A stretch of 64,000 nt of DNA from Arcobacter roscoffensis (GTDB lineage: Bacteria; Campylobacterota; Campylobacteria; Campylobacterales; Arcobacteraceae): NCBI RefSeq assembly GCF_024267655.1, contig NZ_CP100595.1, positions 806,001-870,000 on the forward strand, read 5' to 3'. The notes beneath the pieces are model-generated. The model worked only from the letters and a program-made list of their open reading frames with translations. It did not search any database and was not told where the DNA came from. This document shows, one piece after another, positions 1-64,000 of the stretch. A program made the position numbers and the translations under genes. Position 1 is the first letter of the stretch; the number at the start of each line of letters is the position of its first letter.

Positions 1-1
1 T

Positions 2-2137
2 AAACCTTTTATTCCTCAAACAGTAGGAAGTAATCTAAATAATGTAATTGCATTTAGAAATAAAGCTGATGTTGATACTATAATTAAGACAATAGATAAA
101 TCAAAAACAGCAGTTGTAGTTGGAGGTGGATTACTTGGTCTTGAAGCAGCTTATGGAATTGCTATGCATGGAGTTAAAACTATTTTAGTTCATAGAAGTG
201 GCTCGATTCTTTCACAGCAACTTGATAGTACAGGAGGTAAACTTCTTCAAGAGAATTTAGAAAAATATGGAATAGAGTTTAAGTTAAATACAACAATAAA
301 ACAAATAAATGGAATTAGTGATGTTGAAGAAGTAGAGTTTAGTGATGGAAGTAGTGTTGAGTCAAATATTGTAGTGTTTGCAACGGGGATTATTCCAAAT
401 AAAGACTTAGCAATTGAGGCAAAACTTGACACAAAAAAAGGAATTATAGTAGATGATTTTATGGCTACAAGTGATAAATCAATATTTGCTGTTGGTGAGT
501 GTGTTGAGCATAAAGGAAATACTTATGGTTTAGTAGCACCTTTATATGAACAAGGAAAAGTATTAGCTAAAAAACTTGCTGATGTTGAGGTTGATGGGTA
601 TAGTGGCTCAACTTTATCAACAAGACTTAAAATATCTGGTGTTGATTTGTTTAGTGCAGGGGACTATTTAGGGGATGAAACAACAGAAGAGCTTATTTTA
701 CTTGATGAAAAAGTTGGTATTTATAAGAAACTTGTAATTTATGATAATAAGATTATAGGTATTGTACTTTATGGGGATACAGCGGATGCTTCATGGTACT
801 TAAAACTTCTAAAAGAGCATACAGATATTAGTGATTTAAGGACTAAAATTTTATTTGGGAAGTCAGCACTCTCTGGAGATAGTGGACATGGTGGAGATGA
901 TGTAAACTCTATGAGTGATGATGAAGAGGTTTGTGGTTGTAATGGTGTTTGTAAAGGTGATGTTGTAAATGCTATTAAAGACAAAGATTTAAAATCTCTT
1001 AGTGATGTAAAAAGTTGTACAAAAGCTGGCGCTTCATGTGGGTCATGTTTAGGTTTAGTTGAACAAATATTGGTAAATACTTTAGGTGATGAATACAACG
1101 CCGTTGAAGAGGGTATTTGTGATTGTTGTGATGTAGGTCATAAAGAGATAAAAGAGTGTATAAATGAAAATGAGTTTTCAGATGTGTATGAAGTTTTTGA
1201 AAAGCTAAACTGGAAAACTAATGATGGTTGTATCAAGTGTAGACCAGCAATAAATTACTATTTACTTGTAAAATATAACGATGATAAATACAAAAATGAT
1301 AAAAGAAGTGCTTTAGTAAATGATAGAAATTATGCAAATATTCAAAAAGATGGAACTTACTCTGTCGTTCCTAGAATTTGGGGAGGTCTTACTAGTCCTC
1401 AAGAGCTAAAAGATATTGCAGATATTGCAGTGAAATATGATGTTCCAACTGTAAAATTTACTGGGGGTCAAAGACTTGATATGTTAGGTGTTAAAAAAGA
1501 ACAATTAGCCCCTATGTGGAAAGATTTAAATGATTGTGGTTTTGTTTCTGGACAAGCTTATGCAAAAGGTCTTAGAACAGTTAAAACTTGTGTAGGAAGT
1601 CAATGGTGTAGATTTGGTACACAAGACTCAATGGCTATGGGTGTGAAACTAGAAAAGTTAACTTGGGGTTCATGGACTCCACATAAGTATAAAATCGCAG
1701 TATCAGGATGTCCTAGAAACTGTGCAGAAGCAACTATCAAAGACTTTGGAGTTGTTGCAGTTGATTCTGGATGGGAAATACATATTGCAGGAAATGGTGG
1801 TATTAAAGTTAGGGTTACTGATTTACTTTGTAAAGTTGAAACTGATGAAGAGTTGATTGAATATACGAAAGCATTTATGCAATTTTATAGAGAAGATGCT
1901 TACTATTTAGAAAGAACAGCTCATTGGCTTGAGCGAGTAGGTCTTGAGTATGTAAAGAAAATTATGCTTGATACTCAAAAAAGAGAATATTATGTTTTAA
2001 GATTTGAAGAGTCTCAAAAGAGTGCACAAGTTGACCCTTGGGCAAAAGCAATTGAAGATGGATTTACTAAAGAGTTTAGCCCTATTGTCATAAAACCAGA
2101 AGAATCAGTAAGCTTTGAAGCAAAGGAGATAAACTAA
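2..2137 (+). CDS. nirB: Nitrite reductase [NAD(P)H] large subunit, 5'-truncated by window edge
   Basis: Reduces nitrite to ammonium in the cytoplasm with NAD(P)H, using FAD, Fe-S centres and siroheme. The frame is open from base 2, so the start lies outside the window; 711 residues are visible of the roughly 800-850 usual for NirB. In order: the end of the FAD/NAD(P) reductase domain with VVVGGGLLGLEAA (about nt 113-155), a BFD-like [2Fe-2S] region with a CxC pair and later CGSC (about nt 930-1055), a second Cys-rich stretch (nt 1115-1250), then the sulfite/nitrite reductase domain. TCVGSQWC (about nt 1587-1610) and SGCPRNC (about nt 1701-1722) supply the four cysteines for the [4Fe-4S]-siroheme centre. 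Its stop overlaps the nirD start by one base, and a siroheme-pathway methyltransferase follows, which fits an assimilatory nitrite operon. Confidence 0.93.
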   Translation, partial: KPFIPQTVGSNLNNVIAFRNKADVDTIIKTIDKSKTAVVVGGGLLGLEAAYGIAMHGVKTILVHRSGSILSQQLDSTGGKLLQENLEKYGIEFKLNTTIKQINGISDVEEVEFSDGSSVESNIVVFATGIIPNKDLAIEAKLDTKKGIIVDDFMATSDKSIFAVGECVEHKGNTYGLVAPLYEQGKVLAKKLADVEVDGYSGSTLSTRLKISGVDLFSAGDYLGDETTEELILLDEKVGIYKKLVIYDNKIIGIVLYGDTADASWYLKLLKEHTDISDLRTKILFGKSALSGDSGHGGDDVNSMSDDEEVCGCNGVCKGDVVNAIKDKDLKSLSDVKSCTKAGASCGSCLGLVEQILVNTLGDEYNAVEEGICDCCDVGHKEIKECINENEFSDVYEVFEKLNWKTNDGCIKCRPAINYYLLVKYNDDKYKNDKRSALVNDRNYANIQKDGTYSVVPRIWGGLTSPQELKDIADIAVKYDVPTVKFTGGQRLDMLGVKKEQLAPMWKDLNDCGFVSGQAYAKGLRTVKTCVGSQWCRFGTQDSMAMGVKLEKLTWGSWTPHKYKIAVSGCPRNCAEATIKDFGVVAVDSGWEIHIAGNGGIKVRVTDLLCKVETDEELIEYTKAFMQFYREDAYYLERTAHWLERVGLEYVKKIMLDTQKREYYVLRFEESQKSAQVDPWAKAIEDGFTKEFSPIVIKPEESVSFEAKEIN

Positions 2138-2448
2138 TGCAAAACTGGATTAAAATAACAGAACTTGAAAATATCCCATTAATGGGGGCAAGAGTTATAA
2201 AGTATGAAGATTTAGAAATAGCTATTTTTAAAACAAAAGATGGCTCAATTTATGCAATAAATAATATCTGTCCTCATAGGCAAGGTAAACTATCTGATGG
2301 TTTAGTTCATGAAAAAGTAGTAACTTGCCCCCTTCATAATACTGATGTAGACATGATAAGTGGTGAGTCAATTGGTGAAGAATATGAATGTACTAAAACT
2401 TATGAGTTAAAAATAGAAAATAGTTTAGTCTATTTAAATTTAAAGTAG
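2137..2448 (+). CDS. nirD: Nitrite reductase small subunit, Rieske-type
   Basis: Small Rieske-fold partner of NirB. The 103-residue length is typical of NirD. Unlike many NirD proteins that have lost the cluster ligands, this one keeps them: C45-x-H47 in ICPHRQG and C64-x2-H67 in TCPLHNTD, so it should bind a [2Fe-2S] centre. The ATG overlaps the nirB stop (TAATG), implying coupled translation, and AAGGAGAT lies just upstream. It could equally be named a Rieske ferredoxin, but its position and size favour NirD. Confidence 0.9.
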   Translation: MQNWIKITELENIPLMGARVIKYEDLEIAIFKTKDGSIYAINNICPHRQGKLSDGLVHEKVVTCPLHNTDVDMISGESIGEEYECTKTYELKIENSLVYLNLK

Positions 2449-2454
2449 TTAATA

Positions 2455-3189
2455 ATGGTAAAGGTATACTTAACTGGTGCAGGACCAGGAGATAAAGAGT
2501 TATTAACTCTAAAAGCATATAAACTTATACAAAAAGCTGATGTGATTATTTATGATAATTTAGTAAATAAAGAGATCTTAGAAGAAGCAAAAGAGGGTGT
2601 TGAACTAATTTATGTAGGCAAAGTAAAAGATAATCACACATTACCTCAAGAGCAAATAAATGAATTGATTTATGACTGTACTTTAAAATATGAGTGTGTT
2701 GTAAGACTAAAGGGAGGTGACCCTTTTGTCTTTGGAAGAGGTGGAGAAGAGGCTCTTTATTTAAAACAAAGAGGTGTTAAGTTTGAAATAATTCCTGGTA
2801 TTACTTCAGCTATTTCAGTTCCTGCATATGCTGGAATTCCAGTAACTCATAGAAGTGTATGTTCATCTTTTAGAGTAGTAACTGGACATAAAAAAGTAAA
2901 TGAAAGTATGCATGATATTAACTGGAATAGTTTTAAAGATGATGAAACTTTAGTATTTTTAATGGGACTTCATAATATTCAACTTATTACTTCAAAATTA
3001 CTTGAAATAGGAAAAGATAAAACTCTTTCTTGTGCAATCATTTCAAATGGTACAACAAAAAAACAAAAAACAATAGTTGGAACTTTAGAAAATATAGTTG
3101 AGAAATCAAAAGAAGCAATAACACCTGCTGTTTTTATAGTAGGTGAGGTTGTAAACTTGCGAGAAGAATTAAATTGGTTTGAAAACTAA
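2455..3189 (+). CDS. cobA: Uroporphyrinogen-III C-methyltransferase
   Basis: SAM-dependent methylation of uroporphyrinogen III at C2 and C7 to precorrin-2, the first committed step to siroheme. It is a stand-alone 244-residue SUMT without the CysG dehydrogenase/ferrochelatase part. Visible motifs are the N-terminal TGAGPGDKELLT, the GGDPFVFGRGGEE loop that binds SAM, and IIPGITSA. It begins 6 bases after nirD, so it is most likely the third gene of the nirBD operon and supplies the siroheme NirB needs. A role in cobalamin synthesis cannot be excluded. The gene ends at a hairpin shared with the convergent gene. Confidence 0.9.
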   Translation: MVKVYLTGAGPGDKELLTLKAYKLIQKADVIIYDNLVNKEILEEAKEGVELIYVGKVKDNHTLPQEQINELIYDCTLKYECVVRLKGGDPFVFGRGGEEALYLKQRGVKFEIIPGITSAISVPAYAGIPVTHRSVCSSFRVVTGHKKVNESMHDINWNSFKDDETLVFLMGLHNIQLITSKLLEIGKDKTLSCAIISNGTTKKQKTIVGTLENIVEKSKEAITPAVFIVGEVVNLREELNWFEN

Positions 3190-3190
3190 A

Positions 3191-3208
3191 AAGAGTTTTA
3201 GAACTCTT
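3191..3208. terminator. Bidirectional hairpin between cobA and the convergent PLP enzyme gene
   Basis: Arms AAGAGTT and AACTCTT around a 4-base loop, followed on the plus strand by CTAGTTTTTT. It overlaps the last codons of the reverse-strand gene and could terminate the nirBD-cobA transcript. Confidence 0.6.
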
Positions 3209-4697
3209 CTAGTTTTTTAAATTCATTTATAATTTCATCAATTGGTTCAACTCCAACAGAAATTCTAAGTAAATCTATAGGAAGACCAATTTCTTCTAAG
3301 AACTTGTTTCCCTCTTCTGACTGGATTAGATCCCAGTGAGCTAAATAAGTATATGGCATAAGAAGTGTAAACTCAGTACCTAAGCTAGGTCCTTTTGCAA
3401 AGTTTAGTTTGTCATATACTTCTTTAAAAGGTTTGTTGAAAGTAACAGAGATAATACCTGTAAGGCTATTATCATCTCTCATTGTTTGAGAGTAGTTGTC
3501 TTTGTTTTCATCATTTAGACAGTAAAAAACTTTATCTATGTAAGAGCATTTTTCAAAATAAGCAGCTAAAGCTTTTGTGTTTGAACTTACTTTTTTAACT
3601 CTACTTTTGTAATCTTTTATCTCATATGCTAATCTTTGTTTATCTTTTATATAAACTGGGTCACAATGTTTGAAAAACTCTGTTGTCATATGTGATAGAT
3701 TATTTCTTTTATTTAAAATAATTGCACCCATTAAAACATCAGCATTTCCACAAGCAAATTTAGTAAGAGATTCTACAAATATATCTGCGTAATCTTCTAA
3801 GTTTAGATTATAAGGTGTAGCAAAAGTTGTATCAATAACTAAAGGTATATTATACTCATCACATAACTTTCTTAATCTTTTAATATCTACAGTTTTTAAA
3901 AGTGGGTTTGTTGGAACTTCTGTAACTATAGCACTAACTTTTAAACCATCTGTTTTTAAATACTCCTCAAGTAAATCAAGATTTAAAATATCAGGAAATA
4001 CTTTTGATTCTTGGTAGTGATGATTTACTATATTCATAGTATCTAAATAAAGCCAACCAAACTGAACTAAAACAGTTCGTCCATTGTGAGCTTGAATAGA
4101 GTTTATTCCTCTTACAACTGAATAAATAGCGTTCATTCCAGATGGTGCTAGGCATACTTTATCTTTTGGCTGATTATAGGCATTAGCTAGTGTGTCTATG
4201 ATAATGTCATGGGCTTTTGATTCATCTTCTAGTTCTTCTTCATGAATGCTATCTATTAATCCTAAATCAAAAAGGTATTTTTCAGCAAGTCTTGAAGAAA
4301 GGTTGCAACCCACATGTTGAATATAGCTTAACACTCTTTGTAATTGACAAGTGTTTTTTTGAACTAAAATAACACCAAAAGCTTCATCTACTTCAAGCTT
4401 ATTATTTATATAGTATTTATCACTTACAAGTTTCACAGCTTTTTGAGAACTAAGCACTACTACTTCATAATCATCACTTACTTTATACTTATCTTTGATA
4501 TAAAGTCCAAGCTGTTTTAAATAAGGATGTAAAACAAACCTTGGATAACCACTTTTTATAGTTTCAAGTATTTCAGGAGTTTGTAGCTCATAATCAATCA
4601 CATCTTGTAAATAAGGCATCGATACTGAAACCGCATGTACATTGTTTACAGGTAGAGTTTCTCCTGTTGGGATGTGATTAAAATAGTTTTTGTTCAT
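3198..4697 (-). CDS. PLP-dependent trans-sulfuration enzyme with long N-terminal extension (cystathionine gamma-synthase, Str2-like)
   Basis: The C-terminal two thirds are a Cys/Met-metabolism PLP enzyme: VPTNPLLKTVD near 261-271, D289 in LVIDTTFATPYN, and the probable PLP lysine K313 in ESLTKFACGNAD. At 499 residues it is about 110 longer than MetB/MetC. The extra N-terminal 160-170 residues contain TGETLPVNNVHAVSVSMPYL and SGYPRFVLHP, which I recognise as resembling fungal Str2-type cystathionine gamma-synthases rather than bacterial MetB. It starts 11 bases after the neighbouring PLP gene, so the two form an operon probably linking homocysteine and cysteine metabolism. Exact substrate is not decidable from sequence alone. 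Confidence 0.8.
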   Translation of the reverse strand: MNKNYFNHIPTGETLPVNNVHAVSVSMPYLQDVIDYELQTPEILETIKSGYPRFVLHPYLKQLGLYIKDKYKVSDDYEVVVLSSQKAVKLVSDKYYINNKLEVDEAFGVILVQKNTCQLQRVLSYIQHVGCNLSSRLAEKYLFDLGLIDSIHEEELEDESKAHDIIIDTLANAYNQPKDKVCLAPSGMNAIYSVVRGINSIQAHNGRTVLVQFGWLYLDTMNIVNHHYQESKVFPDILNLDLLEEYLKTDGLKVSAIVTEVPTNPLLKTVDIKRLRKLCDEYNIPLVIDTTFATPYNLNLEDYADIFVESLTKFACGNADVLMGAIILNKRNNLSHMTTEFFKHCDPVYIKDKQRLAYEIKDYKSRVKKVSSNTKALAAYFEKCSYIDKVFYCLNDENKDNYSQTMRDDNSLTGIISVTFNKPFKEVYDKLNFAKGPSLGTEFTLLMPYTYLAHWDLIQSEEGNKFLEEIGLPIDLLRISVGVEPIDEIINEFKKLEEF

Positions 4698-4708
4698 TTA
4701 TTACCTTC

Positions 4709-5860
4709 TTACTTTACTGCCTGTTTTATATCTTCGATTAAATCTTCTACGTTTTCTAAACCAATTGAGAATCTTACTGTTCCCTCAGCTATTCCAATAG
4801 CTTCTAACTCTTCTTTAGAAAAAGAAGCATGAGAAATCTTAGCAGGAATTTCTACTCTTGAATCAGGGCTTCCAAATGAACACTTTTCTCCATAAATTTT
4901 AGTGTTTTCTATAAACTTTTCAGCTAATTCAAGTGATGTAAAGTCTGCACAAAACAGTCCTGGAATATAATCCATCTGCTCTTTTGCTAGCTTGTGTTGT
5001 GGATGTGATTCTAGTGCTGGATGAGTAACTTTAGTGATATACTCTTGCTCTTCTAAGAACTTCGCAATAATTATAGAGTTTTTCTCATGCTCTTTCATTC
5101 TAACTTTTAGAGTTGGAATACCAAGTGTGATTAGATAAACATCCATTGGGTTTTGAGATCTTCCACCTGCATTTGCATAGTAGTGAACTTCATCGCTTAA
5201 CTCTTTTGTTGCTGCAACAATAGCACCTGCAACTACTGCTCCATGACCTGAGATATATTTAGTTGTTGAGAAAAGAGAAAAATCAGCTCCAAGCTCAATA
5301 GGTCTTTGAGAGATAAATGTAGCAAGTGAGTTATCAACTGCAAATAAAGCATTGTAGTTATGTGCTAAGTTAGCTACTTTTTTTAAATCAATGATTTTAA
5401 GACCTGGGTTTGTAGGACTCTCACATAAAACTAAATCAATAGGGTTGTTTTTTAGAATCTCTTCCATAGTATCAAACTCTAAGAAGTTAGCAAAATGAAC
5501 TGTAACATTATACTTTTCTTTAAATACTTTAAGAAGTCTAAATGTTCCGCCATAACAGTCAGCTTCTACTAAAATATGTGAGTTTGCTTTTAGAGTTGTT
5601 TCAAATAAAAGTGCAACAGAAGCAATACCTGTGTGTGTACATACACATCCAGCACCACTTTCTACTTCAGTGAAAAGATTTTCTAACATCTCTCTTGTTG
5701 GGTTGTCACTTCTTGTATAGTCATAAATTTTGTCACCATCTTGCTTTTTTAAATCAAATGTTCCTGTGTTATAAATAGGAAAGTGAGAAGCACCAGCTTG
5801 TTCAGCAAATGGTGCAAATTTTGCAATATGGCTTAATGATGTTTCAACATGTTTCTTCAT
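4709..5860 (-). CDS. Cys/Met metabolism PLP-dependent enzyme (cystathionine gamma-synthase / O-acylhomoserine sulfhydrylase family)
   Basis: A standard-length (383 residues) fold-type I trans-sulfuration enzyme. Visible residues are YDYTRSDNPTREMLE (Y48 and R50 for the phosphate of the neighbouring subunit), D176 in FAVDNSLAT, and the PLP lysine K201 in FSTTKYISGHGAVV. The family covers MetB, MetC, MetZ and methionine gamma-lyase, which differ by a few residues, so I leave the specificity open. It is first in a two-gene reverse-strand operon with the Str2-like enzyme, so a pair making and breaking cystathionine is plausible. A TATAAT-like box lies upstream on the minus strand near 5890. Confidence 0.85.
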   Translation of the reverse strand: MKKHVETSLSHIAKFAPFAEQAGASHFPIYNTGTFDLKKQDGDKIYDYTRSDNPTREMLENLFTEVESGAGCVCTHTGIASVALLFETTLKANSHILVEADCYGGTFRLLKVFKEKYNVTVHFANFLEFDTMEEILKNNPIDLVLCESPTNPGLKIIDLKKVANLAHNYNALFAVDNSLATFISQRPIELGADFSLFSTTKYISGHGAVVAGAIVAATKELSDEVHYYANAGGRSQNPMDVYLITLGIPTLKVRMKEHEKNSIIIAKFLEEQEYITKVTHPALESHPQHKLAKEQMDYIPGLFCADFTSLELAEKFIENTKIYGEKCSFGSPDSRVEIPAKISHASFSKEELEAIGIAEGTVRFSIGLENVEDLIEDIKQAVK

Positions 5861-5958
5861 AAGAGTCCTAATAATACTTTTTAAGGGATTATATCGAAGT
5901 TTAACTAAGAGAAAAAATTGAGTAATTTTTATTATAATTAAAAGTTATACTATTTGCT

Positions 5959-5979
5959 AAAAGAGGCAAAGCCTCTTTT
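5959..5979 (-). terminator. Rho-independent terminator after the thioredoxin gene
   Basis: Perfect 9-bp arms AAAAGAGGC / GCCTCTTTT with a 3-base loop, starting 2 bases beyond the thioredoxin stop codon. It is symmetric enough to work in both directions. Confidence 0.75.
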
Positions 5980-5981
5980 AT

Positions 5982-6350
5982 TTATTCGAAGTATTCTTTT
6001 ACAGTTTCTTCTAATTCTTCTACACTTAAAACACCTGAGTGTCTTCCAACTTCCATACCATCTTCTAGGTATACAAGTGTAGGAACTCCAAAGGCTTTAA
6101 ATCTTTTTGTTGTTGCTTTTTGTTTTGTTACGTCTACTTTATAGATGTAGATATCTTTTGGTTTAGTACTTGTAGCATATTTTGTCATGTTCTTCTCTAG
6201 AACCTTACAAGAGCCTCACCAGATTGCGTGAAAATCAACTATTACGTTTTTACCTGCTATTTTTTCATCAAAATTATCATCTGTTATCTCTTCAAATGCA
6301 AAAAGAGACGTTGATAGAAAAAATAGCATCATAAGTACTATTTTTTTCAT
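5982..6350 (-). CDS. Putative selenocysteine-containing periplasmic thioredoxin (UGA at codon 45)
   Basis: Thiol-disulfide oxidoreductase, probably exported. A naive reading gives only the C-terminal 68 residues from 6188. The same frame is open further upstream to an ATG at 6350, preceded by AAGG with 6-base spacing, and is interrupted once, by TGA at 6216-6218. Read through, the protein has 122 residues: a signal peptide (MKKIVLMMLFFLSTSLFA), a thioredoxin beta strand NVIVDFHAIW, then W-U-G-S-C-K, then the cis-proline loop GVPTLVYL. The TGA is exactly at the first cysteine of the thioredoxin CxxC site. No other stop or frameshift is present, and a SECIS-like hairpin starts 12 bases after the TGA. 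Elsewhere in the window TGA is an ordinary stop (tetR, uvrB), so recoding would be context-dependent. The alternative is a point nonsense mutation of TGC/TGT. No sel genes are in the window. Confidence 0.75.
6182..6210 (-). promoter_or_regulatory. Candidate bacterial SECIS element
   Basis: On the minus strand, 12 bases after the in-frame TGA, GTTCT (6203-6199) pairs perfectly with AGAAC (6193-6189) around the loop AGAGA. An outer helix TTGT (6210-6207) / ACAA (6185-6182) is possible. The apical loop begins 17 bases after the TGA and has G as its second base. Both fit the published pattern for bacterial SECIS elements (short apical stem, G in the first loop positions, close spacing, as in E. 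coli fdhF). The hairpin lies inside the coding sequence, as expected in bacteria. Confidence 0.6.
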
Positions 6351-6411
6351 GGTTTACCTTTTTAAATTTTTTTTAGTATAGATTTTTTTCGTTTAGTTTA
6401 TGTTAAGAGTG

Positions 6412-6436
6412 AAACAGGACAAAATTTATCTTATAT
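6412..6436. promoter_or_regulatory. Possible copy of the Fe-S-operon inverted repeat, between the selenothioredoxin and selO
   Basis: AAACAGGAC, 7-base spacer, ATCTTATAT. It matches 14 of 18 arm positions of the perfect element upstream of sufB (AAATAGGAC-N7-GTCCTATTT), with the same spacer length. It sits in the only intergenic space between two divergent genes. This is the weakest of four copies in the window and could be chance in such AT-rich DNA. Confidence 0.4.
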
Positions 6437-6492
6437 TGAGTCTTTTTTTGATAGTGTGAATTAAATACAAACAATTATAAAAGAGAAAATAT

Positions 6493-7947
6493 ATGAAATT
6501 AAATGAATTAGAAGTAAATATTGATTATTTTGAATTTGATGAGAATTTATATCAAAAATTAGATGCAACACCTGTTTTAAATCCTAAGTTAGTTTCTTTC
6601 AACAAAAAAGCTTGTGATTTAATAGATTTAGATTGTAAAGAGTGTGAAACACAAGAGTTTTTAGACTTTATGAATGGAAAGAAGCTTTTAAAAAATTCAA
6701 CTCCTTATTCTATGGTATATGCAGGTCATCAGTTTGGCTATTTTGTACCACAATTAGGTGATGGAAGAGCTATAAATCTTGGAAGTGTAAACTCTTGGCA
6801 CTTACAAACAAAAGGTTCAGGTCTTACAAAGTATTCACGACAAGGTGATGGAAGAGCAGTTCTTAGATCTTCTATTAGAGAATATATTATGAGTGAAGCT
6901 ATGCACTCTTTAGGAATTCCAACTACAAGAGCTTTAGCTATTATAGACTCAGAATCATTTGCACATAGAGAGTGGGAAAGTGAGTCTTGCTCCATAGTTA
7001 TGAGGCTTTCACCTTCTTGGATTAGAATAGGAACTTTTGAATTTTTTGCAAGAACTGATGATGCTAAAGCAAATCTAACTCAATTGGCTGATTATGTGAT
7101 AAGCCAGTCATACCCTCACTTAGAAAATGAGCAAAATAAATATCAAAAGATGTTTTATGAACTAGTTGATAGAAGTAGTGAGCTTGTAGCTTATTGGCAA
7201 GCTTATGGTTTTATGCATGGAGTTTTAAATACTGATAACTTCTCTATGGCAGGTCTTACTATTGATTATGGACCTTATGCTTTTATGGATTACTTCGATA
7301 AAAACTGTATTTGTAATCACACAGATAATGAAGGGCGATACTCTTATAATAATCAACCATATGTTGCAAGATGGAATTTGATGGTTTTAGCAAATGCAAT
7401 GGGCTCAATCATAGATGAAGAAAAAGCTATAGAGTATTTACACACCTTTTTACCACAGCATGAAAATGTATACTTAAATCTTATGAACAAAAGATTAGGA
7501 TTAGATGGTTCTAAAAGTAGTGATAACAATGCTTCTTTAGTAAAAGAGTTATTAGGAAGTTTAGAAAGCTCACAGATGGATTATAATGTATTTTTCTACA
7601 GATTGACTAATCTTAGCAGTTTTGATGAACTAAACAGTATTACTGATATTGCTGTTTTTAGAGAGCCTTTGATAAATTGGTTTGATTCATATAAAGAAGT
7701 ATGTGAGAAAGAAGAAAGTAGTTTTGAAAGTAGAAACGCTATTATGAAAAAAGTAAATCCTAAATATACTATCAAAAACTATATGCTTCAAGAAGCTATT
7801 GAAAAAGCCCATGAGGAAGATTATACTTTAGTAAATGACTTACTTAAAATTGCTCAAAATCCTTTTGATGAACATGAAGGTTTTGAGAGATATTCAAATC
7901 CTACACCACTAGAACACGCAAATTTAAAACTTAGTTGTTCTTCATAA
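6493..7947 (+). CDS. selO: Protein adenylyltransferase SelO (YdiU/UPF0061)
   Basis: A pseudokinase-fold enzyme that transfers AMP from ATP to Ser/Thr/Tyr of target proteins; in other bacteria it acts on redox proteins. The 484-residue length is normal. Family signatures are GHQFGYFVPQLGDGRA (79-93), LQTKGSGLTKYSRQGDGRA (K107 likely ATP-binding), MRLSPSWIRIGTFEFF, and the inverted catalytic motif HGVLNTDNFS with D248, N249 and D258. It ends LSCSS. Eukaryotic SelO has selenocysteine near this terminus, whereas here it is a cysteine. It is divergent from a probable selenocysteine thioredoxin across 142 bases and ends at a terminator shared with the YceI gene. Confidence 0.95.
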   Translation: MKLNELEVNIDYFEFDENLYQKLDATPVLNPKLVSFNKKACDLIDLDCKECETQEFLDFMNGKKLLKNSTPYSMVYAGHQFGYFVPQLGDGRAINLGSVNSWHLQTKGSGLTKYSRQGDGRAVLRSSIREYIMSEAMHSLGIPTTRALAIIDSESFAHREWESESCSIVMRLSPSWIRIGTFEFFARTDDAKANLTQLADYVISQSYPHLENEQNKYQKMFYELVDRSSELVAYWQAYGFMHGVLNTDNFSMAGLTIDYGPYAFMDYFDKNCICNHTDNEGRYSYNNQPYVARWNLMVLANAMGSIIDEEKAIEYLHTFLPQHENVYLNLMNKRLGLDGSKSSDNNASLVKELLGSLESSQMDYNVFFYRLTNLSSFDELNSITDIAVFREPLINWFDSYKEVCEKEESSFESRNAIMKKVNPKYTIKNYMLQEAIEKAHEEDYTLVNDLLKIAQNPFDEHEGFERYSNPTPLEHANLKLSCSS

Positions 7948-7971
7948 ACTAAAGCTTTTAAGCTTTAGTTT
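7946..7971. terminator. Bidirectional terminator between selO and the YceI-family gene
   Basis: Perfect 12-bp arms AAACTAAAGCTT / AAGCTTTAGTTT with a 2-base loop, followed by T residues on the plus strand. It covers both stop codons. Confidence 0.75.
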
Positions 7972-8516
7972 TTATATGGAAGTGAAAACTCTATTTCTAC
8001 ATCTGAATAAGATTTATTTTCATGATATGGAGCACATTTTTTAGCAAAAGCTAGAAAAGAGTTTTTCATATTGTAGTCCAAAATATCAATTTTTCCTTTT
8101 GCATAAATAAGGTCATTTAGAATCTCAAATCTCATAGGAACATCTTTTGTTGTTTCGTTCATTGTAAGTTTTAGATTTAAAGCTCTATCTTTTACATTTA
8201 CTTTTGAAATTGAAGCTATTATTTGCTTTGAAGTTGCAAGTGAAAAAAGTGTTGAGGTGATATTATTATCTCTGTACTCGTTTTTTGAGTCAAAAGAAGC
8301 AGTTTTTATAGTAACCTTTGCACTTTTTAAAAACTCTTCTAAGTCTTTGTTTTCTTTTATCTCAACTTTTATGTCTTTAAAGGTACCAGAAACAGGAGCT
8401 TTTTCCATGGTTTTAAACCCTGTCCATTTGATTAGTAAGTCTCCATTTAGTTCATAAGCATTAAGGTTTGTAATTAATGCAAAAGCAAAAATAGATGTAA
8501 GTAGTATTTTTCTCAT
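7965..8516 (-). CDS. YceI-family periplasmic protein
   Basis: A 183-residue exported protein with signal peptide MRKILLTSIFAFALITNLNA. The rest is the lipocalin-like YceI beta barrel: the opening YELNGDLLIKWTGFKTMEKAPVSG, the middle FDSKNEYRDNNITSTLF and the end SDVEIEFSLPYKN. Family members bind isoprenoid or other amphipathic ligands. The specific ligand here is unknown, and nothing ties it functionally to selO or to the efflux operon upstream. Confidence 0.85.
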   Translation of the reverse strand: MRKILLTSIFAFALITNLNAYELNGDLLIKWTGFKTMEKAPVSGTFKDIKVEIKENKDLEEFLKSAKVTIKTASFDSKNEYRDNNITSTLFSLATSKQIIASISKVNVKDRALNLKLTMNETTKDVPMRFEILNDLIYAKGKIDILDYNMKNSFLAFAKKCAPYHENKSYSDVEIEFSLPYKN

Positions 8517-8619
8517 TTTAAGTCCTTAGTAAAATTTTTATCATATGATATAAAAGAAATACTTATAAGATTATTTAAAGGTTTTATTTGAAGTTATTTA
8601 TGGATTAATTGTAATATTG

Positions 8620-8636
8620 ACCGACCGTCGGTCGGT
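8620..8636. promoter_or_regulatory. TetR-type operator, distal copy
   Basis: Perfect odd palindrome with arms ACCGACCG / CGGTCGGT around a central T. It is strikingly GC-rich in AT-rich surroundings. Its centre (8628) is 67 bp from that of the second operator. It probably binds the TetR protein encoded 108 bases downstream. Confidence 0.85.
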
Positions 8637-8683
8637 TAATTAAAAAAAGATTAAGACTTCTTTTAATATACTCACATTATATA

Positions 8684-8706
8684 TTGACTGACCGTCGGTC
8701 AATCAA
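8684..8706. promoter_or_regulatory. TetR-type operator, proximal copy, overlapping the efflux promoter region
   Basis: TTGAcTGACCG-T-CGGTCAaTCAA: a palindrome with one mismatched pair, sharing the core GACCGTCGGTC with the distal operator. It lies 38 bases before the tetR start and includes a TTGACT that could act as a -35 box. Binding here would repress the tetR-efflux operon, which implies autoregulation. Confidence 0.85.
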
Positions 8707-8743
8707 TTATTTTTTGTTTTGTAAAAAGCTTTGAAGGAGTGAA

Positions 8744-9346
8744 ATGAGCCCAAGAAAAGTAAATAAAGAAGAAAAAAGAAGAGAGGTTGCTCTTGCTTGT
8801 TCTGATTTAATACATGAAGTTGGAATGAAAAAAATCACTGTTGCCCAAGTTGCTAAAACAGCTGGAATTGGTAAGGGAACTGTTTATGAATATTTTGATA
8901 ATAAAGATGACATAATTTTTGAAATAATTAATATCCACATTGAACAATATCTTGATAGTTTTAAAGAGAGTATAAAAACAGTTAAAAATACAAAAGATAA
9001 AATTAGACACTTTTTTAAATTTGTTTTAGATGATAGTGAAGATAATATTAAACATTTTAATGGATATAAAGAGTTTTTATCTATTGTTTTAGCAGATGAA
9101 AATAGTGCAATGAAAGAGTTTAACTGTGATACTCATGATTTCTTTAAAAATCAGTTATCAGAAATATTAGAAGAGGGTGTAAAAATTGGTGATTTAAAAC
9201 CTGAATCTATTGATTTAGCTGAGAGTTTACTAATCTTTGAAAAAGGCTTAGTTTTAATGAAAATGAGTCAAAATGATCATCAAGTTCAAGAAAAATTTGA
9301 ACATTTTTTAAATACACTTTTTAAGCTAATTGAGATTAAAAAATGA
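8744..9346 (+). CDS. TetR/AcrR-family transcriptional repressor of the efflux operon
   Basis: A 200-residue regulator. The N-terminal helix-turn-helix at about 29-50 (KITVAQVAKTAGIGKGTVYEYF) is a textbook TetR domain. The remaining helices form the ligand-binding dimer domain, with no recognisable ligand signature. It starts after AAGGAG. Its stop overlaps the next gene (ATGA), and four efflux genes follow on the same strand. With two palindromes directly upstream, this looks like a self-regulated, drug-responsive repressor. Confidence 0.92.
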   Translation: MSPRKVNKEEKRREVALACSDLIHEVGMKKITVAQVAKTAGIGKGTVYEYFDNKDDIIFEIINIHIEQYLDSFKESIKTVKNTKDKIRHFFKFVLDDSEDNIKHFNGYKEFLSIVLADENSAMKEFNCDTHDFFKNQLSEILEEGVKIGDLKPESIDLAESLLIFEKGLVLMKMSQNDHQVQEKFEHFLNTLFKLIEIKK

Positions 9347-9564
9347 TACCTGCAAAATACAGAAATATAGTATTTGCATTTTTTATGTCATCTATTATGA
9401 GTTTTTTAATGAGTATGATTATTACATTTATAAATTTAGGTTTAGTAGATGATTTTTTTATTAGATGGATGGAAGCTTATATAAAAGCATTTTTATTTGC
9501 TTTTCCAATCATCTTTGTTGTTGCACCATTTGTGCATAAGATTACAAATAAGTTAATTAAATAA
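9343..9564 (+). CDS. DUF2798-type small membrane protein
   Basis: 73 residues with two predicted membrane helices (about 8-30 and 46-66). The opening IPAKYRNIVFAFFMSSIMSFLMS and the ending FPIIFVVAPFVHKITNKLI match the DUF2798 pattern as I know it. It overlaps the TetR gene by four bases and precedes the membrane-fusion protein by 9 bases, so it is part of the efflux operon. Function is unknown; possibly an accessory of the pump. Confidence 0.8.
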   Translation: MIPAKYRNIVFAFFMSSIMSFLMSMIITFINLGLVDDFFIRWMEAYIKAFLFAFPIIFVVAPFVHKITNKLIK

Positions 9565-9573
9565 GGAAAGATA

Positions 9574-10614
9574 ATGATAAAAAAGATTTTAGTTACTGCT
9601 TTTTTAGGTTTAGGGCTTTTACATGCTCAAGGGCCTTCTTTAGTTGAAACAACTACATTAGTAAAAGGTGAAGTAAACCCATTACAAGAGTTTGTAGGAA
9701 CATTAAAGTTTGATAATGAATCAACACTAGCTGCTCAAAATTCTGGCTTAGTAAAAAAAGTAAATTTTGAAGTTGGAGATAAAGTATCAAAAGGAAAAAC
9801 ATTAGTTCAAATTGATGATGATTTATTAAATGCTCAAATAAAAGCAGCAAGAGCAAATTTAAGTATTGCAAAAGATGAGCAAAGAAACTCTTCAAAAGAT
9901 TATGAAAGATATAAAAAACTTTTAGAGTCAAAATCAATTACTCAAAAAGAGTATGATGATGCACTTTTAAAATCAAATTCATCAAGAAGTAATGTAAAAG
10001 CTTTAGAAGCTAAACTAAAAGAACTTACAATTCAAAGTTCTAAAAAAAGAATTAAAGCTCCTTTTTCAGGTGTAATAGTTGAAAAAAATATTAGTTTAGG
10101 TGAATGGGTAAATGCAGGAACTGCAATAGCAAAAATAGTTGATACTTCAAAAGCGGAGATTACATTTAACATTCCTTTAGAAGTTGTTGATGGTTTAAGA
10201 ATGGGTGATATGTATGATGTTCAAGTTGGAAAACAAACAGTTAAAGCAAAGCTTACAGCAGTAATTCCAAATGGAGATAAATTAACAAGAACTTTTCCTG
10301 TTAAATTTAAAGCAAATGTAGAAAATAGTTTTGTATTTGATGGTCAAGAAGCAAAAGTTAGCCTTTCAAAAGATGCCATAAAACAAGCTTTAGTTTTACC
10401 AAGAGATGCAGTTATTAAAAGATTTGGTCAAAGAGTTGTATTTGCTGTAAATGAAAAAAATATAGCTATGATGATACCTGTAAAAATAGTAGGATTTATA
10501 TCAAATAAAGTTGCTATTGAAGGTCAAGGATTGAGTGAAGGTATGCAGATAGTTGAAAAAGGAAATGAAAGAGTTTTCCCAAAATCACCAGTAAAAATTA
10601 TAAATAAAAAATAA
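9574..10614 (+). CDS. RND efflux periplasmic adaptor (membrane fusion protein)
   Basis: Bridges the inner-membrane RND pump and the outer-membrane channel. It has 346 residues with an N-terminal signal (MIKKILVTAFLGLGLLHAQ). Next come a lipoyl/barrel-sandwich half (STLAAQNSGLVKKVNFEVGDKVSKG), a coiled-coil hairpin at about 85-145 rich in Lys/Ser/Ala, the second lipoyl half (IKAPFSGVIVEKNISLGEWVNAG), and beta-barrel and membrane-proximal domains. There is no lipobox cysteine after the signal. RBS is AAGGAAAG. Confidence 0.92.
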   Translation: MIKKILVTAFLGLGLLHAQGPSLVETTTLVKGEVNPLQEFVGTLKFDNESTLAAQNSGLVKKVNFEVGDKVSKGKTLVQIDDDLLNAQIKAARANLSIAKDEQRNSSKDYERYKKLLESKSITQKEYDDALLKSNSSRSNVKALEAKLKELTIQSSKKRIKAPFSGVIVEKNISLGEWVNAGTAIAKIVDTSKAEITFNIPLEVVDGLRMGDMYDVQVGKQTVKAKLTAVIPNGDKLTRTFPVKFKANVENSFVFDGQEAKVSLSKDAIKQALVLPRDAVIKRFGQRVVFAVNEKNIAMMIPVKIVGFISNKVAIEGQGLSEGMQIVEKGNERVFPKSPVKIINKK

Positions 10615-10642
10615 ATATAGCTAAGAAAAAAGGAACAAATAA

Positions 10643-13600
10643 ATGGATTTAATCAAGTTTTCCATAAAAAACCCAGTTACTATAATCGTATCAGTACTAA
10701 TTGTAGTAATTTTTGGTTTTTTATCACTAACTAAACTTCCTTATCAATTAACTCCAACAGTTACTAAACCTGAGATTAAAGTAACTACTTCATGGGCAGG
10801 GGCTACTCCCTATGAAATCGAGCGAGAGATAATTGAAGAGCAAGAAGAGGCATTAAAAAGTTTAAATAATCTAATAGAATATGAGTCATCTTCTAAAGAT
10901 AATTATGGAGAAATTACTCTTACATTTAAACTTGGAACTGATATTAGAGCTGCTTTACAAGATGTATCAAATAAGTTGAATGAAGTTAACTCTTATCCAA
11001 GTGCTGCAAATGAACCTGTAATTGAAACAGCAAGTGCAAGTCCTGTTATTTGGATGATGCTTCAAACTCTTGATGGCAATGATAGACACGTTGATGAGTA
11101 TAAAACATTCTTTGAAAATGAAATAAAACCAGCTATCAAAAGAGTTGAGGGTGTTTCTGGAACAATGGGTGGTGGTGGCCGTGAGCAAGAAATGCAAATT
11201 GAGTTTGATGTAAATAAACTTGCTTCTTATGGTCTTACTATAAATGAAGTTATTAATACTTTACAAAATGAAAATGTAGATGTTTCAGCAGGTATTCAAA
11301 ATCTAGATAGAAGATCATATAGAATTAGAACAGTACATAAGTTCTCTACAACAGAGGATATAGAAAATGTTATTCTTATTTCAAACAGAGAACAAAGAGT
11401 AAGAGTTAGGGATATTGCAAAAGTAAGTTTTGGTTATGAAACAGCTAGTACTGTAGCTATGTTCTTAGGAAAAGACGGTATTTTCTTAGGTGTTCAACCT
11501 AATAGTGAAGCAAATATTGTAAAACTTACAAATGATGTGGAAAAAGTTGTAAATGAATTAAATGAAACTGTACTAAAAGAAAAACAGTTAAAAATTCACT
11601 GGTTATATGACCAAAGACCATATATCGTGGGTTCAGTTGATTTAGTTCAACAAAATATTATGATAGGTGCAATTCTTGCAGTTATTATTCTAATTACATT
11701 TTTAAGAAGTATTTCACCAACTGCTGTTGTTGCAGTTGCAATTCCTATATCAATTATAGGAACATTTATTATTCTTGAAGCTATGGGAAGAAGTTTAAAT
11801 ACTATTTCATTAGCAGGTATTTCCTTTGCTGTTGGTATGTTAGTTGATGCTGCTATTGTTGTACTTGAAAATATTGATAGACATAGAAAAAATGGTGCTA
11901 GTATTAGTGAAGCTGCATATAAAGGTGCTAGTGAAGTTTGGGGTGCATTAATTGCATCAGCTTCAACAACAATTGCTGTATTCTTACCTATCATTTTCTT
12001 AGAAGATGAAGCAGGTCAGTTATTTAAAGATATTGCTATTGCTGTAACATCAGCTGTATCATTCTCTTTATTTGTATCTATTGCAGTAATTCCAATGCTT
12101 TGGAAGAGATTTGCATCTATTTCAAAAGCAGAGCCAAAAGATGCAGGAGCTATTGCTAAATTTGGACAAAAGATAGTTGACTTAATTATGTCAATTGTAA
12201 ATATTTCTTTAAAGAATTTATTTACAAAAATAGTTACGATTTTATCATTAGCAGCATTTTCAGTAGGTGCTATTTATGTTTTATTCCCTAAGTTAGATTA
12301 TCTTCCTCAAGGAAATAAAAACTTGATTTTTAATATCTTGATTGCTCCTCCTGGTCTTTCTTACCAAGAAAGATATGATATGGGTGCATATTTAATGAAA
12401 AGAATTGAGCCACATGTAAATCAAGAAGTTGATGGAGTTCCTGGATTAAATAGAGCCTTCTTCGTATCTTTTGGTGACTTTAACTTATTTGGTGGAACAT
12501 CAATGGTTGAAGATAGAGCAAAAGATTTAATTCCAATGTTTAGACCAATAGTAAACTCAATGCCATCTGTATTTGGTGTATCCTTACAATCAGGGGTATT
12601 TGAAAACGGTATTGGTGAGGGTAATACTGTAAATATTGATATTAGTGGTGAAAGTATTGAAGATATTGCAAATGTTGGTGGACAGTTGTTTGGTGCAACA
12701 ATGGGAGCATTACAAGGTAGTCAAGTAAGACCAGTTCCATCAGTTGAGCTTTTATATCCAGAAGTTAGAATTAAACCAGATCAAGATGCTCTAAAAGCCT
12801 TAGGTATGAGTTCAAGGGATTTAGGTATTGCAGTTGATGTACTTATGAGTGGTAGAAAATTAGGTGATTTTGAACAAGATGGTAAAAAGAAAATCGATTT
12901 AGTATTAAAAGCTAGCGATGAGTATATTCAAACACCACAAGATATTATGAGTTCGCAAATTGCTTTACCAAATGGTGCTTTAGTTCCTGTATCTTCACTT
13001 GCTTCTTATGAGTCAACTACAGGTATTTCAGAAATTAGACACTTAGATGGTAAAAGAACAATTACTCTTCAAGTTACGCCACCTGCTGGTATGACTATTG
13101 ATGAGGCTATGAGAAGTATTGGTGGTATGCTAGAGGGAATGAAAGCAAAAGGTGCTATATCATCAGATGTTGATATTAATTTATCAGGAACAGCTGATAA
13201 ATTAACTGAAACAATTGGATTGTTACTTGGTAACTTTTTATTAGCACTAGTTATTGTATACTTACTTATGTCAGCACTATTTGGTAACTTTGTTTATCCA
13301 ATAGTTATTATGTTTACAGTACCTTTAGCTACAGCTGGTGGGTTTATTGGGCTTGCATTAACAAATAAGTTTATAGCACCACAGCCTTTAGATATCTTAA
13401 CTATGCTAGGGTTTATTATCTTAGTTGGTATTGTTGTAAACAATGCAATTTTGATTGTTCACCAAAGTTTAAACTATATCAAAAATCATGGTATGGAGCA
13501 TAAAAAAGCAGTTATTGAAGCAACAAGAACAAGAGTTAGACCAATTTATATGAGTTCATTAACTTCTATTTTTGGTATGTTACCACTAGTATTAGTTCCA

Positions 13601-13768
13601 GGTCCTGGTTCTGAGTTTTATAGAGGTTTAGGTTCTGTAATTACGGGTGGTTTAGCATTTTCAACAATCTTTACGATTTTTGTAACACCTGCATTATTAA
13701 TGTTCTTTATAAAATTAGAACAAGCAGTTTCAAATAAAAATAAACCAGTTGATGTAAGTAAAGCATAA
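10643..13768 (+). CDS. RND-family multidrug efflux permease
   Basis: An inner-membrane proton-driven pump of the HAE1/AcrB type. It has 1041 residues, twelve predicted membrane helices and two large periplasmic loops. TM4 carries the proton-relay pair region GMLVDAAIVVLEN (about residue 400). IKFSIKNPVTIIVSVLIVV is the canonical first helix, and the C-terminal half has MLGFIILVGIVVNNAILIV. It follows the adaptor after 28 bases and precedes a TolC-like channel, giving a complete tripartite pump. Substrates cannot be read from sequence. The TetR operators suggest induction by an exporter substrate. Confidence 0.95.
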   Translation: MDLIKFSIKNPVTIIVSVLIVVIFGFLSLTKLPYQLTPTVTKPEIKVTTSWAGATPYEIEREIIEEQEEALKSLNNLIEYESSSKDNYGEITLTFKLGTDIRAALQDVSNKLNEVNSYPSAANEPVIETASASPVIWMMLQTLDGNDRHVDEYKTFFENEIKPAIKRVEGVSGTMGGGGREQEMQIEFDVNKLASYGLTINEVINTLQNENVDVSAGIQNLDRRSYRIRTVHKFSTTEDIENVILISNREQRVRVRDIAKVSFGYETASTVAMFLGKDGIFLGVQPNSEANIVKLTNDVEKVVNELNETVLKEKQLKIHWLYDQRPYIVGSVDLVQQNIMIGAILAVIILITFLRSISPTAVVAVAIPISIIGTFIILEAMGRSLNTISLAGISFAVGMLVDAAIVVLENIDRHRKNGASISEAAYKGASEVWGALIASASTTIAVFLPIIFLEDEAGQLFKDIAIAVTSAVSFSLFVSIAVIPMLWKRFASISKAEPKDAGAIAKFGQKIVDLIMSIVNISLKNLFTKIVTILSLAAFSVGAIYVLFPKLDYLPQGNKNLIFNILIAPPGLSYQERYDMGAYLMKRIEPHVNQEVDGVPGLNRAFFVSFGDFNLFGGTSMVEDRAKDLIPMFRPIVNSMPSVFGVSLQSGVFENGIGEGNTVNIDISGESIEDIANVGGQLFGATMGALQGSQVRPVPSVELLYPEVRIKPDQDALKALGMSSRDLGIAVDVLMSGRKLGDFEQDGKKKIDLVLKASDEYIQTPQDIMSSQIALPNGALVPVSSLASYESTTGISEIRHLDGKRTITLQVTPPAGMTIDEAMRSIGGMLEGMKAKGAISSDVDINLSGTADKLTETIGLLLGNFLLALVIVYLLMSALFGNFVYPIVIMFTVPLATAGGFIGLALTNKFIAPQPLDILTMLGFIILVGIVVNNAILIVHQSLNYIKNHGMEHKKAVIEATRTRVRPIYMSSLTSIFGMLPLVLVPGPGSEFYRGLGSVITGGLAFSTIFTIFVTPALLMFFIKLEQAVSNKNKPVDVSKA

Positions 13769-13780
13769 AAGGATAAGTGT

Positions 13781-15037
13781 ATGAAAAATATTAAAAATAA
13801 ACTATTAAAACTATCTTTAGTGGCATCTATTTTTGTAAGTGGAGCAAGTTCTTTAGATTTAAAGCAAGCAGTAGATTTAGCACTTAAAAATAATCATGAG
13901 CTTAAAGCACAAGCTTATGATTATAAACAAAGTGTTCAAAATATAGAGCTTTCAAACGCAAACTATTTGCCAAAACTTGATTTAGCTTATGGATATAATA
14001 AAAGAGATGAAATAGTAGGAAATCAGTCTAAAGAAGATGCCTCTTTTAGTGCAGCACTTTCTTATAATCTATTTAATGGATTAAAAGATATTTCAAATAA
14101 GCAAGCTTCACAATATCTATCAAAATCATCAGATTACTCTTTAACAGCTTTAAAACATGATATTGTTTTAGAGACTAAAAAAGCATACATAAACTATCTT
14201 GATAAGTTAAATGTGTTAAAAACTTATGAGAGTGAGTATAAGCTTTTTGATAATCAATTTAAAGATGCAAAAAATAGATATGAGCAAGGTTTATTAGCAA
14301 GAAATGATTTTTTGCAAGTTCAGGTAAATATGTCAGGGGCTAAACAAAATGTAGTAAAAGCAAAATCTGATGTAAAAATTGCAAAACTTCAATTATCAAA
14401 TATTTTAGGTGGATATGACTTATCAAATGAATCTATTGAAAACTTTGAAGCTAAAAGTATTGTTTCATCTACATATAAGCAAGAGCTTTTAGAAAAAAGA
14501 AGTGAAGTTGAAGCTTTAAAAATGAGTCTTGAAGCACTTAAAAAACAAAGAAAAGCACAAAAAGGTTCATACCTTCCAAAACTTGATGCTAAAATCGCTC
14601 ATAATAGATTTTATGAGGATTTAGGATTTAACGAAATAGATGGAAATGACAATCAAAATGTAGCAACACTTAGTGCATCTTGGAACTTATATGATGGAGG
14701 TTCTACACAAACACAAGTAGCTATTTACAATACTCAAATATCTAAGCTAAAAACACAAATTCAAAAAACACAGCTTGATATAAATTTACAGTATGAAAAT
14801 GCAAAATCAACTTTAGAGGTTGCAAGTGATAACTATGAAACAGCTTCATTAGCTTTAAAACAAGCAAAAGAGAATTATGAGATAGTAAATAACAGATTTA
14901 AAGAAGGAGTTTCAACTTCAACTGATTTAACAGATGCAAACTTCTTATTAACTTCTGCAAAACAAAAATATAATAGAGCATATTTTGATAAGTATTTATC
15001 AATAGCAACTCTTGATAGAATTTTTGAGATAAAGTAA
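13781..15037 (+). CDS. TolC-family outer-membrane efflux channel
   Basis: 418 residues with a signal peptide ending near SGASS. Two TolC-like repeats follow, each with long amphipathic helices and short strands, for example YNLFNGLKDI in the first half and WNLYDGGSTQTQ in the second. The C-terminal region ends in a helix with ANFLLTSAKQKYNRAYFD. It starts 12 bases after the permease gene with AAGGATAAG as ribosome site. It is the outer-membrane exit duct for the adaptor-permease pair encoded just upstream. Confidence 0.92.
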   Translation: MKNIKNKLLKLSLVASIFVSGASSLDLKQAVDLALKNNHELKAQAYDYKQSVQNIELSNANYLPKLDLAYGYNKRDEIVGNQSKEDASFSAALSYNLFNGLKDISNKQASQYLSKSSDYSLTALKHDIVLETKKAYINYLDKLNVLKTYESEYKLFDNQFKDAKNRYEQGLLARNDFLQVQVNMSGAKQNVVKAKSDVKIAKLQLSNILGGYDLSNESIENFEAKSIVSSTYKQELLEKRSEVEALKMSLEALKKQRKAQKGSYLPKLDAKIAHNRFYEDLGFNEIDGNDNQNVATLSASWNLYDGGSTQTQVAIYNTQISKLKTQIQKTQLDINLQYENAKSTLEVASDNYETASLALKQAKENYEIVNNRFKEGVSTSTDLTDANFLLTSAKQKYNRAYFDKYLSIATLDRIFEIK

Positions 15038-15041
15038 AATC

Positions 15042-15932
15042 ATGAGTTTTTTAAAGAAAGAGTTTGAGCTATTTGTTTTAATCACTCTTTCTTTAATATT
15101 TTTAAGTCTAAACTCTATTTTATGTAAAATCGCTTTAGTAAATGAGTATATAGATGCTTACTCATTTACTTTCTTTAGAGTCTTTTTTGCTTTTTTGACC
15201 CTACTTATTTTAATCACATTAAGAGAAAGTAAAAAAGAATCTAAACTAAAGAAAATAAGTTTAAAAGGTAATTGGCTTAGTTCTTTTATGCTTTTTATAT
15301 ATGCAATTGGCTTTTCTTACTCTTATTTAAACTTAGAAGCAGGTTTTGGGACACTATTACTATTTACAGCAGTTCAATTAACAATGCTTATTACTTCACT
15401 ATTTTATAAAGAAAAAATCAATATAAATAAATTTATTGGAATCATATTAGCTTTTATTGGTCTATCATACTTACTATATCCTAGTAAGGATTTTGATATT
15501 TCATATTTTCATTTAACTTTGATGGTTATTTCAGGAATTGCATGGGGAATTTATTCTGTTATTGGTAAGAGCTCAAAAGATGCTTTATTTAATACTTATG
15601 ATAACTTCTTTAAAGCTTTGATATTTACAGTGATATTTTTTGTATTTGTTTTATTTAATACCCTTCAAATTAGTGTTAATGGAATTTTATTAAGCTTTTT
15701 ATCTGGAAGTATCACCTCTGCTATAGGCTATGTTATTTGGTATAAAGTCTTGCCAAATATTAAAATAGTTACGGCAAGTATTTTACAGTTACTTGTTCCT
15801 GTTATTGCTATTATTTTAAGTGTTGTTTTTTTAGGAGAGATATTTACCATGAAACTTTTAATAGCAACATTACTTGTATCAGTTGCTGTATTAATTTCAG
15901 TAATAAAAAAAGAGTCTAATCAAAATACTTAA
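15042..15932 (+). CDS. EamA/DMT-family transporter
   Basis: A 296-residue inner-membrane protein with about ten predicted helices in two EamA repeats (roughly 10-145 and 155-290). WGIYSVIGKSSK opens the second repeat, and SAIGYVIWYKVLPNIKIVTASILQLLVPVIA is characteristic of the family. It begins 4 bases after the outer-membrane channel gene, so it is probably the last gene of the efflux operon. The last 105 bases and the region beyond are duplicated, with divergence, at 17600-17820. Confidence 0.9.
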   Translation: MSFLKKEFELFVLITLSLIFLSLNSILCKIALVNEYIDAYSFTFFRVFFAFLTLLILITLRESKKESKLKKISLKGNWLSSFMLFIYAIGFSYSYLNLEAGFGTLLLFTAVQLTMLITSLFYKEKININKFIGIILAFIGLSYLLYPSKDFDISYFHLTLMVISGIAWGIYSVIGKSSKDALFNTYDNFFKALIFTVIFFVFVLFNTLQISVNGILLSFLSGSITSAIGYVIWYKVLPNIKIVTASILQLLVPVIAIILSVVFLGEIFTMKLLIATLLVSVAVLISVIKKESNQNT

Positions 15933-16028
15933 AGTCTTTGTCTTCACTACCATCTTTTTTTCTATTTTTAAATTTCCACATAGTTTTAAAATATTTAAAA
16001 GACTGATAAGAAACATAGCTATATAAAA
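15826..16028 (+). repeat. Upstream copy of a diverged direct repeat (DMT-gene 3' end plus broken small gene)
   Basis: About 200 bases nearly the same as 17600-17820. It covers the last codons of the intact DMT gene and continues through a reverse-strand copy of the 50-residue membrane protein gene found intact at 17689-17841. Relative to that copy, about 19 bases are missing between TTTCTTAT and CAGTCTTTT (near 16003), which shifts the frame, so the small gene here is broken. Base changes throughout show the duplication is not recent. Confidence 0.85.
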
Positions 16029-16039
16029 ACTATCCCAAT

Positions 16040-16076
16040 AAGAGAAGCAAATTTGATAACAAAATTTGCTTCTCTT
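16040..16076. repeat. Perfect 15-bp inverted repeat at the repeat/IS junction
   Basis: AAGAGAAGCAAATTT, 7-base loop, AAATTTGCTTCTCTT. It sits precisely where similarity between the two direct-repeat copies stops and just before the transposase remnant. It could be a terminator for the DMT operon (CTTTTC follows on the plus strand) or a relic of the insertion event. Confidence 0.6.
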
Positions 16077-16086
16077 TTCATGTTAA

Positions 16087-16249
16087 AACTTCTCATGATG
16101 AATAAATTCAGTTTTAAACTATGAAAAAACTCTCTGCAACTGCATTATCCCAACAGTGACCTTTTTTACTCATACTTTGAATGACTCCATTTTTCTAAAA
16201 GATATTTATGTTCATATGAAGTATATTGACTTCCTCTCTTTATAGTAAA
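16087..16249 (-). pseudogene. Remnant of an IS3-family transposase (orfB C-terminal part)
   Basis: Reading the minus strand and allowing frameshifts gives RGSQYTSYEHKYLLEK, GVIQSMSKKGHCWDNAVAES, then FF-HSLKTEFIHHEKF. This is the DDE integrase core end of IS3/IS150-type transposases, including the DNAVAESFF motif with the catalytic glutamate. At least two small deletions break the frame (in the AAAAATGG and AGTTTTTTCAT runs). Neither the N-terminal part nor clear terminal repeats are present. Confidence 0.85.
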
Positions 16250-16261
16250 TTAACCCTTTAT

Positions 16262-16768
16262 CTAGATTTCTTTTTTTATTGCCATTTTTAATGAATCATG
16301 ATCTTGAATAGCCATAATAGTATCAAAGTAAAAAAAGTTTATTAATATTACAATAATTAAAATTGAGGCAAACAACATTGGTTTGCTTGTATCAGTTTTA
16401 TTTTTTTGAATATTCTCAGAAAAAAAGAAATCATGACCTCTTTCTAATTTACCTAAACTACTTAAATAAGTCCTTGCATAAATATATAACATCACAATAA
16501 AAACTATAAGATTTACAAATATTGTATATGTAAATAAAAATTTACTTTTAAAATATAGTCCTACCGTTGACGAGACTATTGCCATGTTCTCAATATTTGT
16601 AAATAAAGGGGATATTAAATTAAGGGCATTAACTATTGTTTTATTATTTGCAATATCATTTTCACTAAATATTAAAGAAGGTAATATTATTAAAATTGAT
16701 GTTATAGAAAGGACTATAAGATTGTAGTCCTTTCTATATGGTATTGTTTGGTTTAGATTCATTTTCAA
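16262..16768 (-). CDS. Membrane protein of unknown function, paralogue of its upstream neighbour
   Basis: 168 residues with three predicted membrane helices (about 17-35, 77-98, 131-149). I do not recognise a family. The central segment FTYTIFVNLIVFIVMLYIYA followed by RTYLSSLGKLE aligns with YNYSIVVGAILFFVMLYVYG followed by KAYLCSLGYLN in the neighbour, so the two are diverged tandem duplicates. Its start overlaps the neighbour's stop by four bases. In this context (behind a truncated glycine-zipper fragment, next to IS debris) an immunity-protein role is possible but unproven. Confidence 0.7.
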   Translation of the reverse strand: MKMNLNQTIPYRKDYNLIVLSITSILIILPSLIFSENDIANNKTIVNALNLISPLFTNIENMAIVSSTVGLYFKSKFLFTYTIFVNLIVFIVMLYIYARTYLSSLGKLERGHDFFFSENIQKNKTDTSKPMLFASILIIVILINFFYFDTIMAIQDHDSLKMAIKKEI

Positions 16769-17388
16769 TTAAATTTTAATTTTAAATATTTTCGTATATG
16801 AGATATTAGTTCTAAAATAATATATGACATATATCCCATTGGAATACTACCAATTGAACACCATATTGTCACAGCAAATGAATTGTTATAATAATAACTT
16901 GTTATATTTGCTTCTGTTATTAAATCAATAAAATATCCTAAATGAATTGTTTCAAATATTACAAACATTAAAAGAAAATTACCAATTACTAAATTAAATG
17001 GACGATCTACTTTTTTATTTTGAATTGTTTTAATATAGTACACTTTTTTACAATTATTAAGGTAGCCTAAACTACATAAGTATGCTTTACCATAAACATA
17101 TAACATAACGAAAAATAGTATTGCTCCTACAACAATACTATAGTTATAAATAAACCTGACTTTATTAGCAATACCTGTAGAGTTTGCAAGTTCTGCGGCT
17201 CTATCAATATTTCTCAGATAATCATTAAACATATGAGATAGAGAAAATAAATATTCATTACTTACTACCATCTCATCTGATATAAAAATCAAAGGTATAA
17301 ACATTAACCCTGCTATAAGTATGTAAAAATACTTCTGCAAAGATCTTTCTGCTATTAATGTATCTTTATTATATTCATATTCTTTCAT
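16765..17388 (-). CDS. Membrane protein of unknown function, first of a paralogous pair
   Basis: 207 residues with four predicted helices (about 19-37, 80-103, 135-156, 170-191). It is homologous to the 168-residue protein encoded downstream, sharing the motif MLY-Y-(K/R)xYL-SLG after the second helix. It starts 10 bases after the stop of a truncated reading frame that ends in a glycine zipper, an operon order typical of effector then immunity genes. No family recognised. The high AT content matches the surrounding accessory patch. Confidence 0.7.
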   Translation of the reverse strand: MKEYEYNKDTLIAERSLQKYFYILIAGLMFIPLIFISDEMVVSNEYLFSLSHMFNDYLRNIDRAAELANSTGIANKVRFIYNYSIVVGAILFFVMLYVYGKAYLCSLGYLNNCKKVYYIKTIQNKKVDRPFNLVIGNFLLMFVIFETIHLGYFIDLITEANITSYYYNNSFAVTIWCSIGSIPMGYMSYIILELISHIRKYLKLKFN

Positions 17389-17397
17389 ATTATACCT

Positions 17398-17544
17398 CTA
17401 CCATGAATTAATTTCATCTTTGTAATCGCTAAATGCACTATCATAAAAATCTTCTCCCATTTTTTCACCTACGTAGGAACCTATTGCTAAACCTACCGCT
17501 CCAAAACCAACTGTAGCCAGATCATAGTATTTACTTTTATGTTT
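17398..17544 (-). pseudogene. 5'-truncated fragment ending in a glycine-zipper domain (possible toxin C-terminus)
   Basis: An open frame of 48 codons with no start codon at its beginning, bounded upstream by a stop and by the edge of the duplicated DNA. It reads KYYDLATVGFGAVGLAIG and continues through three successive GxxxG steps to YKDEINSW and TAG. Glycine zippers of this kind end many membrane-acting polymorphic toxins and large surface proteins. The remainder of the gene is missing, evidently lost in the rearrangement that placed the DMT tail beside it. Two paralogous membrane proteins follow directly. Confidence 0.55.
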
Positions 17545-17599
17545 TTATATTTATATCTTTTAGTCATTAAGTTTTAGTTTAGAAAGAATTATGCTTAAC

Positions 17600-17705
17600 T
17601 TTTTTAGAAGAAGTATTTACAATGAAACTTTTAATTGCAACATTACTTGTCTCAGTTGCTGTATTTATTTCTGTAATAAAAAAAGAGTCTAATCAAAATA
17701 CTTAA
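17600..17705 (+). pseudogene. 3' tail of a second DMT transporter gene
   Basis: Reads FLEEVFTMKLLIATLLVSV, continues to SVIKKESNQNT and TAA, nearly identical to the end of the intact DMT protein (FLGEIFTMKLLIATLLVSV). Nothing upstream encodes the rest, so it is a truncated remnant created by the duplication or by import of a homologous segment. Confidence 0.85.
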
Positions 17706-17820
17706 AGTCTTTGTCTTCACTTCCATCTTTTTTTCTATTTTTAAATTTCCACATAGTTTTAAAATATTTAAAAGATTGATATGAAAGAACTAAAGCTATA
17801 AGAAACATAGCTATATAAAA
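17600..17820 (+). repeat. Downstream copy of the diverged direct repeat
   Basis: Second copy of the segment at 15826-16028, with roughly 90% identity by eye. It keeps the bases lost in the first copy and runs on into the intact small membrane-protein genes. The repeat pair brackets the IS remnant, the paralogous membrane proteins and the truncated fragment (16.03-17.6 kb). Confidence 0.85.
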
Positions 17821-17841
17821 TATTATAAAAATTAACTCCAT
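17689..17841 (-). CDS. 50-residue single-helix membrane protein
   Basis: A short gene: MELIFIIFYIAMFLIALVLS begins one membrane helix, followed by a basic segment (FKYFKTMWKFKNRKK) and an acidic end (EDKDFKYFD). GGAGTATA provides a ribosome site. It starts 10 bases after the 89-residue gene on the same strand, and its coding strand runs against the DMT tail, overlapping it. A frame-broken copy exists at 15.9-16.0 kb. Preservation of this copy and decay of the other support it being a real gene. The shape (helix plus charged tail) recalls CcoQ-like or other small accessory subunits, but I cannot assign it. Confidence 0.6.
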   Translation of the reverse strand: MELIFIIFYIAMFLIALVLSYQSFKYFKTMWKFKNRKKDGSEDKDFKYFD

Positions 17842-17851
17842 ATTATACTCC

Positions 17852-18121
17852 TTAGTCTAAAAAGCCTTTATTTTTAGAATCACTTTTTTCATTTGAAATA
17901 CCTTTAAATGAATCTGTCCATTTAAGTTCACCTGGAACACTATTTGTTGATGTGGGCATGTTCTTAGATGGTTCTCTTAATTTATTTTCTGAAAATGAAA
18001 AACTACCACTTGGTTGGCCGATTATAATTATTGAAAATATAAGTATTACTAGTACAACTAAAACTTTAAATATTTTTTCAGATAATGAATTCTCTTCTTG
18101 GTTTTTTTTCTTTTGACTCAT
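17852..18121 (-). CDS. Small membrane-anchored protein of unknown function
   Basis: 89 residues: a charged cytoplasmic start (MSQKKKNQEENSLSEK), one membrane helix at about 18-38 (IFKVLVVLVILIFSIIIIG) and a polar outer part rich in Ser, Pro and Lys. No family recognised. It is first in a two-gene reverse operon with the 50-residue membrane protein. On the minus strand a TATAAT (18176-18171) lies 10 bases past a TTGACA that belongs to the direct repeat of regulatory box A, so it may be controlled divergently with nhaA. Confidence 0.65.
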   Translation of the reverse strand: MSQKKKNQEENSLSEKIFKVLVVLVILIFSIIIIGQPSGSFSFSENKLREPSKNMPTSTNSVPGELKWTDSFKGISNEKSDSKNKGFLD

Positions 18122-18186
18122 TGTTAAATCCTAATTACATATAGTACATTCTTACATATTTGTATTTAAGATTATATTATTTTTTA

Positions 18187-18243
18187 TGTCAACAAAATGT
18201 CAAGAGATATTACATTTTAAAATTGACAATTGTTATATATAAT
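18187..18243 (+). promoter_or_regulatory. Box A: direct-repeat operator plus promoter
   Basis: TGTCAA (18187-18192), 5 bases, TGTCAA (18198-18203), 19 bases, TTGACA (18223-18228), 9 bases, TATAAT (18238-18243). The two TGTCAA repeats are 11 bp apart, one helical turn, as in OmpR-family binding sites. TTGACA is the inverted half-site; a 9-base gap is far too short for a -35/-10 pair. Boxes B and C have identical spacing. Read on the other strand, the repeats face the 89-residue gene. Confidence 0.7.
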
Positions 18244-18418
18244 TTCGTACAATCACTACTAGCATATGCTTATTAAAAGTAGCAGTGCAGTTTTCAACAT
18301 TATAATCGTGATTAGAAAATATTCTCCAATATTTTTAAGATGAGATAGATTAGGATTTTTTAGTAAAAAGATAGTCATTTCCATGTCAAAAAAATTGACT
18401 ATTAAAATTCTTTTTACA

Positions 18419-18427
18419 CCCCCCCCC
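18419..18427 (+). repeat. C9 homopolymer tract upstream of nhaA
   Basis: Nine consecutive C residues in otherwise AT-rich intergenic DNA, 221 bases before the nhaA start and between boxes A and B. In Campylobacterota, tracts of this kind often vary in length by slippage. Here it is not in a recognisable reading frame. Confidence 0.8.
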
Positions 18428-18545
18428 TAACAAATTAACAGTTTATTTAACTAGAACTAAAGAATACTACTTATCTCATCTTCTTTACAAAATATTTTTT
18501 ATAAAACCCTTCTATAAAAGTCACATAGTATCTTTTACAATTATT

Positions 18546-18602
18546 GTCAAGAAATTGTCAATAAATAATGTGTAAGTATCTTGACATTTAATCAGTATAA
18601 TT
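18546..18602 (+). promoter_or_regulatory. Box B: direct-repeat operator plus promoter for nhaA
   Basis: TGTCAA (18546-18551), 5 bases, TGTCAA (18557-18562), 19 bases, TTGACA (18582-18587), 9 bases, TATAAT (18597-18602). The spacing is identical to boxes A and C. The -10 is 45 bases before the nhaA ATG. Since the response regulator and kinase follow nhaA in the same direction, the system may control its own expression. Confidence 0.75.
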
Positions 18603-18647
18603 TGACACTTTACAAATAAATAGTTAAAAATTTTACTAGGAGTTTAA

Positions 18648-19988
18648 ATGAAACTATACGCACCTTGGGAAAAGGCTTTTAAAAAAGTATCAACACCTTT
18701 TGAAGAGTTCTTACATGCCCAAACAACAACAGGTTTGATTTTGATAATAATGACAGTTTTGGCATTAGTATTAGCAAACAGTCCTTTATATGAAACATAT
18801 GCACACTTTTTTCATACATATATTGATTTTAATGTAGGTTCATGGGAACTTTCTCATTCTTTACATCATTGGATAAATGATGGTCTTATGGCAATTTTCT
18901 TTTTTCTAATTGGATTAGAAATAAAAAGAGAAATAACAGCAGGAGAATTATCTAACTTAAAAGTAGCAATGCTTCCTATTTTAGCCGCTATTGGTGGTAT
19001 GGTTTTCCCTGCACTTATTTATATAAGCTTAAACTATGGAACAGAAGGTGCTGCTGGTTGGGGTATTCCTATGGCAACAGATATTGCTTTTGCAATTAGT
19101 GCTTTAGTTTTATTAGGAAAAAGAGTTCCAACTGCACTTGTAACATTTTTAGTTGCACTTGCAATTGTAGATGATTTAGGTGCTGTATTAGTTATAGCAA
19201 TATTCTATACTGAAACTATAAATATGTTTGCATTAAGTGCAGCTGGTGTGATGTTTGCTGTTATGATTACTTTTAATAGATTTGGTATTCATATGATTTT
19301 ACCATATTTTGTAGTTGGTTTATTTATGTGGTTCTTTATGCTTGAATCAGGTGTTCATGCAACTATTGCAGGTGTATTAGCAGCCTTAGCAATACCATCA
19401 ACTCCCAAAAGAGCACCAGAGACATTAACACAGGATACAAAACATTTATTAGATGAATATGATAAATATCCTATACAAGAAAATCATATGATGCATGAAG
19501 AACAAAAGAAGATTTTAACAAATATTCAAGATAAAATCGATCAAGTTGGAACACCAGCTGCTAGATTAGAACGAAATCTTCATTTACCTGTTGCACTATT
19601 AATTATCCCAATCTTTGCTTTAGCAAATGCAGGGGTTAAAATCGATTTTAGCTCTATTGGATCAACAATAGTTGAACCTGTTTCTTTAGGAATTATTGCT
19701 GGACTTATTTTAGGAAAAGTTATCGGAATTTTTGGAGTTTCATGGCTAGCAGTAAAATTAAAAATTGCTCAACTTCCAAAAGATAGTAATATGAGTCAAG
19801 TATTTGGTGTAGCGTTTTTAGGTGGTATTGGATTTACTATGTCTATTTTTGTTGCAGATTTAGCCTTTGTTGGAAATCCAGAGCTTATTTTCCAAGCTAA
19901 GATAGGAATTTTGAGTGCTTCTTTATTTTCAGGTTTATTTGGATATTTTTGGTTAAAATCAGTATCAAAGAAAAAACAAACATCATAA
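18648..19988 (+). CDS. nhaA: Na+/H+ antiporter NhaA
   Basis: Electrogenic antiporter of the inner membrane for sodium and pH homeostasis. It has 446 residues with about twelve helices. Key residues: D145 in MATDIAFAISALVLLG and the ion-binding pair D175-D176 in LAIVDDLGAV. An insertion of about 55 residues rich in Lys/Glu/His (about 255-310, including HLLDEYDKYPIQENHMMHEE) makes it longer than E. coli NhaA (388). RBS AGGAG is 6 bases before the ATG. Two promoters with direct-repeat boxes lie upstream, and a two-component system starts 25 bases downstream. Confidence 0.95.
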   Translation: MKLYAPWEKAFKKVSTPFEEFLHAQTTTGLILIIMTVLALVLANSPLYETYAHFFHTYIDFNVGSWELSHSLHHWINDGLMAIFFFLIGLEIKREITAGELSNLKVAMLPILAAIGGMVFPALIYISLNYGTEGAAGWGIPMATDIAFAISALVLLGKRVPTALVTFLVALAIVDDLGAVLVIAIFYTETINMFALSAAGVMFAVMITFNRFGIHMILPYFVVGLFMWFFMLESGVHATIAGVLAALAIPSTPKRAPETLTQDTKHLLDEYDKYPIQENHMMHEEQKKILTNIQDKIDQVGTPAARLERNLHLPVALLIIPIFALANAGVKIDFSSIGSTIVEPVSLGIIAGLILGKVIGIFGVSWLAVKLKIAQLPKDSNMSQVFGVAFLGGIGFTMSIFVADLAFVGNPELIFQAKIGILSASLFSGLFGYFWLKSVSKKKQTS

Positions 19989-20012
19989 GATGTAAGAAAA
20001 TAAGGCTAAAAA

Positions 20013-20693
20013 GTGAAAAATAAAAATGTTCTATTGATTGAAGATAATATTGAACTACAAGAACTTATAAGTAATTTTTTAAAAGACTATAACTATTCAT
20101 GTAGTGTTTATTCTCAACCTTTAGAAGCATTAGAGGAATTTGAAGCAAATCACTTCAAATACTCTATTGTTATTTTAGATTTAGGTCTTCCACGAATGGA
20201 TGGCTTTGATCTTTTTAAAAAGTTAAAAGAGATAAAAAATATTCCTATTATTATATCAACAGCAAGGGATGATATAGGAAATAAAATTTATGGTTTTGAA
20301 CTTGGAGCTGATGATTATCTCTCAAAACCTTATGCGCCAAGAGAATTAGTTTTAAGAATTGATGCTACACTTAAACGATATAATGATAGCGATGAAATTC
20401 AAATAAATGATTTATTAATTGATTTAAATAAAAAAAGAGTTTTTTTAGAAGATCATCAAATTGAGTTTACTAAAATAGAATCAGAAATTTTCTTCATGTT
20501 TATTGATAATCTAAATAAAGTTATATCAAGAGAAGATATTGTAAATCAAACTTCGTTAAAAGATGATACAAAAAACAGAACTATTGACATGCATGTAAGT
20601 AATATAAGATTTAAGATAAATGATGACTCAAAAGAAGCAAGATATATCAAATCAGTTTGGGGAATAGGGTACAAGTTTTGTGATAACAATTAG
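20013..20693 (+). CDS. OmpR-family response regulator
   Basis: 226 residues starting with GTG after TAAGG. The receiver domain (1-120) has acidic residues E10-D11, phospho-acceptor D56 in IVILDLGLPRMDGFD, and the conserved T/K (ISTARDD, YLSKPYAPREL). A winged-helix DNA-binding domain follows (about 130-226, ending MHVSNIRFKINDDSKEARY and IKSVWGIGYKF). It follows nhaA and overlaps the kinase start by 14 bases. The repeated TGTCAA boxes at nhaA and after the kinase gene are good candidates for its binding sites. Confidence 0.93.
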   Translation: MKNKNVLLIEDNIELQELISNFLKDYNYSCSVYSQPLEALEEFEANHFKYSIVILDLGLPRMDGFDLFKKLKEIKNIPIIISTARDDIGNKIYGFELGADDYLSKPYAPRELVLRIDATLKRYNDSDEIQINDLLIDLNKKRVFLEDHQIEFTKIESEIFFMFIDNLNKVISREDIVNQTSLKDDTKNRTIDMHVSNIRFKINDDSKEARYIKSVWGIGYKFCDNN

Positions 20694-22065
20694 ACAAAGA
20701 CTTTTTATATCTTTTTCACTTATTTTACTTATTATTTTATCCATAATTGGAGTATTTTTTTACACTATTTTTAATCTAAGTGAGATTCATAAAAGTCAAA
20801 CTCATAGGTATGATCAAATAAGACGAGTTGAAAAATTAAAAGAGTTTAATAACTCTTTTTCTTGGATTGTTTTAGATATTGTAACTGACTATGAAAAAAT
20901 GGATGTAGTAAAAAAGCGTCTAAGTAAATCTAATGAACTTTTTAAAACCTTAGTGTTGAAAAAAAAACAGATTATTCAAAACTCTGAATCTCTAAGTGAA
21001 AAGAAAAATTTAGAGTTAATATTTAAGTATTTTCAAAAAATTGAGAGATTAATTAGATATGAGCTTTATGAGTTGGTACTTATAAGTAAAAATGAGAAAA
21101 GTTTCCACTTATTTAATAAAAAATTTGATAACTCAAGTTCTAAAATAACTAAACTTTTAGATGAAGAAATAATGTATCTTCAGTCCCAACTTGATAAAAC
21201 TGAGCAAAGTAGAAATCAGTTTATTGACACAATAAAAGTTGAATTAGTAATACTATTTTTTATAGCTTTTCTTTTATCTTTTATTATTTCTTCTAGAATT
21301 ACTAAAAAAATCAAAGACAAACTAGATAAATTAAATAAAGGTGTTTTACAGCTTTTTAAAGATGACGAAAATACCATAAAAGTTGATATTGGTAAAAACA
21401 ATGAGTTAACTGAAATAACATATAATCTAAATTCATATCTTGAAAAACAAAGGGATATTATCCACTCAAGAGAAGAACTTTTAAGAAATATAAGTCATGA
21501 ATTAAAAACACCTATTTCAAAAGCAAAATTTTTACTTGAAAATTTAAAACAGAGTAAAAATGACAAAGAAATTGATAGTTTAAATAGTGTAATTATTGAT
21601 ATTGAAGAGCTTACAAATAAGCTTTTACAAAGAGAGAAACTTAATTTTGCAAAGGTAAATCCTTCTAAGTTTAAAACAAGTACTTTAATTCTTGAGTCAT
21701 TATCGAAACTTTCAATTGATGATGAGTCTAAAATAGAACTTGATATAACAGATGATTTCTATATTCATGCAGATAAGTATTATTTGACAATCGCACTAAA
21801 AAACTTGATAGATAATGCAATGAAATATGCAGATGAATATCCTATTAAAATTGAAGTAAATGAAAATAAAATTGAAGTTAAAAATATTGCAAATAAACTT
21901 TCAAGTGACCTTATATATTATACTCAGCCATTTACAAGAGAACCAAATCAACAAGTAGGTCATGGCTTAGGATTAAATATAGTAAATAAGATTATCCAGA
22001 TGCATGACTTTAAACTTGAATATAACTATAGTAAACCATATAACATCTTTTCAATTGTATTTTAA
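20680..22065 (+). CDS. Membrane sensor histidine kinase
   Basis: 461 residues starting with GTG inside the end of the regulator gene. TM1 at about 9-30, a helical periplasmic sensor of about 155 residues, TM2 at about 186-205, then a HAMP-like linker. H273 lies in the phospho-acceptor motif NISHELKTPISKAKF, followed by the N box NLIDNAMKYA and the G box GHGLGLNIVNKI. The layout recalls the ArsS-type kinases of Campylobacterota. The signal is unknown; linkage to nhaA suggests salt, pH or envelope stress. Confidence 0.92.
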   Translation: MITIRQRLFISFSLILLIILSIIGVFFYTIFNLSEIHKSQTHRYDQIRRVEKLKEFNNSFSWIVLDIVTDYEKMDVVKKRLSKSNELFKTLVLKKKQIIQNSESLSEKKNLELIFKYFQKIERLIRYELYELVLISKNEKSFHLFNKKFDNSSSKITKLLDEEIMYLQSQLDKTEQSRNQFIDTIKVELVILFFIAFLLSFIISSRITKKIKDKLDKLNKGVLQLFKDDENTIKVDIGKNNELTEITYNLNSYLEKQRDIIHSREELLRNISHELKTPISKAKFLLENLKQSKNDKEIDSLNSVIIDIEELTNKLLQREKLNFAKVNPSKFKTSTLILESLSKLSIDDESKIELDITDDFYIHADKYYLTIALKNLIDNAMKYADEYPIKIEVNENKIEVKNIANKLSSDLIYYTQPFTREPNQQVGHGLGLNIVNKIIQMHDFKLEYNYSKPYNIFSIVF

Positions 22066-22080
22066 AATACAAAATAAATA

Positions 22081-22137
22081 TGTCAAGAAAGTGTAAAGAA
22101 AAACTACGTTTAGAAATTGACAATTATCTATTACAAT
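22081..22137 (+). promoter_or_regulatory. Box C: direct-repeat operator plus promoter for a 25-residue peptide
   Basis: TGTCAA (22081-22086), 5 bases, TGTAAA (22092-22097), 19 bases, TTGACA (22117-22122), 9 bases, TACAAT (22132-22137). Same geometry as boxes A and B, with one base changed in the second repeat and one in the -10. It lies 16 bases after the kinase stop and 43 bases before the small gene. Confidence 0.7.
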
Positions 22138-22179
22138 TATATTAGCCACAAACAAGAAATAAAACTTAAAGGATTTAGT

Positions 22180-22257
22180 ATGACTTTCTTAAGAAACTTA
22201 ATTATTTTAGTAGTTGTATCTTTCGCAGCTATTGGTTTTATAAGTACTAGCTTATAA
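22180..22257 (+). CDS. 25-residue hydrophobic peptide downstream of the two-component system
   Basis: A very short frame: MTFLRNLIILVVVSFAAIGF and five further residues, a single membrane helix with one basic residue near the start. AAAGGA sits 7-8 bases before the ATG, box C gives it its own promoter, and a strong terminator follows at 22292-22324, so the unit is a complete monocistronic gene. It may act on the kinase, on NhaA or on the membrane generally. No homologue recognised. Confidence 0.6.
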   Translation: MTFLRNLIILVVVSFAAIGFISTSL

Positions 22258-22291
22258 AAACTAAACAATTAAATATATAGTTCCTATTAAA

Positions 22292-22324
22292 GTAAAACTA
22301 CCTACGTGTCATTGGTAGTTTTAC
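22292..22324 (+). terminator. Terminator of the small-peptide transcript
   Basis: Perfect 11-bp arms GTAAAACTACC / GGTAGTTTTAC with an 11-base loop, followed by GCTTTTT. It lies between the 25-residue gene and the convergent phzF-like gene. Confidence 0.8.
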
Positions 22325-22342
22325 GCTTTTTCATCTTTTATA

Positions 22343-23176
22343 TTATTCTTGTATTAGCCTGCTAGTACCGGATACTTTAATTGAACTATTTGGAATACTA
22401 TTAAAACTTACAAATAATTGTGAAGGTTGATTCATATCAAAACCTTGTAAAATCTCTATATCACCTGAAGTTTTTAAACCAATATCTCTTAAATACTCAG
22501 CCAATGCAATTGCAGCAGAACCAGTTGCCGGATCTTCGTAAACACCACCATATGCAAAAGCATTTCTTGAGTGATATAAGTTTTCATTTTCTTGCCATAA
22601 AATACTAACTGTTACAATTTTTTCTTTTTCCATCAAAGTTTTTATCTTTGAAAAATCATATTTCATTTCTTTTAGTGTCTTTCTCTCTTTTACAAAAATG
22701 ATTAAATGATTATTACCTGAAAATGAGACTTTTATTGGAAACCTTTCATCTAAATCATCTTTTTTTAATGAAAATCCATCAAGCACTTTATCAATATATT
22801 CTTTGGCTAAATCTTTAGAATGTGTTTCTATTGAATTTATACTTGTAAAGCTTTCACCATTTTTTTCTCCCACCTCAATTTTTATAGTTCCATTATTTAG
22901 AATTAAATTGTAAGTTCCAAAACCATACTTTTCTCCTATAGAATAACCACTTGCAATAGTTGCATGTCCACAAAAGGCAATTTCTGTTTCAGGTGAAAAG
23001 TATCTTATTCTAAAAGAGTTATTTTCTTTTATCAAAAATGCTGTTTCAGAAAAATTAACTTCTTTTGCTATTTCAAGCATTTGTTTATCTGTTAACATTT
23101 CTTCACAAAATAAAACACCTGCTGGATTACCACCTTTGTTCTTATAGGAAAATGCTGATATTTTTTCTACGTTCAT
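22343..23176 (-). CDS. PhzF-family isomerase
   Basis: A diaminopimelate-epimerase fold enzyme of the phenazine-biosynthesis-like family. 277 residues carry GGNPAGV (15-21), the likely catalytic E44 in FSETAFL, FCGHATIASGY, and EDPATGSAA near 217-225. Despite the name, most members have no link to phenazines, and no phenazine genes are nearby, so the substrate is unknown. It is divergent from an AraC-type regulator starting 126 bases away, which might control it. Confidence 0.88.
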   Translation of the reverse strand: MNVEKISAFSYKNKGGNPAGVLFCEEMLTDKQMLEIAKEVNFSETAFLIKENNSFRIRYFSPETEIAFCGHATIASGYSIGEKYGFGTYNLILNNGTIKIEVGEKNGESFTSINSIETHSKDLAKEYIDKVLDGFSLKKDDLDERFPIKVSFSGNNHLIIFVKERKTLKEMKYDFSKIKTLMEKEKIVTVSILWQENENLYHSRNAFAYGGVYEDPATGSAAIALAEYLRDIGLKTSGDIEILQGFDMNQPSQLFVSFNSIPNSSIKVSGTSRLIQE

Positions 23177-23301
23177 TACGAATCCTTATATTTAGTAAGT
23201 TATCTAGTATTATAGAGTATTATGAAAATTTACTCTTCTCTTTTAATAACATAAAATATGCTCTATATTGCTATTTTTTATTGAAATTTGTATAATATCT
23301 T

Positions 23302-24168
23302 ATGAAAAAAGATACAAAACATATTAGAGCAGATATAGTTAATAAATCATTAACCTACATTTACAAGTATATTGATACTAATATCACATTAGATGAATTA
23401 GCTAGATTAAATAAGGTTAGTAAGTTTCATTTACATAGAATTTTTAAAGAAGAAACCGGCGAAAATATTTTTGATAGGATAAATTCTATTCGATTGCAAA
23501 AGATTGCAAATTTACTTATAAGTAATAAGTACTCAACTATTAGTGAAATAAGACAGTCTTGTGGTTATAGCTCACATTCATCTTTTATTAAAGCATTTAA
23601 AAAGAGATTTAACTTTACACCCTCACAATGGAAAAAAAATGGATATTTAGAATATTCAAAAAAAATTGTTTCATTTGATATCTCTCCCAATGATAACTTT
23701 TATACGATAGAACCTATAATAAAAAAAACTTCTAAAAGAGTATGTGCATATATACGACATAAAGGTTATGATTTATCAGTTACAAAAACATGGAGTCGTT
23801 TAATGGCTTTTTCATATGAAAAAGAGTTAAACAATACAACTCAAATTGGAGTTTTTTATGATAATCCTATTAATACAGCTTATGAAGAGTGTAGTTATAT
23901 AGCTGCAATTGAAGTTGATAATAGATTTATTTCAACTAATTCAATAAGTAAGTTAGAAATAGAGGGCTCACTATGTGCTGTTTTTCATTATGAAGGAATC
24001 TATGGTGATGCTGTTAAACTTTTGGTCTATATTTATAATTATTGGTTGCCCAAAAGTGGGTATGAGGCAAAGAGTTTGCCACCTTATGCTCTGTACCATA
24101 AAAATCATTTTTTAGATGAAAATAGAGAATTTAGCTTAGACTTTTATATTCCTATTCAAGTTGTTTAA
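23302..24168 (+). CDS. AraC-family regulator with GyrI-like effector domain
   Basis: 288 residues. The N-terminal two helix-turn-helix motifs (about 12-112; ITLDELARLNKVSKFHLHRIF and SEIRQSCGYSSHSSFIKAFKKRF) are followed by a GyrI-like small-molecule binding domain (about 120-288; KRVCAYIRHKGYDLS, PPYALYHKN). This is the Rob/SoxS-type arrangement with the effector domain at the C-terminus. No Shine-Dalgarno is visible. A TATAAT (23291-23296) ends 5 bases before the ATG, suggesting a leaderless message. It is divergent from the PhzF gene. Confidence 0.88.
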   Translation: MKKDTKHIRADIVNKSLTYIYKYIDTNITLDELARLNKVSKFHLHRIFKEETGENIFDRINSIRLQKIANLLISNKYSTISEIRQSCGYSSHSSFIKAFKKRFNFTPSQWKKNGYLEYSKKIVSFDISPNDNFYTIEPIIKKTSKRVCAYIRHKGYDLSVTKTWSRLMAFSYEKELNNTTQIGVFYDNPINTAYEECSYIAAIEVDNRFISTNSISKLEIEGSLCAVFHYEGIYGDAVKLLVYIYNYWLPKSGYEAKSLPPYALYHKNHFLDENREFSLDFYIPIQVV

Positions 24169-24199
24169 ACTATAAATATATAAAGTTAATAGTTTGGAG

Positions 24200-24952
24200 T
24201 TAGTCTTTCCCATACTTTTTTAGTAATGAATCATAAAGCCCCTCATTTCTAATATCTTCAACAATTTTTTTAAGTTTCGTACGTATTTCATTGGGAAGGT
24301 CTTTTCTTACAAAAATCCATTGTTCTTTATTTTTTTCAATTGTTAGAACTTTACCAAAATCTTTTGAAGATAAACGAAGGTTTTTTTTCCAAAAATAGTA
24401 TGCAGGTTCAGAAAAAACTGCAGCATCTAAGCCTTGACGATTGTATAAAGTAATCAATGATTCTTTATATCCTCTTATATAAGTGATTTTATTGGGCAAA
24501 CCTTCTAACTGTTTGTACGAGGCATTATGATGATATATTAGATTTTTATTTTTTAAATCTTTAATAGTTTGGATATTTGAATCTTTTTTTGTTACGGTGA
24601 TAACATCAATATAGTGTTGAATTTCAAGCTTATCTCCTGCTTCAAGTGATTGTTTATGCGCTTGGGATGATATTAAATCAGCTTTTCCTATTTTAAGTTC
24701 TGTTAACATTCTAGGAAAAGGACGGATTTTATGAGTATAAGGAAGACCTGAACGTTTTGCTATCTCTTCTGTGAGTTCATATATAATTCCATGAGGTTTT
24801 CCTTGTTTGTCAATCCAGCCATATGGAGGTAAATCCATTGTTACAAATTTTAATGAAGTATTTTGATTATTTGAAGTTTGTGCGTTAAGTATGCTTAGAG
24901 AAAAAAAGTATAAAGTACTAAGTAAAATAAGTTTAAATTTTTTTATACACAT
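24200..24952 (-). CDS. Family 3 extracellular solute-binding protein
   Basis: A periplasmic binding protein of the amino-acid type, 250 residues including a signal peptide ending in LSILNAQ. MDLPPYGWIDKQGKPHGIIYELTEEIAKRSGL is the typical start of the fold, and KADLISSQ and FSEPAYYFW the middle. No transporter genes adjoin it, so it may be an orphan or feed a sensor. The ligand is not predictable. The 189 bases upstream hold no recognisable gene. Confidence 0.82.
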   Translation of the reverse strand: MCIKKFKLILLSTLYFFSLSILNAQTSNNQNTSLKFVTMDLPPYGWIDKQGKPHGIIYELTEEIAKRSGLPYTHKIRPFPRMLTELKIGKADLISSQAHKQSLEAGDKLEIQHYIDVITVTKKDSNIQTIKDLKNKNLIYHHNASYKQLEGLPNKITYIRGYKESLITLYNRQGLDAAVFSEPAYYFWKKNLRLSSKDFGKVLTIEKNKEQWIFVRKDLPNEIRTKLKKIVEDIRNEGLYDSLLKKYGKD

Positions 24953-25141
24953 AGCTTAATCCTTATATTTAATATTTATAGTATTAGTAATTATATGATA
25001 AAAAGACTTATTAAGATTAATTGTTTATATTTTATAAGTAAATTAAATTTTAGAACTAAAAAGTAATTTTTATTTTTAATTAAAATAAACTTAGCTAAAT
25101 TTAATAAATAGGATTAGCAATAGCTCAAAAAAGGAGTTCTT

Positions 25142-25636
25142 ATGCTTTCTTTATTATATTTACATACTATTACATTTTTTATTATTTTTGTTAATTTTTT
25201 GATTTTTAACAAAAATATGTCAAATGATTTAGGTACAAAATATTTTTTTATTAACTATCTTTATCATAAACAAAAACAAACAAGTTGTTTTATTACTATA
25301 TATCCTTTTGTAATTATCCTTTTTTATTATCTAGCAGAAAATATTTTTTTATTAAGTACTTTTTTTATATCTATACTTCATGTATATTTTTTATATGAAC
25401 TCACTTCAAAAAAGAGTATAAATAAAAGAGAAGCTTACATCCATTGGTACAAAGAAAATGCAAATCATAGTTTTTCAATGCATTCACATGATGTATTAAG
25501 AAAGGATTTTAATTTTCTAAATCAAAAAGTAAGTAGAATTCTTTTATTTAAATTTGAAATTATATTTTTTATATCTTTAGTTATAGAAAGTGAAATACTA
25601 TATGAGCTTATAACTATTTTAGATAAAATATCTTAA
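25142..25636 (+). CDS. Membrane protein of unknown function
   Basis: 164 residues with four likely helices (about 4-23, 47-64, 68-88 and 139-158) and a polar loop at about 90-130 containing REAYIHWYKENANHSFSMHS, rich in His and aromatic residues. No family recognised. AAGGAG lies 6 bases before the ATG. It runs against hisI, sharing 4 bases at the stops. Confidence 0.65.
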   Translation: MLSLLYLHTITFFIIFVNFLIFNKNMSNDLGTKYFFINYLYHKQKQTSCFITIYPFVIILFYYLAENIFLLSTFFISILHVYFLYELTSKKSINKREAYIHWYKENANHSFSMHSHDVLRKDFNFLNQKVSRILLFKFEIIFFISLVIESEILYELITILDKIS

Positions 25637-25971
25637 ATATAATTCTCTTTTATTTCAGCTTTATATGACCTGAAAAAGCATGACTTTGCACCAGTATGGC
25701 AAGCAGAACCTCCTACTTGTTCAACCGTAGCTAAAATTGTGTCTAAATCACAATCAACTTTTAAATCTATTAGTTTTTGAATATGACCACTGCTTTCGCC
25801 TTTTTTCCATATTCTGTTTTTACTTCTTGAAAAGTAGTGTACAACTCTTGTTTCAAGAGTTAAGTCTAAAGCTTCTTTATTCATATATCCAAGCATTAAG
25901 ACTTCATTTGTTTTATACTCTTGTGTGATAACTGGAACTAAACCATTAGATTTTTTAAAATCAATTTTCAT
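25633..25971 (-). CDS. hisI: Phosphoribosyl-AMP cyclohydrolase
   Basis: Third step of histidine synthesis: opens the adenine ring of PR-AMP. The 112-residue stand-alone form lacks the HisE pyrophosphatase domain. Motifs are MLGYMNKEAL, HYFSRSKNRIWKKGESSGH, the metal-binding VDCDLDT, and GSACHTGAKSCFFR with conserved cysteines for zinc. One of two 17-bp palindromes begins 12 bases before its start codon. Confidence 0.93.
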   Translation of the reverse strand: MKIDFKKSNGLVPVITQEYKTNEVLMLGYMNKEALDLTLETRVVHYFSRSKNRIWKKGESSGHIQKLIDLKVDCDLDTILATVEQVGGSACHTGAKSCFFRSYKAEIKENYI

Positions 25972-25982
25972 AAATCTCCTTT

Positions 25983-25999
25983 ATGCAACTAAGTTGCAT
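25983..25999. promoter_or_regulatory. 17-bp palindromic operator, hisI side
   Basis: ATGCAACT-A-AGTTGCAT, perfect arms around a central A. It resembles MarR/SlyA-type operators. Its centre is 44 bp (about four helical turns) from a partner palindrome. Confidence 0.75.
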
Positions 26000-26026
26000 T
26001 ATGTTATGATAGCAAATGATTTTTAA

Positions 26027-26043
26027 ATGCAACTTAGTTGCAT
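26027..26043. promoter_or_regulatory. 17-bp palindromic operator, pyrC side
   Basis: ATGCAACT-T-AGTTGCAT, the exact reverse complement of the first copy. It ends 26 bases before the pyrC start. A TATGAT that could be a -10 lies between the two palindromes, so a bound repressor would block the divergent promoters. Confidence 0.75.
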
Positions 26044-26069
26044 AAAATATAAATATAAAAGGCTTAAAA

Positions 26070-27092
26070 TTGAAAGATAAAAATAGTTTTATAATAAATT
26101 CTGCTTTAGATATGCACCTTCATTTAAGAGATGATGATATGCTAAAGCTTGTAGCACCAAAAACATCAAATACTTTTGCTGGTGCCTTAATTATGCCAAA
26201 TCTTTTACCTCCTATTACGACGAAAGAAGCTTTATTAGCATACAAAAAAAGAATTCAAGAAGCATGTAAAAATGACGAGTTCGAACCTCATGTAACTATC
26301 TTCTTTCAAGTTGATTACTCATATGAGTTTTTAAAAGAAATTAAAGATGAGATTATTGCAGTTAAACTATATCCATTTGGTGTTACTACAAACTCCGAAA
26401 CAGGAGTTTCTTCTATGGATGTTGAGGTTTTAAGACCAACTTTAGAATCTATGGAAAAACTTGGAATTCCTTTATGTGTTCATGGTGAGACAAAAGGTTT
26501 TATGATGGATAGGGAAAAAGAGTTTTTACCTATTTATGAATCTTTGGCTATTAATTTTCCAGATTTAAAAATCATGATGGAGCATATTTCTAGTAAAGAA
26601 TCAATTGATTTACTAAAAAAATATGATAATCTTTATGCAACAATTACAGTTCATCACTTAATGCTTACACTGGATGATGTAGTAGGTGGAATGTTAAATC
26701 CCCATGCATTTTGTAAACCAATAGTTAAAAAACCTGAGGATAGAAAAGCTTTACTTCAATTAGCTCTTAGTGCTCATCCTAAAGTGATGTTTGGTTCAGA
26801 TTCAGCTCCTCATCAAAAAAATACAAAAGAGTGTCATCATGGAGCAGCTGGTGTATTTACTTCACCTATCGCACTTCAGGTACTAACACAGCTTTTTGAA
26901 GAGCATGGAAAACTAGATAACTTAAATGCTTTTATTAGTTTAAATGCACAAAGAATTTATAATCTAAATCCAATTAAAAAAGAGATTAGATTAATCAAAA
27001 AAGATTTCATAGTTCCAGAGGTATACTCATATAAAAGCGAGCAGGTCGTTCCATTATTTGCAGGGCAAAAACTTGTTTGGAGTATTTCTTAA
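26070..27092 (+). CDS. pyrC: Dihydroorotase
   Basis: Third step of pyrimidine synthesis: cyclises carbamoyl-aspartate. It has 340 residues and starts at TTG after AAGGC; no ATG lies closer in frame. Zinc ligands and active-site features: H16 and H18 in DMHLHLRD, the carboxylated lysine in IAVKLYPFG, histidines in CVHGE, MEHISS and ITVHHLM, and the catalytic aspartate in FGSDSAPHQ. The pattern is that of the E. coli PyrC class. It shares its upstream region with hisI. Confidence 0.94.
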   Translation: MKDKNSFIINSALDMHLHLRDDDMLKLVAPKTSNTFAGALIMPNLLPPITTKEALLAYKKRIQEACKNDEFEPHVTIFFQVDYSYEFLKEIKDEIIAVKLYPFGVTTNSETGVSSMDVEVLRPTLESMEKLGIPLCVHGETKGFMMDREKEFLPIYESLAINFPDLKIMMEHISSKESIDLLKKYDNLYATITVHHLMLTLDDVVGGMLNPHAFCKPIVKKPEDRKALLQLALSAHPKVMFGSDSAPHQKNTKECHHGAAGVFTSPIALQVLTQLFEEHGKLDNLNAFISLNAQRIYNLNPIKKEIRLIKKDFIVPEVYSYKSEQVVPLFAGQKLVWSIS

Positions 27093-27136
27093 GATTAGTA
27101 AGGTAGTTTTAACTATCTACCGTATTTATTTTAAAT

Positions 27137-29089
27137 TTATAGAAATTCTATAGTATTTCTACCTTTATTCTTAGCCATATAAAGAGCAGTATCTGCTCTT
27201 TTAATTAGTTCATTTATTGTTTCATCTTTTTTATATGTAGTTATACCAAGGCTAGCTGTTTTTTGTTCTTTTATTCCAAAATCATAAATTGCTATTTCTT
27301 TTCTTATTTTTTCTGCTAATATTAATATACCTTCAAGATCTGTTTCACAGCAAATAATCATAAACTCTTCTCCACCCCATCTTCCAAGGATATCAGTTTT
27401 TCTTAAATTGTCATGTATTATTTTTGCAAACTCTTTTAATATATCGTCTCCTACTTGATGCCCATAAGTATCATTTACTTTTTTAAAATAATCTATATCA
27501 ATAAAGACAATACCAAAGGGTTTGTTATATCTATTTGCTCTATTTACCTCTGAAATTAGAACTTCATCTAGTTTATTTCTATTATAAAGTTTTGTAAGAT
27601 TATCTCTTGTGGATAGTTCTAATAGTTGTTTGTTTTTTTCTTCAATTTGAGCTGTTCTAATTTTTATTTCATCTTCTAATTTTGAATTATATTTTTGGGA
27701 TAATTCTTTCGCTAAAAGCAAGTTTTTAATCATTTTTGAATAGTTCATAAATAAATTGCCTATTTCCCCTGCATAGTTTGTTTTGATTTTATGGTTTAAT
27801 TCGCCTTTTGCAATCTTGTTTGTAATATCTGTAATTTCTTCAATAGGAACAAAAAATCTTATATAGTAAACTAAACCAATTATTAAATAAAGTACGGATA
27901 ATAAAACAGCTATGGCTATTTGTGTTTGAAGACTTGATTCATTTAACTGTCCTAAAATTTGTTTATTTGGAACTGTATTTATTATAATCCAATTTGTTGT
28001 AGGAATTCTTACAGCAGAAACCTGATGTATTCTATTCTCATTATCGTTTTCTTTCGTAAATTCAAAGGAATAGTATGGTTTATCTTTCAAGTTATGTATT
28101 GCTTGACTTGATAAGTTGTTTAACCATGAGTTTTGAGAATTTATATATTCTGTATTATTTTTTTTAAGTTCTTCTAAATCTTTATTATTTAAATAGTATA
28201 GTAAACCCCTATATGAATCTTTATTTTTAAGTTCTATTTCATCATTATATTTTTGATTGTTTGTTGATATTGCTTTTCCTTTTTGAGAAATTACAATAGT
28301 AGTTGAATTATCATAAAGTTCAATATTTTTCATGAATTTTTCAAGAATTTGTTGAATAGTTATATCATGAGAAACAACACCTTGTAGTTTTTCAGTTCTG
28401 TCATAAAAAGGATAAGAAACAGTAACCATTTGCCCAACGCCACTTAAGTCACTGTAGGGTTCTTCCCACCCATAAGTTTTGTTTTTAAAATCAGCAGCTT
28501 CATACCAATGTTGTGTTGTAGGTGCTGCTGCATGTTTTTCATACTTCAAGTTTACAGTTGGATAGATATGAAGTACATTATTGTATGTACTAATATAAAT
28601 ATAAGAGTATTTATAGTTTCTGTAGATACCATGAAATAGTTCTTTTAATTTTTCTGCTGTTTCTAATCTATAAACCACGTTTTTATTAAACAGAGTTTTT
28701 TTATCCACAAAGCTTTGCAACTCATGACTCATATGTTTAGTTTCAGGATTATTTAAACCATCATATATAAAACTTCTTGTATGAGTGTTTTCAATCATTT
28801 TGTTTTTCCACTCATCTACAGGGGTCTTACTATTTTCTTTAATTTGTTCATAATTTCTCATATATGCATCAGCAATGATTTTTGTTGAGTATTGAACTTT
28901 TTTTAGTTCAGAGTCAACTTGTTCTGAAACTTTTAAAGAGATTGTTTGAAGGTTTTCTAATGCTTGATTTTTAGTTTGATTGGACAATGAAGTAAATATA
29001 TAATTTAATATTAAAAAAATTGCTAATGCTTCAAGTATAATCACAGAGAAAAATATTTGTTTTGTCTTAAATTTATATAAAAATGACAT
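27137..29089 (-). CDS. Membrane diguanylate cyclase with dCACHE sensor
   Basis: Makes cyclic di-GMP. It has 650 residues: TM1 at about 13-33, a large periplasmic double-CACHE ligand-binding domain (about 35-390, with QHWYEAADFKNKTYGWEEPYSD), TM2 at about 393-414, HAMP, a short coiled coil, and a GGDEF domain (about 495-650). The active site is intact as RWGGEEF near residue 568, and the product-inhibition site RxxD (RKTD) precedes it by the usual 5 residues. No linked partner. The CACHE ligand is unknown. Confidence 0.93.
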   Translation of the reverse strand: MSFLYKFKTKQIFFSVIILEALAIFLILNYIFTSLSNQTKNQALENLQTISLKVSEQVDSELKKVQYSTKIIADAYMRNYEQIKENSKTPVDEWKNKMIENTHTRSFIYDGLNNPETKHMSHELQSFVDKKTLFNKNVVYRLETAEKLKELFHGIYRNYKYSYIYISTYNNVLHIYPTVNLKYEKHAAAPTTQHWYEAADFKNKTYGWEEPYSDLSGVGQMVTVSYPFYDRTEKLQGVVSHDITIQQILEKFMKNIELYDNSTTIVISQKGKAISTNNQKYNDEIELKNKDSYRGLLYYLNNKDLEELKKNNTEYINSQNSWLNNLSSQAIHNLKDKPYYSFEFTKENDNENRIHQVSAVRIPTTNWIIINTVPNKQILGQLNESSLQTQIAIAVLLSVLYLIIGLVYYIRFFVPIEEITDITNKIAKGELNHKIKTNYAGEIGNLFMNYSKMIKNLLLAKELSQKYNSKLEDEIKIRTAQIEEKNKQLLELSTRDNLTKLYNRNKLDEVLISEVNRANRYNKPFGIVFIDIDYFKKVNDTYGHQVGDDILKEFAKIIHDNLRKTDILGRWGGEEFMIICCETDLEGILILAEKIRKEIAIYDFGIKEQKTASLGITTYKKDETINELIKRADTALYMAKNKGRNTIEFL

Positions 29090-29233
29090 ATTGATTTGTC
29101 CTTATTAAAATACTTATTAATTATATCTTTAGTATCTATACATAAGTATAAAACACTTCCTATCCTCATAAATAAATCAAGTATTCTTTAGTTACAGAGA
29201 GTATAATACTTTTATAAATATTGAGGAGTATAA

Positions 29234-29836
29234 ATGGATTATAAAAAGTTTGCAGATTTTTCCCCTTGTGATTATGCAGGACCATTAAAAAGAGAGAGTT
29301 TTATGGATTCTGGTATAAAAGAGTTATGGACAGGTATTCCAAGAATATCAGGACCTGCGTTTACTGTTGAGATGGTAGCAGGTGAAAATTTAGCTCTTCA
29401 TAGAGCAATATATGAAGCACCTATAGGCTCTATTATTGTAGCTCAGTCAAATACTATTGATTATTCAGTAATTGGTGGAAATGTTGCTTTAATTGCTAAA
29501 AAAAGAGGAATAACAGGTTTTGTAATTGATGGAACAGTAAGAGATATAGCTGAAATAAGAGAAAATGAAGTGGCAATATTTGGAAGAGGTGTATTACCCA
29601 TGCCAGGAGGCAAAAAAAATGCAGTTCCAGTTAATGTTCCTATTAAAGCAGGTGGTATATCTGTAAATCCTGGTGATATAATAGTTGCTGATGAAGAGGG
29701 AGTTGTTGTTATTCCAAAAGATAAATCAGAAGAGATTTATGAAAAAACTAAATCAAATGTTGAAAAAGAAAGAGCCATGAGTTTTGAGCAATGGGCTTCT
29801 AATCATAAAGAAAAAATAGACTCATTTTATAAGTAA
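29234..29836 (+). CDS. RraA-like protein (possible 4-hydroxy-4-methyl-2-oxoglutarate aldolase)
   Basis: 200 residues of the RraA/HMG-aldolase family. Signatures are GSIIVAQSNTIDYSVIGG, the substrate/metal loop GITGFVIDGTVRDIAEI with the conserved Arg-Asp pair, and NPGDIIVADEEGVVVIP. Members act either as inhibitors of RNase E or as divalent-metal aldolases/oxaloacetate decarboxylases. The retained R-D pair favours an enzyme. GAGGAG is a strong ribosome site, and the gene stands alone between two cyclic-di-GMP genes. Confidence 0.82.
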   Translation: MDYKKFADFSPCDYAGPLKRESFMDSGIKELWTGIPRISGPAFTVEMVAGENLALHRAIYEAPIGSIIVAQSNTIDYSVIGGNVALIAKKRGITGFVIDGTVRDIAEIRENEVAIFGRGVLPMPGGKKNAVPVNVPIKAGGISVNPGDIIVADEEGVVVIPKDKSEEIYEKTKSNVEKERAMSFEQWASNHKEKIDSFYK

Positions 29837-29844
29837 GGAAAGAT

Positions 29845-29872
29845 AAAACTACCTTTCTCTTGGGTAGTTTTT
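29845..29872. terminator. Bidirectional terminator between the RraA-like and heme-GGDEF genes
   Basis: Arms AAAACTACC / GGTAGTTTT with a 9-base loop and a following T-run on the plus strand. It overlaps the 3' end of the reverse-strand gene. Confidence 0.7.
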
Positions 29873-31069
29873 CTTATCTTCATACATATTTGTATCTGCT
29901 ATTTTCATCATATTATTTATATCTTTAAAAGAGTTTTCAAATTGACAAACACCGAAAGAAGCACTTAGTTCTATTTTTATATCTTCAAAAGTAAATAGAT
30001 TTGATTTTAGATTTTCTTTTATTTTTTTTATTACTACTTGTGTACTATCTTTATCATTTTCAGGAAGTAAAAGTATAAACTCATCACCACCAATTCTAAA
30101 AAAGAAATCTGTTTCTCTTATATTTTGTGATATTAATTTAGTGAAAAATATTAAAACTTCATCTCCTACATCATGACCATAAGTGTCATTTATTGGTTTG
30201 AATTTATTTAAATCAATTAAAACTAAAGAGAAATTGTGACTGTTTCTTTTTGCATCACTAAAGAATAAAGAAGAGTATTCATCAAACTTCTTTCTATTAA
30301 AGATTTTTGTTAAAGAGTCAGTATTACTTTGACTTACTATTGTTTGGTAGGAACTAACAAGTTCTTTATTCTGTTGATTAAAAGACTCTTCAAGTAGTTT
30401 TAACTCTTTTATTTTTGTTTCAATTGATATTTGAGTATTTAAATCATGATGACTAGAAGTGCTTTTTACTTGCTTTGCTAAATTTAAAATAGGCTCTACA
30501 AAATATTTATTTAAATAGTGATATAAAGTTGAGAAAAATACAATAACTATAATCAAAAGTAAAGTTCCTGCCATGATTAAAATATCTTTTAATGATATTT
30601 TTAAGTCCAAAATAGGATGTTCAATATGAACAATACCTGCTACATCATTTACTTTAGAATCACTATGACACTTAATACACTCAGCTTTAAAAAGAATAGG
30701 AGAACTGAAATCTAAATGCTTATCATGCTTGTTTATAACAGCTTCTTTAAAATCAAAAACACTATTATCTACATGGGTATTTGATAAGTGGTTTTCTTCT
30801 TTTAAAATTTCAATTTTTATATGAGGAACAGTTTTTTGTAAATGTTCTATTGTTTCATCTAAACTTTGTTTATCTCCACCATTTTTCATAACTGTATATA
30901 AATTTTGGAAGATTAAATCAGCCATTATTTGCGTGTCATCTTTGATACTTTTATCAATACTTATTGATTTAAAGTATAATCCAAATATTATAAATATCGC
31001 TAAAACAATAGATATTGAAAGTAATATTGTGTTTCTAACAAATTTATTATAACTAATTCTTTTTTTCAA
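29849..31069 (-). CDS. Diguanylate cyclase with periplasmic c-type heme motif
   Basis: 406 residues: TM1 at about 13-34, a periplasmic sensor of about 120 residues, TM2 at about 162-186, a HAMP-like linker and a GGDEF domain (about 250-406). The sensor contains one CxxCH heme c motif (C131, C134, H135 in ECIKCHSD), so heme would be covalently attached outside the membrane. The cyclase site RIGGDEF (near 326) and inhibition site RETD are intact. This suggests cyclic-di-GMP synthesis controlled by redox state or a gas. Heme attachment needs the cytochrome c system, which is not in the window. Confidence 0.88.
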   Translation of the reverse strand: MKKRISYNKFVRNTILLSISIVLAIFIIFGLYFKSISIDKSIKDDTQIMADLIFQNLYTVMKNGGDKQSLDETIEHLQKTVPHIKIEILKEENHLSNTHVDNSVFDFKEAVINKHDKHLDFSSPILFKAECIKCHSDSKVNDVAGIVHIEHPILDLKISLKDILIMAGTLLLIIVIVFFSTLYHYLNKYFVEPILNLAKQVKSTSSHHDLNTQISIETKIKELKLLEESFNQQNKELVSSYQTIVSQSNTDSLTKIFNRKKFDEYSSLFFSDAKRNSHNFSLVLIDLNKFKPINDTYGHDVGDEVLIFFTKLISQNIRETDFFFRIGGDEFILLLPENDKDSTQVVIKKIKENLKSNLFTFEDIKIELSASFGVCQFENSFKDINNMMKIADTNMYEDKKNYPRER

Positions 31070-31253
31070 AAAAACCCCTTGTATGTATGTATATTATAAC
31101 TTAAAAGGGTTTAAAAATAGTAAAAATAACTAAATGTAATCTTAGAGATAGTATATTTTACAAAAGTAAGTTTATGCAACTTTTACATAATTTTAAGTAG
31201 ACTTTCAACTTTGTTTTTGAAACAACACCAAATGATATGTAAAAGGAAAACAG

Positions 31254-32579
31254 ATGAATTCTGTAATTATTGCCGTTATGGTTATGGTATTACTCTCATT
31301 AGTTAGAGTAAATATTGTTATTGCTTTAATAATTGGAGCAATTGTAGGAGGACTTAGTGCAGGCTTAGATATAAATGAAACTATAAAAGCTTTCAATGCA
31401 GGTCTTGGAGATGGTGCTACTATTGCACTTAGTTATGCAATGCTTGGAACTTTTGCTGTAGCTATTTCAAAGTCTGGAATCACAGATTTATTATCAAATA
31501 TGATAATAAAAAAAGTAGGAAATAGCTCTTCATCTATGCAGTTTATTTATATTAAGTATCTAATGTTAACTCTTATTTTATTTGCTGCAATTTCTTCTCA
31601 AAATCTTATTCCTGTTCATATTGCATTTATTCCTATTTTAATTCCACCTTTACTTCACTCTATGTCTGAGTTAAAACTTGATAGAAGAGTTGTAGCTTGT
31701 GTAATTACATTTGGTTTAGTTGCAACTTATATGTTACTTCCTATTGGTTTTGGTGGAATATTTTTAAATGAGATTTTACTTAAAAACTTAGTTGATAGTG
31801 GTGTTGAAGCTTCAAGAGCTCAGCTTCCAGTGGCTATGTCAATTCCTGTTTTAGGAATGTTTTTAGGTTTACTTACAGCAATGTTCTTTACTTATAGAAA
31901 AAAAAGAGTTTATGATGTAAGTATGATTCTTGAAAGTGAATCAGAAAAAAATGAGATTAATAGCTTTTATATTCTTATTGCTTTAGTATCAATTGTGACA
32001 GCTTTAGGTTTACAACTTTATACTAACTCTATTATCTTAGGTTCTCTTGCGGGATTTGTAATTTTTATAGTTGCAGGAGTAATAAAAGCAAATCAAACAC
32101 AAGACTTCTTTACAAAAGGTCTTAAAATGATGGGAATGATTGGATTTATTATGATAGCAGCAAATGGTTTTGCAAATGTAATAAATACAACAGGAGGAGT
32201 TGAAACACTAGTTACTTCTATTTCTGATTTAATAGGAGATAACAAATCTTTAGCGGTACTTCTGATGCTGGTTGTTGGTTTATTTATTACTATGGGAATT
32301 GGTTCATCTTTTTCAACTATACCAATTATTGCTACAATATATGCACCTTTATGTATGCAATTAGACTTTTCAGCTATGGCAACAATCACGATTATAGGAA
32401 CAGCAGCAGCTTTAGGTGATGCAGGAAGCCCGGCTTCTGATAGTACTTTAGGACCTACTTCTGGTTTAAATGTAGATGGTCAACATGACCATATCTGGGA
32501 TACAGTTGTTCCTACATTTATTCACTATAATATTCCATTGATTTTATTTGGATGGTTTGCCGCAGTATATGTTTTCTAA
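31254..32579 (+). CDS. Na+/H+ antiporter family transporter (YuiF/NhaC-like)
   Basis: A 441-residue inner-membrane protein with about eleven helices. An N-terminal segment [25 protein letters not shown] and the domain with [23 protein letters not shown] precede the conserved C-terminal [20 protein letters not shown] and FIHYNIPL. The family includes sodium antiporters and predicted amino-acid (histidine) permeases, so the cargo is uncertain. AAAGGAAA serves as ribosome site. Monocistronic. Confidence 0.8.
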
Positions 32580-32602
32580 GAATTAAAGTAGATAAATATA
32601 CT

Positions 32603-34393
32603 TTAATCTATATGTTCACAAGGTTTACTAAATAAGTAACCTTGTGAATAATCTATGTCTAAACTTTCAATTATTTTTTGAATGTTTTCATTATGAACAA
32701 ACTCAGCAACACAAGATATCTCAGCACCTTTTGCAAAACTAGATAAAGCTTTTGTTATTTCATAACTTTTTTTATTTGTATCAATATCTTTTATATATTT
32801 AGCATCAATTTTGATAGTATCAATATCTAAATCAATAATTCTCTCAAAGTTAGAATACTCCCTACCAAAATCATCAATGGCTAGTTTTAATCCCAAATCT
32901 TTTAATGCTTTTAGTTGTTTGATATGATTTTTCTTACCTGTTGAGCTTATTCCCTCAAGTATTTCAAGTGTAACTCTTGAAGGTTTTATATTATGAATTT
33001 GTAAGGCACTTTTTAAATAAGATACTAAATAGTTTTTACTTAAATCCTCTTCTGTTATATTAATAGAGAACATATAACTATTCTTACTCATATAATCAAA
33101 GCTTTTATCAATAATGATTTTAGTAATAGCAGGTAAAAAACCAGATAATTTTGCTGCATCTAAGAACTCATAAGGAGATATGATTTTATCATCTTTTTTG
33201 ATTCTAGCTAAGACTTCATATTTTGTAATTACATTCTTTTTATTATCATGAATTCCTTGATAAAAAGGACATATTAAACTTTTTTCAAGTGCTTCTCTAA
33301 CTAAGTTTGTTGCATTTATAAATGATTGAGTTTTTTCATAAGTTATATCATCATCTTTTTTAAATATATATGATCTATTTTTTCCTAAGTCTTTTGCTTT
33401 TTTTAGTGCAATTGATGAGTTTCTTAAAAGGTTTTTTTCACTATAAACTGCACCAATACAAAAAGTAATATTGATTTTTAGTTCACCTATATTCATAGGA
33501 TTTGAGAAGAAAAAGTTTTTAATCTCTTCTATTTTTTTATTTATATCAATTTTACCTTCATAAAGTAGGGCAAATTCATCTGAATTAAATCTAAAACTAT
33601 TGTGTTCGCTAAACTTTTCTTTTAAAACTTTTGCTATTTTTCTCAAAAGTTTATCTCCTATACTAAAGCCATAAGCTGTATTAATATAGTTGAAATTATT
33701 TATATTCAACAATAATAAAGTTCTAGGTTTTATTTCATATGTTACTTTTTCAAAGTAAGATTTATTGTAAATATCTGTTAATGTGTCATTGTATGCTAAG
33801 AAATTTGATTTCTCTTCATTTTCTTGATTTTTTAATACTATTGTAACCATTGATGAAGCAGCTTCTAATAGTTTTTTATGGAAGGCACTTGGTACTCTTT
33901 GCTCAAAAGAAGTAAGTGCAAAAGAGCCAATGGCATTTTTATTTGCATCCCTAATTGGCATAGACCAACAAGAAGATAATTTAAAATTAAGTGCAAAATC
34001 TCTTACCTCTTCCCATCTTTTATCTGTTTTTGTATCTTTTACAAAGACTGCTTCATTTCTAAAAACTGCATTAGCACAAGAACCTGATTTAGTACCTGGA
34101 ACTAAACATTCTAGTTCTTTTTGAGCCTCTATTGGAATTGATGGTGCTGCTATTACATTTAGATGGTTTTCAGTTTTATTTAAAAGCATGATTGAGGCTA
34201 CTGAGTTAGGAAGAAGTGTTTCTGCTAGTTTACATAGCATTTTTAAAATAGATTTGCTTTCATGTTGTTCAGCTAGCATATTTAATATTTCTTGTTGAAT
34301 TGTTAGTATTTTATTATATTCTAAAGGGCTTATTAAAACCTCTTCTTCTAATAGTTCTAAATCCATATAGTTATTACTTTTTCCCATTTTCAT
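32603..34393 (-). CDS. GAF-GGDEF-EAL protein, probable cyclic-di-GMP phosphodiesterase
   Basis: 596 residues, no membrane helix: a GAF domain (about 30-190, with LVPGTKSGSCANAVF), a degenerate GGDEF domain (the signature is FNSDEF near 270, so cyclase activity is unlikely) and an EAL domain (about 355-596). In the EAL domain the first motif is EVLAR, with E retained. The other catalytic positions are present: N in SINITEED, E in LEILEG, DD in AIDDFG, K in TIKIDAKYI, E in VAEFV, and QGYLFSKP. It therefore probably hydrolyses cyclic di-GMP, with GAF and the inactive GGDEF as regulators. Confidence 0.88.
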   Translation of the reverse strand: MKMGKSNNYMDLELLEEEVLISPLEYNKILTIQQEILNMLAEQHESKSILKMLCKLAETLLPNSVASIMLLNKTENHLNVIAAPSIPIEAQKELECLVPGTKSGSCANAVFRNEAVFVKDTKTDKRWEEVRDFALNFKLSSCWSMPIRDANKNAIGSFALTSFEQRVPSAFHKKLLEAASSMVTIVLKNQENEEKSNFLAYNDTLTDIYNKSYFEKVTYEIKPRTLLLLNINNFNYINTAYGFSIGDKLLRKIAKVLKEKFSEHNSFRFNSDEFALLYEGKIDINKKIEEIKNFFFSNPMNIGELKINITFCIGAVYSEKNLLRNSSIALKKAKDLGKNRSYIFKKDDDITYEKTQSFINATNLVREALEKSLICPFYQGIHDNKKNVITKYEVLARIKKDDKIISPYEFLDAAKLSGFLPAITKIIIDKSFDYMSKNSYMFSINITEEDLSKNYLVSYLKSALQIHNIKPSRVTLEILEGISSTGKKNHIKQLKALKDLGLKLAIDDFGREYSNFERIIDLDIDTIKIDAKYIKDIDTNKKSYEITKALSSFAKGAEISCVAEFVHNENIQKIIESLDIDYSQGYLFSKPCEHID

Positions 34394-34485
34394 ACTTTTT
34401 GTTATTTATAATTTTAGTATTATATATTTTAAAATATTAAAAAGAGGTTTGAGATAGATACAAGGTGCTATTTATAGGATATTGT

Positions 34486-34561
34486 TTAGTGGAAAGTATT
34501 TATAAATAAAGAAGTAATATTTAAGATTTTGAAGTATTAATAATCTTTTTCTTTCCACTAA
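34486..34561. repeat. 76-base element with 11-bp terminal inverted repeats
   Basis: TTAGTGGAAAG (34486-34496) and CTTTCCACTAA (34551-34561) are perfect inverted repeats around 54 very AT-rich bases. It lies between the end of the suf operon and the GAF-GGDEF-EAL gene. It could be a structured RNA or terminator, or a tiny mobile-element relic. No target duplication is apparent. Confidence 0.4.
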
Positions 34562-34592
34562 TTTTATTATTATGAAAATTTAATATAGAAAT

Positions 34593-34937
34593 TTATATTA
34601 CAGCTCCTGAGGCTTCCATGATTTCTCTTCCTTCTTCACTCATTAAGTCTTTTGACCAAGGAGGCTTAAATGTAAGATTTACTTTTGCTTCATCAACTTC
34701 ATCAACTGCAAGTGTTACATACTTTACTTGCTCTACTAGACTCTCAGCAACAGGACAAGCAGGACTTGTAAGTGTCATTAAAACATTACAATGTAGGTAG
34801 TTTCCTTTTTCTTCAAAATCAAACCCATAAATCAAACCTAAATCATAGATATTTACAGGAATTTCAGGGTCAAATACATTTTTTAAATTTTTTATAATTT
34901 TTTCTTCTATAATATCTTTATTGTCTAATAATGACAT
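34593..34937 (-). CDS. sufT: SufT-type (MIP18/DUF59) Fe-S maturation protein
   Basis: 114 residues of the MIP18 fold: LKNVFDPEIPVNIYDLGLIYGF, then the hallmark LTSPACPVAESLVEQV with its reactive cysteine, ending FKPPWSKDLMSEEGREIME. Members help transfer Fe-S clusters to targets. It is the last gene of the suf operon, 11 bases after sufE, which strongly supports the role. Confidence 0.9.
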   Translation of the reverse strand: MSLLDNKDIIEEKIIKNLKNVFDPEIPVNIYDLGLIYGFDFEEKGNYLHCNVLMTLTSPACPVAESLVEQVKYVTLAVDEVDEAKVNLTFKPPWSKDLMSEEGREIMEASGAVI

Positions 34938-34947
34938 AACTTTTCCT

Positions 34948-35358
34948 TTATGAGTTTAAAGCAAACTCTTTTATCTTTTTGATCATTCCAATTACTCCAC
35001 TTTGTCTATTTGGAGTAATAACTTCAGCTAATTGTAGTTCATGAATAATATCCATATCAACTTCTTTTAATTCTTCAATTGTTGAACCTGAGAAAATTTG
35101 CAAAATCATGTAAACTAAACCTTTTACGATTATTGCATCACTTGTTCCATAAAAGTATAGTTTCCCATCTTTTTGCTCACAAATAAGCCACACCTGCGAA
35201 GTACAGCCATGTACTAAGTTTTGAGGAGTTTGATGTTTTTCATCTAAGGGTTCTAATTTTTTTCCTAAATCGATAATGTATTCATATTTTTGTAACTCAT
35301 CTTCAAAGAACTCTAAATCCTCTTTTATCTCTTCAACTCTTGCTTCTATATTACTCAT
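34948..35358 (-). CDS. sufE: Sulfur-acceptor protein SufE
   Basis: Takes persulfide sulfur from SufS and passes it to SufB. 136 residues, with the acceptor cysteine in LVHGCTSQVWL (about residue 50) and ADAIIVKGLVYMIL-like helices (SDAIIVKGLVYMILQIFSG). It follows sufS by 11 bases. Confidence 0.92.
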   Translation of the reverse strand: MSNIEARVEEIKEDLEFFEDELQKYEYIIDLGKKLEPLDEKHQTPQNLVHGCTSQVWLICEQKDGKLYFYGTSDAIIVKGLVYMILQIFSGSTIEELKEVDMDIIHELQLAEVITPNRQSGVIGMIKKIKEFALNS

Positions 35359-35369
35359 TTTATATCCTC

Positions 35370-36551
35370 TTATTTCAACATGCTAATAGCTTTTTTAAGT
35401 GCAACTATTAAGGCATCTACATCATTATAATCATTATAAAATGCAAGTGAAACTCTAATTGTTCCTTTTATTCCTAGTTGATTCATAATTGGTTGAGCAC
35501 AGTGATGTCCAACTCTTAATGCTATTTTCATTTTATCTACTAAAATACCAACATCATCATGAATTAAACCTTTAATATTAAAGCTTCTACTTCCTATTGA
35601 GTCTTCAATATCATTATAAAACTCAATATCAGGAATTTTTCTAAGCTCTTCATCTAAATATTGATACACATCTTTTTCAATTGCTTCAATATTCTCATAT
35701 CCAACATGATTTAGATATTCTAAGGCTGCTGCAAAACCTATGATTCCAGCTATATTTTGAGTTCCTGCTTCAAATTTATAAGGTGCATCAAGAAGAGTTG
35801 ACTTTTCAAAATCAACTTGGTCAATAGTTGCTCCACCTGTTTGATAAGCTTTTAAATCTTTTAGATATTTCTCTTTTACATAAATAGCTCCAACACCTGT
35901 TGGTCCAAAAGTTTTATGGGCAGAAATAGCAAAAAAATCAGCATCTATACTTTGTATATCAACTTTCATATGAGCTAAACTTTGAGCTCCATCTATCATA
36001 ACAACAGCACCATATTTATGAGCTAGTTCACAAATAGTTTTTATATCATGGATTTTCCCAAAGGCATTTGAAATATGAGTTATAGATACAAAAGCTTTAG
36101 GATTGTTTTTTAGCAACTCTTCAAAATGAGCAAAATCAAAACTAAGATTATCATCACACTTTACAACTTCAAATCCTGCACCTAAAGTTCTTCCTTGCAT
36201 ATGCCAAGGAACTATATTTGAGTGATGTTCTAATGAAGAAATTATTACAGTTTTAAAATCCTTTGCAAAAGACTCAGCTATAAAATTTATAGATTCACTT
36301 ACACCTTTTGTGAAAATAAGTTCTTCATTTTTAGACGCATTTATAAACTCTTTTAGTACTTTTCTTGCATTTTCAAACTTTTGAGTGGCTTTATTTGCAT
36401 GACCAAAGTTACTTCTATGAGTATTAGAACAGTAGTGTTCATAATACTCAATTTGAGAGTTTACAACCTCTTTTGGTTTTTGTGTTGTTGCTGCATTATC
36501 TAAATATATAATATCTGAGTTTTCAAAATATGGAAAATCTTTTTTAAACAT
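35370..36551 (-). CDS. sufS: Cysteine desulfurase SufS
   Basis: A PLP enzyme that takes sulfur from cysteine. The start chosen is MFKKDFPYFE at 36551, preceded by AAGGGA; a longer frame to 36575 exists but lacks a good ribosome site. The protein has 393 residues. Signatures are IIYLDNAATTQKPKEV, the PLP lysine in AISAHKTFGPTGVG, and the active-site cysteine in RVGHHCAQPIM. It overlaps the sufD end by 8 bases. It is a group II desulfurase, expected to need SufE, which is encoded next. Confidence 0.93.
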   Translation of the reverse strand: MFKKDFPYFENSDIIYLDNAATTQKPKEVVNSQIEYYEHYCSNTHRSNFGHANKATQKFENARKVLKEFINASKNEELIFTKGVSESINFIAESFAKDFKTVIISSLEHHSNIVPWHMQGRTLGAGFEVVKCDDNLSFDFAHFEELLKNNPKAFVSITHISNAFGKIHDIKTICELAHKYGAVVMIDGAQSLAHMKVDIQSIDADFFAISAHKTFGPTGVGAIYVKEKYLKDLKAYQTGGATIDQVDFEKSTLLDAPYKFEAGTQNIAGIIGFAAALEYLNHVGYENIEAIEKDVYQYLDEELRKIPDIEFYNDIEDSIGSRSFNIKGLIHDDVGILVDKMKIALRVGHHCAQPIMNQLGIKGTIRVSLAFYNDYNDVDALIVALKKAISMLK

Positions 36552-37578
36552 ATCTATCCCTTTTATATGAGTCAATAAACTCTTTTATTAGTTCATCGCT
36601 AATATTATCATATATTTGTCCCTCAAAAGCGTTTAAAAGCATATCATATGCCTTATCTTTACTAATACCTCTTGATTCTAAGTATAATAGTTGGTCTTTA
36701 TCAAGTGTTCCAGTAGTTGCTCCATGACTAGCTTCAAGTTCATCTATCAAAATCTCAAGATGTGGTTGAGCAAAAATAGTTGCATCATTTGATAATAAAA
36801 TAGTATTTGAGTTTTGGAAAGCTTTAGAATATAAGGCTTTTTTATTTACTATTGATTTTGCTTTAAATACAGCTTTTGCTTTATCTTTTAGTGAGTGTTT
36901 ATAGTTTATATCACTAGTTGAACTTTCATTATTATGAATAGTTTTGATTAGATTTGCTGTATTTGAACTATCTTTTGATTTTACTAAACCATTTAAGTTA
37001 TACTCAATATTTTTATTATCAATACTATTTTCGTAACTATTTACAATTAATCCAGTACCTAATTCAAAATTTGAAACCTTACATTTTGAGTTATCTTCTT
37101 GTTTAAAGATTGCATTATATAAAAATGTGTTTTCTTCATTTATATCTTGAACTTTTGCATACTCAAAATCTGTATCTTCTTCTATATGAAACTCTCTATT
37201 TACACTATAAGCACTATTTTTTGATGTATTTGTAAATACTTCAATAAGTGATGCTTTTGCACCTTTTTTTACTTCTACTTTTATAGAGTTTGTATAAAAA
37301 GTTTCATCATCTTTGATTTTATGAACTAAACAAATAGGTTCTGGAATATTTGAGTTAATACTTAAAACTATTTGTTTTTTCTCAAAGTTTTTAGTGATTT
37401 CAAATAGTGGATTTTCATAATTATTTGTATCTTCTATTGAATCTAATCCAACTATATCTAGTTCATAACTTTTAACATTTTTAAAATCATATGAAAAAAG
37501 AGCTTGTAAATCTACTTTTCTAAACTCTTCATCATATTTTGAAGGAAGATTAATATTTTCTAAATCACTTATTCTCAT
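36544..37578 (-). CDS. sufD: Fe-S scaffold subunit SufD
   Basis: 344 residues, homologous to SufB in its right-handed beta-helix C-terminal half (SKAFQNSNTILLSNDATIFAQPHLEI, DELEASHGATTGTLD with the conserved histidine, LYLESRGISKDKAYDMLLNAF). The N-terminal half is diverged, as usual for SufD. It overlaps sufC by 14 bases. It forms the SufBC2D complex that assembles clusters. Confidence 0.92.
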   Translation of the reverse strand: MRISDLENINLPSKYDEEFRKVDLQALFSYDFKNVKSYELDIVGLDSIEDTNNYENPLFEITKNFEKKQIVLSINSNIPEPICLVHKIKDDETFYTNSIKVEVKKGAKASLIEVFTNTSKNSAYSVNREFHIEEDTDFEYAKVQDINEENTFLYNAIFKQEDNSKCKVSNFELGTGLIVNSYENSIDNKNIEYNLNGLVKSKDSSNTANLIKTIHNNESSTSDINYKHSLKDKAKAVFKAKSIVNKKALYSKAFQNSNTILLSNDATIFAQPHLEILIDELEASHGATTGTLDKDQLLYLESRGISKDKAYDMLLNAFEGQIYDNISDELIKEFIDSYKRDRYV

Positions 37579-38320
37579 CTTTTATTCCTATTCCCTCAAA
37601 ACCTTTTTCATCAAGTTCTAAGGCTAGATTATAATCTCCAGTTTTTACAATTTTTCCATCATTTAAAATATGTACATAATCAGGTTTGATTAACTCTAAA
37701 AGTCTATCATAGTGAGTAATCATAAGAACTGATTTTTTTCCATCTAACATACCATTTATTACATTTGCAACTGTTTTTATAGCATCCACATCTAAACCTG
37801 AATCTATTTCATCAAGCATTATTAAATCAGGGTTTAATAATAGCAGTTGAATTAGTTCATTTCTTTTTTTCTCACCACCACTAAAACCATCATTTAAATC
37901 TCTTTGTAAAAGTTTTTTATCAAGATTATATTTTGCAGTTTCTTCTTTTACATGTTTTAAAAACTCCATTGCATCGATCTCTTTTTCACCTGCATAGGCT
38001 TTTTTTTCATTGATTGCAGTTTTTAAAAAGTAGCTATTATTAACACCTGGAACTTCAACAGGGTTTTGGAAACTCATAAAAATACCTTCATTAGCTCGCT
38101 CGCTAACTTCTAAATCAAGTAGGTCTTTTTTCTTATAAGTTATTGTTCCACCTGTAACCTCACAGTCATAGTGGGCACTTAAAGTTTTCACAAGTGTAGA
38201 TTTTCCTGCTCCATTTACACCCATAAGTGCATGGATTTCCCCTTCTTTGATTTCTAAATCAAGACCTTTTAAAATCTCTTTTTCATTTATATTTACTTTT
38301 AAATCTTTTATACTTAACAT
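37565..38320 (-). CDS. sufC: Suf complex ATPase SufC
   Basis: A cytosolic ABC-type ATPase driving cluster assembly on SufB-SufD. 251 residues with Walker A GVNGAGKSTL (about 35-44), the Q-loop FMSFQNPVEVPG, the signature FSGGEKKRNEL, Walker B LIMLDEIDSGLD and a switch histidine in LMITHYDRLL. It lies between sufB and sufD in the operon. Confidence 0.95.
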   Translation of the reverse strand: MLSIKDLKVNINEKEILKGLDLEIKEGEIHALMGVNGAGKSTLVKTLSAHYDCEVTGGTITYKKKDLLDLEVSERANEGIFMSFQNPVEVPGVNNSYFLKTAINEKKAYAGEKEIDAMEFLKHVKEETAKYNLDKKLLQRDLNDGFSGGEKKRNELIQLLLLNPDLIMLDEIDSGLDVDAIKTVANVINGMLDGKKSVLMITHYDRLLELIKPDYVHILNDGKIVKTGDYNLALELDEKGFEGIGIKDENK

Positions 38321-38370
38321 TATATATTTCCTTAAAATGTTTTTTCTTTTATTTTTAGGTCTTGGATATC

Positions 38371-39807
38371 TTATCCAACACTTCCCTCAAGTGATATATT
38401 TAACAGCTCTTTAGCTTCTGCTGCAAACTCCATTGGTAATTCTTTTAATACTTCTTTACAGAAACCATTAACTATCATAGATACTGCATTTTCAGGGTTA
38501 ATACCTCTTTGTTCTATATAGAATAGTTGCTCATCTGAAATTTTTGAAGTTGTTGCTTCATGCTCAATTTTTGCAGTCATATTTTTAACTTCATGGTATG
38601 GATATGTATGCGCATTACAGGCATTTCCAATAAGAAGTGAATCACATTCAGAGATATTTCTTGCATTATGGGCATTTTTACCAACTCTTACTAATCCTCT
38701 ATAGGCATTTATTCCTTGCATTGCAGAAATACCTTTTGAGATAATAGTTGATTTAGTATTTTTACCTAAATGTATCATTTTTGTACCAGTATCAGCTTGT
38801 TGGGCTTTTGATGAAATAGCTACTGAGTAAAACTCACCAACACTATTATCACCTTTTAGAACACATGAAGGATATTTCCATGTTAAACTTGAACCTGTTT
38901 CAACTTGTGTCCAAGAGATTTTTGAGTTATCACCCTTACATAAACCTCTTTTAGTAACAAAGTTTAAAATACCACCTTTACCTTGTTCATCACCTGGGTA
39001 CCAGTTTTGAATAGTCGAATATTTTATTTGTGCATTATCTAAAGTAACTAATTCAACAACTGCTGCGTGAAGTTGTCTCTCATCTCTTGTAGGAGCTGAA
39101 CATCCTTCATTGTATGATACATAACTTCCCTCATCACAGATGATTAAAGTTCTCTCAAACTGACCTGTATCTAAGGCATTTATTCTAAAGTAAGTTGATA
39201 ACTCCATTGGACATCTAGTGTTTGGTGGAATATATACAAAACTTCCATCTGTAAATACAGCAGAGTTTAAACAGGTAAAAAAGTTATCACCAACAGGAAC
39301 GACAGAAGCTAAGTATTGTTTTAAAAGTTCTGGATATTTATTTGCAGCTTCTGAAATAGAACAGAAAATAATTCCTAACTCTTCTAATTCTTCTTGATAA
39401 GTTGTCTTAACTGATACTGAATCAAATACAGCATCAACTGCAACACCTGCTAATTGCTTTTGTTCCTCTAAAGGAATACCTAACTTTTCATATGTTTTTA
39501 AAATCTCAGGATCAACTTCATCAAGTGAACCTAAAGGTTTTTTTGGTGCAGAATAGTATGCAATGTCTTGATAATCTATTGTAGGATATTTTAAATTCGC
39601 CCAATCAGGCTCTTCCATACTCTTCCACTTTTCATAAGCTTTTAATCTAAAATCTAAAAGCCATTGGGGTTCATCTTTTTTTGCTGAAATTGCTTTAATA
39701 ACATCTTCATTTAAACCCTTAGGAAATGTATCACTTTCTACTAAAGTTTCAAATCCTAATTTATAATCACTATTAATAACATCATGTATCTGTTGATTTT
39801 GACTCAT
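38371..39807 (-). CDS. sufB: Fe-S scaffold subunit SufB
   Basis: The core scaffold on which the nascent cluster is built. The start is taken as ATG 39807 ([10 protein letters not shown]), 6 bases after GGAG; a TTG 12 bases upstream is in frame but has no site of its own. The protein has 478 residues. Conserved blocks are [26 protein letters not shown]-type [40 protein letters not shown], and a late [20 protein letters not shown]. It is first in sufBCDSE-T, with two copies of an inverted repeat upstream. Confidence 0.95.
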
Positions 39808-39834
39808 AACAGACTCCAATTTTTTTAAATTTTT

Positions 39835-39859
39835 AAATAGGACAAATATTGTCTTATTT
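39835..39859. promoter_or_regulatory. suf operator, proximal copy
   Basis: AAATAGGAC, 7 bases, GTCTTATTT: 17 of 18 arm positions match the perfect copy. It lies 28 bases before the sufB ATG. It is probably the site of an Fe-S-sensing regulator (Rrf2/IscR-like by analogy), which is not encoded here. Confidence 0.65.
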
Positions 39860-39892
39860 GAAGAATAACAGTAAAATAATTAAAGAGAACTT

Positions 39893-39917
39893 AAATAGGA
39901 CAAAAAAAGTCCTATTT
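39893..39917. promoter_or_regulatory. suf operator, distal copy; may also terminate the upstream permease gene
   Basis: Perfect AAATAGGAC, 7 bases, GTCCTATTT. Its centre is 58 bp from the proximal copy. On the minus strand the spacer is TTTTTTT, and the element lies 21 bases after the permease stop, so a second role as terminator is possible. Confidence 0.65.
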
Positions 39918-39938
39918 AAAATATTTGCTACTTTTTTT

Positions 39939-40727
39939 CTATTTTATATTATATTCTAATCTCTTAGTATAGTACGAAATAGGGTAAGTTAACATTAAAT
40001 AACCAATGGCAAGAGGAATATAACTCTCTAAAGTTGAGTATGTTATTGCATCAACTTCTTGGGCATTCATAGTAAATTCTGAAATAGCAATAATAGATAA
40101 TAAAGATGAGTCTTTAATAATAGAAGCAAATTGACCAGTAAGTGCAGGAAGCATTCCTTTAAAAGCTTGAGGAAAGATTATATATCTATACATTTGATAG
40201 TTAGACATTCCTAAACTTAAACTTGTTTCAAATTGCTCTTTTTCAATAGATTGCAGGGCAGCTCTTATAATCTCACATACATAAGCACCTGAGAAAATAG
40301 CAAGTATAAAAGTTCCTACTATATATCTGTTTTCAAAACCTAAGTTATTTGCAAATACATAAAAGAAAATTAGTATTTGTACTAAAAGAGGTGTACCTCT
40401 AATGATCTCTATGTAAAATCTTGCAAAAAATCTTAAAATTATAAGTTTTGAATTTTGCGCATATGCAAAAAATAGACCTATTATAAAACTTAATATCAAT
40501 GCAAAAAATGAGATTATTATAGTCATTATAAAACCATTGATAAATTTTTGTTTGTATTCATATACTTGTGGCCAGTTAAAGTCATAAGATATATTTGCAA
40601 ACATTAAATATACAGGAGTTATTATAATAAGTGTTAAAAATAGTAAATTAAAAAGATAAACCACCTTTGAAAGTGGTTTATCATTTTTATAGCTTAGTTC
40701 ATTAATAAAAAAGTCTTGAATTTTGAT
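39939..40727 (-). CDS. Amino-acid ABC transporter permease (probable non-AUG start)
   Basis: HisM/GlnP-type inner-membrane permease with about five helices. The family loop is IIRGTPLLVQILIFFYVFANN, and the EAA motif region GAYVCEIIRAALQSIEKEQFETSLSLGMS is complete. The first conventional start is GTG at 40664 (241 residues). However the frame is open a further 24 codons to the TAG of the binding-protein gene, in the same frame and without ATG, GTG or TTG. It encodes protein-like sequence (DFFINELSYKNDKPLS). I take ATC at 40727, 7 bases after AGGA, as a tentative start (262 residues). No ATPase gene is adjacent. Confidence 0.75.
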   Translation of the reverse strand: MKIQDFFINELSYKNDKPLSKVVYLFNLLFLTLIIITPVYLMFANISYDFNWPQVYEYKQKFINGFIMTIIISFFALILSFIIGLFFAYAQNSKLIILRFFARFYIEIIRGTPLLVQILIFFYVFANNLGFENRYIVGTFILAIFSGAYVCEIIRAALQSIEKEQFETSLSLGMSNYQMYRYIIFPQAFKGMLPALTGQFASIIKDSSLLSIIAISEFTMNAQEVDAITYSTLESYIPLAIGYLMLTYPISYYTKRLEYNIK

Positions 40728-40736
40728 AGGACAGTC

Positions 40737-41555
40737 CTAGAAAAAGAATGGAATATCAAGCTCATCAAAAGTAGCTTTTGCTTCTTTTAAGTGCTTATTT
40801 GCAAACTTATCAAATGTTCCATTTGCTTTTGCTTCTTTAATAAACTCATCAACTTTTGTTTTTAAAGGATCATCTTTTCTTAAAGCAACACCCCAGTATT
40901 CAAAATCTTTTTGAAAAGGTTTTAAAAGTGCAACTGTTGTATCTTTATGTTGAACATAGTTTTTATAAATAGTTAATTGATCATATAAGAAACCATCTGC
41001 TTTACCTTGAACTACTTCTAATACACAAGCATTTTCTTTATCAAATACTAAAATTTCTGCATTTTTAAGATTTTTTGTTGCATAAACATGTCCAGTTGAA
41101 CCTTTTTTTACTGCAATCTTTTTACCTGAAACATTTAATTCATCAATTGAAGTAACACCAGATTCTTTATTTGCTAAGATAGCTAAAGATGATTGAGCAT
41201 AAGGAGTTGAAAAATCAATTGATTTTTTTCTCTCTTCTGTTATAGTCATTGATGAGATAATTAAATCAATCTTTCCAGTTTTAAGTGATGGAATTAATCC
41301 TGCCCATGCAGTATTTTCAATAACAACTTCTCTTCCTAAATGTTCACCTAGTTTTCTAGCAAAGTCAACTGATACACCTTGTGGATTACCATCAATATCA
41401 CTCATTTCAAAAGGAGGGTAAGCAAGTTCCATACCAACTTTTAAAACTTCTTTTTTTGTTTCTTTTATTTCTTCATTGTTTTGTGTTTTATTATCACAAG
41501 CTGTAAATAATACAGCAGTAAATAGTGTAATAAGTAGTAATATTTTATTTTTCAT
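40737..41555 (-). CDS. Periplasmic amino-acid-binding lipoprotein of an ABC transporter
   Basis: 272 residues. A lipoprotein signal with lipobox LFTACDNK (acylated cysteine at about 19) is followed by a family 3 binding fold: KVGMELAYPPFEMSDIDGNPQGVSVDFARKLGEHLG, IISSMTITEERKKSIDFSTPY, and AVKKGSTGHVYATKN. It precedes the permease gene in the same orientation and the same reading frame. The 301-base region upstream holds the nifS-side operator and no gene. Confidence 0.9.
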   Translation of the reverse strand: MKNKILLLITLFTAVLFTACDNKTQNNEEIKETKKEVLKVGMELAYPPFEMSDIDGNPQGVSVDFARKLGEHLGREVVIENTAWAGLIPSLKTGKIDLIISSMTITEERKKSIDFSTPYAQSSLAILANKESGVTSIDELNVSGKKIAVKKGSTGHVYATKNLKNAEILVFDKENACVLEVVQGKADGFLYDQLTIYKNYVQHKDTTVALLKPFQKDFEYWGVALRKDDPLKTKVDEFIKEAKANGTFDKFANKHLKEAKATFDELDIPFFF

Positions 41556-41740
41556 ATTTTTCCTTGGATAATTTTTTTTTAATTATCTCTACTCTTTACT
41601 TAACATTTCTTTATTTGTATTTGTAGAATTTATCAATATTACAATATAATACACGCGAAATTTAAGAAAAAGAAATTGAAAATATAGTATTTATTACAGT
41701 TTTTTGTTACAAAATGGAATAAAATTTATTGATGCTCATT

Positions 41741-41765
41741 AATTAAGACAAATTTTATCCTATTT
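41741..41765. promoter_or_regulatory. Copy of the suf-type operator upstream of nifS-nifU
   Basis: AATTAAGAC, 7 bases, ATCCTATTT: 15 of 18 arm positions match the perfect suf element, with the same spacer length. It lies 91 bases before the nifS start, within the 301-base intergenic region 41556-41856. That region otherwise shows only AT-rich promoter-like DNA and a small TGATA/TATCA palindrome near 41821. Confidence 0.55.
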
Positions 41766-41838
41766 AGAATAGAATACAAAAAATCAAAAAGAAATATAAA
41801 TAATAATTATAATTTAAGATTGATAGTTATTATCATAA

Positions 41839-43056
<1,218 letters not shown>

Positions 43057-43099
43057 TAAATACAAATAAATATAAATAAGAATAAAAAAAGGATAATAC

Positions 43100-44080
43100 A
43101 TGGCTAAAAATGATTTAATTAGCGGTTCAATTTGGGATGAGTACTCAAACGAAGTAGTAAATAGAATGAATAATCCACAACATCAAGGTGAGATTACAGA
43201 AGAGAGAGCGAAAGAGTTAAATGCAAAATTAATTATTGCTGATTTTGGAGCTGAATCATGTGGTGACGCAGTAAGATTATACTGGGCAGTTGATGAGTCA
43301 AATGATAAAATTTTAGAATCAAAATTCAAATCTTTTGGTTGTGGTACTGCAATTGCATCTTCTGATGTTATGGCTGAATTATGTGTTGGAAAAACTGTAG
43401 ATGAAGCTGTAAAGATTACAAATATTGATGTTGAACATGCACTAAGAGATAATCCAGATACTCCTGCTGTTCCACCTCAAAAAATGCACTGTTCTGTAAT
43501 GGCTTATGATGTTATCAAAAAAGCTGCTGGAGAGTACAAAGGTGTAGATATGGAATCTTTTGAGGAAGAGGAAATTATCTGTGAATGTGCAAGAGTTACT
43601 TTAGCTACTATCAAAGAAGTTATTAAATTAAATAATTTAAAAACTGTTGAAGAAATTACAGATTATACAAAAGCAGGAGCTTTCTGTAAATCATGTATTA
43701 AGCCTGGTGGACATGAAGAAAAAGATATTTACTTAGTAGATATTTTAAAAGATACTAGAGCTTCTATGGAAGAAGAACAATTAAAATCTGCTGCTGATGC
43801 AAGCCAAGCTGGATCTTTATCATTTGATAAAATGACTTTAGTTCAAAGAATTAAAGCTATTGATTCATTATTAGATGATGAAATTAGACCAATGTTAGCA
43901 ATGGACGGTGGTAATATGGAAATTATTGATATTAAAGAAAACTTACCTCACTATGACTTATACATTAGATACTTAGGTTCATGTTCAGGATGTGCTTCTG
44001 GAAGTACTGGAACATTATATGCAATTGAATCTGTATTACAACAAAAGATTGATGAAAACTTAAGAGTTTTACCAATCTAA
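43100..44080 (+). CDS. nifU: NifU Fe-S cluster scaffold
   Basis: 326 residues in three domains: an IscU-like scaffold (about 1-130, with cysteines in FGAESCGDAV, SFGCGTAIASSDV and KMHCSVMA), a BFD-like [2Fe-2S] middle (about 155-215, CECARVTL and FCKSCIKPGG), and a C-terminal Nfu domain (about 245-326) with the CxxC pair in LGSCSGCASGS. This full-length NifU is the standard housekeeping scaffold of Campylobacterota, not a sign of nitrogen fixation. A terminator follows. Confidence 0.94.
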   Translation: MAKNDLISGSIWDEYSNEVVNRMNNPQHQGEITEERAKELNAKLIIADFGAESCGDAVRLYWAVDESNDKILESKFKSFGCGTAIASSDVMAELCVGKTVDEAVKITNIDVEHALRDNPDTPAVPPQKMHCSVMAYDVIKKAAGEYKGVDMESFEEEEIICECARVTLATIKEVIKLNNLKTVEEITDYTKAGAFCKSCIKPGGHEEKDIYLVDILKDTRASMEEEQLKSAADASQAGSLSFDKMTLVQRIKAIDSLLDDEIRPMLAMDGGNMEIIDIKENLPHYDLYIRYLGSCSGCASGSTGTLYAIESVLQQKIDENLRVLPI

Positions 44081-44105
44081 TTTTTATATATTCAAACAAT
44101 TATTT

Positions 44106-44135
44106 AAAAGGTCTATGTTTTCACATAGGCCTTTT
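44106..44135 (+). terminator. Rho-independent terminator after nifU
   Basis: AAAAGGTCTATG / CATAGGCCTTTT with one G-T pair and a 6-base loop, followed by further T residues. Confidence 0.75.
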
Positions 44136-44190
44136 TTTATGTACTTAATCTTATAATGTTATAATATATTTAAATAAAAAGGAGTATATT

Positions 44191-44379
44191 ATGACAGCTC
44201 AAGATAAAGAATTAGAACAATTACACGATACTATTATTGATGATGTTGAATCTTTGGTTTCAAAGTATATGTCTATTGTTGGATGGGATGTTCCAGAAAA
44301 TGATGAAGATGAAGCACAAAGAAAAATATTAAATATTGTAAAAGAAGCAATTAAAGATATAGAAAACAAAAACTCATAA
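44191..44379 (+). CDS. Small acidic protein of unknown function
   Basis: 62 residues, mainly helical and acidic (DKELEQLHDTIIDDVESLVS, then DVPENDEDEAQRKILN, then IVKEAIKDIENKN). No family recognised. A clear AAGGAG precedes the ATG and the gene sits alone between the nifU terminator and argH, so it is likely real. Confidence 0.65.
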   Translation: MTAQDKELEQLHDTIIDDVESLVSKYMSIVGWDVPENDEDEAQRKILNIVKEAIKDIENKNS

Positions 44380-44433
44380 TATCACTTATGTTATAATACG
44401 CCAAAACAAGCTTATTATAATATAGGGATATAA

Positions 44434-45825
44434 ATGTCAAATCAAAATAATCAAATATTAAAAAATACTAATGCTCAAATTTTAGATGAATTTAACGCGT
44501 CTATTATGTTTGATAAAGAGTTGTACTCTCAAGATATAAAAGGAAGTATCGCTCACTCACAAATGCTTTGGGAGCAAGGAGTTCTTACAAAAGAAGAACA
44601 AGAAGCTATTGAAAATGGTTTACTTCAAGTAAAAGAAGAAATAGAATCAGGTAAATTTGAATTTACATTAGCTACAGAAGATATTCATATGGCAGTTGAG
44701 TCAAGACTTACAGAAATCATAGGTGAGCCTGGTAAAAAACTTCATACAGCTAGAAGTAGAAACGACCAAGTTGCAACAGACTTTAGACTTTATGTACAAG
44801 AAAAATCTTTAAGTATTAAAGATCAATTAAAACAATTAGTTGAAGTTTTTGTAGATGTAGCTTCAAAACATACTGAAACATTAATTCCTGGAATGACTCA
44901 CTTACAACACGCACAACCTTTAAACTTTGCTTATCATATGTTAGCGTATGCAAATATGTTTAAAAGAGATTTAGAGAGATTTGAAAGCTCGTATGAGAGA
45001 AATAATTATTCACCACTTGGAAGTGCAGCACTTGCTGGAACTCCTCATAATATAGATAGAAATTCAACTTGCCAAAAACTTGGTTTTACTGCACCTACAG
45101 CTCATGCTATGGATACTGTATCAGATAGAGATTTTGCACTAGAAATTTTATTTAATATTTCAACTTCTATGATGCATATTAGTAGAATCTCAGAAGAGTT
45201 AATTACTTGGTCTTCTTATGAATTCCAATTTGTAAGAATGTCAGATGAGTATGCTACAACTTCATCTATTATGCCTCAAAAGAAAAACCCTGATGTACCT
45301 GAATTATTAAGAGGTAAAACAGGAAGAGTTTATGGAAACTTAATCTCACTTCTTACAGTAATGAAAGGTTTACCATTAGCATATAATAAAGATACTCAAG
45401 AAGATAAAGAGGGTGTTTTTGATTCTGTTAAAACTATAGAAATCTCACTTAAAATTTTAACAGAAGTTATTAAAACTATGATTGTAAATGTAGATAAAAT
45501 GGAAAATGCTTGTAAAATAGGTCACTTAAGTGCTACGGATTTAGCTGATTATTTAGTACAAAAACAAAATATGGCATTTAGAACAGCTTATTATATTACA
45601 AAAGATGTGGTTGCTCAAGCTAATTCTTTAAATAAAGATATTAGTGAATTAACAATTGATGAGATTAGAAGCTCAAATGATGAATTAAAAGATATTAGTG
45701 AAGAAATAGTAATGTATTTAGATTTAAGAAACTCTATGAATGCTAGAACTTCATTAGGTGGAACATCAACAAAACAAACTGTTTATCAAATAGAAGAGTT
45801 TAAAAAGTGGTTAGCTTCTAAGTAA
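44434..45825 (+). CDS. argH: Argininosuccinate lyase
   Basis: Last step of arginine synthesis: splits argininosuccinate to arginine and fumarate. It has 463 residues. Superfamily signatures are the [16 protein letters not shown] region, [19 protein letters not shown] with the catalytic histidine, and the flexible loop [14 protein letters not shown] with the catalytic serine. argC lies 2.2 kb downstream but not in the same operon. Confidence 0.95.
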
Positions 45826-45847
45826 GAAGCTAACTAAAATATAGAAT

Positions 45848-45879
45848 AAAAAGCAATGAGTTTTAACTTATTGCTTTTT
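45848..45879. terminator. Bidirectional terminator between argH and cheV
   Basis: Arms AAAAAGCAAT / ATTGCTTTTT with a 12-base loop that can itself pair (AGTT/AACT). It ends at the cheV stop codon. Confidence 0.75.
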
Positions 45880-46782
45880 TTATAAGAATCTTTTTGTCAT
45901 ATCGTAAAGTGATTGAATATCAGTTTTACCAACAAATCCATCAACACCAATTTGATTCATTTTTCCTCTTACCGCATCAGTTGTCATTGAAGAGTTTACA
46001 ATAACAGGAATATGTTCATATTTACTATTATTTTTAATAAATGAAGCAACTTGGAAACCATCAGTCCCAGGCATTTCAATATCAGTAATAACCATACCAA
46101 TATCTTTAGGCTCTAATTCTTCAATTCTTTTTAAAAGCTGTGTACCATCTGTGTATACTTCAAATCTCACACCTGTTCTTTTAAAGAATTTATTTAAAAC
46201 TTCTCTTGCTACACCTGAATCTTCAGCTGCTAAGATAAGTTTTGAGCCATCAAGTTTATCTTCAACATATTTTCTAACATCATCTTCACCATCATCAGTC
46301 CAACCCACATCTCTTAATAGTTGTTCGGCATTAAATACTGTACATAGTTCATCATTATTATCAACTTTTACGTAAGTTGTGTAAGTGATTCTTGCATTAG
46401 TTTCTTCTGAGTGTCTTAATTGATCAGTAGTTTTTTCTACAATATCAAGCATATCTTTTACTAAGAAACCAATTTTTTTATGATTAAACTCACAATAGAT
46501 AATAAGTTTATATTCACTTATATCTAAAGCAGGAAGGCCTAACCATACATCAAGGTTGATTAATGTTACAGGTTCACCTCTAATAGTGGCAATACCCGCA
46601 ATTACATCACTCTCTTTTGGTGTATCATTAATAGTAACTTCATCTCTGATTATGAAAGCTTTTACTTTTGCTATATTAATTGCATAAATATTATTATGAC
46701 CAGTGTAAAAAACAGCTAATTGTTGAACGTTTCGTAAATGACCTTGAGTCATTTGCTCAACACTACCACTAATACCACTCAT
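45880..46782 (-). CDS. cheV: Chemotaxis coupling protein CheV
   Basis: 300 residues: an N-terminal CheW-like domain (about 15-155, with FYTGHNNIYAINIAKVKAF, ATIRGEPVTLINLDVWLG and LVKDMLDIVE) fused to a response-regulator receiver domain (about 175-300, with acidic AAEDS, the phospho-acceptor aspartate in VITDIEMPGTDGF and the lysine in GFVGKTD). It couples chemoreceptors to CheA, with phosphorylation-dependent adaptation. Monocistronic, RBS AAGGATT. Confidence 0.93.
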   Translation of the reverse strand: MSGISGSVEQMTQGHLRNVQQLAVFYTGHNNIYAINIAKVKAFIIRDEVTINDTPKESDVIAGIATIRGEPVTLINLDVWLGLPALDISEYKLIIYCEFNHKKIGFLVKDMLDIVEKTTDQLRHSEETNARITYTTYVKVDNNDELCTVFNAEQLLRDVGWTDDGEDDVRKYVEDKLDGSKLILAAEDSGVAREVLNKFFKRTGVRFEVYTDGTQLLKRIEELEPKDIGMVITDIEMPGTDGFQVASFIKNNSKYEHIPVIVNSSMTTDAVRGKMNQIGVDGFVGKTDIQSLYDMTKRFL

Positions 46783-46842
46783 GAGAATCCTTTATTTGTT
46801 ATACTAATATTATATATCTTTTATTCTTTAAGTAACTTTAAG

Positions 46843-47493
46843 TTATTTTTCCATTTTTCTTAGAATCTTTTGCATTGCAACCGATGCCATCATTAGACCA
46901 AAAGAACCTGTTACTCCCTCAAAGCTTCCTTTTTCTATACAGTTTGGGTTTTCTGATGAAAATATTACTTTAAATTTTCTTTTAAAGCCTTCTTTCTTAA
47001 GTTGTGTTCTTATTTTCTTAATAAATGGGTCATTGTATGTGTCCCATATAGATTTAAATTCAATTTTACTTGGATCTATTCTTTTAGCACCACCACTTGT
47101 AGTAATTACTTTTGTGTAGTATCTTTTGATAAGATGAACTTTTGGTGTTACATCATCAATTGCATCTAATATATAATCATATTGTGAAAAATCAAAATTG
47201 TCAATCCACTCAGGAGTAACTTTTGCATGAATTGCTGTAACTTCTGGATATTTTTCTTTTAAAGCATCTACTTTAACTCTACCAATGTTTCCATGGCTTC
47301 CCATTTGTCTATTCATATTTGATTCTTCATAAGTATCAAAATCAACTATTGTAATGTTTTTTATCCCTGTATTGTAAAGTGCATCTAAAGCAAAGCTTCC
47401 CACTCCACCAACACCTAAAAGTATAAGGTTTACATCTTTAAATTTGTCAAATTTATCTTGACCAAAAAGTTTTATAGTTCTATCATACTGCAT
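46843..47493 (-). CDS. tcdA: ThiF/MoeB-fold protein, probable tRNA threonylcarbamoyladenosine dehydratase
   Basis: An ATP-dependent adenylating enzyme fold, 216 residues: LILLGVGGVGSFALDALYN (nucleotide loop), IVDFDTYEESNMNRQ, and ILDAIDDVTPKV. It resembles TcdA/CsdL, which cyclises t6A at position 37 of ANN-decoding tRNAs, including the late GVTGSFGLMMASVAMQKIL. It is divergent from greA. Other E1-like members (MoeB, ThiF) are usually longer or carry zinc cysteines that are absent here. Confidence 0.83.
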   Translation of the reverse strand: MQYDRTIKLFGQDKFDKFKDVNLILLGVGGVGSFALDALYNTGIKNITIVDFDTYEESNMNRQMGSHGNIGRVKVDALKEKYPEVTAIHAKVTPEWIDNFDFSQYDYILDAIDDVTPKVHLIKRYYTKVITTSGGAKRIDPSKIEFKSIWDTYNDPFIKKIRTQLKKEGFKRKFKVIFSSENPNCIEKGSFEGVTGSFGLMMASVAMQKILRKMEK

Positions 47494-47554
47494 ATAATCT
47501 ACTCTTTTAAAATTTTTGGGTATTATATCATAAATTAATTTATTGGAGATGTTG

Positions 47555-48040
47555 ATGGAAAAAGAACCTATGACAAATGCAGGATATGCAAAAATTACAG
47601 GGGAATTAGACTTTTTAAAATCTAAAGAAAGACCTCATACTGTAATTGAATTAGATGAAGCAAGACAACTTGGTGATCTAAAAGAAAATGCAGAATATCA
47701 TGCAGCTAAAGATAAACTAGCACTAATTGATGCTCAAATTGCTGAATTAGGTGCAGTTATTTCAAAGGCAGTGATTATTGATCCTTCAACACTTCCTCAT
47801 GATAGAATAAGTTTTGGATCAACTGTAAAATTAGTTGATACTGCAACAGATGAAGAGTTTACATATGCAATTGTAGGTGGAGTTGAGTCAAGTGCTGAAA
47901 AAGGTCTTATCTCATTTAATTCTCCTTTAGCAAAACAGCTTTTAGGTAAAGAAGAGGGTGATGAAGTTACTGCTACTTTACCAGGAACTACAAGAACTTT
48001 TGAAATTTTAGAAGTATTTTACAAGGAGTTTAGTTTATAA
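47555..48040 (+). CDS. greA: Transcription elongation factor GreA
   Basis: Rescues backtracked RNA polymerase by stimulating transcript cleavage. The start is ATG 47555 (MEKEPMTNAGYAKI), 6 bases after GGAG; an in-frame TTG at 47543 overlaps that site and is unlikely. It has 161 residues. The N-terminal coiled coil carries the acidic tip in RQLGDLKENAEYHAAKDK (catalytic D and E), and the C-terminal FKBP-like domain ends normally. Its stop overlaps the argC start by one base. Confidence 0.94.
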   Translation: MEKEPMTNAGYAKITGELDFLKSKERPHTVIELDEARQLGDLKENAEYHAAKDKLALIDAQIAELGAVISKAVIIDPSTLPHDRISFGSTVKLVDTATDEEFTYAIVGGVESSAEKGLISFNSPLAKQLLGKEEGDEVTATLPGTTRTFEILEVFYKEFSL

Positions 48041-49044
48041 TGAATGTAGCAATTATTGGAGCTAGTGGTTACACTGGTTTAGAATTAGTAAAAATTTTAA
48101 TCAATCATCCTAAATTTAACATCACATATATTGCAAACTCTACAGGAGAGCAAAATGTACAAGACTTACATCCTTGTTTAAAAGATGTAATTGATATTGA
48201 AGTGAGTAAAGCTGATGCTAAAGAAGTTTCAAAAGTTGCTGATTTAGCTTTTTTAGCATTACCTCACAAAACTTCTATGTTTTTCGCAAAAGAACTTTTA
48301 GAATTAGGTGTAAAAGTAGTTGATTTATCGGCTGATTACAGACTTGATTTAGAAACATATGAAAAACATTATTGTCCTCATGAAGATAAAGAGCATATAA
48401 AAGATTCTGTTTATGGATTACCTGAGTATTATGGTGAAGAACTAAAAGCTTCAAATTTAGTAGCAAACCCTGGATGTTTCCCAACAGCAGCACTTTTAGC
48501 ACTTCTTCCTTTTATGGATGTTATTGATGCAGATGCACAAATCTTTATTGATGCAAAAACAGGAATGAGTGGTGCAGGTAAAGGTTTAAAAGAGATTACA
48601 CACTTTGGTCATTTAAATGAAAATTGTCACTCTTATAATCCATTTAAACATAGACATATGCCAGAAATAGAAGAAAAAGTTAAACTTTTAAAAGATGTTG
48701 ATTGTCAAATCAACTTTGTACCTTATTTATTGCCTGTAACAAGAGGTATGATTGTATCTGTATTTGCAACACTAAAAGAGGAAGTTGATGTAAAAGAGAT
48801 ATTAAATAATGCCTATAATGATAGTGAATTCGTAAGAATTAGAGAAACTCCTGTTGATTTAAAATCAACAGCAGGAACAAACTATTGTGATATTTTTGTT
48901 GATAGAAATAAAAAAGCTTTATTTATAAACTCATCAATAGATAACTTACTTAGAGGAGCTTCATCTCAAGCTGTGGTAAATGCAAATATCATGTGTGGCT
49001 TTGAAGAGGGTGAGGGTATTCCTAAAATTGCATATGTACCATAA
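48040..49044 (+). CDS. argC: N-acetyl-gamma-glutamyl-phosphate reductase
   Basis: NADPH-dependent step of arginine synthesis. 334 residues with the Rossmann start VAIIGASGYTGLELVKIL, the active-site cysteine in VANPGCFPTAALLAL, GMSGAGKGLKEITHFG, and HRHMPEIEEKVK. It begins within the greA stop (TAATG) and overlaps the metallophosphoesterase start by 11 bases. Confidence 0.95.
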   Translation: MNVAIIGASGYTGLELVKILINHPKFNITYIANSTGEQNVQDLHPCLKDVIDIEVSKADAKEVSKVADLAFLALPHKTSMFFAKELLELGVKVVDLSADYRLDLETYEKHYCPHEDKEHIKDSVYGLPEYYGEELKASNLVANPGCFPTAALLALLPFMDVIDADAQIFIDAKTGMSGAGKGLKEITHFGHLNENCHSYNPFKHRHMPEIEEKVKLLKDVDCQINFVPYLLPVTRGMIVSVFATLKEEVDVKEILNNAYNDSEFVRIRETPVDLKSTAGTNYCDIFVDRNKKALFINSSIDNLLRGASSQAVVNANIMCGFEEGEGIPKIAYVP

Positions 49045-49738
49045 TATACAATTAGAAGAATCAGCTATTTTTGTAGCTGATTCTCACTTCAATAAAAAAA
49101 ATAGGCACTTCCAAAGCTTTCTTAAAAAACTTGAAAATCAAGAAATAAAAACAAAACAACTTTTTTTAATGGGCGATAATTTTGATTTTATTTCAGGTGA
49201 AAGTAAATATTTTATCAAGCAAAACCAAGAATTAATAGAAATTTTAAATAAATTATCAAAGGAGATACAAATAGTTTATTTAGAAGGAAATCATGACTAT
49301 AATCTTGCAAAACTTTTTCCAAATATATTGGTAATAAAAAGAGAAAAACAACCATTAATAATAAAATATAAAGAGCAAAGTATTGCTTTATCCCATGGGG
49401 ATAATTTTATAAATTGGCACTATGATTTATACTGTAAGATAATAAGAAATGGGCCTTTACTAAAATTTTTAAATCTTATAGACTTTAATAATATTATTTC
49501 TAAAAAAATAGATAATGCACTTTTAGAAAAAAACATCTGTCATCTTATAAAGGACTTCAAATCCCTAGCTATTAAAAGAATTAGTAACTATAAAAGTGAT
49601 ATAATTATCGAAGGTCATTATCATCAAGGTAAGACTTATAACATAGATAATAAAACTTATGTGAATATTCCATCTTTATGTTGTGATAATAAATATACAG
49701 TTTTTAGAAATGAAAAATTTGAAGGAGAACCTTTATGA
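49034..49738 (+). CDS. Calcineurin-like metallophosphoesterase, possibly a UDP-2,3-diacylglucosamine pyrophosphatase (LpxH/LpxJ type)
   Basis: 234 residues with a full set of dimetal ligands: D16-x-H18 in FVADSHFN, GDNFD (D48), GNHD (86-88), SHGD, and GHYH near the C-terminus. The start is ATG 49034 inside argC; a longer frame to 48980 would overlap argC more. Campylobacterota lack classic LpxH and use a distant calcineurin-type enzyme in lipid A synthesis. Size and motifs fit that role, but other phosphoesterases are possible. It overlaps the next gene by four bases (ATGA). Confidence 0.72.
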   Translation: MYHNIQLEESAIFVADSHFNKKNRHFQSFLKKLENQEIKTKQLFLMGDNFDFISGESKYFIKQNQELIEILNKLSKEIQIVYLEGNHDYNLAKLFPNILVIKREKQPLIIKYKEQSIALSHGDNFINWHYDLYCKIIRNGPLLKFLNLIDFNNIISKKIDNALLEKNICHLIKDFKSLAIKRISNYKSDIIIEGHYHQGKTYNIDNKTYVNIPSLCCDNKYTVFRNEKFEGEPL

Positions 49739-50289
49739 ACTTAATGTTCTTTGGTTTTATTGTTTTTATTTTAGTATTAATTTTTATTGTAACTTATTTT
49801 ATTTTTAATAATAAATCTAAATGTTCAGACTCAATTAAGATTGATACAAATGATATAGAAGAAAAAGAAAAGATAGAAATATCACATTTACCAATTCCCT
49901 CAAAAATCCAAGATTTTAATACTCTAACATTGATAAAAGCTTCTAGTAAAATATTTGATATTTTTAAAGCGGTAGATTATGCAAATAGATCTGAACATAG
50001 TTTAAATAAAGTTGAATGGCATACTTGGCAAGTATCTATACTTTTATATCTTTTGAAAATGGATTATAATTTAAATGTTGAAGTTAGTAAAGATAGTTTT
50101 CATCCTTTTATATATGAAATGAAAAAAGAAGAATTTTTATTAAAAGTAGAAGATATTTTAGAAAAGTATTTATATGATGTCGATATAAGTAAAAGTAAAG
50201 ATGAACTTTGTAAAGATATGATTCTTTCAGGAAGAGAAATATCAATACTTTTCTTTTTTATACTAAATAAAAAGAGATTTCTAAAATAG
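49735..50289 (+). CDS. Membrane-anchored protein of unknown function
   Basis: 184 residues: one N-terminal helix (about 3-24, LMFFGFIVFILVLIFIVTYF), then a soluble part with mixed charge and the segment EHSLNKVEWHTWQVSILLYLL. No family recognised. It is translationally coupled to the phosphoesterase gene (ATGA) and may belong to the same envelope process. Confidence 0.65.
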   Translation: MNLMFFGFIVFILVLIFIVTYFIFNNKSKCSDSIKIDTNDIEEKEKIEISHLPIPSKIQDFNTLTLIKASSKIFDIFKAVDYANRSEHSLNKVEWHTWQVSILLYLLKMDYNLNVEVSKDSFHPFIYEMKKEEFLLKVEDILEKYLYDVDISKSKDELCKDMILSGREISILFFFILNKKRFLK

Positions 50290-50320
50290 TTAAAAAAGCT
50301 TCAATTCGATATAATCGCCC

Positions 50321-52294
50321 ATGGCAAAATTTAAAGTAGAATCAGAATACTCTCCTGCAGGAGATCAACCAAAAGCAATAGAAGCTTTAAGTAAAAGTAT
50401 CCAAGATGGAAACCAATATAATACACTACTAGGTGTAACAGGTAGTGGTAAAACTTACACTATGGCAAAGGTTATTGAGAAAACTCAAAAGCCTACACTT
50501 ATAATGACTCATAACAAAACTTTAGCTGCTCAATTATACTCTGAATTTAAGCAGTTCTTCCCAAACAATCATGTTGAGTACTTTATCTCTTATTATGATT
50601 ATTATCAACCTGAAGCTTATATTCCAAGAAGTGATTTATTTATTGAAAAAGATTCATCAATTAATGCTGAACTTGAAAGATTAAGACTTAGTGCGACAGC
50701 TTCTCTTTTATCCTTTGATGATGTTATTGTTATTGCATCTGTTTCAGCTAACTATGGTTTAGGTAATCCAGAAGAGTATAAAGCAATGGTTCAAAGAATT
50801 GAAGTTGGCTTTGAATATTCTCAGAGAGAATTTCTACTGAAACTTGTAGAAATGGGTTACAAAAGAAATGATAAATTCTTTGATAGATCAGACTTTAGAG
50901 TAAATGGAGATGTTATTGATATATTCCCTGCTTATTATGAAGATGAATTTATTAGAGTTGAGTTTTTCGGTGATGAAGTTGAAACGATTACTAAACATGA
51001 GTATTTAACAAATGATAAGGTGAAAGAATTAGATGAGGTTATTATCTATTCTGTAAACCCTTTTGTTGTATCAAATGACAAGTTAGCAACAGCAGTTAAG
51101 CAAATAGAAGAAGAATTAGAAGAAAGACTTATTAATCTAAAAGCTAATGATAAATTAGTTGAGCATCAAAGATTAAAACAAAGAGTTGAGTTTGATTTAG
51201 AGATGATTGAGGGAACGGGTATGTGTAAGGGAATTGAAAACTATGCACGACACCTTACAGGTCAAAAGCCAGGTGAAACACCATATTCACTTATGAACTA
51301 TTTTGAATCAATGCATGAAGAGTTTTTGCTAATAGTTGATGAGTCACATGTATCTCTTCCTCAGTTTAGAGGAATGCACGCTGCTGATAGATCAAGAAAA
51401 GAGGTTTTAGTTGATTATGGTTTTAGATTACCAAGTGCTTTAGATAATAGACCTTTAAAGTTTGATGAATTTATAAGTAGAAAAGCTTCATATTTATTTG
51501 TATCTGCAACACCAAATGAACTAGAAATTGAAAAAAGTGCGGTGGTAGCTGAACAGATTATTAGACCTACAGGTTTACTTGACCCAAAAATAGAGATTAT
51601 GGATAGTGAACATCAAGTTGAAAAGCTTTTTGATGAGGTTAAAAGAGTAGTTGAAAAAGATGAAAGAGTTTTAATCACAGTTTTAACTAAAAAAATGGCA
51701 GAAGAATTAGCTTCATACTATTCTGATTTAGGAATAAAAGTTAAATATATGCACTCTGAAATTGATGCAATAGAAAGAAATCAAATTATTAGAGAGCTTA
51801 GGCTTGGTGAATTTGATGTACTTATTGGTATTAACTTACTAAGAGAAGGACTTGATATTCCAGAGACTTCACTAGTTGCTATTTTGGATGCAGATAAAGA
51901 AGGGTTTTTAAGAAGTAGAACTTCTCTTATTCAAACAATAGGTAGAGCTGCAAGAAATCAAAATGGTAGGGTTATTCTTTTTGCAAAAAGAATAACAAAT
52001 TCAATGCAGTTTGCAATTGATGAAACAGCTAGAAGAAGAGAACTTCAAGAAGCACATAATAAAAAGCATGGCATTACACCAACATCAACAAAAAGAAGAT
52101 TAGATCAAAATTTAAAACTTGAAGAGTATGATGATTTAGCTTGGAAAAAAGATAAAATGGAAAAAATGCCAGCCGCAGAGAGAAAGAAGATATTAATAGA
52201 GTTAAATAAACAAATGAAAAAAGCTGCAAAAGATTTAAACTTTGAAGAAGCAATTAGATTAAGAGATGAAATTGATAAAGTGAAGAAAATATGA
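50321..52294 (+). CDS. uvrB: Excinuclease ABC subunit B
   Basis: The damage-verification helicase of nucleotide excision repair. It has 657 residues: Walker [13 protein letters not shown] (about 39-50), the beta-hairpin region [20 protein letters not shown] that probes the DNA, the DEAD-like box [10 protein letters not shown], helicase motif [11 protein letters not shown], and a C-terminal UVR motif [14 protein letters not shown]. No ribosome site is visible. A TATAAT at 50310-50315 ends 5 bases before the ATG, so the message may start at or next to its AUG. It is coupled to nth by ATGA. Confidence 0.96.
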
Positions 52295-52938
52295 AAAAAG
52301 CAACAAAAAAAGATATAGAAATTATAAAAGAAGCATTTGTTGAAAAATACTCAGATGCTGTTACTGAACTTGATTACAAAAATGATTATGAGTTATTGAT
52401 AGCTATTATTTTATCAGCGCAATGTACTGATAAAAGGGTAAACATAATAACACCTGCACTTTTTGAGAAGTATCCAAGTGTAAAAGAACTTGCTATTGCA
52501 AATTTAGAAGATGTAAAAGAGTTACTAAAATCATGTTCGTTTTTTAACAATAAATCAAAAAACATAATCAAAATGGCACAAAGTGTATTAGAAGATTTTG
52601 ATGGTGAAATTCCTCATAATCAAAAAGAACTTATGAAATTAGCAGGTGTAGGAAATAAAACTGCAAATGTGTTTATGATTGAGTTTGAAGGTGCTAATCT
52701 AATGGCTGTTGATACTCATGTATTTAGAGTTTCACATAGATTAGGTCTTAGCGATGCTAAAAATGTTGACCAAACGGAAGCTGATTTAGTAAAAAGATTA
52801 AAAGGGGATGATTTACATATTTTCCATCAAGCAATGGTTTTATTTGGAAGGTATATTTGTAAGGCAGTTAAACCTGATTGTGATAATTGTCTTTTCCCTC
52901 ATGTATGTAAAACAAAATCATCTTTTAAACCTCAGTAG
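52291..52938 (+). CDS. nth: Endonuclease III
   Basis: A DNA glycosylase/AP lyase for oxidised pyrimidines. 215 residues with the helix-hairpin-helix [15 protein letters not shown] containing catalytic K123, catalytic D141 in [13 protein letters not shown], and the [4Fe-4S] loop C-x6-C-x2-C-x5-C ([17 protein letters not shown]). It overlaps the uvrB stop by four bases, forming a DNA-repair pair. Confidence 0.95.
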
Positions 52939-52941
52939 TTA

Positions 52942-52973
52942 TTAAAATAGTAGATATTTATCTACTATTTTAA
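52942..52973. terminator. Bidirectional hairpin after nth
   Basis: Perfect 15-bp arms TTAAAATAGTAGATA / TATCTACTATTTTAA with a 2-base loop. It overlaps the stop region of the convergent unknown gene. Confidence 0.7.
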
Positions 52974-53363
52974 TCTACACTCTTCTTTGAAGTTTTTGAA
53001 AACATACTCATCTTCTATTCTTTGAGCTTCAACGTCTTTTGCCTCACAAACTAATTCTTTACTATCTTTATTTATAATATAAATAAAATCATAGATTTGT
53101 TTGCTACTACTTAAAACTTCTATATTTGATTGATTAATAGAGAGTTTCTCTATTTTAATACCTCTTTCATCTAAATAGTATGCTTTAAAAGCATTTGGCA
53201 GTTTATTTTCTTGTAAGTGATTAAAATAAAATAATCCTCCTATAGCTAAAACAACTATACTTACAAAACTAATTAACTCTTTTTTTGTAAATATCTTTTT
53301 TATCTTATAAACCACATAAATTATTAATGCAATAATAAGTAATGAAAATATTAAAATTTGCAT
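52965..53363 (-). CDS. Membrane protein of unknown function
   Basis: 132 residues with two helices near the N-terminus (about 2-20 and 32-49, separated by KIKKIFTKKE) and a soluble C-terminal part with strands, for example AYYLDERGIKIEKLSINQSN. No family recognised. It starts 2 bases after the 82-residue gene and is probably co-transcribed with it. Confidence 0.65.
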   Translation of the reverse strand: MQILIFSLLIIALIIYVVYKIKKIFTKKELISFVSIVVLAIGGLFYFNHLQENKLPNAFKAYYLDERGIKIEKLSINQSNIEVLSSSKQIYDFIYIINKDSKELVCEAKDVEAQRIEDEYVFKNFKEECRLK

Positions 53364-53365
53364 TT

Positions 53366-53614
53366 CTATCCTTTTTTATTATTCAATCTTTGTTTAAAAG
53401 CATCTCTTGATAAATATTTTGAGTTTGTAGGTTTTGATATAAACTCATCTTCTAAAACAGCTTGTTTTTTTACAGCTTTTTTATTTTGAATTTTATTTAA
53501 TATACCTTTTTGATCAACATCTATATTGTTTATTAAACCTGCTTTTAGGTTGTTTAAAATTGTCAAAACAGTATCTAAATTTTGTTTATCTACATCAAGG
53601 GTGATTTTACTCAA
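53366..53614 (-). CDS. Small basic protein of unknown function
   Basis: 82 residues. The start KITLDVDKQNLDTVLTILNN looks like an amphipathic strand-helix unit, as in ribbon-helix-helix-like or antitoxin-type proteins, and is followed by a lysine-rich tail ending AFKQRLNNKKG. I cannot assign it. It shares an operon with the membrane protein downstream and is divergent from the TonB receptor gene. Confidence 0.6.
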   Translation of the reverse strand: MSKITLDVDKQNLDTVLTILNNLKAGLINNIDVDQKGILNKIQNKKAVKKQAVLEDEFISKPTNSKYLSRDAFKQRLNNKKG

Positions 53615-53739
53615 TATCTATCCTTTTTTTCTTTGGATTATAACAAAGTTTCACCAAACTTAACATTTATTTAACTAATAATTAATATTAAATTAACACC
53701 TATATTAGATAATTCAAGAAAAGTTTATCAAGGAAAATT

Positions 53740-55716
53740 ATGAAAAAAATCACTACTATTTCACTTTTATGCGCTGCGAGCATTTTAGGTGCAAATGATA
53801 CTATTAAACTTGAAAAAATAGAAGTTCAAGAAAAAGTAAATGCTAAGATAGTAAAAGATGTAAGTAATGAGCAAATTAAAAGTGCTGATTTAGCAGAATC
53901 TCTTACAAAAAATATACCATCAATCTCTATTGTAAGAAGAAGTGGTATTGCTAATGATATTATTTTAAGAGGTCAAAAGAAAGACAATATTAACATCTTG
54001 ATTGATGATGCAAAAATCTATGGCGCATGTCCAAATAGAATGGATCCACCAACTTCTCATGTGTTATCAAATAACATAGAAAGCGTTGAGGTTATTGAAG
54101 GGCCTTATGATGTTGAAAACTTTGGTACATTAAGTGGTAAAGTAAAAGTAAATACTAAAAAGCCAACTAAAGAGTTCAAAGGTGAAATAAATGCAGGAGC
54201 AGGAAGCTTTGGATATCAAAAGCTAAGTGCAAATATAAGTGGTGGAAATGATAAGGTAAAAGTTTTAGTTTCTGCTTCAACTGAAAAAAGTGACCAATAT
54301 GAAGATGGAAATGGAAATGACTTTTTAGAACAACAAAAAGCTAATGGTGTTGGAGGTTTTAGCCAATACTCAAATGATAAAGAAGAAGCATATGAAAAAA
54401 AGACACTTTTAACAAAGCTTATTTTTAATATAGATGATAGTAGTGAAATAAAACTATCTTACAATGCAAATAGAAGTGATAATGTTCTATATCCAAATAC
54501 TCCAATGGATGCTGATTATGATGATTCAAATATTTATACTTTTGGATATATAAAAAGAGATTTAGGACAATACTCTAAAGAGCTGAGTTTAGATTATTAT
54601 TATTCAAATGTTGATCATCCAATGAGTACAAGATTAAGAAATTATGATTTAAATTCAAACATGATGATGAGAGACAAATATATGACGAATCATATGAAAA
54701 GCTCAATTAAAGGACTTAAAATTAAAAATAGTATGGAGTTTTCAGATACTTTATACACTTTTGGTTTAGATGCTAGTCAAAGAAATTGGAAAGGACAAAA
54801 GTTTGCCAGTGTTGCTGCAACTGGTGTAGTTGTTCCAACATCTATATCTACAAGTTTAGCATCAACTGATACAACAAATAAAGCTTTATTTGCAAAAATA
54901 CAAAAAACATTTGGTAAATTAGATTTAGAGTTTGGTTCAAGATATGATTATACTGATATTGATACTATAAGTTCAACAAGTAATGATAAAAAATATACTT
55001 CTTTAAATGCAAATATATTTGCTACTTATAATACAGATGAAAATACTAAATACTTTGCCGGATTAGGAAAAGCTTCAAGAGTTCCTGATGCAAGAGAGTT
55101 ATATTATGCGGGTAGTGGAAATGATGACTTAGACCAAACTAAAAACTATGAATTAGATTTAGGATTTGAAAAGACTATAGGAAACTTTAATATTAGAACA
55201 AAAGCATTTTATTCAAAACTTGAAGATTATATTTATAATACAGGAACATTTACAAATATTGATGCAAAAATTTATGGTTTAGATATTAGTGGTTTTTACT
55301 ATTTAAGTGATGAATTATCTTTTGATTATGGTATTGCATATCAAAGAGGTAAAAAAGATGGAGATTTTGCAGATAAAGATTTAGCTGAAATTGCACCACT
55401 TAAAGGAAACTTCGCAGTTAATTATGAAAAAGGTAATGCTAAATTTACAACTGAAATTATAGCTGTTGATAGTTGGGATAGTTTTGATTCAGATAATGGT
55501 GAGCAAGCCTTAGGTGGATATGCTGTTGTAAATACAAAGTATAGTAATAATATTACTAAAAATATTGGCTTTACATTAGGGATTGATAATATTTTTGATA
55601 AAACGTATACATCAACAAATACTTATAATGATATTAAGTATATAGGTTTAGGACAAACAGAATTATTAAATGATCCAGGCAGATATTTTTACGCAAATTT
55701 AAAATACAGTTTTTAA
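53740..55716 (+). CDS. TonB-dependent copper receptor (OprC/NosA-like)
   Basis: An outer-membrane beta-barrel transporter, 658 residues, with signal peptide MKKITTISLLCAASILGA. The plug domain (about 25-145) has ADLAESLTKNIPSISIVRRSG and IESVEVIEGPYDVENFGTLSG; a 22-strand-type barrel follows, ending in YFYANLKYSF with a terminal aromatic residue. The plug contains IYGACPNRMDPPTSH, with C97-x3-M101, and a barrel loop has H293-x-M295. This CxxxM plus HxM combination is the copper site of OprC-type receptors. The 125 bases upstream are AT-rich with an AAGGAA ribosome site. Confidence 0.87.
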   Translation: MKKITTISLLCAASILGANDTIKLEKIEVQEKVNAKIVKDVSNEQIKSADLAESLTKNIPSISIVRRSGIANDIILRGQKKDNINILIDDAKIYGACPNRMDPPTSHVLSNNIESVEVIEGPYDVENFGTLSGKVKVNTKKPTKEFKGEINAGAGSFGYQKLSANISGGNDKVKVLVSASTEKSDQYEDGNGNDFLEQQKANGVGGFSQYSNDKEEAYEKKTLLTKLIFNIDDSSEIKLSYNANRSDNVLYPNTPMDADYDDSNIYTFGYIKRDLGQYSKELSLDYYYSNVDHPMSTRLRNYDLNSNMMMRDKYMTNHMKSSIKGLKIKNSMEFSDTLYTFGLDASQRNWKGQKFASVAATGVVVPTSISTSLASTDTTNKALFAKIQKTFGKLDLEFGSRYDYTDIDTISSTSNDKKYTSLNANIFATYNTDENTKYFAGLGKASRVPDARELYYAGSGNDDLDQTKNYELDLGFEKTIGNFNIRTKAFYSKLEDYIYNTGTFTNIDAKIYGLDISGFYYLSDELSFDYGIAYQRGKKDGDFADKDLAEIAPLKGNFAVNYEKGNAKFTTEIIAVDSWDSFDSDNGEQALGGYAVVNTKYSNNITKNIGFTLGIDNIFDKTYTSTNTYNDIKYIGLGQTELLNDPGRYFYANLKYSF

Positions 55717-55731
55717 TAGTTAAAGAATAAG

Positions 55732-55762
55732 TTTGAAAGCTTATTTAATATAAGCTTTCAAA
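55732..55762 (+). terminator. Terminator after the TonB receptor
   Basis: Perfect 13-bp arms TTTGAAAGCTTAT / ATAAGCTTTCAAA with a 5-base loop. Confidence 0.7.
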
Positions 55763-55780
55763 TTATGTAGAATTTTTAAG

Positions 55781-55900
55781 TTATTTGTTTTTATTTTTTG
55801 GGTCATTTTTATCATCACCAAAAAACATCATTTTTTTCCCTAGTAGTATTAAGGCTACAACGATAAACATCATTAGGTATATTTCCCAAGGCTCTCTCAT
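55781..55900 (-). CDS. 39-residue single-helix membrane protein
   Basis: A short gene reading MREPWEIYLMMFIVVALILL, continuing to GKKMMFFGDDKNDPKN and a basic end. One membrane helix (about 6-22) with Met-rich flanks. AAGGA lies 7 bases before the ATG. It may be the first gene of a reverse unit or an orphan; the rpiB gene ends upstream of it on the same strand (24 bases). No homologue recognised. Confidence 0.55.
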   Translation of the reverse strand: MREPWEIYLMMFIVVALILLGKKMMFFGDDKNDPKNKNK

Positions 55901-55924
55901 TAAAAATCCTTTTTTATTTTAGTT

Positions 55925-56380
55925 TTATGCTCTACAAGAACCTGTTTTTCCTAAAGCATTGATTTTTTCAACTCTTCCTTCGTGTCTTCCACCTTCAAAA
56001 GAGGCTTCATTCCATGCTTCAACTATAGCTTCAACCATACCATAGCCAGATACTCTTTCACCTAAACAAATAACATTTGCATCATTATGTTCTCTTGCCA
56101 TTTGAGCTGAGTATTCATTGTGACAAAGTGCAGCTCTAATACCATCAAATTTATTTGCAGCCATACTCATACCAATTCCAGAACCACAAATCAAAATACC
56201 TTTGCTTCCTTCATTTTCTAAAACATTTTCACATACTTTTGCAGCAAAATCAGGATAGTCAACTCTATCTTTACTGTTAGGTCCTAAATCAATAACTTCA
56301 TGACCTCTTTTTTCAAACAACTCTTTTACGTAAGCTTTAATATCAATACCAGCATGGTCAGCTCCAATAAAATACTTCAT
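55925..56380 (-). CDS. rpiB: Ribose-5-phosphate isomerase B
   Basis: Interconverts ribose 5-phosphate and ribulose 5-phosphate. 151 residues: FIGADHAGIDIKAYV, the phosphate loop and catalytic cysteine in GILICGSGIGMSMAANK, AALCHNEYSAQMAREHNDANVICLG, and GRHEGRVEKI. It shares one base with the lepB stop and is part of the folD-lepB-rpiB operon. Confidence 0.94.
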   Translation of the reverse strand: MKYFIGADHAGIDIKAYVKELFEKRGHEVIDLGPNSKDRVDYPDFAAKVCENVLENEGSKGILICGSGIGMSMAANKFDGIRAALCHNEYSAQMAREHNDANVICLGERVSGYGMVEAIVEAWNEASFEGGRHEGRVEKINALGKTGSCRA

Positions 56381-57165
56381 TAATAAATTCCTTCTTTATG
56401 TTCTATTTTAAACTCTTTATTTTCCATATCTTCTTCTATTGTTTCAATAGATTTAAACATTCTATCCCATCTAATTTCGTAGTTGTCATCCCAAGAAAAG
56501 TAAATAAACCATGGCTTACCAACTATATATTTGTATGGAACTGTTCCCCAAAACCTTGAGTCATTTGAATGGTCTCTATTATCACCCATCATAAAAGTTT
56601 CATCTTCTGGGATTTTTATAGGCATCATATTAAATAGTTCACTTGGGTTTAAACCATTATTTACAACACTTGGGTCTGTGTGAATTCCTGGATGATCTTT
56701 TTTATATGGATTTATAACCCATAATCTATCACCAACTTCTATGATACTCTCTTTTGGATAGTTTGCTTTTACAAATTCATTTCCTTCTTTAGGGTGTAAA
56801 AGAAGATTTTTCTTTTGAATAGCGATAATATCTCCACCAGTAGCAACAGCTCTTTTTACATAGTGAATCTTTTCATTTTTAGGGTATCTAAATACAACAA
56901 TATCACCTCTTTGTGGTCTATCACCTTCTATTAAGTGTCCATTGTCATTAAAGTCAGGTAAAACTTTCACTTCAATCCAAGGAATTCTAGGTGTTGCTAT
57001 TCCATAAGAAAATTTTTTTACAAAAAGCATATCTCCAATTAATAAAGTGTTTTTCATTGAACCACTAGGAATTACAAAAGCTTGCGCTACAAAGAAAATA
57101 ATTGATAGTACTATTACAATTGTACCAGTCCATGAAGAGGACCAGTCATAAATTTTTCTAAGCAT
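56380..57165 (-). CDS. lepB: Signal peptidase I
   Basis: Cleaves signal peptides at the outer face of the inner membrane. 261 residues: N-terminal helix (about 15-32), catalytic S36 in FVIPSGSMKNTLLIGD, lysine K104 in HYVKRAVATGGD, and box E GDNRDHSNDSRFWG. It overlaps folD by 8 bases. Confidence 0.95.
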   Translation of the reverse strand: MLRKIYDWSSSWTGTIVIVLSIIFFVAQAFVIPSGSMKNTLLIGDMLFVKKFSYGIATPRIPWIEVKVLPDFNDNGHLIEGDRPQRGDIVVFRYPKNEKIHYVKRAVATGGDIIAIQKKNLLLHPKEGNEFVKANYPKESIIEVGDRLWVINPYKKDHPGIHTDPSVVNNGLNPSELFNMMPIKIPEDETFMMGDNRDHSNDSRFWGTVPYKYIVGKPWFIYFSWDDNYEIRWDRMFKSIETIEEDMENKEFKIEHKEGIY

Positions 57166-58024
57166 TTGTACCTTCTCTTTTATCTCTTAATTTTGCAGCT
57201 TTAAGAGTATTTTTAAGTAGCATACCAATAGTCATTGGTCCAACTCCACCAGGTACGGGTGTAATAAATGAACATTTTTCTTTACAATCTTCAAAGTCAG
57301 CATCACCTGTTAGTTTACCTGTATCAAGTCTATTAATTCCAACATCAATAACAACAGCACCATCTTTTAACATATCACCTTTAAGTAAGTGCGGAACACC
57401 AACTGCAATGATTACAATATCAGCAGCTTTTGTGTGAGCTGATAAATCTTTTGTTCTTGAGTTACATACTGTTACAGTTGCTTTTGCATTTGTAAGTAAA
57501 GAAGCCATTGGTTTACCAACAATATCAGATGAACCAATAACAACACAATTTTTACCGCTTAATTCTATGTTGTTTTCCTCAAACATTCTCATTACACCAA
57601 AAGGTGTTGCAGGTATAAATGAATCTAAATTTGAAACCATTCTTCCTACATTATATGGATGGAAACCATCTACATCTTTAAATGGATTAATTGCTTCTAA
57701 TACAGTAGTTGTATCAATATGCTTTGGAAGTGGTAATTGAACTAAAATACCATCAAGTTTAGAATCATTATTCATCTCATCAATTAACTCTAATAACTCT
57801 TCTTGAGTTGTAGATGATGGTTTAGTATGAACAACTGAATAAATTCCAGCATTTTCACAAGCTTTATGTTTACTATTTACATAAGTTGCACTTGCAGCAT
57901 CGTCACCAACTAGTACTACAGCTAAACCTGGTGTTATTCCTTCTTTATTTTTAAGTTCTTCAACTTCAACTCTTACTTCTTCTTTGATTTTCGCAGATAA
58001 TGCTTTCCCGTCTATTACTGTCAT
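57158..58024 (-). CDS. folD: Methylenetetrahydrofolate dehydrogenase / methenyltetrahydrofolate cyclohydrolase
   Basis: A bifunctional one-carbon enzyme. 288 residues with YVNSKHKACENAGI (catalytic Y and K), LDGILVQLPLPKHID, the NADP-binding VVIGSSDIVGKPMASLLTN, and FITPVPGGVGPMTIGMLL. First gene of folD-lepB-rpiB, with AAGGG before the ATG. Confidence 0.95.
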   Translation of the reverse strand: MTVIDGKALSAKIKEEVRVEVEELKNKEGITPGLAVVLVGDDAASATYVNSKHKACENAGIYSVVHTKPSSTTQEELLELIDEMNNDSKLDGILVQLPLPKHIDTTTVLEAINPFKDVDGFHPYNVGRMVSNLDSFIPATPFGVMRMFEENNIELSGKNCVVIGSSDIVGKPMASLLTNAKATVTVCNSRTKDLSAHTKAADIVIIAVGVPHLLKGDMLKDGAVVIDVGINRLDTGKLTGDADFEDCKEKCSFITPVPGGVGPMTIGMLLKNTLKAAKLRDKREGTNA

Positions 58025-58176
58025 GGAGTTTAACCCTTATTATTTGTTAATTTTAATGAGATATATTATCTAAAAATCGATTACAAAAAGTTAAACTTAT
58101 AAATATCTAAAACTTAAACAAACTTAAAGTTAGTTTCAGGTAGAATCGCGCTTCAAATTTAAAACAAGGATCGTTT

Positions 58177-58713
58177 ATGTTAGAGGGTATCGTAAGAGAT
58201 AGTATGACAAAACAAGCAACAAAAACTTTAAGAAGAGAAGGTTTCTTAATTGCAAACATCTACGGAAAAGGTTTAGAGAATATTTCAGCAGCATTCAAAA
58301 GAAATGACTTCATTAGATTTATGAAAAATAAAGATAGTTTAGCATTTGATGTAAAAGTTGGAGATAAAGAGATTAAAGTAGTAGTTCAAGAGTACCAAAG
58401 ATGTCCAATCACTTCTGATTTATTACACGTTGATTTAATGGTAGCACAAGCAGGTGTTAAAGCCGCTTATAAAGTTCCTGTAATTGCAACAGGTCTTGCA
58501 AAAGGTATTAAAAACAAAGGTCTTTTAATGGTTCACACTAAAAGAGTTCCTGTAAAATGTACAATTGAAGATTTACCACAAAACTTTACTTTAGATGTAA
58601 CTGATTTAGACGTTGGAAACAACATCTTAATTAGAGATTTAGAGTTACCAGAAAATGTTACTTGTCACTTAGACCCAAGAGTTCCAGTTGTTGGTATAAT
58701 TAAAGCTAAGTAA
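58177..58713 (+). CDS. rplY: 50S ribosomal protein L25 (CTC form)
   Basis: Binds 5S rRNA. 178 residues: the N-terminal L25 barrel ([17 protein letters not shown]) and the C-terminal TL5/CTC domain ([20 protein letters not shown], with [10 protein letters not shown] at the end). The bases just upstream hold TAGAAT as a likely -10 and AAGGA as ribosome site. It is followed by pth, a common pairing. Confidence 0.94.
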
Positions 58714-58723
58714 TTTTAGATTT

Positions 58724-59278
58724 ATGAACTTAATAGTTGGTCTTGGAAATATTGGTGAAAAATACCAATTGACACGACATAATGTAGGCTTTTTAGTTAT
58801 CGATGAGATAACTAAAGGTCTTACAACTGCAAATATAAACAAATCAAATTTTCATTCTACACTTTTAAAATCAGGCTATAGCCTATATTCAAAACCTACA
58901 ACTTATATGAATAACTCAGGATTAGCAGTTCATGCTATTAAAGAGTATTATAAAATAGACTTAGAAGATATTATTGTTATTCATGATGATTTAGATTTAC
59001 CTTTTGGAACTGTTAAGTTCAAAATAGGTGGAGGTCATGGTGGACATAATGGTCTAAGATCATTAGATTCACATATTGGAAAAGATTATATAAGAATTAG
59101 AATAGGTATTGGTAAACCTGCAAATAAAAGTGAAGTTGTAAATTATGTATTAGATAACTTTTCAAAAGAAGAATTAAATAAACTACAAGATATAATACCT
59201 CATACTATTAAAGCGATTGAAGCACTTAAAAGTGGGGAAGACATCGCTCAAGTAAAATCTAAATTTACATTGAAATAA
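58724..59278 (+). CDS. pth: Peptidyl-tRNA hydrolase
   Basis: Releases tRNA from dropped-off peptidyl-tRNA. 184 residues: LIVGLGNIGEKYQLTRHNVGF with catalytic H19, KPTTYMNNSG, VIHDDLDLPFGTVK, and GGGHGGHNGLRSL. It lies 10 bases after rplY and 1 base before lptG. Confidence 0.95.
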   Translation: MNLIVGLGNIGEKYQLTRHNVGFLVIDEITKGLTTANINKSNFHSTLLKSGYSLYSKPTTYMNNSGLAVHAIKEYYKIDLEDIIVIHDDLDLPFGTVKFKIGGGHGGHNGLRSLDSHIGKDYIRIRIGIGKPANKSEVVNYVLDNFSKEELNKLQDIIPHTIKAIEALKSGEDIAQVKSKFTLK

Positions 59279-59279
59279 G

Positions 59280-60347
59280 ATGAGCATATTAACTAAATAT
59301 ATTTTAAAGAAATACTTACTAAATTTTATCATTGTTTTAATCTCCTTGGAACTTTTTTTCGTAGGGATTGATTTTTTACAAAACTTTAAAGACTTGCCAA
59401 ACTCAGCTAACTTACAGCTTTTATATATTCTATATAATGCTTTTTTTACATTAACGCTTGCATTGCCATTATCTATTATTTTTGGATGGATTATTACTTT
59501 AGTTTTATTTATTAAAAATAATGAACTAGTTGCTTTTAATGCTGTAGGAAGTGCAAGTAGCAAAATCTATGCACCAGTTGTTAAAGTATCATTATTCTTA
59601 ATTGCACTATTGGTTTTATTACAAGCCACACCTTTGGCTTATTCTTATGATCAAAAAAGAAAGATAGCAAAAGGAGAGTATTTTACAAATACCAAGTCAG
59701 ATATTTTTTTAAAATATAATGATAATTATATATATTTTGAAAAATTATTACCTTTGGAAAAAAAAGCTGAAAATATTCATATTTATAAAGTAAAGAATGA
59801 TGATATTACTCAAACAATAATTGCAAAAGATGCTTATTTTCAAAATGATAGATGGTATGTAGTAGATGCAAAAATCATTACTAAACCATCAAATCTAGAA
59901 CAAAATGATGCTAAGTTAGATGTAAAGTATGAGAAATTTTTACATACTTTAGAAGGTTTTAGACCTAAAATTTTAGATAATGTATATGAATCAAAATCAA
60001 ACTTTTCTATTTTTGATGCAGTATCAGCTTTAATACTATTGTCAAATCAAGGAATAAATACAGATAAGATAAGAGGAGCTTTATATAATCAAATAGTAGT
60101 TCCGTTTTTTGTTGTTCCTATTATTTTACTTACATTTGCTTATGCTTCTTTAAATAGTCGGTTTTTTAATATGGGAAGATTTGTTTCTTCTTCTGTTTTT
60201 GGAACATTAGTGGTTTGGGGAATATTCTTTATGCTATTTAAATTTACTAATGGTGGTATAGTGACTCCAGAAGTATCTATTTTACTTCCAATGATAGTAT
60301 GGCTCTTAAGTGCACTTTATATTTATAATAGAAAAATGAATTCATAA
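59280..60347 (+). CDS. LptF/LptG-family lipopolysaccharide export permease
   Basis: An inner-membrane subunit of the Lpt machine. 355 residues: three N-terminal helices, a periplasmic beta-jellyroll (about 125-235) and three C-terminal helices, the YjgP/YjgQ pattern. TKYILKKYLLNFIIVLISLE and FIKNNELVAFNAVGSASSKI (coupling helix) are typical. LptG is slightly more likely than LptF by size, but I leave it open. It follows pth by one base. Confidence 0.88.
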   Translation: MSILTKYILKKYLLNFIIVLISLELFFVGIDFLQNFKDLPNSANLQLLYILYNAFFTLTLALPLSIIFGWIITLVLFIKNNELVAFNAVGSASSKIYAPVVKVSLFLIALLVLLQATPLAYSYDQKRKIAKGEYFTNTKSDIFLKYNDNYIYFEKLLPLEKKAENIHIYKVKNDDITQTIIAKDAYFQNDRWYVVDAKIITKPSNLEQNDAKLDVKYEKFLHTLEGFRPKILDNVYESKSNFSIFDAVSALILLSNQGINTDKIRGALYNQIVVPFFVVPIILLTFAYASLNSRFFNMGRFVSSSVFGTLVVWGIFFMLFKFTNGGIVTPEVSILLPMIVWLLSALYIYNRKMNS

Positions 60348-60362
60348 AAAGGTTTGGTTTAG

Positions 60363-60809
60363 ATGAAATCACATGCAAAAGCATATGGAGTTGTTCCATA
60401 TTTAGTAGAAAAAGACGATATTAAAATCTTATTATGTAAATCAGTAATGAGCAGGGAAAAATGGGGTTGTTTAAAGGGTATGAAACTTAAAGAAGAAACT
60501 GCTTTTGAGTGCGCTAAAAGAGAGTTTTTTGAAGAAAGTTCTATAGATATTGAAATAGGTATTTTTGAGGACTATTTTGAACAAATCAATTTAGAAAAAG
60601 ATGTTGGAGTTTGGTTGGTAAATGCCAATAATATCGAAGGCTTACAAAGTAAATTTGTTAATTATACTCTAAAAACAAATTATCTATCTTGGGAAAATTC
60701 AAAGGTTAAGTTTTTTTCACTTGATGAATTACCACCTTTAAAGAAAAAACAATCTAAACTTATAAATGAGATTAAGGATTTTTTAGAAAGTAAGAGTCTA
60801 TTCCATTAG
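60363..60809 (+). CDS. NUDIX hydrolase
   Basis: 148 residues with a Nudix box that starts GMKLKEETAFECAKREFFEE and continues SSI (usual form Gx5Ex7REUxEExGU; the late G is S here). AYGVVPYLVEKDDIKILLCKS precedes it. The substrate (a nucleoside diphosphate derivative or dinucleotide) is not predictable. It lies 15 bases after the lpt gene and overlaps the convergent amidase gene by 38 bases. Confidence 0.85.
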   Translation: MKSHAKAYGVVPYLVEKDDIKILLCKSVMSREKWGCLKGMKLKEETAFECAKREFFEESSIDIEIGIFEDYFEQINLEKDVGVWLVNANNIEGLQSKFVNYTLKTNYLSWENSKVKFFSLDELPPLKKKQSKLINEIKDFLESKSLFH

Positions 60810-62511
60810 CAATACCTTTTGCTAATAGTTTTTGATATTTACTACTATAAAGTCTTTTACTTTCAATTGGATGAGACATATATCCAAGCTCAACTAAAAT
60901 AGAGGGCATCTGAGCCCCTACAAGAACCCAAAATGGTCCTTCTCTAACTCCTGAGTCATTAACGCCTTTATAGCTTTTTTTAACTGATTGTAGTAATCCT
61001 GCTTGTACATCAATAGCAAGTTTATGAGAAGCTGTAATTCTTGGTCTATTTAGTGACTCTAAGAATGCAGCTTTTGTAGAGTTACTCATCTTTCTAATAT
61101 CTACACTATTTTCTTTTGCAGCAACTCTTTTTGCTCTTTCACTTCTTGCTGGACTTAAGAAAAAAGTTTCAATTCCTGATACTTTATTTGCTCTACTTTT
61201 AGCAATAGCATTTGCATGAATTGATATAAATATATCAGCATTCTTTTTATTTGCTAATAGAGTTCTATTTCTCACTTTTATAAATTTATCGTTATGTCTT
61301 GTAAGATAAACTTTGTATCCTCTTTTTTTAAGCATTGTGTATAGTTGCTTTGAAACTTTTAAAGTTACTACCTTCTCATATCTTTTGTTAGGTCCTATAG
61401 CTCCCACATCATGTTTTCCATGTCCTGGATCAATTACTATAACCTTATCTTTAAAAATATTATATTGAGGATTAATAGCTTTTGATGTTGAAGTAGGAGT
61501 AATATTTAAAATCTTTATAACTAGTTGTCTTTTATTAACAACATAAATTAGTTTTAAATCTTTTTTATTGCTAAGTCTCAGTCTTAAGGTATTTGGTTTT
61601 ACCTGTCCTACTGATATTTTATAAATACCATTCATTTCAAGTTTTATTGGTTTGGCAAACTTAAATTTACCCTTGATATCAAATACTTCATCTATAAAGC
61701 CTTTATTTTTGTAAGTAACATAATTTACATCTTTTTTAGATATGTTTTTATTAAATTCTACAATGACTTTATTATCTTGAGTATAAAGTGTTCTAATAGA
61801 GTTTTTTGTATCTATAAAATTATTCTCTTTTATAGATGGGTTAATGACTTTTTTATTTGGTTTAGTTTCTACTTTCTTTTTTACAGTTAAGTCATCAATT
61901 GAAATGATTATTTGTTTTCTATCTACCATATATGAAGTCTTAAGATTTCTTTTATTTGCTATTACAATTCTTAAAGTGTATGCTTTAAATTGTCCTACAA
62001 CAACTTTATCAACACCTTTTATAGATAGTTTAGTATCTCGTGCAAAAGGAAAGTTTCCTTTTAAATCATAAACATCTTTTGTTGCAGAATCATTTTTTAA
62101 TTCAAAAAATCTTAACACATCATCTTTTGTAACTTCTTTTGAATAGCTAATTACTATATTGTTTTCAACTGTATATACAGATTCAATTTTATTTTTTGTA
62201 GAAGTTTGTATTTGTGTATTTTTAGTATTTGTTTGTTTTTTAGGTTTTGATACTTCTTTCCCTAAAGTTTTATTTTCTTTTTGAAGTAAAATTTCAAGTT
62301 TTTTCTTATCAGTAGTTGTATCTTTATTTAGTTTTTCACCTAAAATAATTAGTTTTTGTAAAGCTTGTTTTTTTTGCTCATTATCTTTTTTAAGCACTGC
62401 TTTTAGGTAGCTCATTTTAGATGAATGGTACTCATCTTTTAAGCTATCACTAAAAGCATTTAATGTAAATGTTATTAGTAAAAGGTTAAGAATAAAAAAT
62501 TTTTTTAAAAT
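60772..62511 (-). CDS. amiC: N-acetylmuramoyl-L-alanine amidase with two AMIN-like repeats (probable ATT start)
   Basis: A periplasmic cell-wall hydrolase. The C-terminal Amidase_3 domain has zinc ligands in VIDPGHGKHDVGA, the following glutamate, FISIHANA, and the catalytic glutamate in LVELGYMSHP. Two related beta-rich repeats precede it (each with the pattern KG-F-FA..K.....G), likely AMIN domains for septal targeting. The first ATG (62415) gives 547 residues without export signal. The frame continues upstream to an ATT at 62511, 7 bases after AAGGAG, adding LKKFFILNLLLITFTLNAFS, a convincing signal peptide. I therefore take ATT as start (579 residues). It overlaps the NUDIX gene at its 3' end. 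Confidence 0.85.
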   Translation of the reverse strand: MLKKFFILNLLLITFTLNAFSDSLKDEYHSSKMSYLKAVLKKDNEQKKQALQKLIILGEKLNKDTTTDKKKLEILLQKENKTLGKEVSKPKKQTNTKNTQIQTSTKNKIESVYTVENNIVISYSKEVTKDDVLRFFELKNDSATKDVYDLKGNFPFARDTKLSIKGVDKVVVGQFKAYTLRIVIANKRNLKTSYMVDRKQIIISIDDLTVKKKVETKPNKKVINPSIKENNFIDTKNSIRTLYTQDNKVIVEFNKNISKKDVNYVTYKNKGFIDEVFDIKGKFKFAKPIKLEMNGIYKISVGQVKPNTLRLRLSNKKDLKLIYVVNKRQLVIKILNITPTSTSKAINPQYNIFKDKVIVIDPGHGKHDVGAIGPNKRYEKVVTLKVSKQLYTMLKKRGYKVYLTRHNDKFIKVRNRTLLANKKNADIFISIHANAIAKSRANKVSGIETFFLSPARSERAKRVAAKENSVDIRKMSNSTKAAFLESLNRPRITASHKLAIDVQAGLLQSVKKSYKGVNDSGVREGPFWVLVGAQMPSILVELGYMSHPIESKRLYSSKYQKLLAKGIANGIDSYFLKNP

Positions 62512-62513
62512 TT

Positions 62514-63596
62514 TTATTCTCCTTTTGTAAGTTTTTCAATTAGCTCTTTTACAGTTATGATTTTATTTATTCTATAACCATTTGCACCTGTAAAGAATAA
62601 TCCTGTATCTTCATCTCCATTATAAGCAGCACCTAATCTATCTGCAATACAATAACCAACTGCTTTTGCTTCAACTCCTCTATTACAAGGAGCTACACAG
62701 TTTGAAATACATTGTACTTTTGGAGCTGTATTATTTTCCATAGAGAATTGTAAATTAGTTCTAACAGATCTTGCTGGTAATCCAACAGGTGATTTCCCTA
62801 ATTTAATGTCTTCTTCTTTTGCATTTAAAAGAACATTTTTAAGGTTTGCATGAGCATCACACTCATATGTTCCTATAAATCTTGTTGCCATTTGTACACC
62901 AGTACAACCTAAGGCTTGATATTTTTCAATATCTTTTTTGTCCCATACTCCACCAGCTGCAATAATTGGAATATCTTCACCCCAATTTTTAGATTCTTCA
63001 ATAACTGGCCCAACAATATTTTCTAGTTGGAACTCTTCTTTGAAACAATCTTCATATTTAAATCCTTGATGTCCTCCACTTAGTGGACCTTCAACGATAA
63101 TTGCATCTGGAACTTTATTATATTTTTTCCATTTTTTACAAATAAGCTTTAAAGCTCTTGCACTTGATACAATTGGAACTAAGGCAACATCTGGATAATC
63201 TTTCGTAAATTCTGGCATATTAGTAGGAAGACCAGCCCCTGTAATGATAATATTAATACCTGCTTCACAAGCATCTTTTACCATTCTTCCATAGTCATTA
63301 CAAGCATGTAAAATATTACATGCTAATGGTGCATCACCACAAATTTTTCTTGCATTCTCAACAATTTCAAAAAATGAATCTCTTGAATAAAAATTTGCTA
63401 CATCTTTAGGTTTGTCTTTTCTCATTACTACTTGTACATTTTCGCTTTTGTTTCTGTAGTAACCAGTACCTACAGATGAAATAACACCTAATCCACCTTC
63501 TTTACTTACATTACCAGCTAATTGATCCCAACTTATTCCTACACCCATTCCACCTTGGATAATTGGGTGCTTTATTTCATATTTTCCTATTCTCAA
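62514..63596 (-). CDS. Nitronate monooxygenase (2-nitropropane dioxygenase family)
   Basis: A FMN-dependent TIM-barrel oxygenase that detoxifies alkyl nitronates. 360 residues: HPIIQGGMGVGISWDQLAGNV, LPTNMPEF, IVEGPLSGGHQGF with the likely catalytic histidine, IPIIAAGGVWDKKDI, and GVQMATRFIGTYEC. It ends 2 bases before the amidase start and supplies that gene's ribosome site. Family members also include enoyl-ACP reductases (FabK), but SGGHQGF favours the monooxygenase. Confidence 0.87.
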   Translation of the reverse strand: MRIGKYEIKHPIIQGGMGVGISWDQLAGNVSKEGGLGVISSVGTGYYRNKSENVQVVMRKDKPKDVANFYSRDSFFEIVENARKICGDAPLACNILHACNDYGRMVKDACEAGINIIITGAGLPTNMPEFTKDYPDVALVPIVSSARALKLICKKWKKYNKVPDAIIVEGPLSGGHQGFKYEDCFKEEFQLENIVGPVIEESKNWGEDIPIIAAGGVWDKKDIEKYQALGCTGVQMATRFIGTYECDAHANLKNVLLNAKEEDIKLGKSPVGLPARSVRTNLQFSMENNTAPKVQCISNCVAPCNRGVEAKAVGYCIADRLGAAYNGDEDTGLFFTGANGYRINKIITVKELIEKLTKGE

Positions 63597-63609
63597 AATT
63601 AGCCCTTAT

Positions 63610-64000
63610 TTATTTTATTAATATCTTAGCGAAATTCTTTTTACCTTTTTGTAAAATATACTCACCGTTTACTAAATTTAGTTTATCATCTGTTACTTTT
63701 TGTTGATTTATTTTAACAGCACCAGCTTTTATATCTCTTCTTGCTTGTGATGTAGAATTTACAAGGTTAGAATCAACTAATACTTGACAAATCCAAGAAT
63801 TTTCTTCAAAAGTATATTCATCCATTTCAGTTGGAATATCTTTTTTAGCAAATACTTTTTTGAACTCTTCTTTTGCTCTCTCTCCAGCACCAGCTCCATG
63901 GTATCTATCAACAATTTCCATAGCTAAAGTATCTTTTGCATCTTTAGGATGAACTTCTTTATTTTCTACTGCTGTTTTTAACTCTTCTATTTCTTTTAAA
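63610..64000 (-). CDS. tyrS: Tyrosyl-tRNA synthetase, C-terminal part (5' end outside window)
   Basis: The last 129 residues of TyrS, open to the window edge. They contain the end of the catalytic/connecting region (HPKDAKDTLAMEIVDRYHG) and the S4 RNA-binding domain (SWICQVLVDSNLVNSTSQAR, KAGAVKINQQKVTDD). The KMSKS and HIGH motifs would lie outside. The ATG at 63921 is internal. Confidence 0.9.
   Translation of the reverse strand, partial: LKEIEELKTAVENKEVHPKDAKDTLAMEIVDRYHGAGAGERAKEEFKKVFAKKDIPTEMDEYTFEENSWICQVLVDSNLVNSTSQARRDIKAGAVKINQQKVTDDKLNLVNGEYILQKGKKNFAKILIK

Follow-up and report, generated by a model that had tools for sequence, protein, structure and literature searches.

A thioredoxin gene with an in-frame UGA in Arcobacter roscoffensis: a predicted exported selenoprotein and its lineage in the Arcobacteraceae

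From at least 2006 onwards, lists of bacterial selenoproteins have included thioredoxins of family PF00085 that carry selenocysteine (Sec, U) at the first position of the active site (UxxC) (PMC1794560). A 2026 review, citing Kim et al. 2015, ranks them among the experimentally supported selenoproteins (PMC13188914). For the Epsilonproteobacteria, one analysis counts one annotated Sec thioredoxin, which may or may not belong to the lineage described below, and gives a SECIS consensus in which an apical hairpin of 5/6 bp stands a few nucleotides past the UGA and a G in the loop is invariant (PMC4607533). The 'thiol:disulfide interchange protein' selenoproteins (PF13098; PMC13188914, PMC1794560) also have a UxxC motif; they are Dsb-like by name and presumed periplasmic. 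A literature search that covered few subscription journals found no paper on an exported, DsbD-linked Sec thioredoxin.

The gene analysed here lies in a stretch of 64,000 nucleotides of the A. roscoffensis genome, hereafter the window. It is a thioredoxin gene with an in-frame UGA, and its interpretation as a selenoprotein gene, first put forward from the letters of the window, is supported by the sequence comparisons below. We propose with high confidence that its product is an exported thioredoxin with Sec at residue 45; it would probably serve to reduce disulfides in the periplasm, with DsbD as its electron donor. Like the known Sec thioredoxins (PMC1794560, PMC13188914), it would combine a thioredoxin fold with Sec at the first CxxC position, and it shares with the Epsilonproteobacterial set a SECIS hairpin directly 3' of the UGA (PMC4607533). 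It has a signal peptide, which may set it apart from the known Sec thioredoxins. Its lineage differs from them in a motif of the W-U-G-S-C or W-U-Y-A-C type, in belonging to the Arcobacteraceae, and in having Cys paralogues that adjoin dsbD. It is distinct from the PF13098 selenoproteins in that its match to the Pfam Thioredoxin family PF00085 (74.5 bits, curated cut-off 23.5, E=7.9e-21) is well above that to PF13098 (42.3 bits).

Exported selenoproteins are already known, such as the Tat-exported FdhA and Dsb-like selenoproteins. The first-pass annotation had called an exported UxxC thioredoxin unusual; this holds for the location and the neighbourhood of the gene, but not for export of a selenoprotein as such. 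Its description as a probable new selenoprotein is likewise correct in part: what is new is the gene or subfamily, unusual in where its product is predicted to reside and in its neighbours, but within a known kind, UxxC thioredoxins being established (PMC1794560, PMC13188914, PMC4607533).

The gene and its predicted product

The coding sequence occupies positions 5982..6350, as first annotated, on the minus strand, which had been left unstated; its assignment draws on the translation, the PF00085 match and an AlphaFold model. When TGA is translated as U, the frame from 6350 to 5982 reads MKKIVLMMLFFLSTSLFAFEEITDDNFDEKIAGKNVIVDFHAIW-U-GSCKVLEKNMTKY...EYFE*, that is, 122 residues and a TAA stop (5984-5982). 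It is continuous from signal peptide to thioredoxin domain and broken by one TGA only, as had been claimed. This TGA (6216..6218, minus strand) is codon 45 and stands where CxxC has its first Cys, within the motif W-U-G-S-C-K. The resolving residue, Cys48 (TGT, 6207..6209, minus strand), is invariant in alignments A3 and A4. A Shine-Dalgarno-like AAAGG/AAGG (6357..6361, minus strand) is found 6-7 nt 5' of the ATG. Just 3' of the stop codon lies a terminator-like hairpin with a 10-bp stem and a 3-nt loop (5958..5980, minus strand; one found versus 0.1 expected in shuffles), whose T-run was scored on the plus strand, the palindrome being able to serve either strand.

Residues 1-18 (MKKIVLMMLFFLSTSLFA; 6297..6350, minus strand) read as a signal peptide, with likely cleavage after A18. 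The mean Kyte-Doolittle value of residues 4-18 is 2.4, and nearly all relatives retain the same features (KK, a hydrophobic stretch and LFA-FE). Export of the protein is thus predicted, and very likely; by established knowledge, the signal peptide would target it to the periplasm by way of the Sec translocon. The score against TIGR01068, the NCBIfam equivalog of cytoplasmic thioredoxin, is 73.2 bits, below the cut-off of 96.8, and together with the signal peptide this suggests that the protein is not a cytoplasmic thioredoxin equivalog.

The AlphaFold model has a mean pLDDT of 90.9; the mature part reaches about 94-98, whereas residues 1-20 score low. Its best Foldseek matches are thioredoxins (S. 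aureus 2o7k, rmsd 1.3 A, TM 0.79/0.93). The model predicts a thioredoxin fold with UxxC at the start of a helix and with P90 at the conserved (cis-)Pro position, a residue that is invariant in the alignment.

Relatives, gene neighbourhoods and the proposed link to DsbD

Relatives were searched by protein in the family (104 genomes) and among other relatives. UGA occupies the identical codon in 23 sequences from 21 genomes including the window, hence in 22 further sequences from 20 further genomes. Twenty genomes of the family, with the window's among them, account for 22 of these sequences; the remaining one (G433:C12:1959-2315, L156; VWUHSCQALGKS) comes from another family of the same order, suggesting transfer or an older origin. 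All other close relatives carry TGT or TGC at this position. The Cys/UGA interchange that the first-pass annotation had proposed to look for is therefore present, the 23 UGA sequences standing against TGT or TGC in the paralogues and in one SelO-locus orthologue, and a frameshift is found in none of the relatives. Nearly every Cys form has WCPPC, and the UGA forms have WU[GYFP][SA]C or variants of it. UGA matches in two genomes of family f13 (G339, G262) were rejected, their TGA lying before the start or past the end of a Cys thioredoxin.

In a protein tree built with residue 45 left out, a single branch (support 95/94) unites the 22 UGA genes with three Cys genes. Two of these Cys genes are long-branch rows, and the other (L022, from Poseidonibacter lekithochrous, G053) falls within a supported UGA group. 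This SelO-locus orthologue (L022/L082) has TGT, followed by a hairpin sequence identical to that of its UGA sisters (AAGGTTTTAGGTAAAAACTTGACAAAATA), and appears to have returned from Sec to Cys recently, leaving a fossil SECIS.

The Poseidonibacter genus group (g5) also has a second UGA paralogue (L066 5325-5690, L068 and L069; G034, G058 and G053). Its motif is GUSAC or TUGAC/TUSAC, so that the Trp preceding Sec is lost, and the SECIS hairpin is retained, shifted by one pair and with a 6-nt loop in the G034 copy. G034 further encodes a divergent Cys thioredoxin (TWCDIC; L019/L065) in tandem with a UGA gene.

The gene dsbD adjoins 26 of the 30 Cys relatives versus 2 of the 22 UGA genes, the window gene not being one of the two. 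In two genomes (G014 and G051), the UGA gene lies inside the dsbD operon and is the sole close copy detected (E <= 1e-18). The window's own genome encodes a Cys paralogue (G000 2955083-2955439; L064 4072-4440) next to a dsbD whose product has DsbD_N, DsbD_TM and thioredoxin domains. This paralogue is about 43% identical to the window protein, equal to it in length and provided with a signal peptide, but it has WCPPC with TGT, no SECIS constraint and dsbD as a neighbour. Since the window gene and most UGA genes are located away from dsbD, the link to DsbD rests on the paralogues and on the two genomes. On these neighbourhoods, DsbD is the favoured electron donor, with moderate confidence.

The protein would then act as a disulfide reductase in the periplasm, a role suggested by the gene neighbourhoods. 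Sec45 would attack the substrate disulfide and Cys48 would resolve the mixed selenosulfide, after which DsbD would re-reduce the enzyme using the cytoplasmic thioredoxin pool. The WCPPC paralogue encoded next to dsbD would act alongside it, and the Sec enzyme may be a faster or more oxidation-resistant version of the reductase.

A different role, possible though less probable, is that of a Sec thioredoxin working outside the DsbD pathway, as an oxidase, an isomerase or a dedicated reductant (for example of a periplasmic peroxidase), and reduced by other means. This would fit the position of the gene in most genomes, where it is apart from dsbD and often adjoins selO, but its nearest Cys relatives are dsbD neighbours and the UGA form can be the only close copy within a dsbD operon. 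The selO association, seen for 10 of the 22 UGA genes across several genera, includes the window, where the divergent neighbour (6493..7947, plus strand) encodes a SelO protein adenylyltransferase of 484 aa (PF02696, E=1.5e-130). As SelO is regarded as a cytoplasmic protein, this neighbourhood may be coincidental. The C-terminus of the window SelO reads ...CSS; the animal Sec form of SelO ends in USS.

It is reasonably likely that the UGA genes represent a separate lineage of exported Sec thioredoxins that has long persisted in the Arcobacteraceae. It apparently arose from a DsbD-linked Cys thioredoxin, would have replaced the Cys form in some dsbD operons, and would have reverted to Cys in one species, with the SECIS still legible. 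If so, periplasmic disulfide reduction would be tied to the selenium machinery through this lineage. The lineage offers a natural comparison between a Sec and a Cys version of the same periplasmic thioredoxin, at times within a single cell, together with an apparent recent reversion in which the fossil SECIS is intact, and the reason for the use of selenium by an exported thioredoxin becomes testable.

The hairpin and the selenocysteine machinery

The hairpin GUUCU-AGAGA-AGAAC (6189..6203, minus strand) begins 12 nt past the UGA and consists of a 5-bp stem, GUUCU (6203-6199) with AGAAC (6193-6189), and the 5-nt loop AGAGA (6198-6194). It is as the first-pass annotation described it and, beyond that, conserved and covarying in the UGA genes. 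By established knowledge, the SelB-GTP-Sec-tRNA(Sec) complex would bind this hairpin and decode the UGA as Sec. A possible lower helix of 4 bp, UUGU (6210-6207) with ACAA (6185-6182), appears in the single-sequence RNAfold structure (6182..6210, minus strand). Single-sequence folding was dropped as evidence, the result not being significant (z = -0.9 to -1.5; equalled by 35 of 200 shuffles over 44 nt and by 15 of 200 over 42 nt). A lone hairpin fold being unexceptional, the evidence beyond chance is comparative, namely the identical UGA codon in the 22 further sequences and the covarying stem.

Among 19 distinct UGA sequences, 97.9% of the cells are paired over the five pairs of the apical stem. 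Three of these pairs show double-sided changes in the UGA genes (GC/AU/GU, UA/CG and UA/CG), and RNAalifold, unprompted, returned the same five pairs. None of 500 shuffles scored as high in covariation as the nine-pair structure, and structures slid along the alignment pair in 38-63%. The same columns in 25 Cys sequences have 64.8% of cells paired, with no covariation and no support for the structure. The lower helix, paired in 88% of cells in the UGA forms versus 64% in the Cys forms, shows no double-sided changes, and its support appears weaker than that of the apical stem.

When a covariance model was made from the remaining UGA sequences, with the window's left out, the window site scored 55.1 bits (E=3.6e-13), an outcome in line with the SECIS call, and nothing else in the window or the genome came near that score. 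Because such a model also captures coding conservation, the pair counts are the stronger structural evidence. Four weak matches in the genome (E 0.04-0.5) were rejected as further selenoproteins, as they have no convincing UGA-spanning frame. An Rfam scan of the hairpin region gave nothing relevant.

Compared with the Epsilonproteobacterial consensus (PMC4607533), the window element is alike in its 5-bp stem 12 nt past the UGA and in its 5-nt loop with G, the base reported as invariant, at position 2. It is unlike in the loop sequence AGAGA, most relatives having AGGU. Nearly all of the relatives have AGGU or GGGU, and the start AGAG is common to the window and G034 (AGAGC) only. Both strands of the stem change non-synonymously (Val/Asn, Ala/Ser, Thr/Ser), the paired residues varying jointly because the stem is built from their codons. 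This suggests that the RNA structure shapes the protein sequence at this place, and the lineage would thus provide a case in which a SECIS appears to do so.

The first-pass annotation had made its case depend on the presence of the Sec genes, and all four are present in the genome, a single contig of 3.15 Mb. A single locus holds selB (1164117-1165931, above the curated cut-off), selA (1165958-1167277) and selC (1167343-1167439), the last identified as tRNA-Sec by Rfam (48.6 bits) and by ARAGORN (tRNA-SeC, anticodon TCA); selD lies elsewhere. The formate dehydrogenase gene fdhA has a UGA at the usual place (ARI-U-HSSTVAG), with UUGCC-GGGGU-GGCAA about 13 nt past it. The selD gene (L061) has an in-frame UGA of its own (KAAG-U-AAK); with SelD itself UGA-encoded, the supply of selenium relies on a selenoprotein.

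In genomes with at least 90% completeness and little contamination, the UGA form occurs in 18 of 66 with selA versus 0 of 22 without it (Fisher p=0.003, genomes counted regardless of relatedness). Two genomes (G140 and G141) have the UGA form and no selA match; both are incomplete (86-88%), and selB is found in G141, neither gene in G140.

Decoding of the UGA codon

Taken together, the covarying hairpin, the machinery and the distribution of the UGA form indicate that Sec is almost certainly inserted at this codon. It is very improbable that the UGA is read as Trp or Cys instead, by a variant code or near-cognate readthrough, to give a selenium-free protein. The fold would tolerate Cys here, and Cys relatives exist; however, UGA is otherwise a normal stop, ending 5 of the 52 long ORFs of the window, the genome has the whole Sec system along with two other selenoprotein genes that contain UGA, and the hairpin would be left unexplained.

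The codons on either side of the UGA are under purifying selection, omega between pairs of UGA genes being 0-0.3 upstream and 0.08-0.47 downstream by a crude Nei-Gojobori count. A TGA inside an otherwise intact frame could mark a pseudogene or a sequencing error, TGT or TGC having mutated or been misread, but this reading is refuted by the comparative data: the identical TGA recurs in 20 further genomes, without another stop or frameshift and under the selection just described, and the many independent genomes exclude the error that the first-pass annotation had allowed for.

Under the standard code, the only product is a 68-aa ORF starting at M55 (5982..6188, minus strand), the fragment that the first-pass annotation expected an automatic annotation to report. 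Ordinary ORF calling would miss the catalytic half of the gene in every one of the roughly 20 genomes examined. That this ATG-initiated ORF is the true product, with UGA as a genuine stop, is hardly credible, as it has no catalytic motif, the 44 upstream codons (signal peptide and part of the fold) are under purifying selection, and codon 55 is ATG in the window and G034 only, being TTA, TTG, CTT, ATT or ATA elsewhere.

Follow-up and report, generated by a model that had tools for sequence, protein, structure and literature searches.

The nhaA locus and its three composite promoters

The window analyzed here is a stretch of 64,000 nt of Arcobacter roscoffensis (GCF_024267655.1, NZ_CP100595.1, positions 806,001-870,000, forward strand). 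It carries three genes, tightly packed on one strand, for an antiporter, a response regulator and a sensor kinase. The first of them, nhaA (18648..19988, + strand), specifies a Na+/H+ antiporter of 446 aa that exceeds the curated NhaA cut-offs of both PF06965 (501.8 bits vs 23.5) and TIGR00773 (416.9 vs 254). The regulator gene (20013..20693, +; 226 aa) encodes a receiver and a C-terminal winged-helix domain (PF00072, 86.2 bits; PF00486, 61.3 bits), which place the protein in the OmpR/PhoB family. Together with its co-occurrence with the sites described below and its clade, these domains make it the proposed site binder. We rejected an identity with the PhoB of the phosphate regulon, given a TIGR02154 score of 139.7 for a cut-off of 296.2 and targets that are antiporters and a peptide. 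The third gene (20680..22065, +) encodes a sensor histidine kinase of 461 aa (PF00512/PF02518), whose best NCBIfam model is the ArsS family (NF038389), at a score of 171.1 that lies under the cut-off of 250 and leaves the kinase outside that family. An AlphaFold2 model gave it an all-helical periplasmic domain, with pLDDT mostly >84 to about residue 200 and a whole-chain pTM of only 0.43; when this model was compared with the PDB, the matches listed were kinase cores only and gave no ligand hint for the sensor domain. Upstream, a segment corresponding to an EamA C-terminus (17589-17702) is duplicated.

A scan of the window with the pattern TGTMAA-N5-TGTMAA-N19-TTGACA-N9-TAYAAT returned exactly three matches, all on the + strand and without mismatches, against a mean of 0 in 100 dinucleotide shuffles of the window. 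Site 1 (18187-18243) consists of the tandem half-sites TGTCAA-N5-TGTCAA (18187..18203), a TTGACA in the promoter spacer (18223..18228), of a TTKACA type kept in 63 related sites, and a TATAAT -10 element (18238..18243). Site 2 (18545..18601) has the same direct repeat, TTGACA and TATAAT, and ends 46 nt before the nhaA start codon. Site 3 (22081..22137) follows the kinase gene and reads TGTCAA-N5-TGTAAA, TTGACA, TACAAT. The first-pass annotation had described three copies with identical spacings of 5, 19 and 9, and this holds exactly; its starts of 18187 and 22081 are right, the one given for the second copy (18546) is one base too high, and the two deviations it listed, TGTAAA once and TACAAT once, both fall within the third copy.

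The layout is confined to this locus. Across the 3,154,193 bases of the genome, no further match was found with up to 3 mismatches, and the reversed-pattern control gave 0. A whole-genome scan had been set beforehand as a test of the annotation, and it yielded no unrelated match, all genomic matches lying at the nhaA locus. The bare repeat TGTMAA-N5-TGTMAA occurs 16 times in the genome, vs 6 for its reversed pattern, and only the three sites of the locus have the full layout. A looser half-site/TTKACA pattern gave 14 matches that are mostly chance and were rejected. With a weight matrix built from relatives only, the sites of the window being excluded, the three sites score 58.3 (site 1), 53.4 and 52.5 bits, and the next-best place in the 64 kb scores -1.7.

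The sites co-occur with the regulator across genomes

An ortholog of the regulator (at least 312 bits, 63-100% identity) is present in 29 of 104 genomes of the family. Sites with at most 2 mismatches were found in 27 of these 29 genomes, vs none of the 75 without the regulator; the remaining two carriers (G033 and G093) have sites with 3 mismatches. Single 3-mismatch matches occur in 10 of the 75 non-carriers, which is chance level given 7 matches of the reversed pattern over the 104 genomes. The regulator is patchy within genera (2/31 genomes in g2, 9/16 in g9, 8/10 in g19) and the sites track it, their presence varying with the regulator inside five genera (g2, g3, g9, g12, g18 or g19 among others). 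A sample of 398 genomes from across the order, for which the kinase served as marker and the site pattern was slightly looser, gave the same picture: the kinase occurs in 13 genomes, and sites with at most 1 mismatch in these same 13/13 vs 0/385, with 17 other genomes having 2-mismatch matches. One of the 13 carriers, G271, lies outside the family; its locus, L099, matches the contig of a Sulfurospirillum metagenome-assembled genome (MAG) that holds L116/L119. Matches in two further genomes outside the family (G129, G204) have no regulator or kinase nearby and were set aside. The related loci come from Arcobacteraceae such as Poseidonibacter and from one Sulfurospirillum MAG.

In a tree of 61 rows, the 32 rows of these regulators group together in one clade (100/100), whose sister is another group that we call RR2. 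That the sites form a regulon of the adjacent regulator, as had been proposed from the window, is supported by both co-occurrence tests (27/29 vs 0/75 and 13/13 vs 0/385), and we regard the assignment of the sites to this OmpR/PhoB-type regulator as strongly supported by sequence comparison.

Anatomy of the promoter

The anatomy of the sites was read from an alignment of 63 of them, from which two overlapping mirror matches had been dropped (L074:6805, L079:5147); the matrix sites had been found with the pattern, so its columns are conserved by construction. Both repeats keep TGTMAA, then G or T, then AAA. The spacer carries C/T-C/A-T, whose T, not selected by the pattern, is present in 63/63 and falls at the -35 position if the -10 element starts at -12. 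Next come the third element, [AC]TTKACA, with C41 kept in 62/63, and then the TATAAT -10. Read in the inverted direction, it is TGTMAA[GT]: its TTKACA variants mirror TGTMAA, and the seventh base of the half-site is G/T in 56/63 and 60/63 for the two repeats and in 61/63 for the inverted element.

Sites 1 and 2, like most of the 63, have two head-to-tail half-sites with an 11-bp period and TGTCA tracts 6 bp apart, and the repeat sits 34 bp above the -10 element. PhoB-type sites are described as tandem half-sites with TGTCA tracts at this same distance (PMC6194859, PMC4415409). The direct repeat is thus of the OmpR-family type that the first-pass annotation had named, in the PhoB-type arrangement reported in PMC6194859. 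The TTGACA was rejected as a canonical -35 element, lying 9 nt from the -10 in all three sites vs the 16-18 nt needed. Its earlier reading as an inverted half-site is supported by this 9-bp spacing, the shared half-site variants and the seventh-base preference, and an inverted half-site inside the promoter spacer is what we consider it most likely to be. Campylobacter sigma-70 promoters are described in PMC3656092 as having a periodic A/T-rich signal instead of a -35 box, so a TTGACA placed 9 bp from the -10 would not be a usual core element.

The RR2 group offers a natural comparison. Its operons contain cytochrome genes followed by the regulator and by a kinase whose sensor part is different, and its promoters have the same direct repeat, with a gap of 18 or 17 vs 19. 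In the RR2 set (23 sites, leaving out the near-duplicates L138 and L139 and five direct repeats elsewhere), the position 9 bp before the -10 is in most cases occupied by TTTAAA, TTGATT or TTGAAA, with TTKACA in only 2/23. These third elements may be read as degraded inverted half-sites, and hence a good third half-site and a 19-bp gap would mark the promoters of the regulator studied here. Because RR2 has the same direct repeat upstream of the cytochrome operon, cross-binding between RR2 and these sites is possible.

What could the inverted half-site do? One answer is that it serves as a repression site, at which high levels of phosphorylated regulator would block the polymerase and make the output self-limited. 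At the phoB promoter of E. coli, autorepression is reported to act through weak PhoB half-sites of opposite orientation close to the -10 (PMC6194859), and the element described here matches that antisense site in orientation and region. Since it occupies a comparable place, such a brake is plausible, with a role in activation as the alternative alongside it. The RR2 promoters, which have the same geometry without a good half-site, also suggest that activation need not require one. Against this, the element is kept in nearly all targets, beyond the autoregulated operon, and a single half-site is weak. We hold repression to be a tentative reading, less likely than not.

The element could alternatively belong to the core promoter and be read by the RNA polymerase of this lineage, leaving the regulator to act on the upstream direct repeat only. 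RR2 promoters do keep an [AC]TT-like element, without CA, exactly 9 bp before the -10 in 21/23 typed sites, and their TTTAAA resembles the "-35" TTTAAGTnTT given for C. jejuni in PMC3824568. However, at this place (-15 from the -10 start), TTGACA occurs in 0/198 and TTKACA in 1/198 generic promoter candidates of the fetched loci, a crude set that includes chance TAAAAT. The near-invariance of C41, a seventh base that obeys the half-site rule and TTKACA variants that mirror TGTMAA also argue against a core element, and we judge this reading unlikely.

Site 3 precedes a conserved, predicted membrane peptide

The first-pass annotation placed the third site correctly after the kinase gene, and missed the conserved small ORF that this site would drive. 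The ORF (22180..22257, +) encodes a predicted single-pass membrane peptide of 25 aa, MTFLRNLIILVVVSFAAIGFISTSL. Its start codon lies 42 nt past the -10 of site 3 and is accompanied by AAAGGA, which resembles a ribosome-binding site. Relatives encode at the same place a similar peptide of 25-27 residues, approximately M-x-[FV]-[LV]-R-N-L-x-I-x-V-x-V-S-F-x-x-I-G-x-I-S-x-S-F. Eleven sequences of 25 codons give a pN/pS of 0.34, with 379, 206 and 677 changes at codon positions 1, 2 and 3, a pattern from which we conclude that the small ORF is under purifying selection. A peptide profile (A2) found 26 intact copies in 24 of the 104 family genomes (E <=2.1e-8). Since its input was 23 peptides from under sites, it recovers those by construction and its informative part is the absence elsewhere: 24 of the 29 regulator-bearing genomes have the peptide (5/29 carriers are without it), vs 0 of the 75 others at E<1e-7. 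Weaker partial matches in ten further genomes (E 4.8e-4 to 0.1) look like chance. All 26 intact copies sit under a site, and in each of them a start codon with a ribosome-binding site is found 22-42 nt past the -10; G058 has one more copy under a site, in which the frame is broken.

A transcript unit this short, with an ORF below the usual annotation size, might instead produce a small regulatory RNA in which the 25-aa frame is incidental. This is very unlikely in view of the low pN/pS, of third-position changes outnumbering those at the second (677 vs 206), of the start codon and ribosome-binding site present in all 26 copies, and of profile matches in 24/104 genomes. We retain a translated peptide as the probable product of site 3. 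Searches of the 25-aa sequence against Pfam and NCBIfam, including the MgrB and KdpF families, gave no match at E<=0.001, a query of this length having low power. In G033, G094 and G098, which have no nhaA adjacent, the peptide still follows the kinase, and in relatives it also lies beside Mrp and another antiporter. For these reasons it is possible that it provides feedback on the kinase, as MgrB does, or that it is a partner of antiporters, as with KdpF; we favor feedback by a narrow margin.

Site 1 as a probable distal promoter of nhaA

The sequence between site 1 and nhaA contains neither an ORF preceded by a ribosome-binding site nor anything terminator-like, so site 1 would read into nhaA, most likely serving it as a distal tandem promoter whose leader is about 400 nt long. 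A separate transcript product was considered and rejected: the folding stretch at 18250-18430 has z = -2.32, and neither a terminator nor, in three frames, a small-ORF homolog was found downstream of the site. The closest relatives have nothing equivalent to the 18187 copy before nhaA. This absence and the duplicated EamA segment upstream (17589-17702) might suggest that all three sites stem from a recent local duplication, or are a repeat, and mean nothing for regulation. We find this idea barely credible, since the copies differ in the stretches that separate the fixed elements, and 28 other genomes of the family retain these elements.

A probable regulon of sodium/proton antiporters

The targets in relatives indicate what the system may govern. 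Of the 20 genomes that have the regulator as well as NhaA-I, 19 carry a site orthologous to site 2 directly before NhaA-I; the exception is G093, which has both and yet no site before nhaA. Five NhaA-I genes (72-79%) from genomes without the regulator have no site, with best matrix scores of -11.8 to -25.9; the weakest of the real sites scores 33.8 when it is left out of the matrix. In G035, G066 and G091, the site after the kinase precedes a second type of NhaA (NhaA-II), 43-45% identical to that of the window, followed in G066 by a PF00999 antiporter. In G058 and G066, a regulator copy without a partner kinase, an orphan, is flanked by two sites, the second of which is followed by the peptide and then by an Mrp operon (assigned by PF01899 and PF00361 for L068, and by likeness for L074). 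Another site of G066 precedes the peptide, with a PF13726/PF03553 antiporter gene starting 212 bp downstream on the same strand, and in G271 a site reads into a gene that is MrpE-like by likeness. Other neighbors are more diverse: a CBS-domain gene downstream of the small ORF (G072, G083), a gene for an amino-acid permease at some distance below a site (G058) and unknown proteins after some sites (G035, G066, G071).

Because the same site precedes two NhaA types, Mrp operons and a further antiporter, these data point to a regulon of Na+/H+ (pH) homeostasis that would also autoregulate. The regulon proposed from the window alone, around nhaA and the system's own genes, is supported, and in relatives it is wider, including Mrp and other antiporters.

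It is highly probable that the three sites are operators and promoters of the adjacent two-component system, controlling antiporters and the peptide. The sequences themselves show the sites and how they are conserved, that they occur together with the regulator, which genes they precede and that the peptide is under coding constraint; from these we infer regulator binding, activation, signal and peptide function as follows. The kinase would phosphorylate the response regulator, and the targets make Na+ or alkaline pH our best guess for the signal. The regulator would then bind the tandem TGTCAAG half-sites, at about -63 to -47 from the expected start, a position that fits an upstream activator, and would activate a promoter with a good -10 and no normal -35. 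The inverted TTGACA, 9 bp before the -10, may modulate the output. Site 2, with site 1 as distal tandem promoter, would drive nhaA, the regulator and the kinase, resulting in antiporter production and autoregulation. Site 3 would drive the peptide, which probably feeds back on either the kinase or the antiporters. A more ambitious proposal is a regulon with two feedbacks over unrelated antiporter families, in which a composite operator pairs activating tandem half-sites with an inverted half-site in the promoter spacer that limits output, and the 25-aa peptide acts as a second brake, on the kinase or antiporter. We consider it doubtful at present; if true, it would be a transporter regulon with two built-in negative feedbacks, hitherto undescribed in Campylobacterota.

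Significance and comparison with known systems

OmpR/PhoB-type systems, NhaA, tandem repeats and small membrane peptides are all of known kinds. What appears to be new, as far as our searches of the open-access literature reach, is a composite operator that stays fixed throughout a regulon whose antiporters are unrelated, together with the peptide family; these searches of PMC found no paper on a two-component system for nhaA in Arcobacter-type bacteria. With three sites in 3 Mb and a predicted class of signal, the regulon is compact and can be checked within the genome, and its promoter layout can be dissected base by base. The sister pair RR1/RR2, with the same repeat, spacings of 19 vs 18 and different third elements, makes regulator specificity directly testable. 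The peptide is a conserved membrane ORF of 25-27 aa, far under the usual annotation size. That Mrp and other antiporters are linked to the system suggests a way in which Arcobacter-type bacteria may keep sodium and pH in balance along gradients of salt.

One likeness is to E. coli PhoB/PhoR, described as having an OmpR/PhoB-type regulator, tandem TGTCA half-sites 6 bp apart and autoregulation (PMC4415409, PMC6194859), with an extra opposite-strand half-site near the -10 of the phoB promoter (PMC6194859). In contrast with PhoB, the system studied here includes no phosphate genes, its regulator scores 139.7 for a cut-off of 296.2, its repeat sits 34 bp above the -10, and its inverted half-site is fixed in almost every target.

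A dedicated regulator of nhaA is known from E. coli. This protein, NhaR, is a LysR-type regulator and not a two-component system, and we know of no peptide co-regulated with it. It resembles the proposed role of the present regulator in being dedicated to nhaA, under salt and high pH (PMC6307784).

For the peptide, the action of MgrB on PhoQ provides a model of a small inner-membrane peptide placed under the regulator that its kinase controls (PMC2789325); MgrB has 47 aa, whereas the family described here has 25-27 aa, has no Pfam/NCBIfam match and is a candidate partner of its kinase. KdpF, with KdpDE, is described as a membrane peptide of about 30 aa placed under a two-component system controlling an ion transporter (PMC3618439). 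Unlike KdpF, the peptide described here has its own copy of the promoter after the kinase gene, and it has the kinase, Mrp or some other antiporter as neighbor, even where no nhaA is adjacent.

Within Campylobacterota, the regulator of PCE genes in Sulfurospirillum is reported as an OmpR-family protein bound to direct repeats that lie at or above the -35 in a small regulon, but its consensus is CTATW-N17-CTATW (PMC7755780). ArsRS of H. pylori serves acid acclimation according to PMC9449129; our kinase falls under the family cut-off of 250, but it is nearest to the ArsS-family model (171 bits) and shares with ArsRS a pH-related role (PMC9449129), here a putative one.

Discussion

Between the two composite promoters upstream of nhaA (sites 1 and 2, at 18187 and 18545) lies the palindrome TGTCAAAAAAATTGAC (18384-18399), in which half-sites of the type found in both promoters are arranged head to head; it does not constitute a full site. 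The same interval contains nine consecutive C residues (18419-18427), the sole run of C or G of at least seven in the window. This tract could be of variable length; the A. butzleri genome paper (PMC2147049) lists no poly-GC tracts. Further upstream, we observed a partial tandem duplication (17589-17702 and 15919-16014), which repeats the C-terminal 38 residues of an EamA-type transporter in copies that are 84% identical, together with part of a 50-amino-acid ORF (17689-17841).

In the related genome G058, NhaA-I, the antiporter type of the window, is reduced to its C-terminal 63 residues, preceding the regulator (L069:6109-6297). A second tandem site, at a distance of 363 bp, precedes an additional, frame-broken copy of the small ORF, a predicted membrane peptide gene (L069:8619). 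Two other genomes encode CBS-domain proteins downstream of the small ORF (L079:4386-5018 and L080:11539-12162). Outside the antiporter locus, sites of this kind also precede a second small-ORF type, of 29 amino acids (e.g., starting MSIVDIVLFGFIG; L097:5491, L098:5269, and L074:6686).

The sister regulator group, RR2, has its own direct-repeat promoter, upstream of a cytochrome operon (loci L102-L110 and L128-L147), and cross-talk with the window's system is possible. The repeat is the same, whereas the RR2 promoter has a gap of 17-18 bp, against 19 bp in the window's sites, and a TTTAAA-like third element instead of TTGACA.
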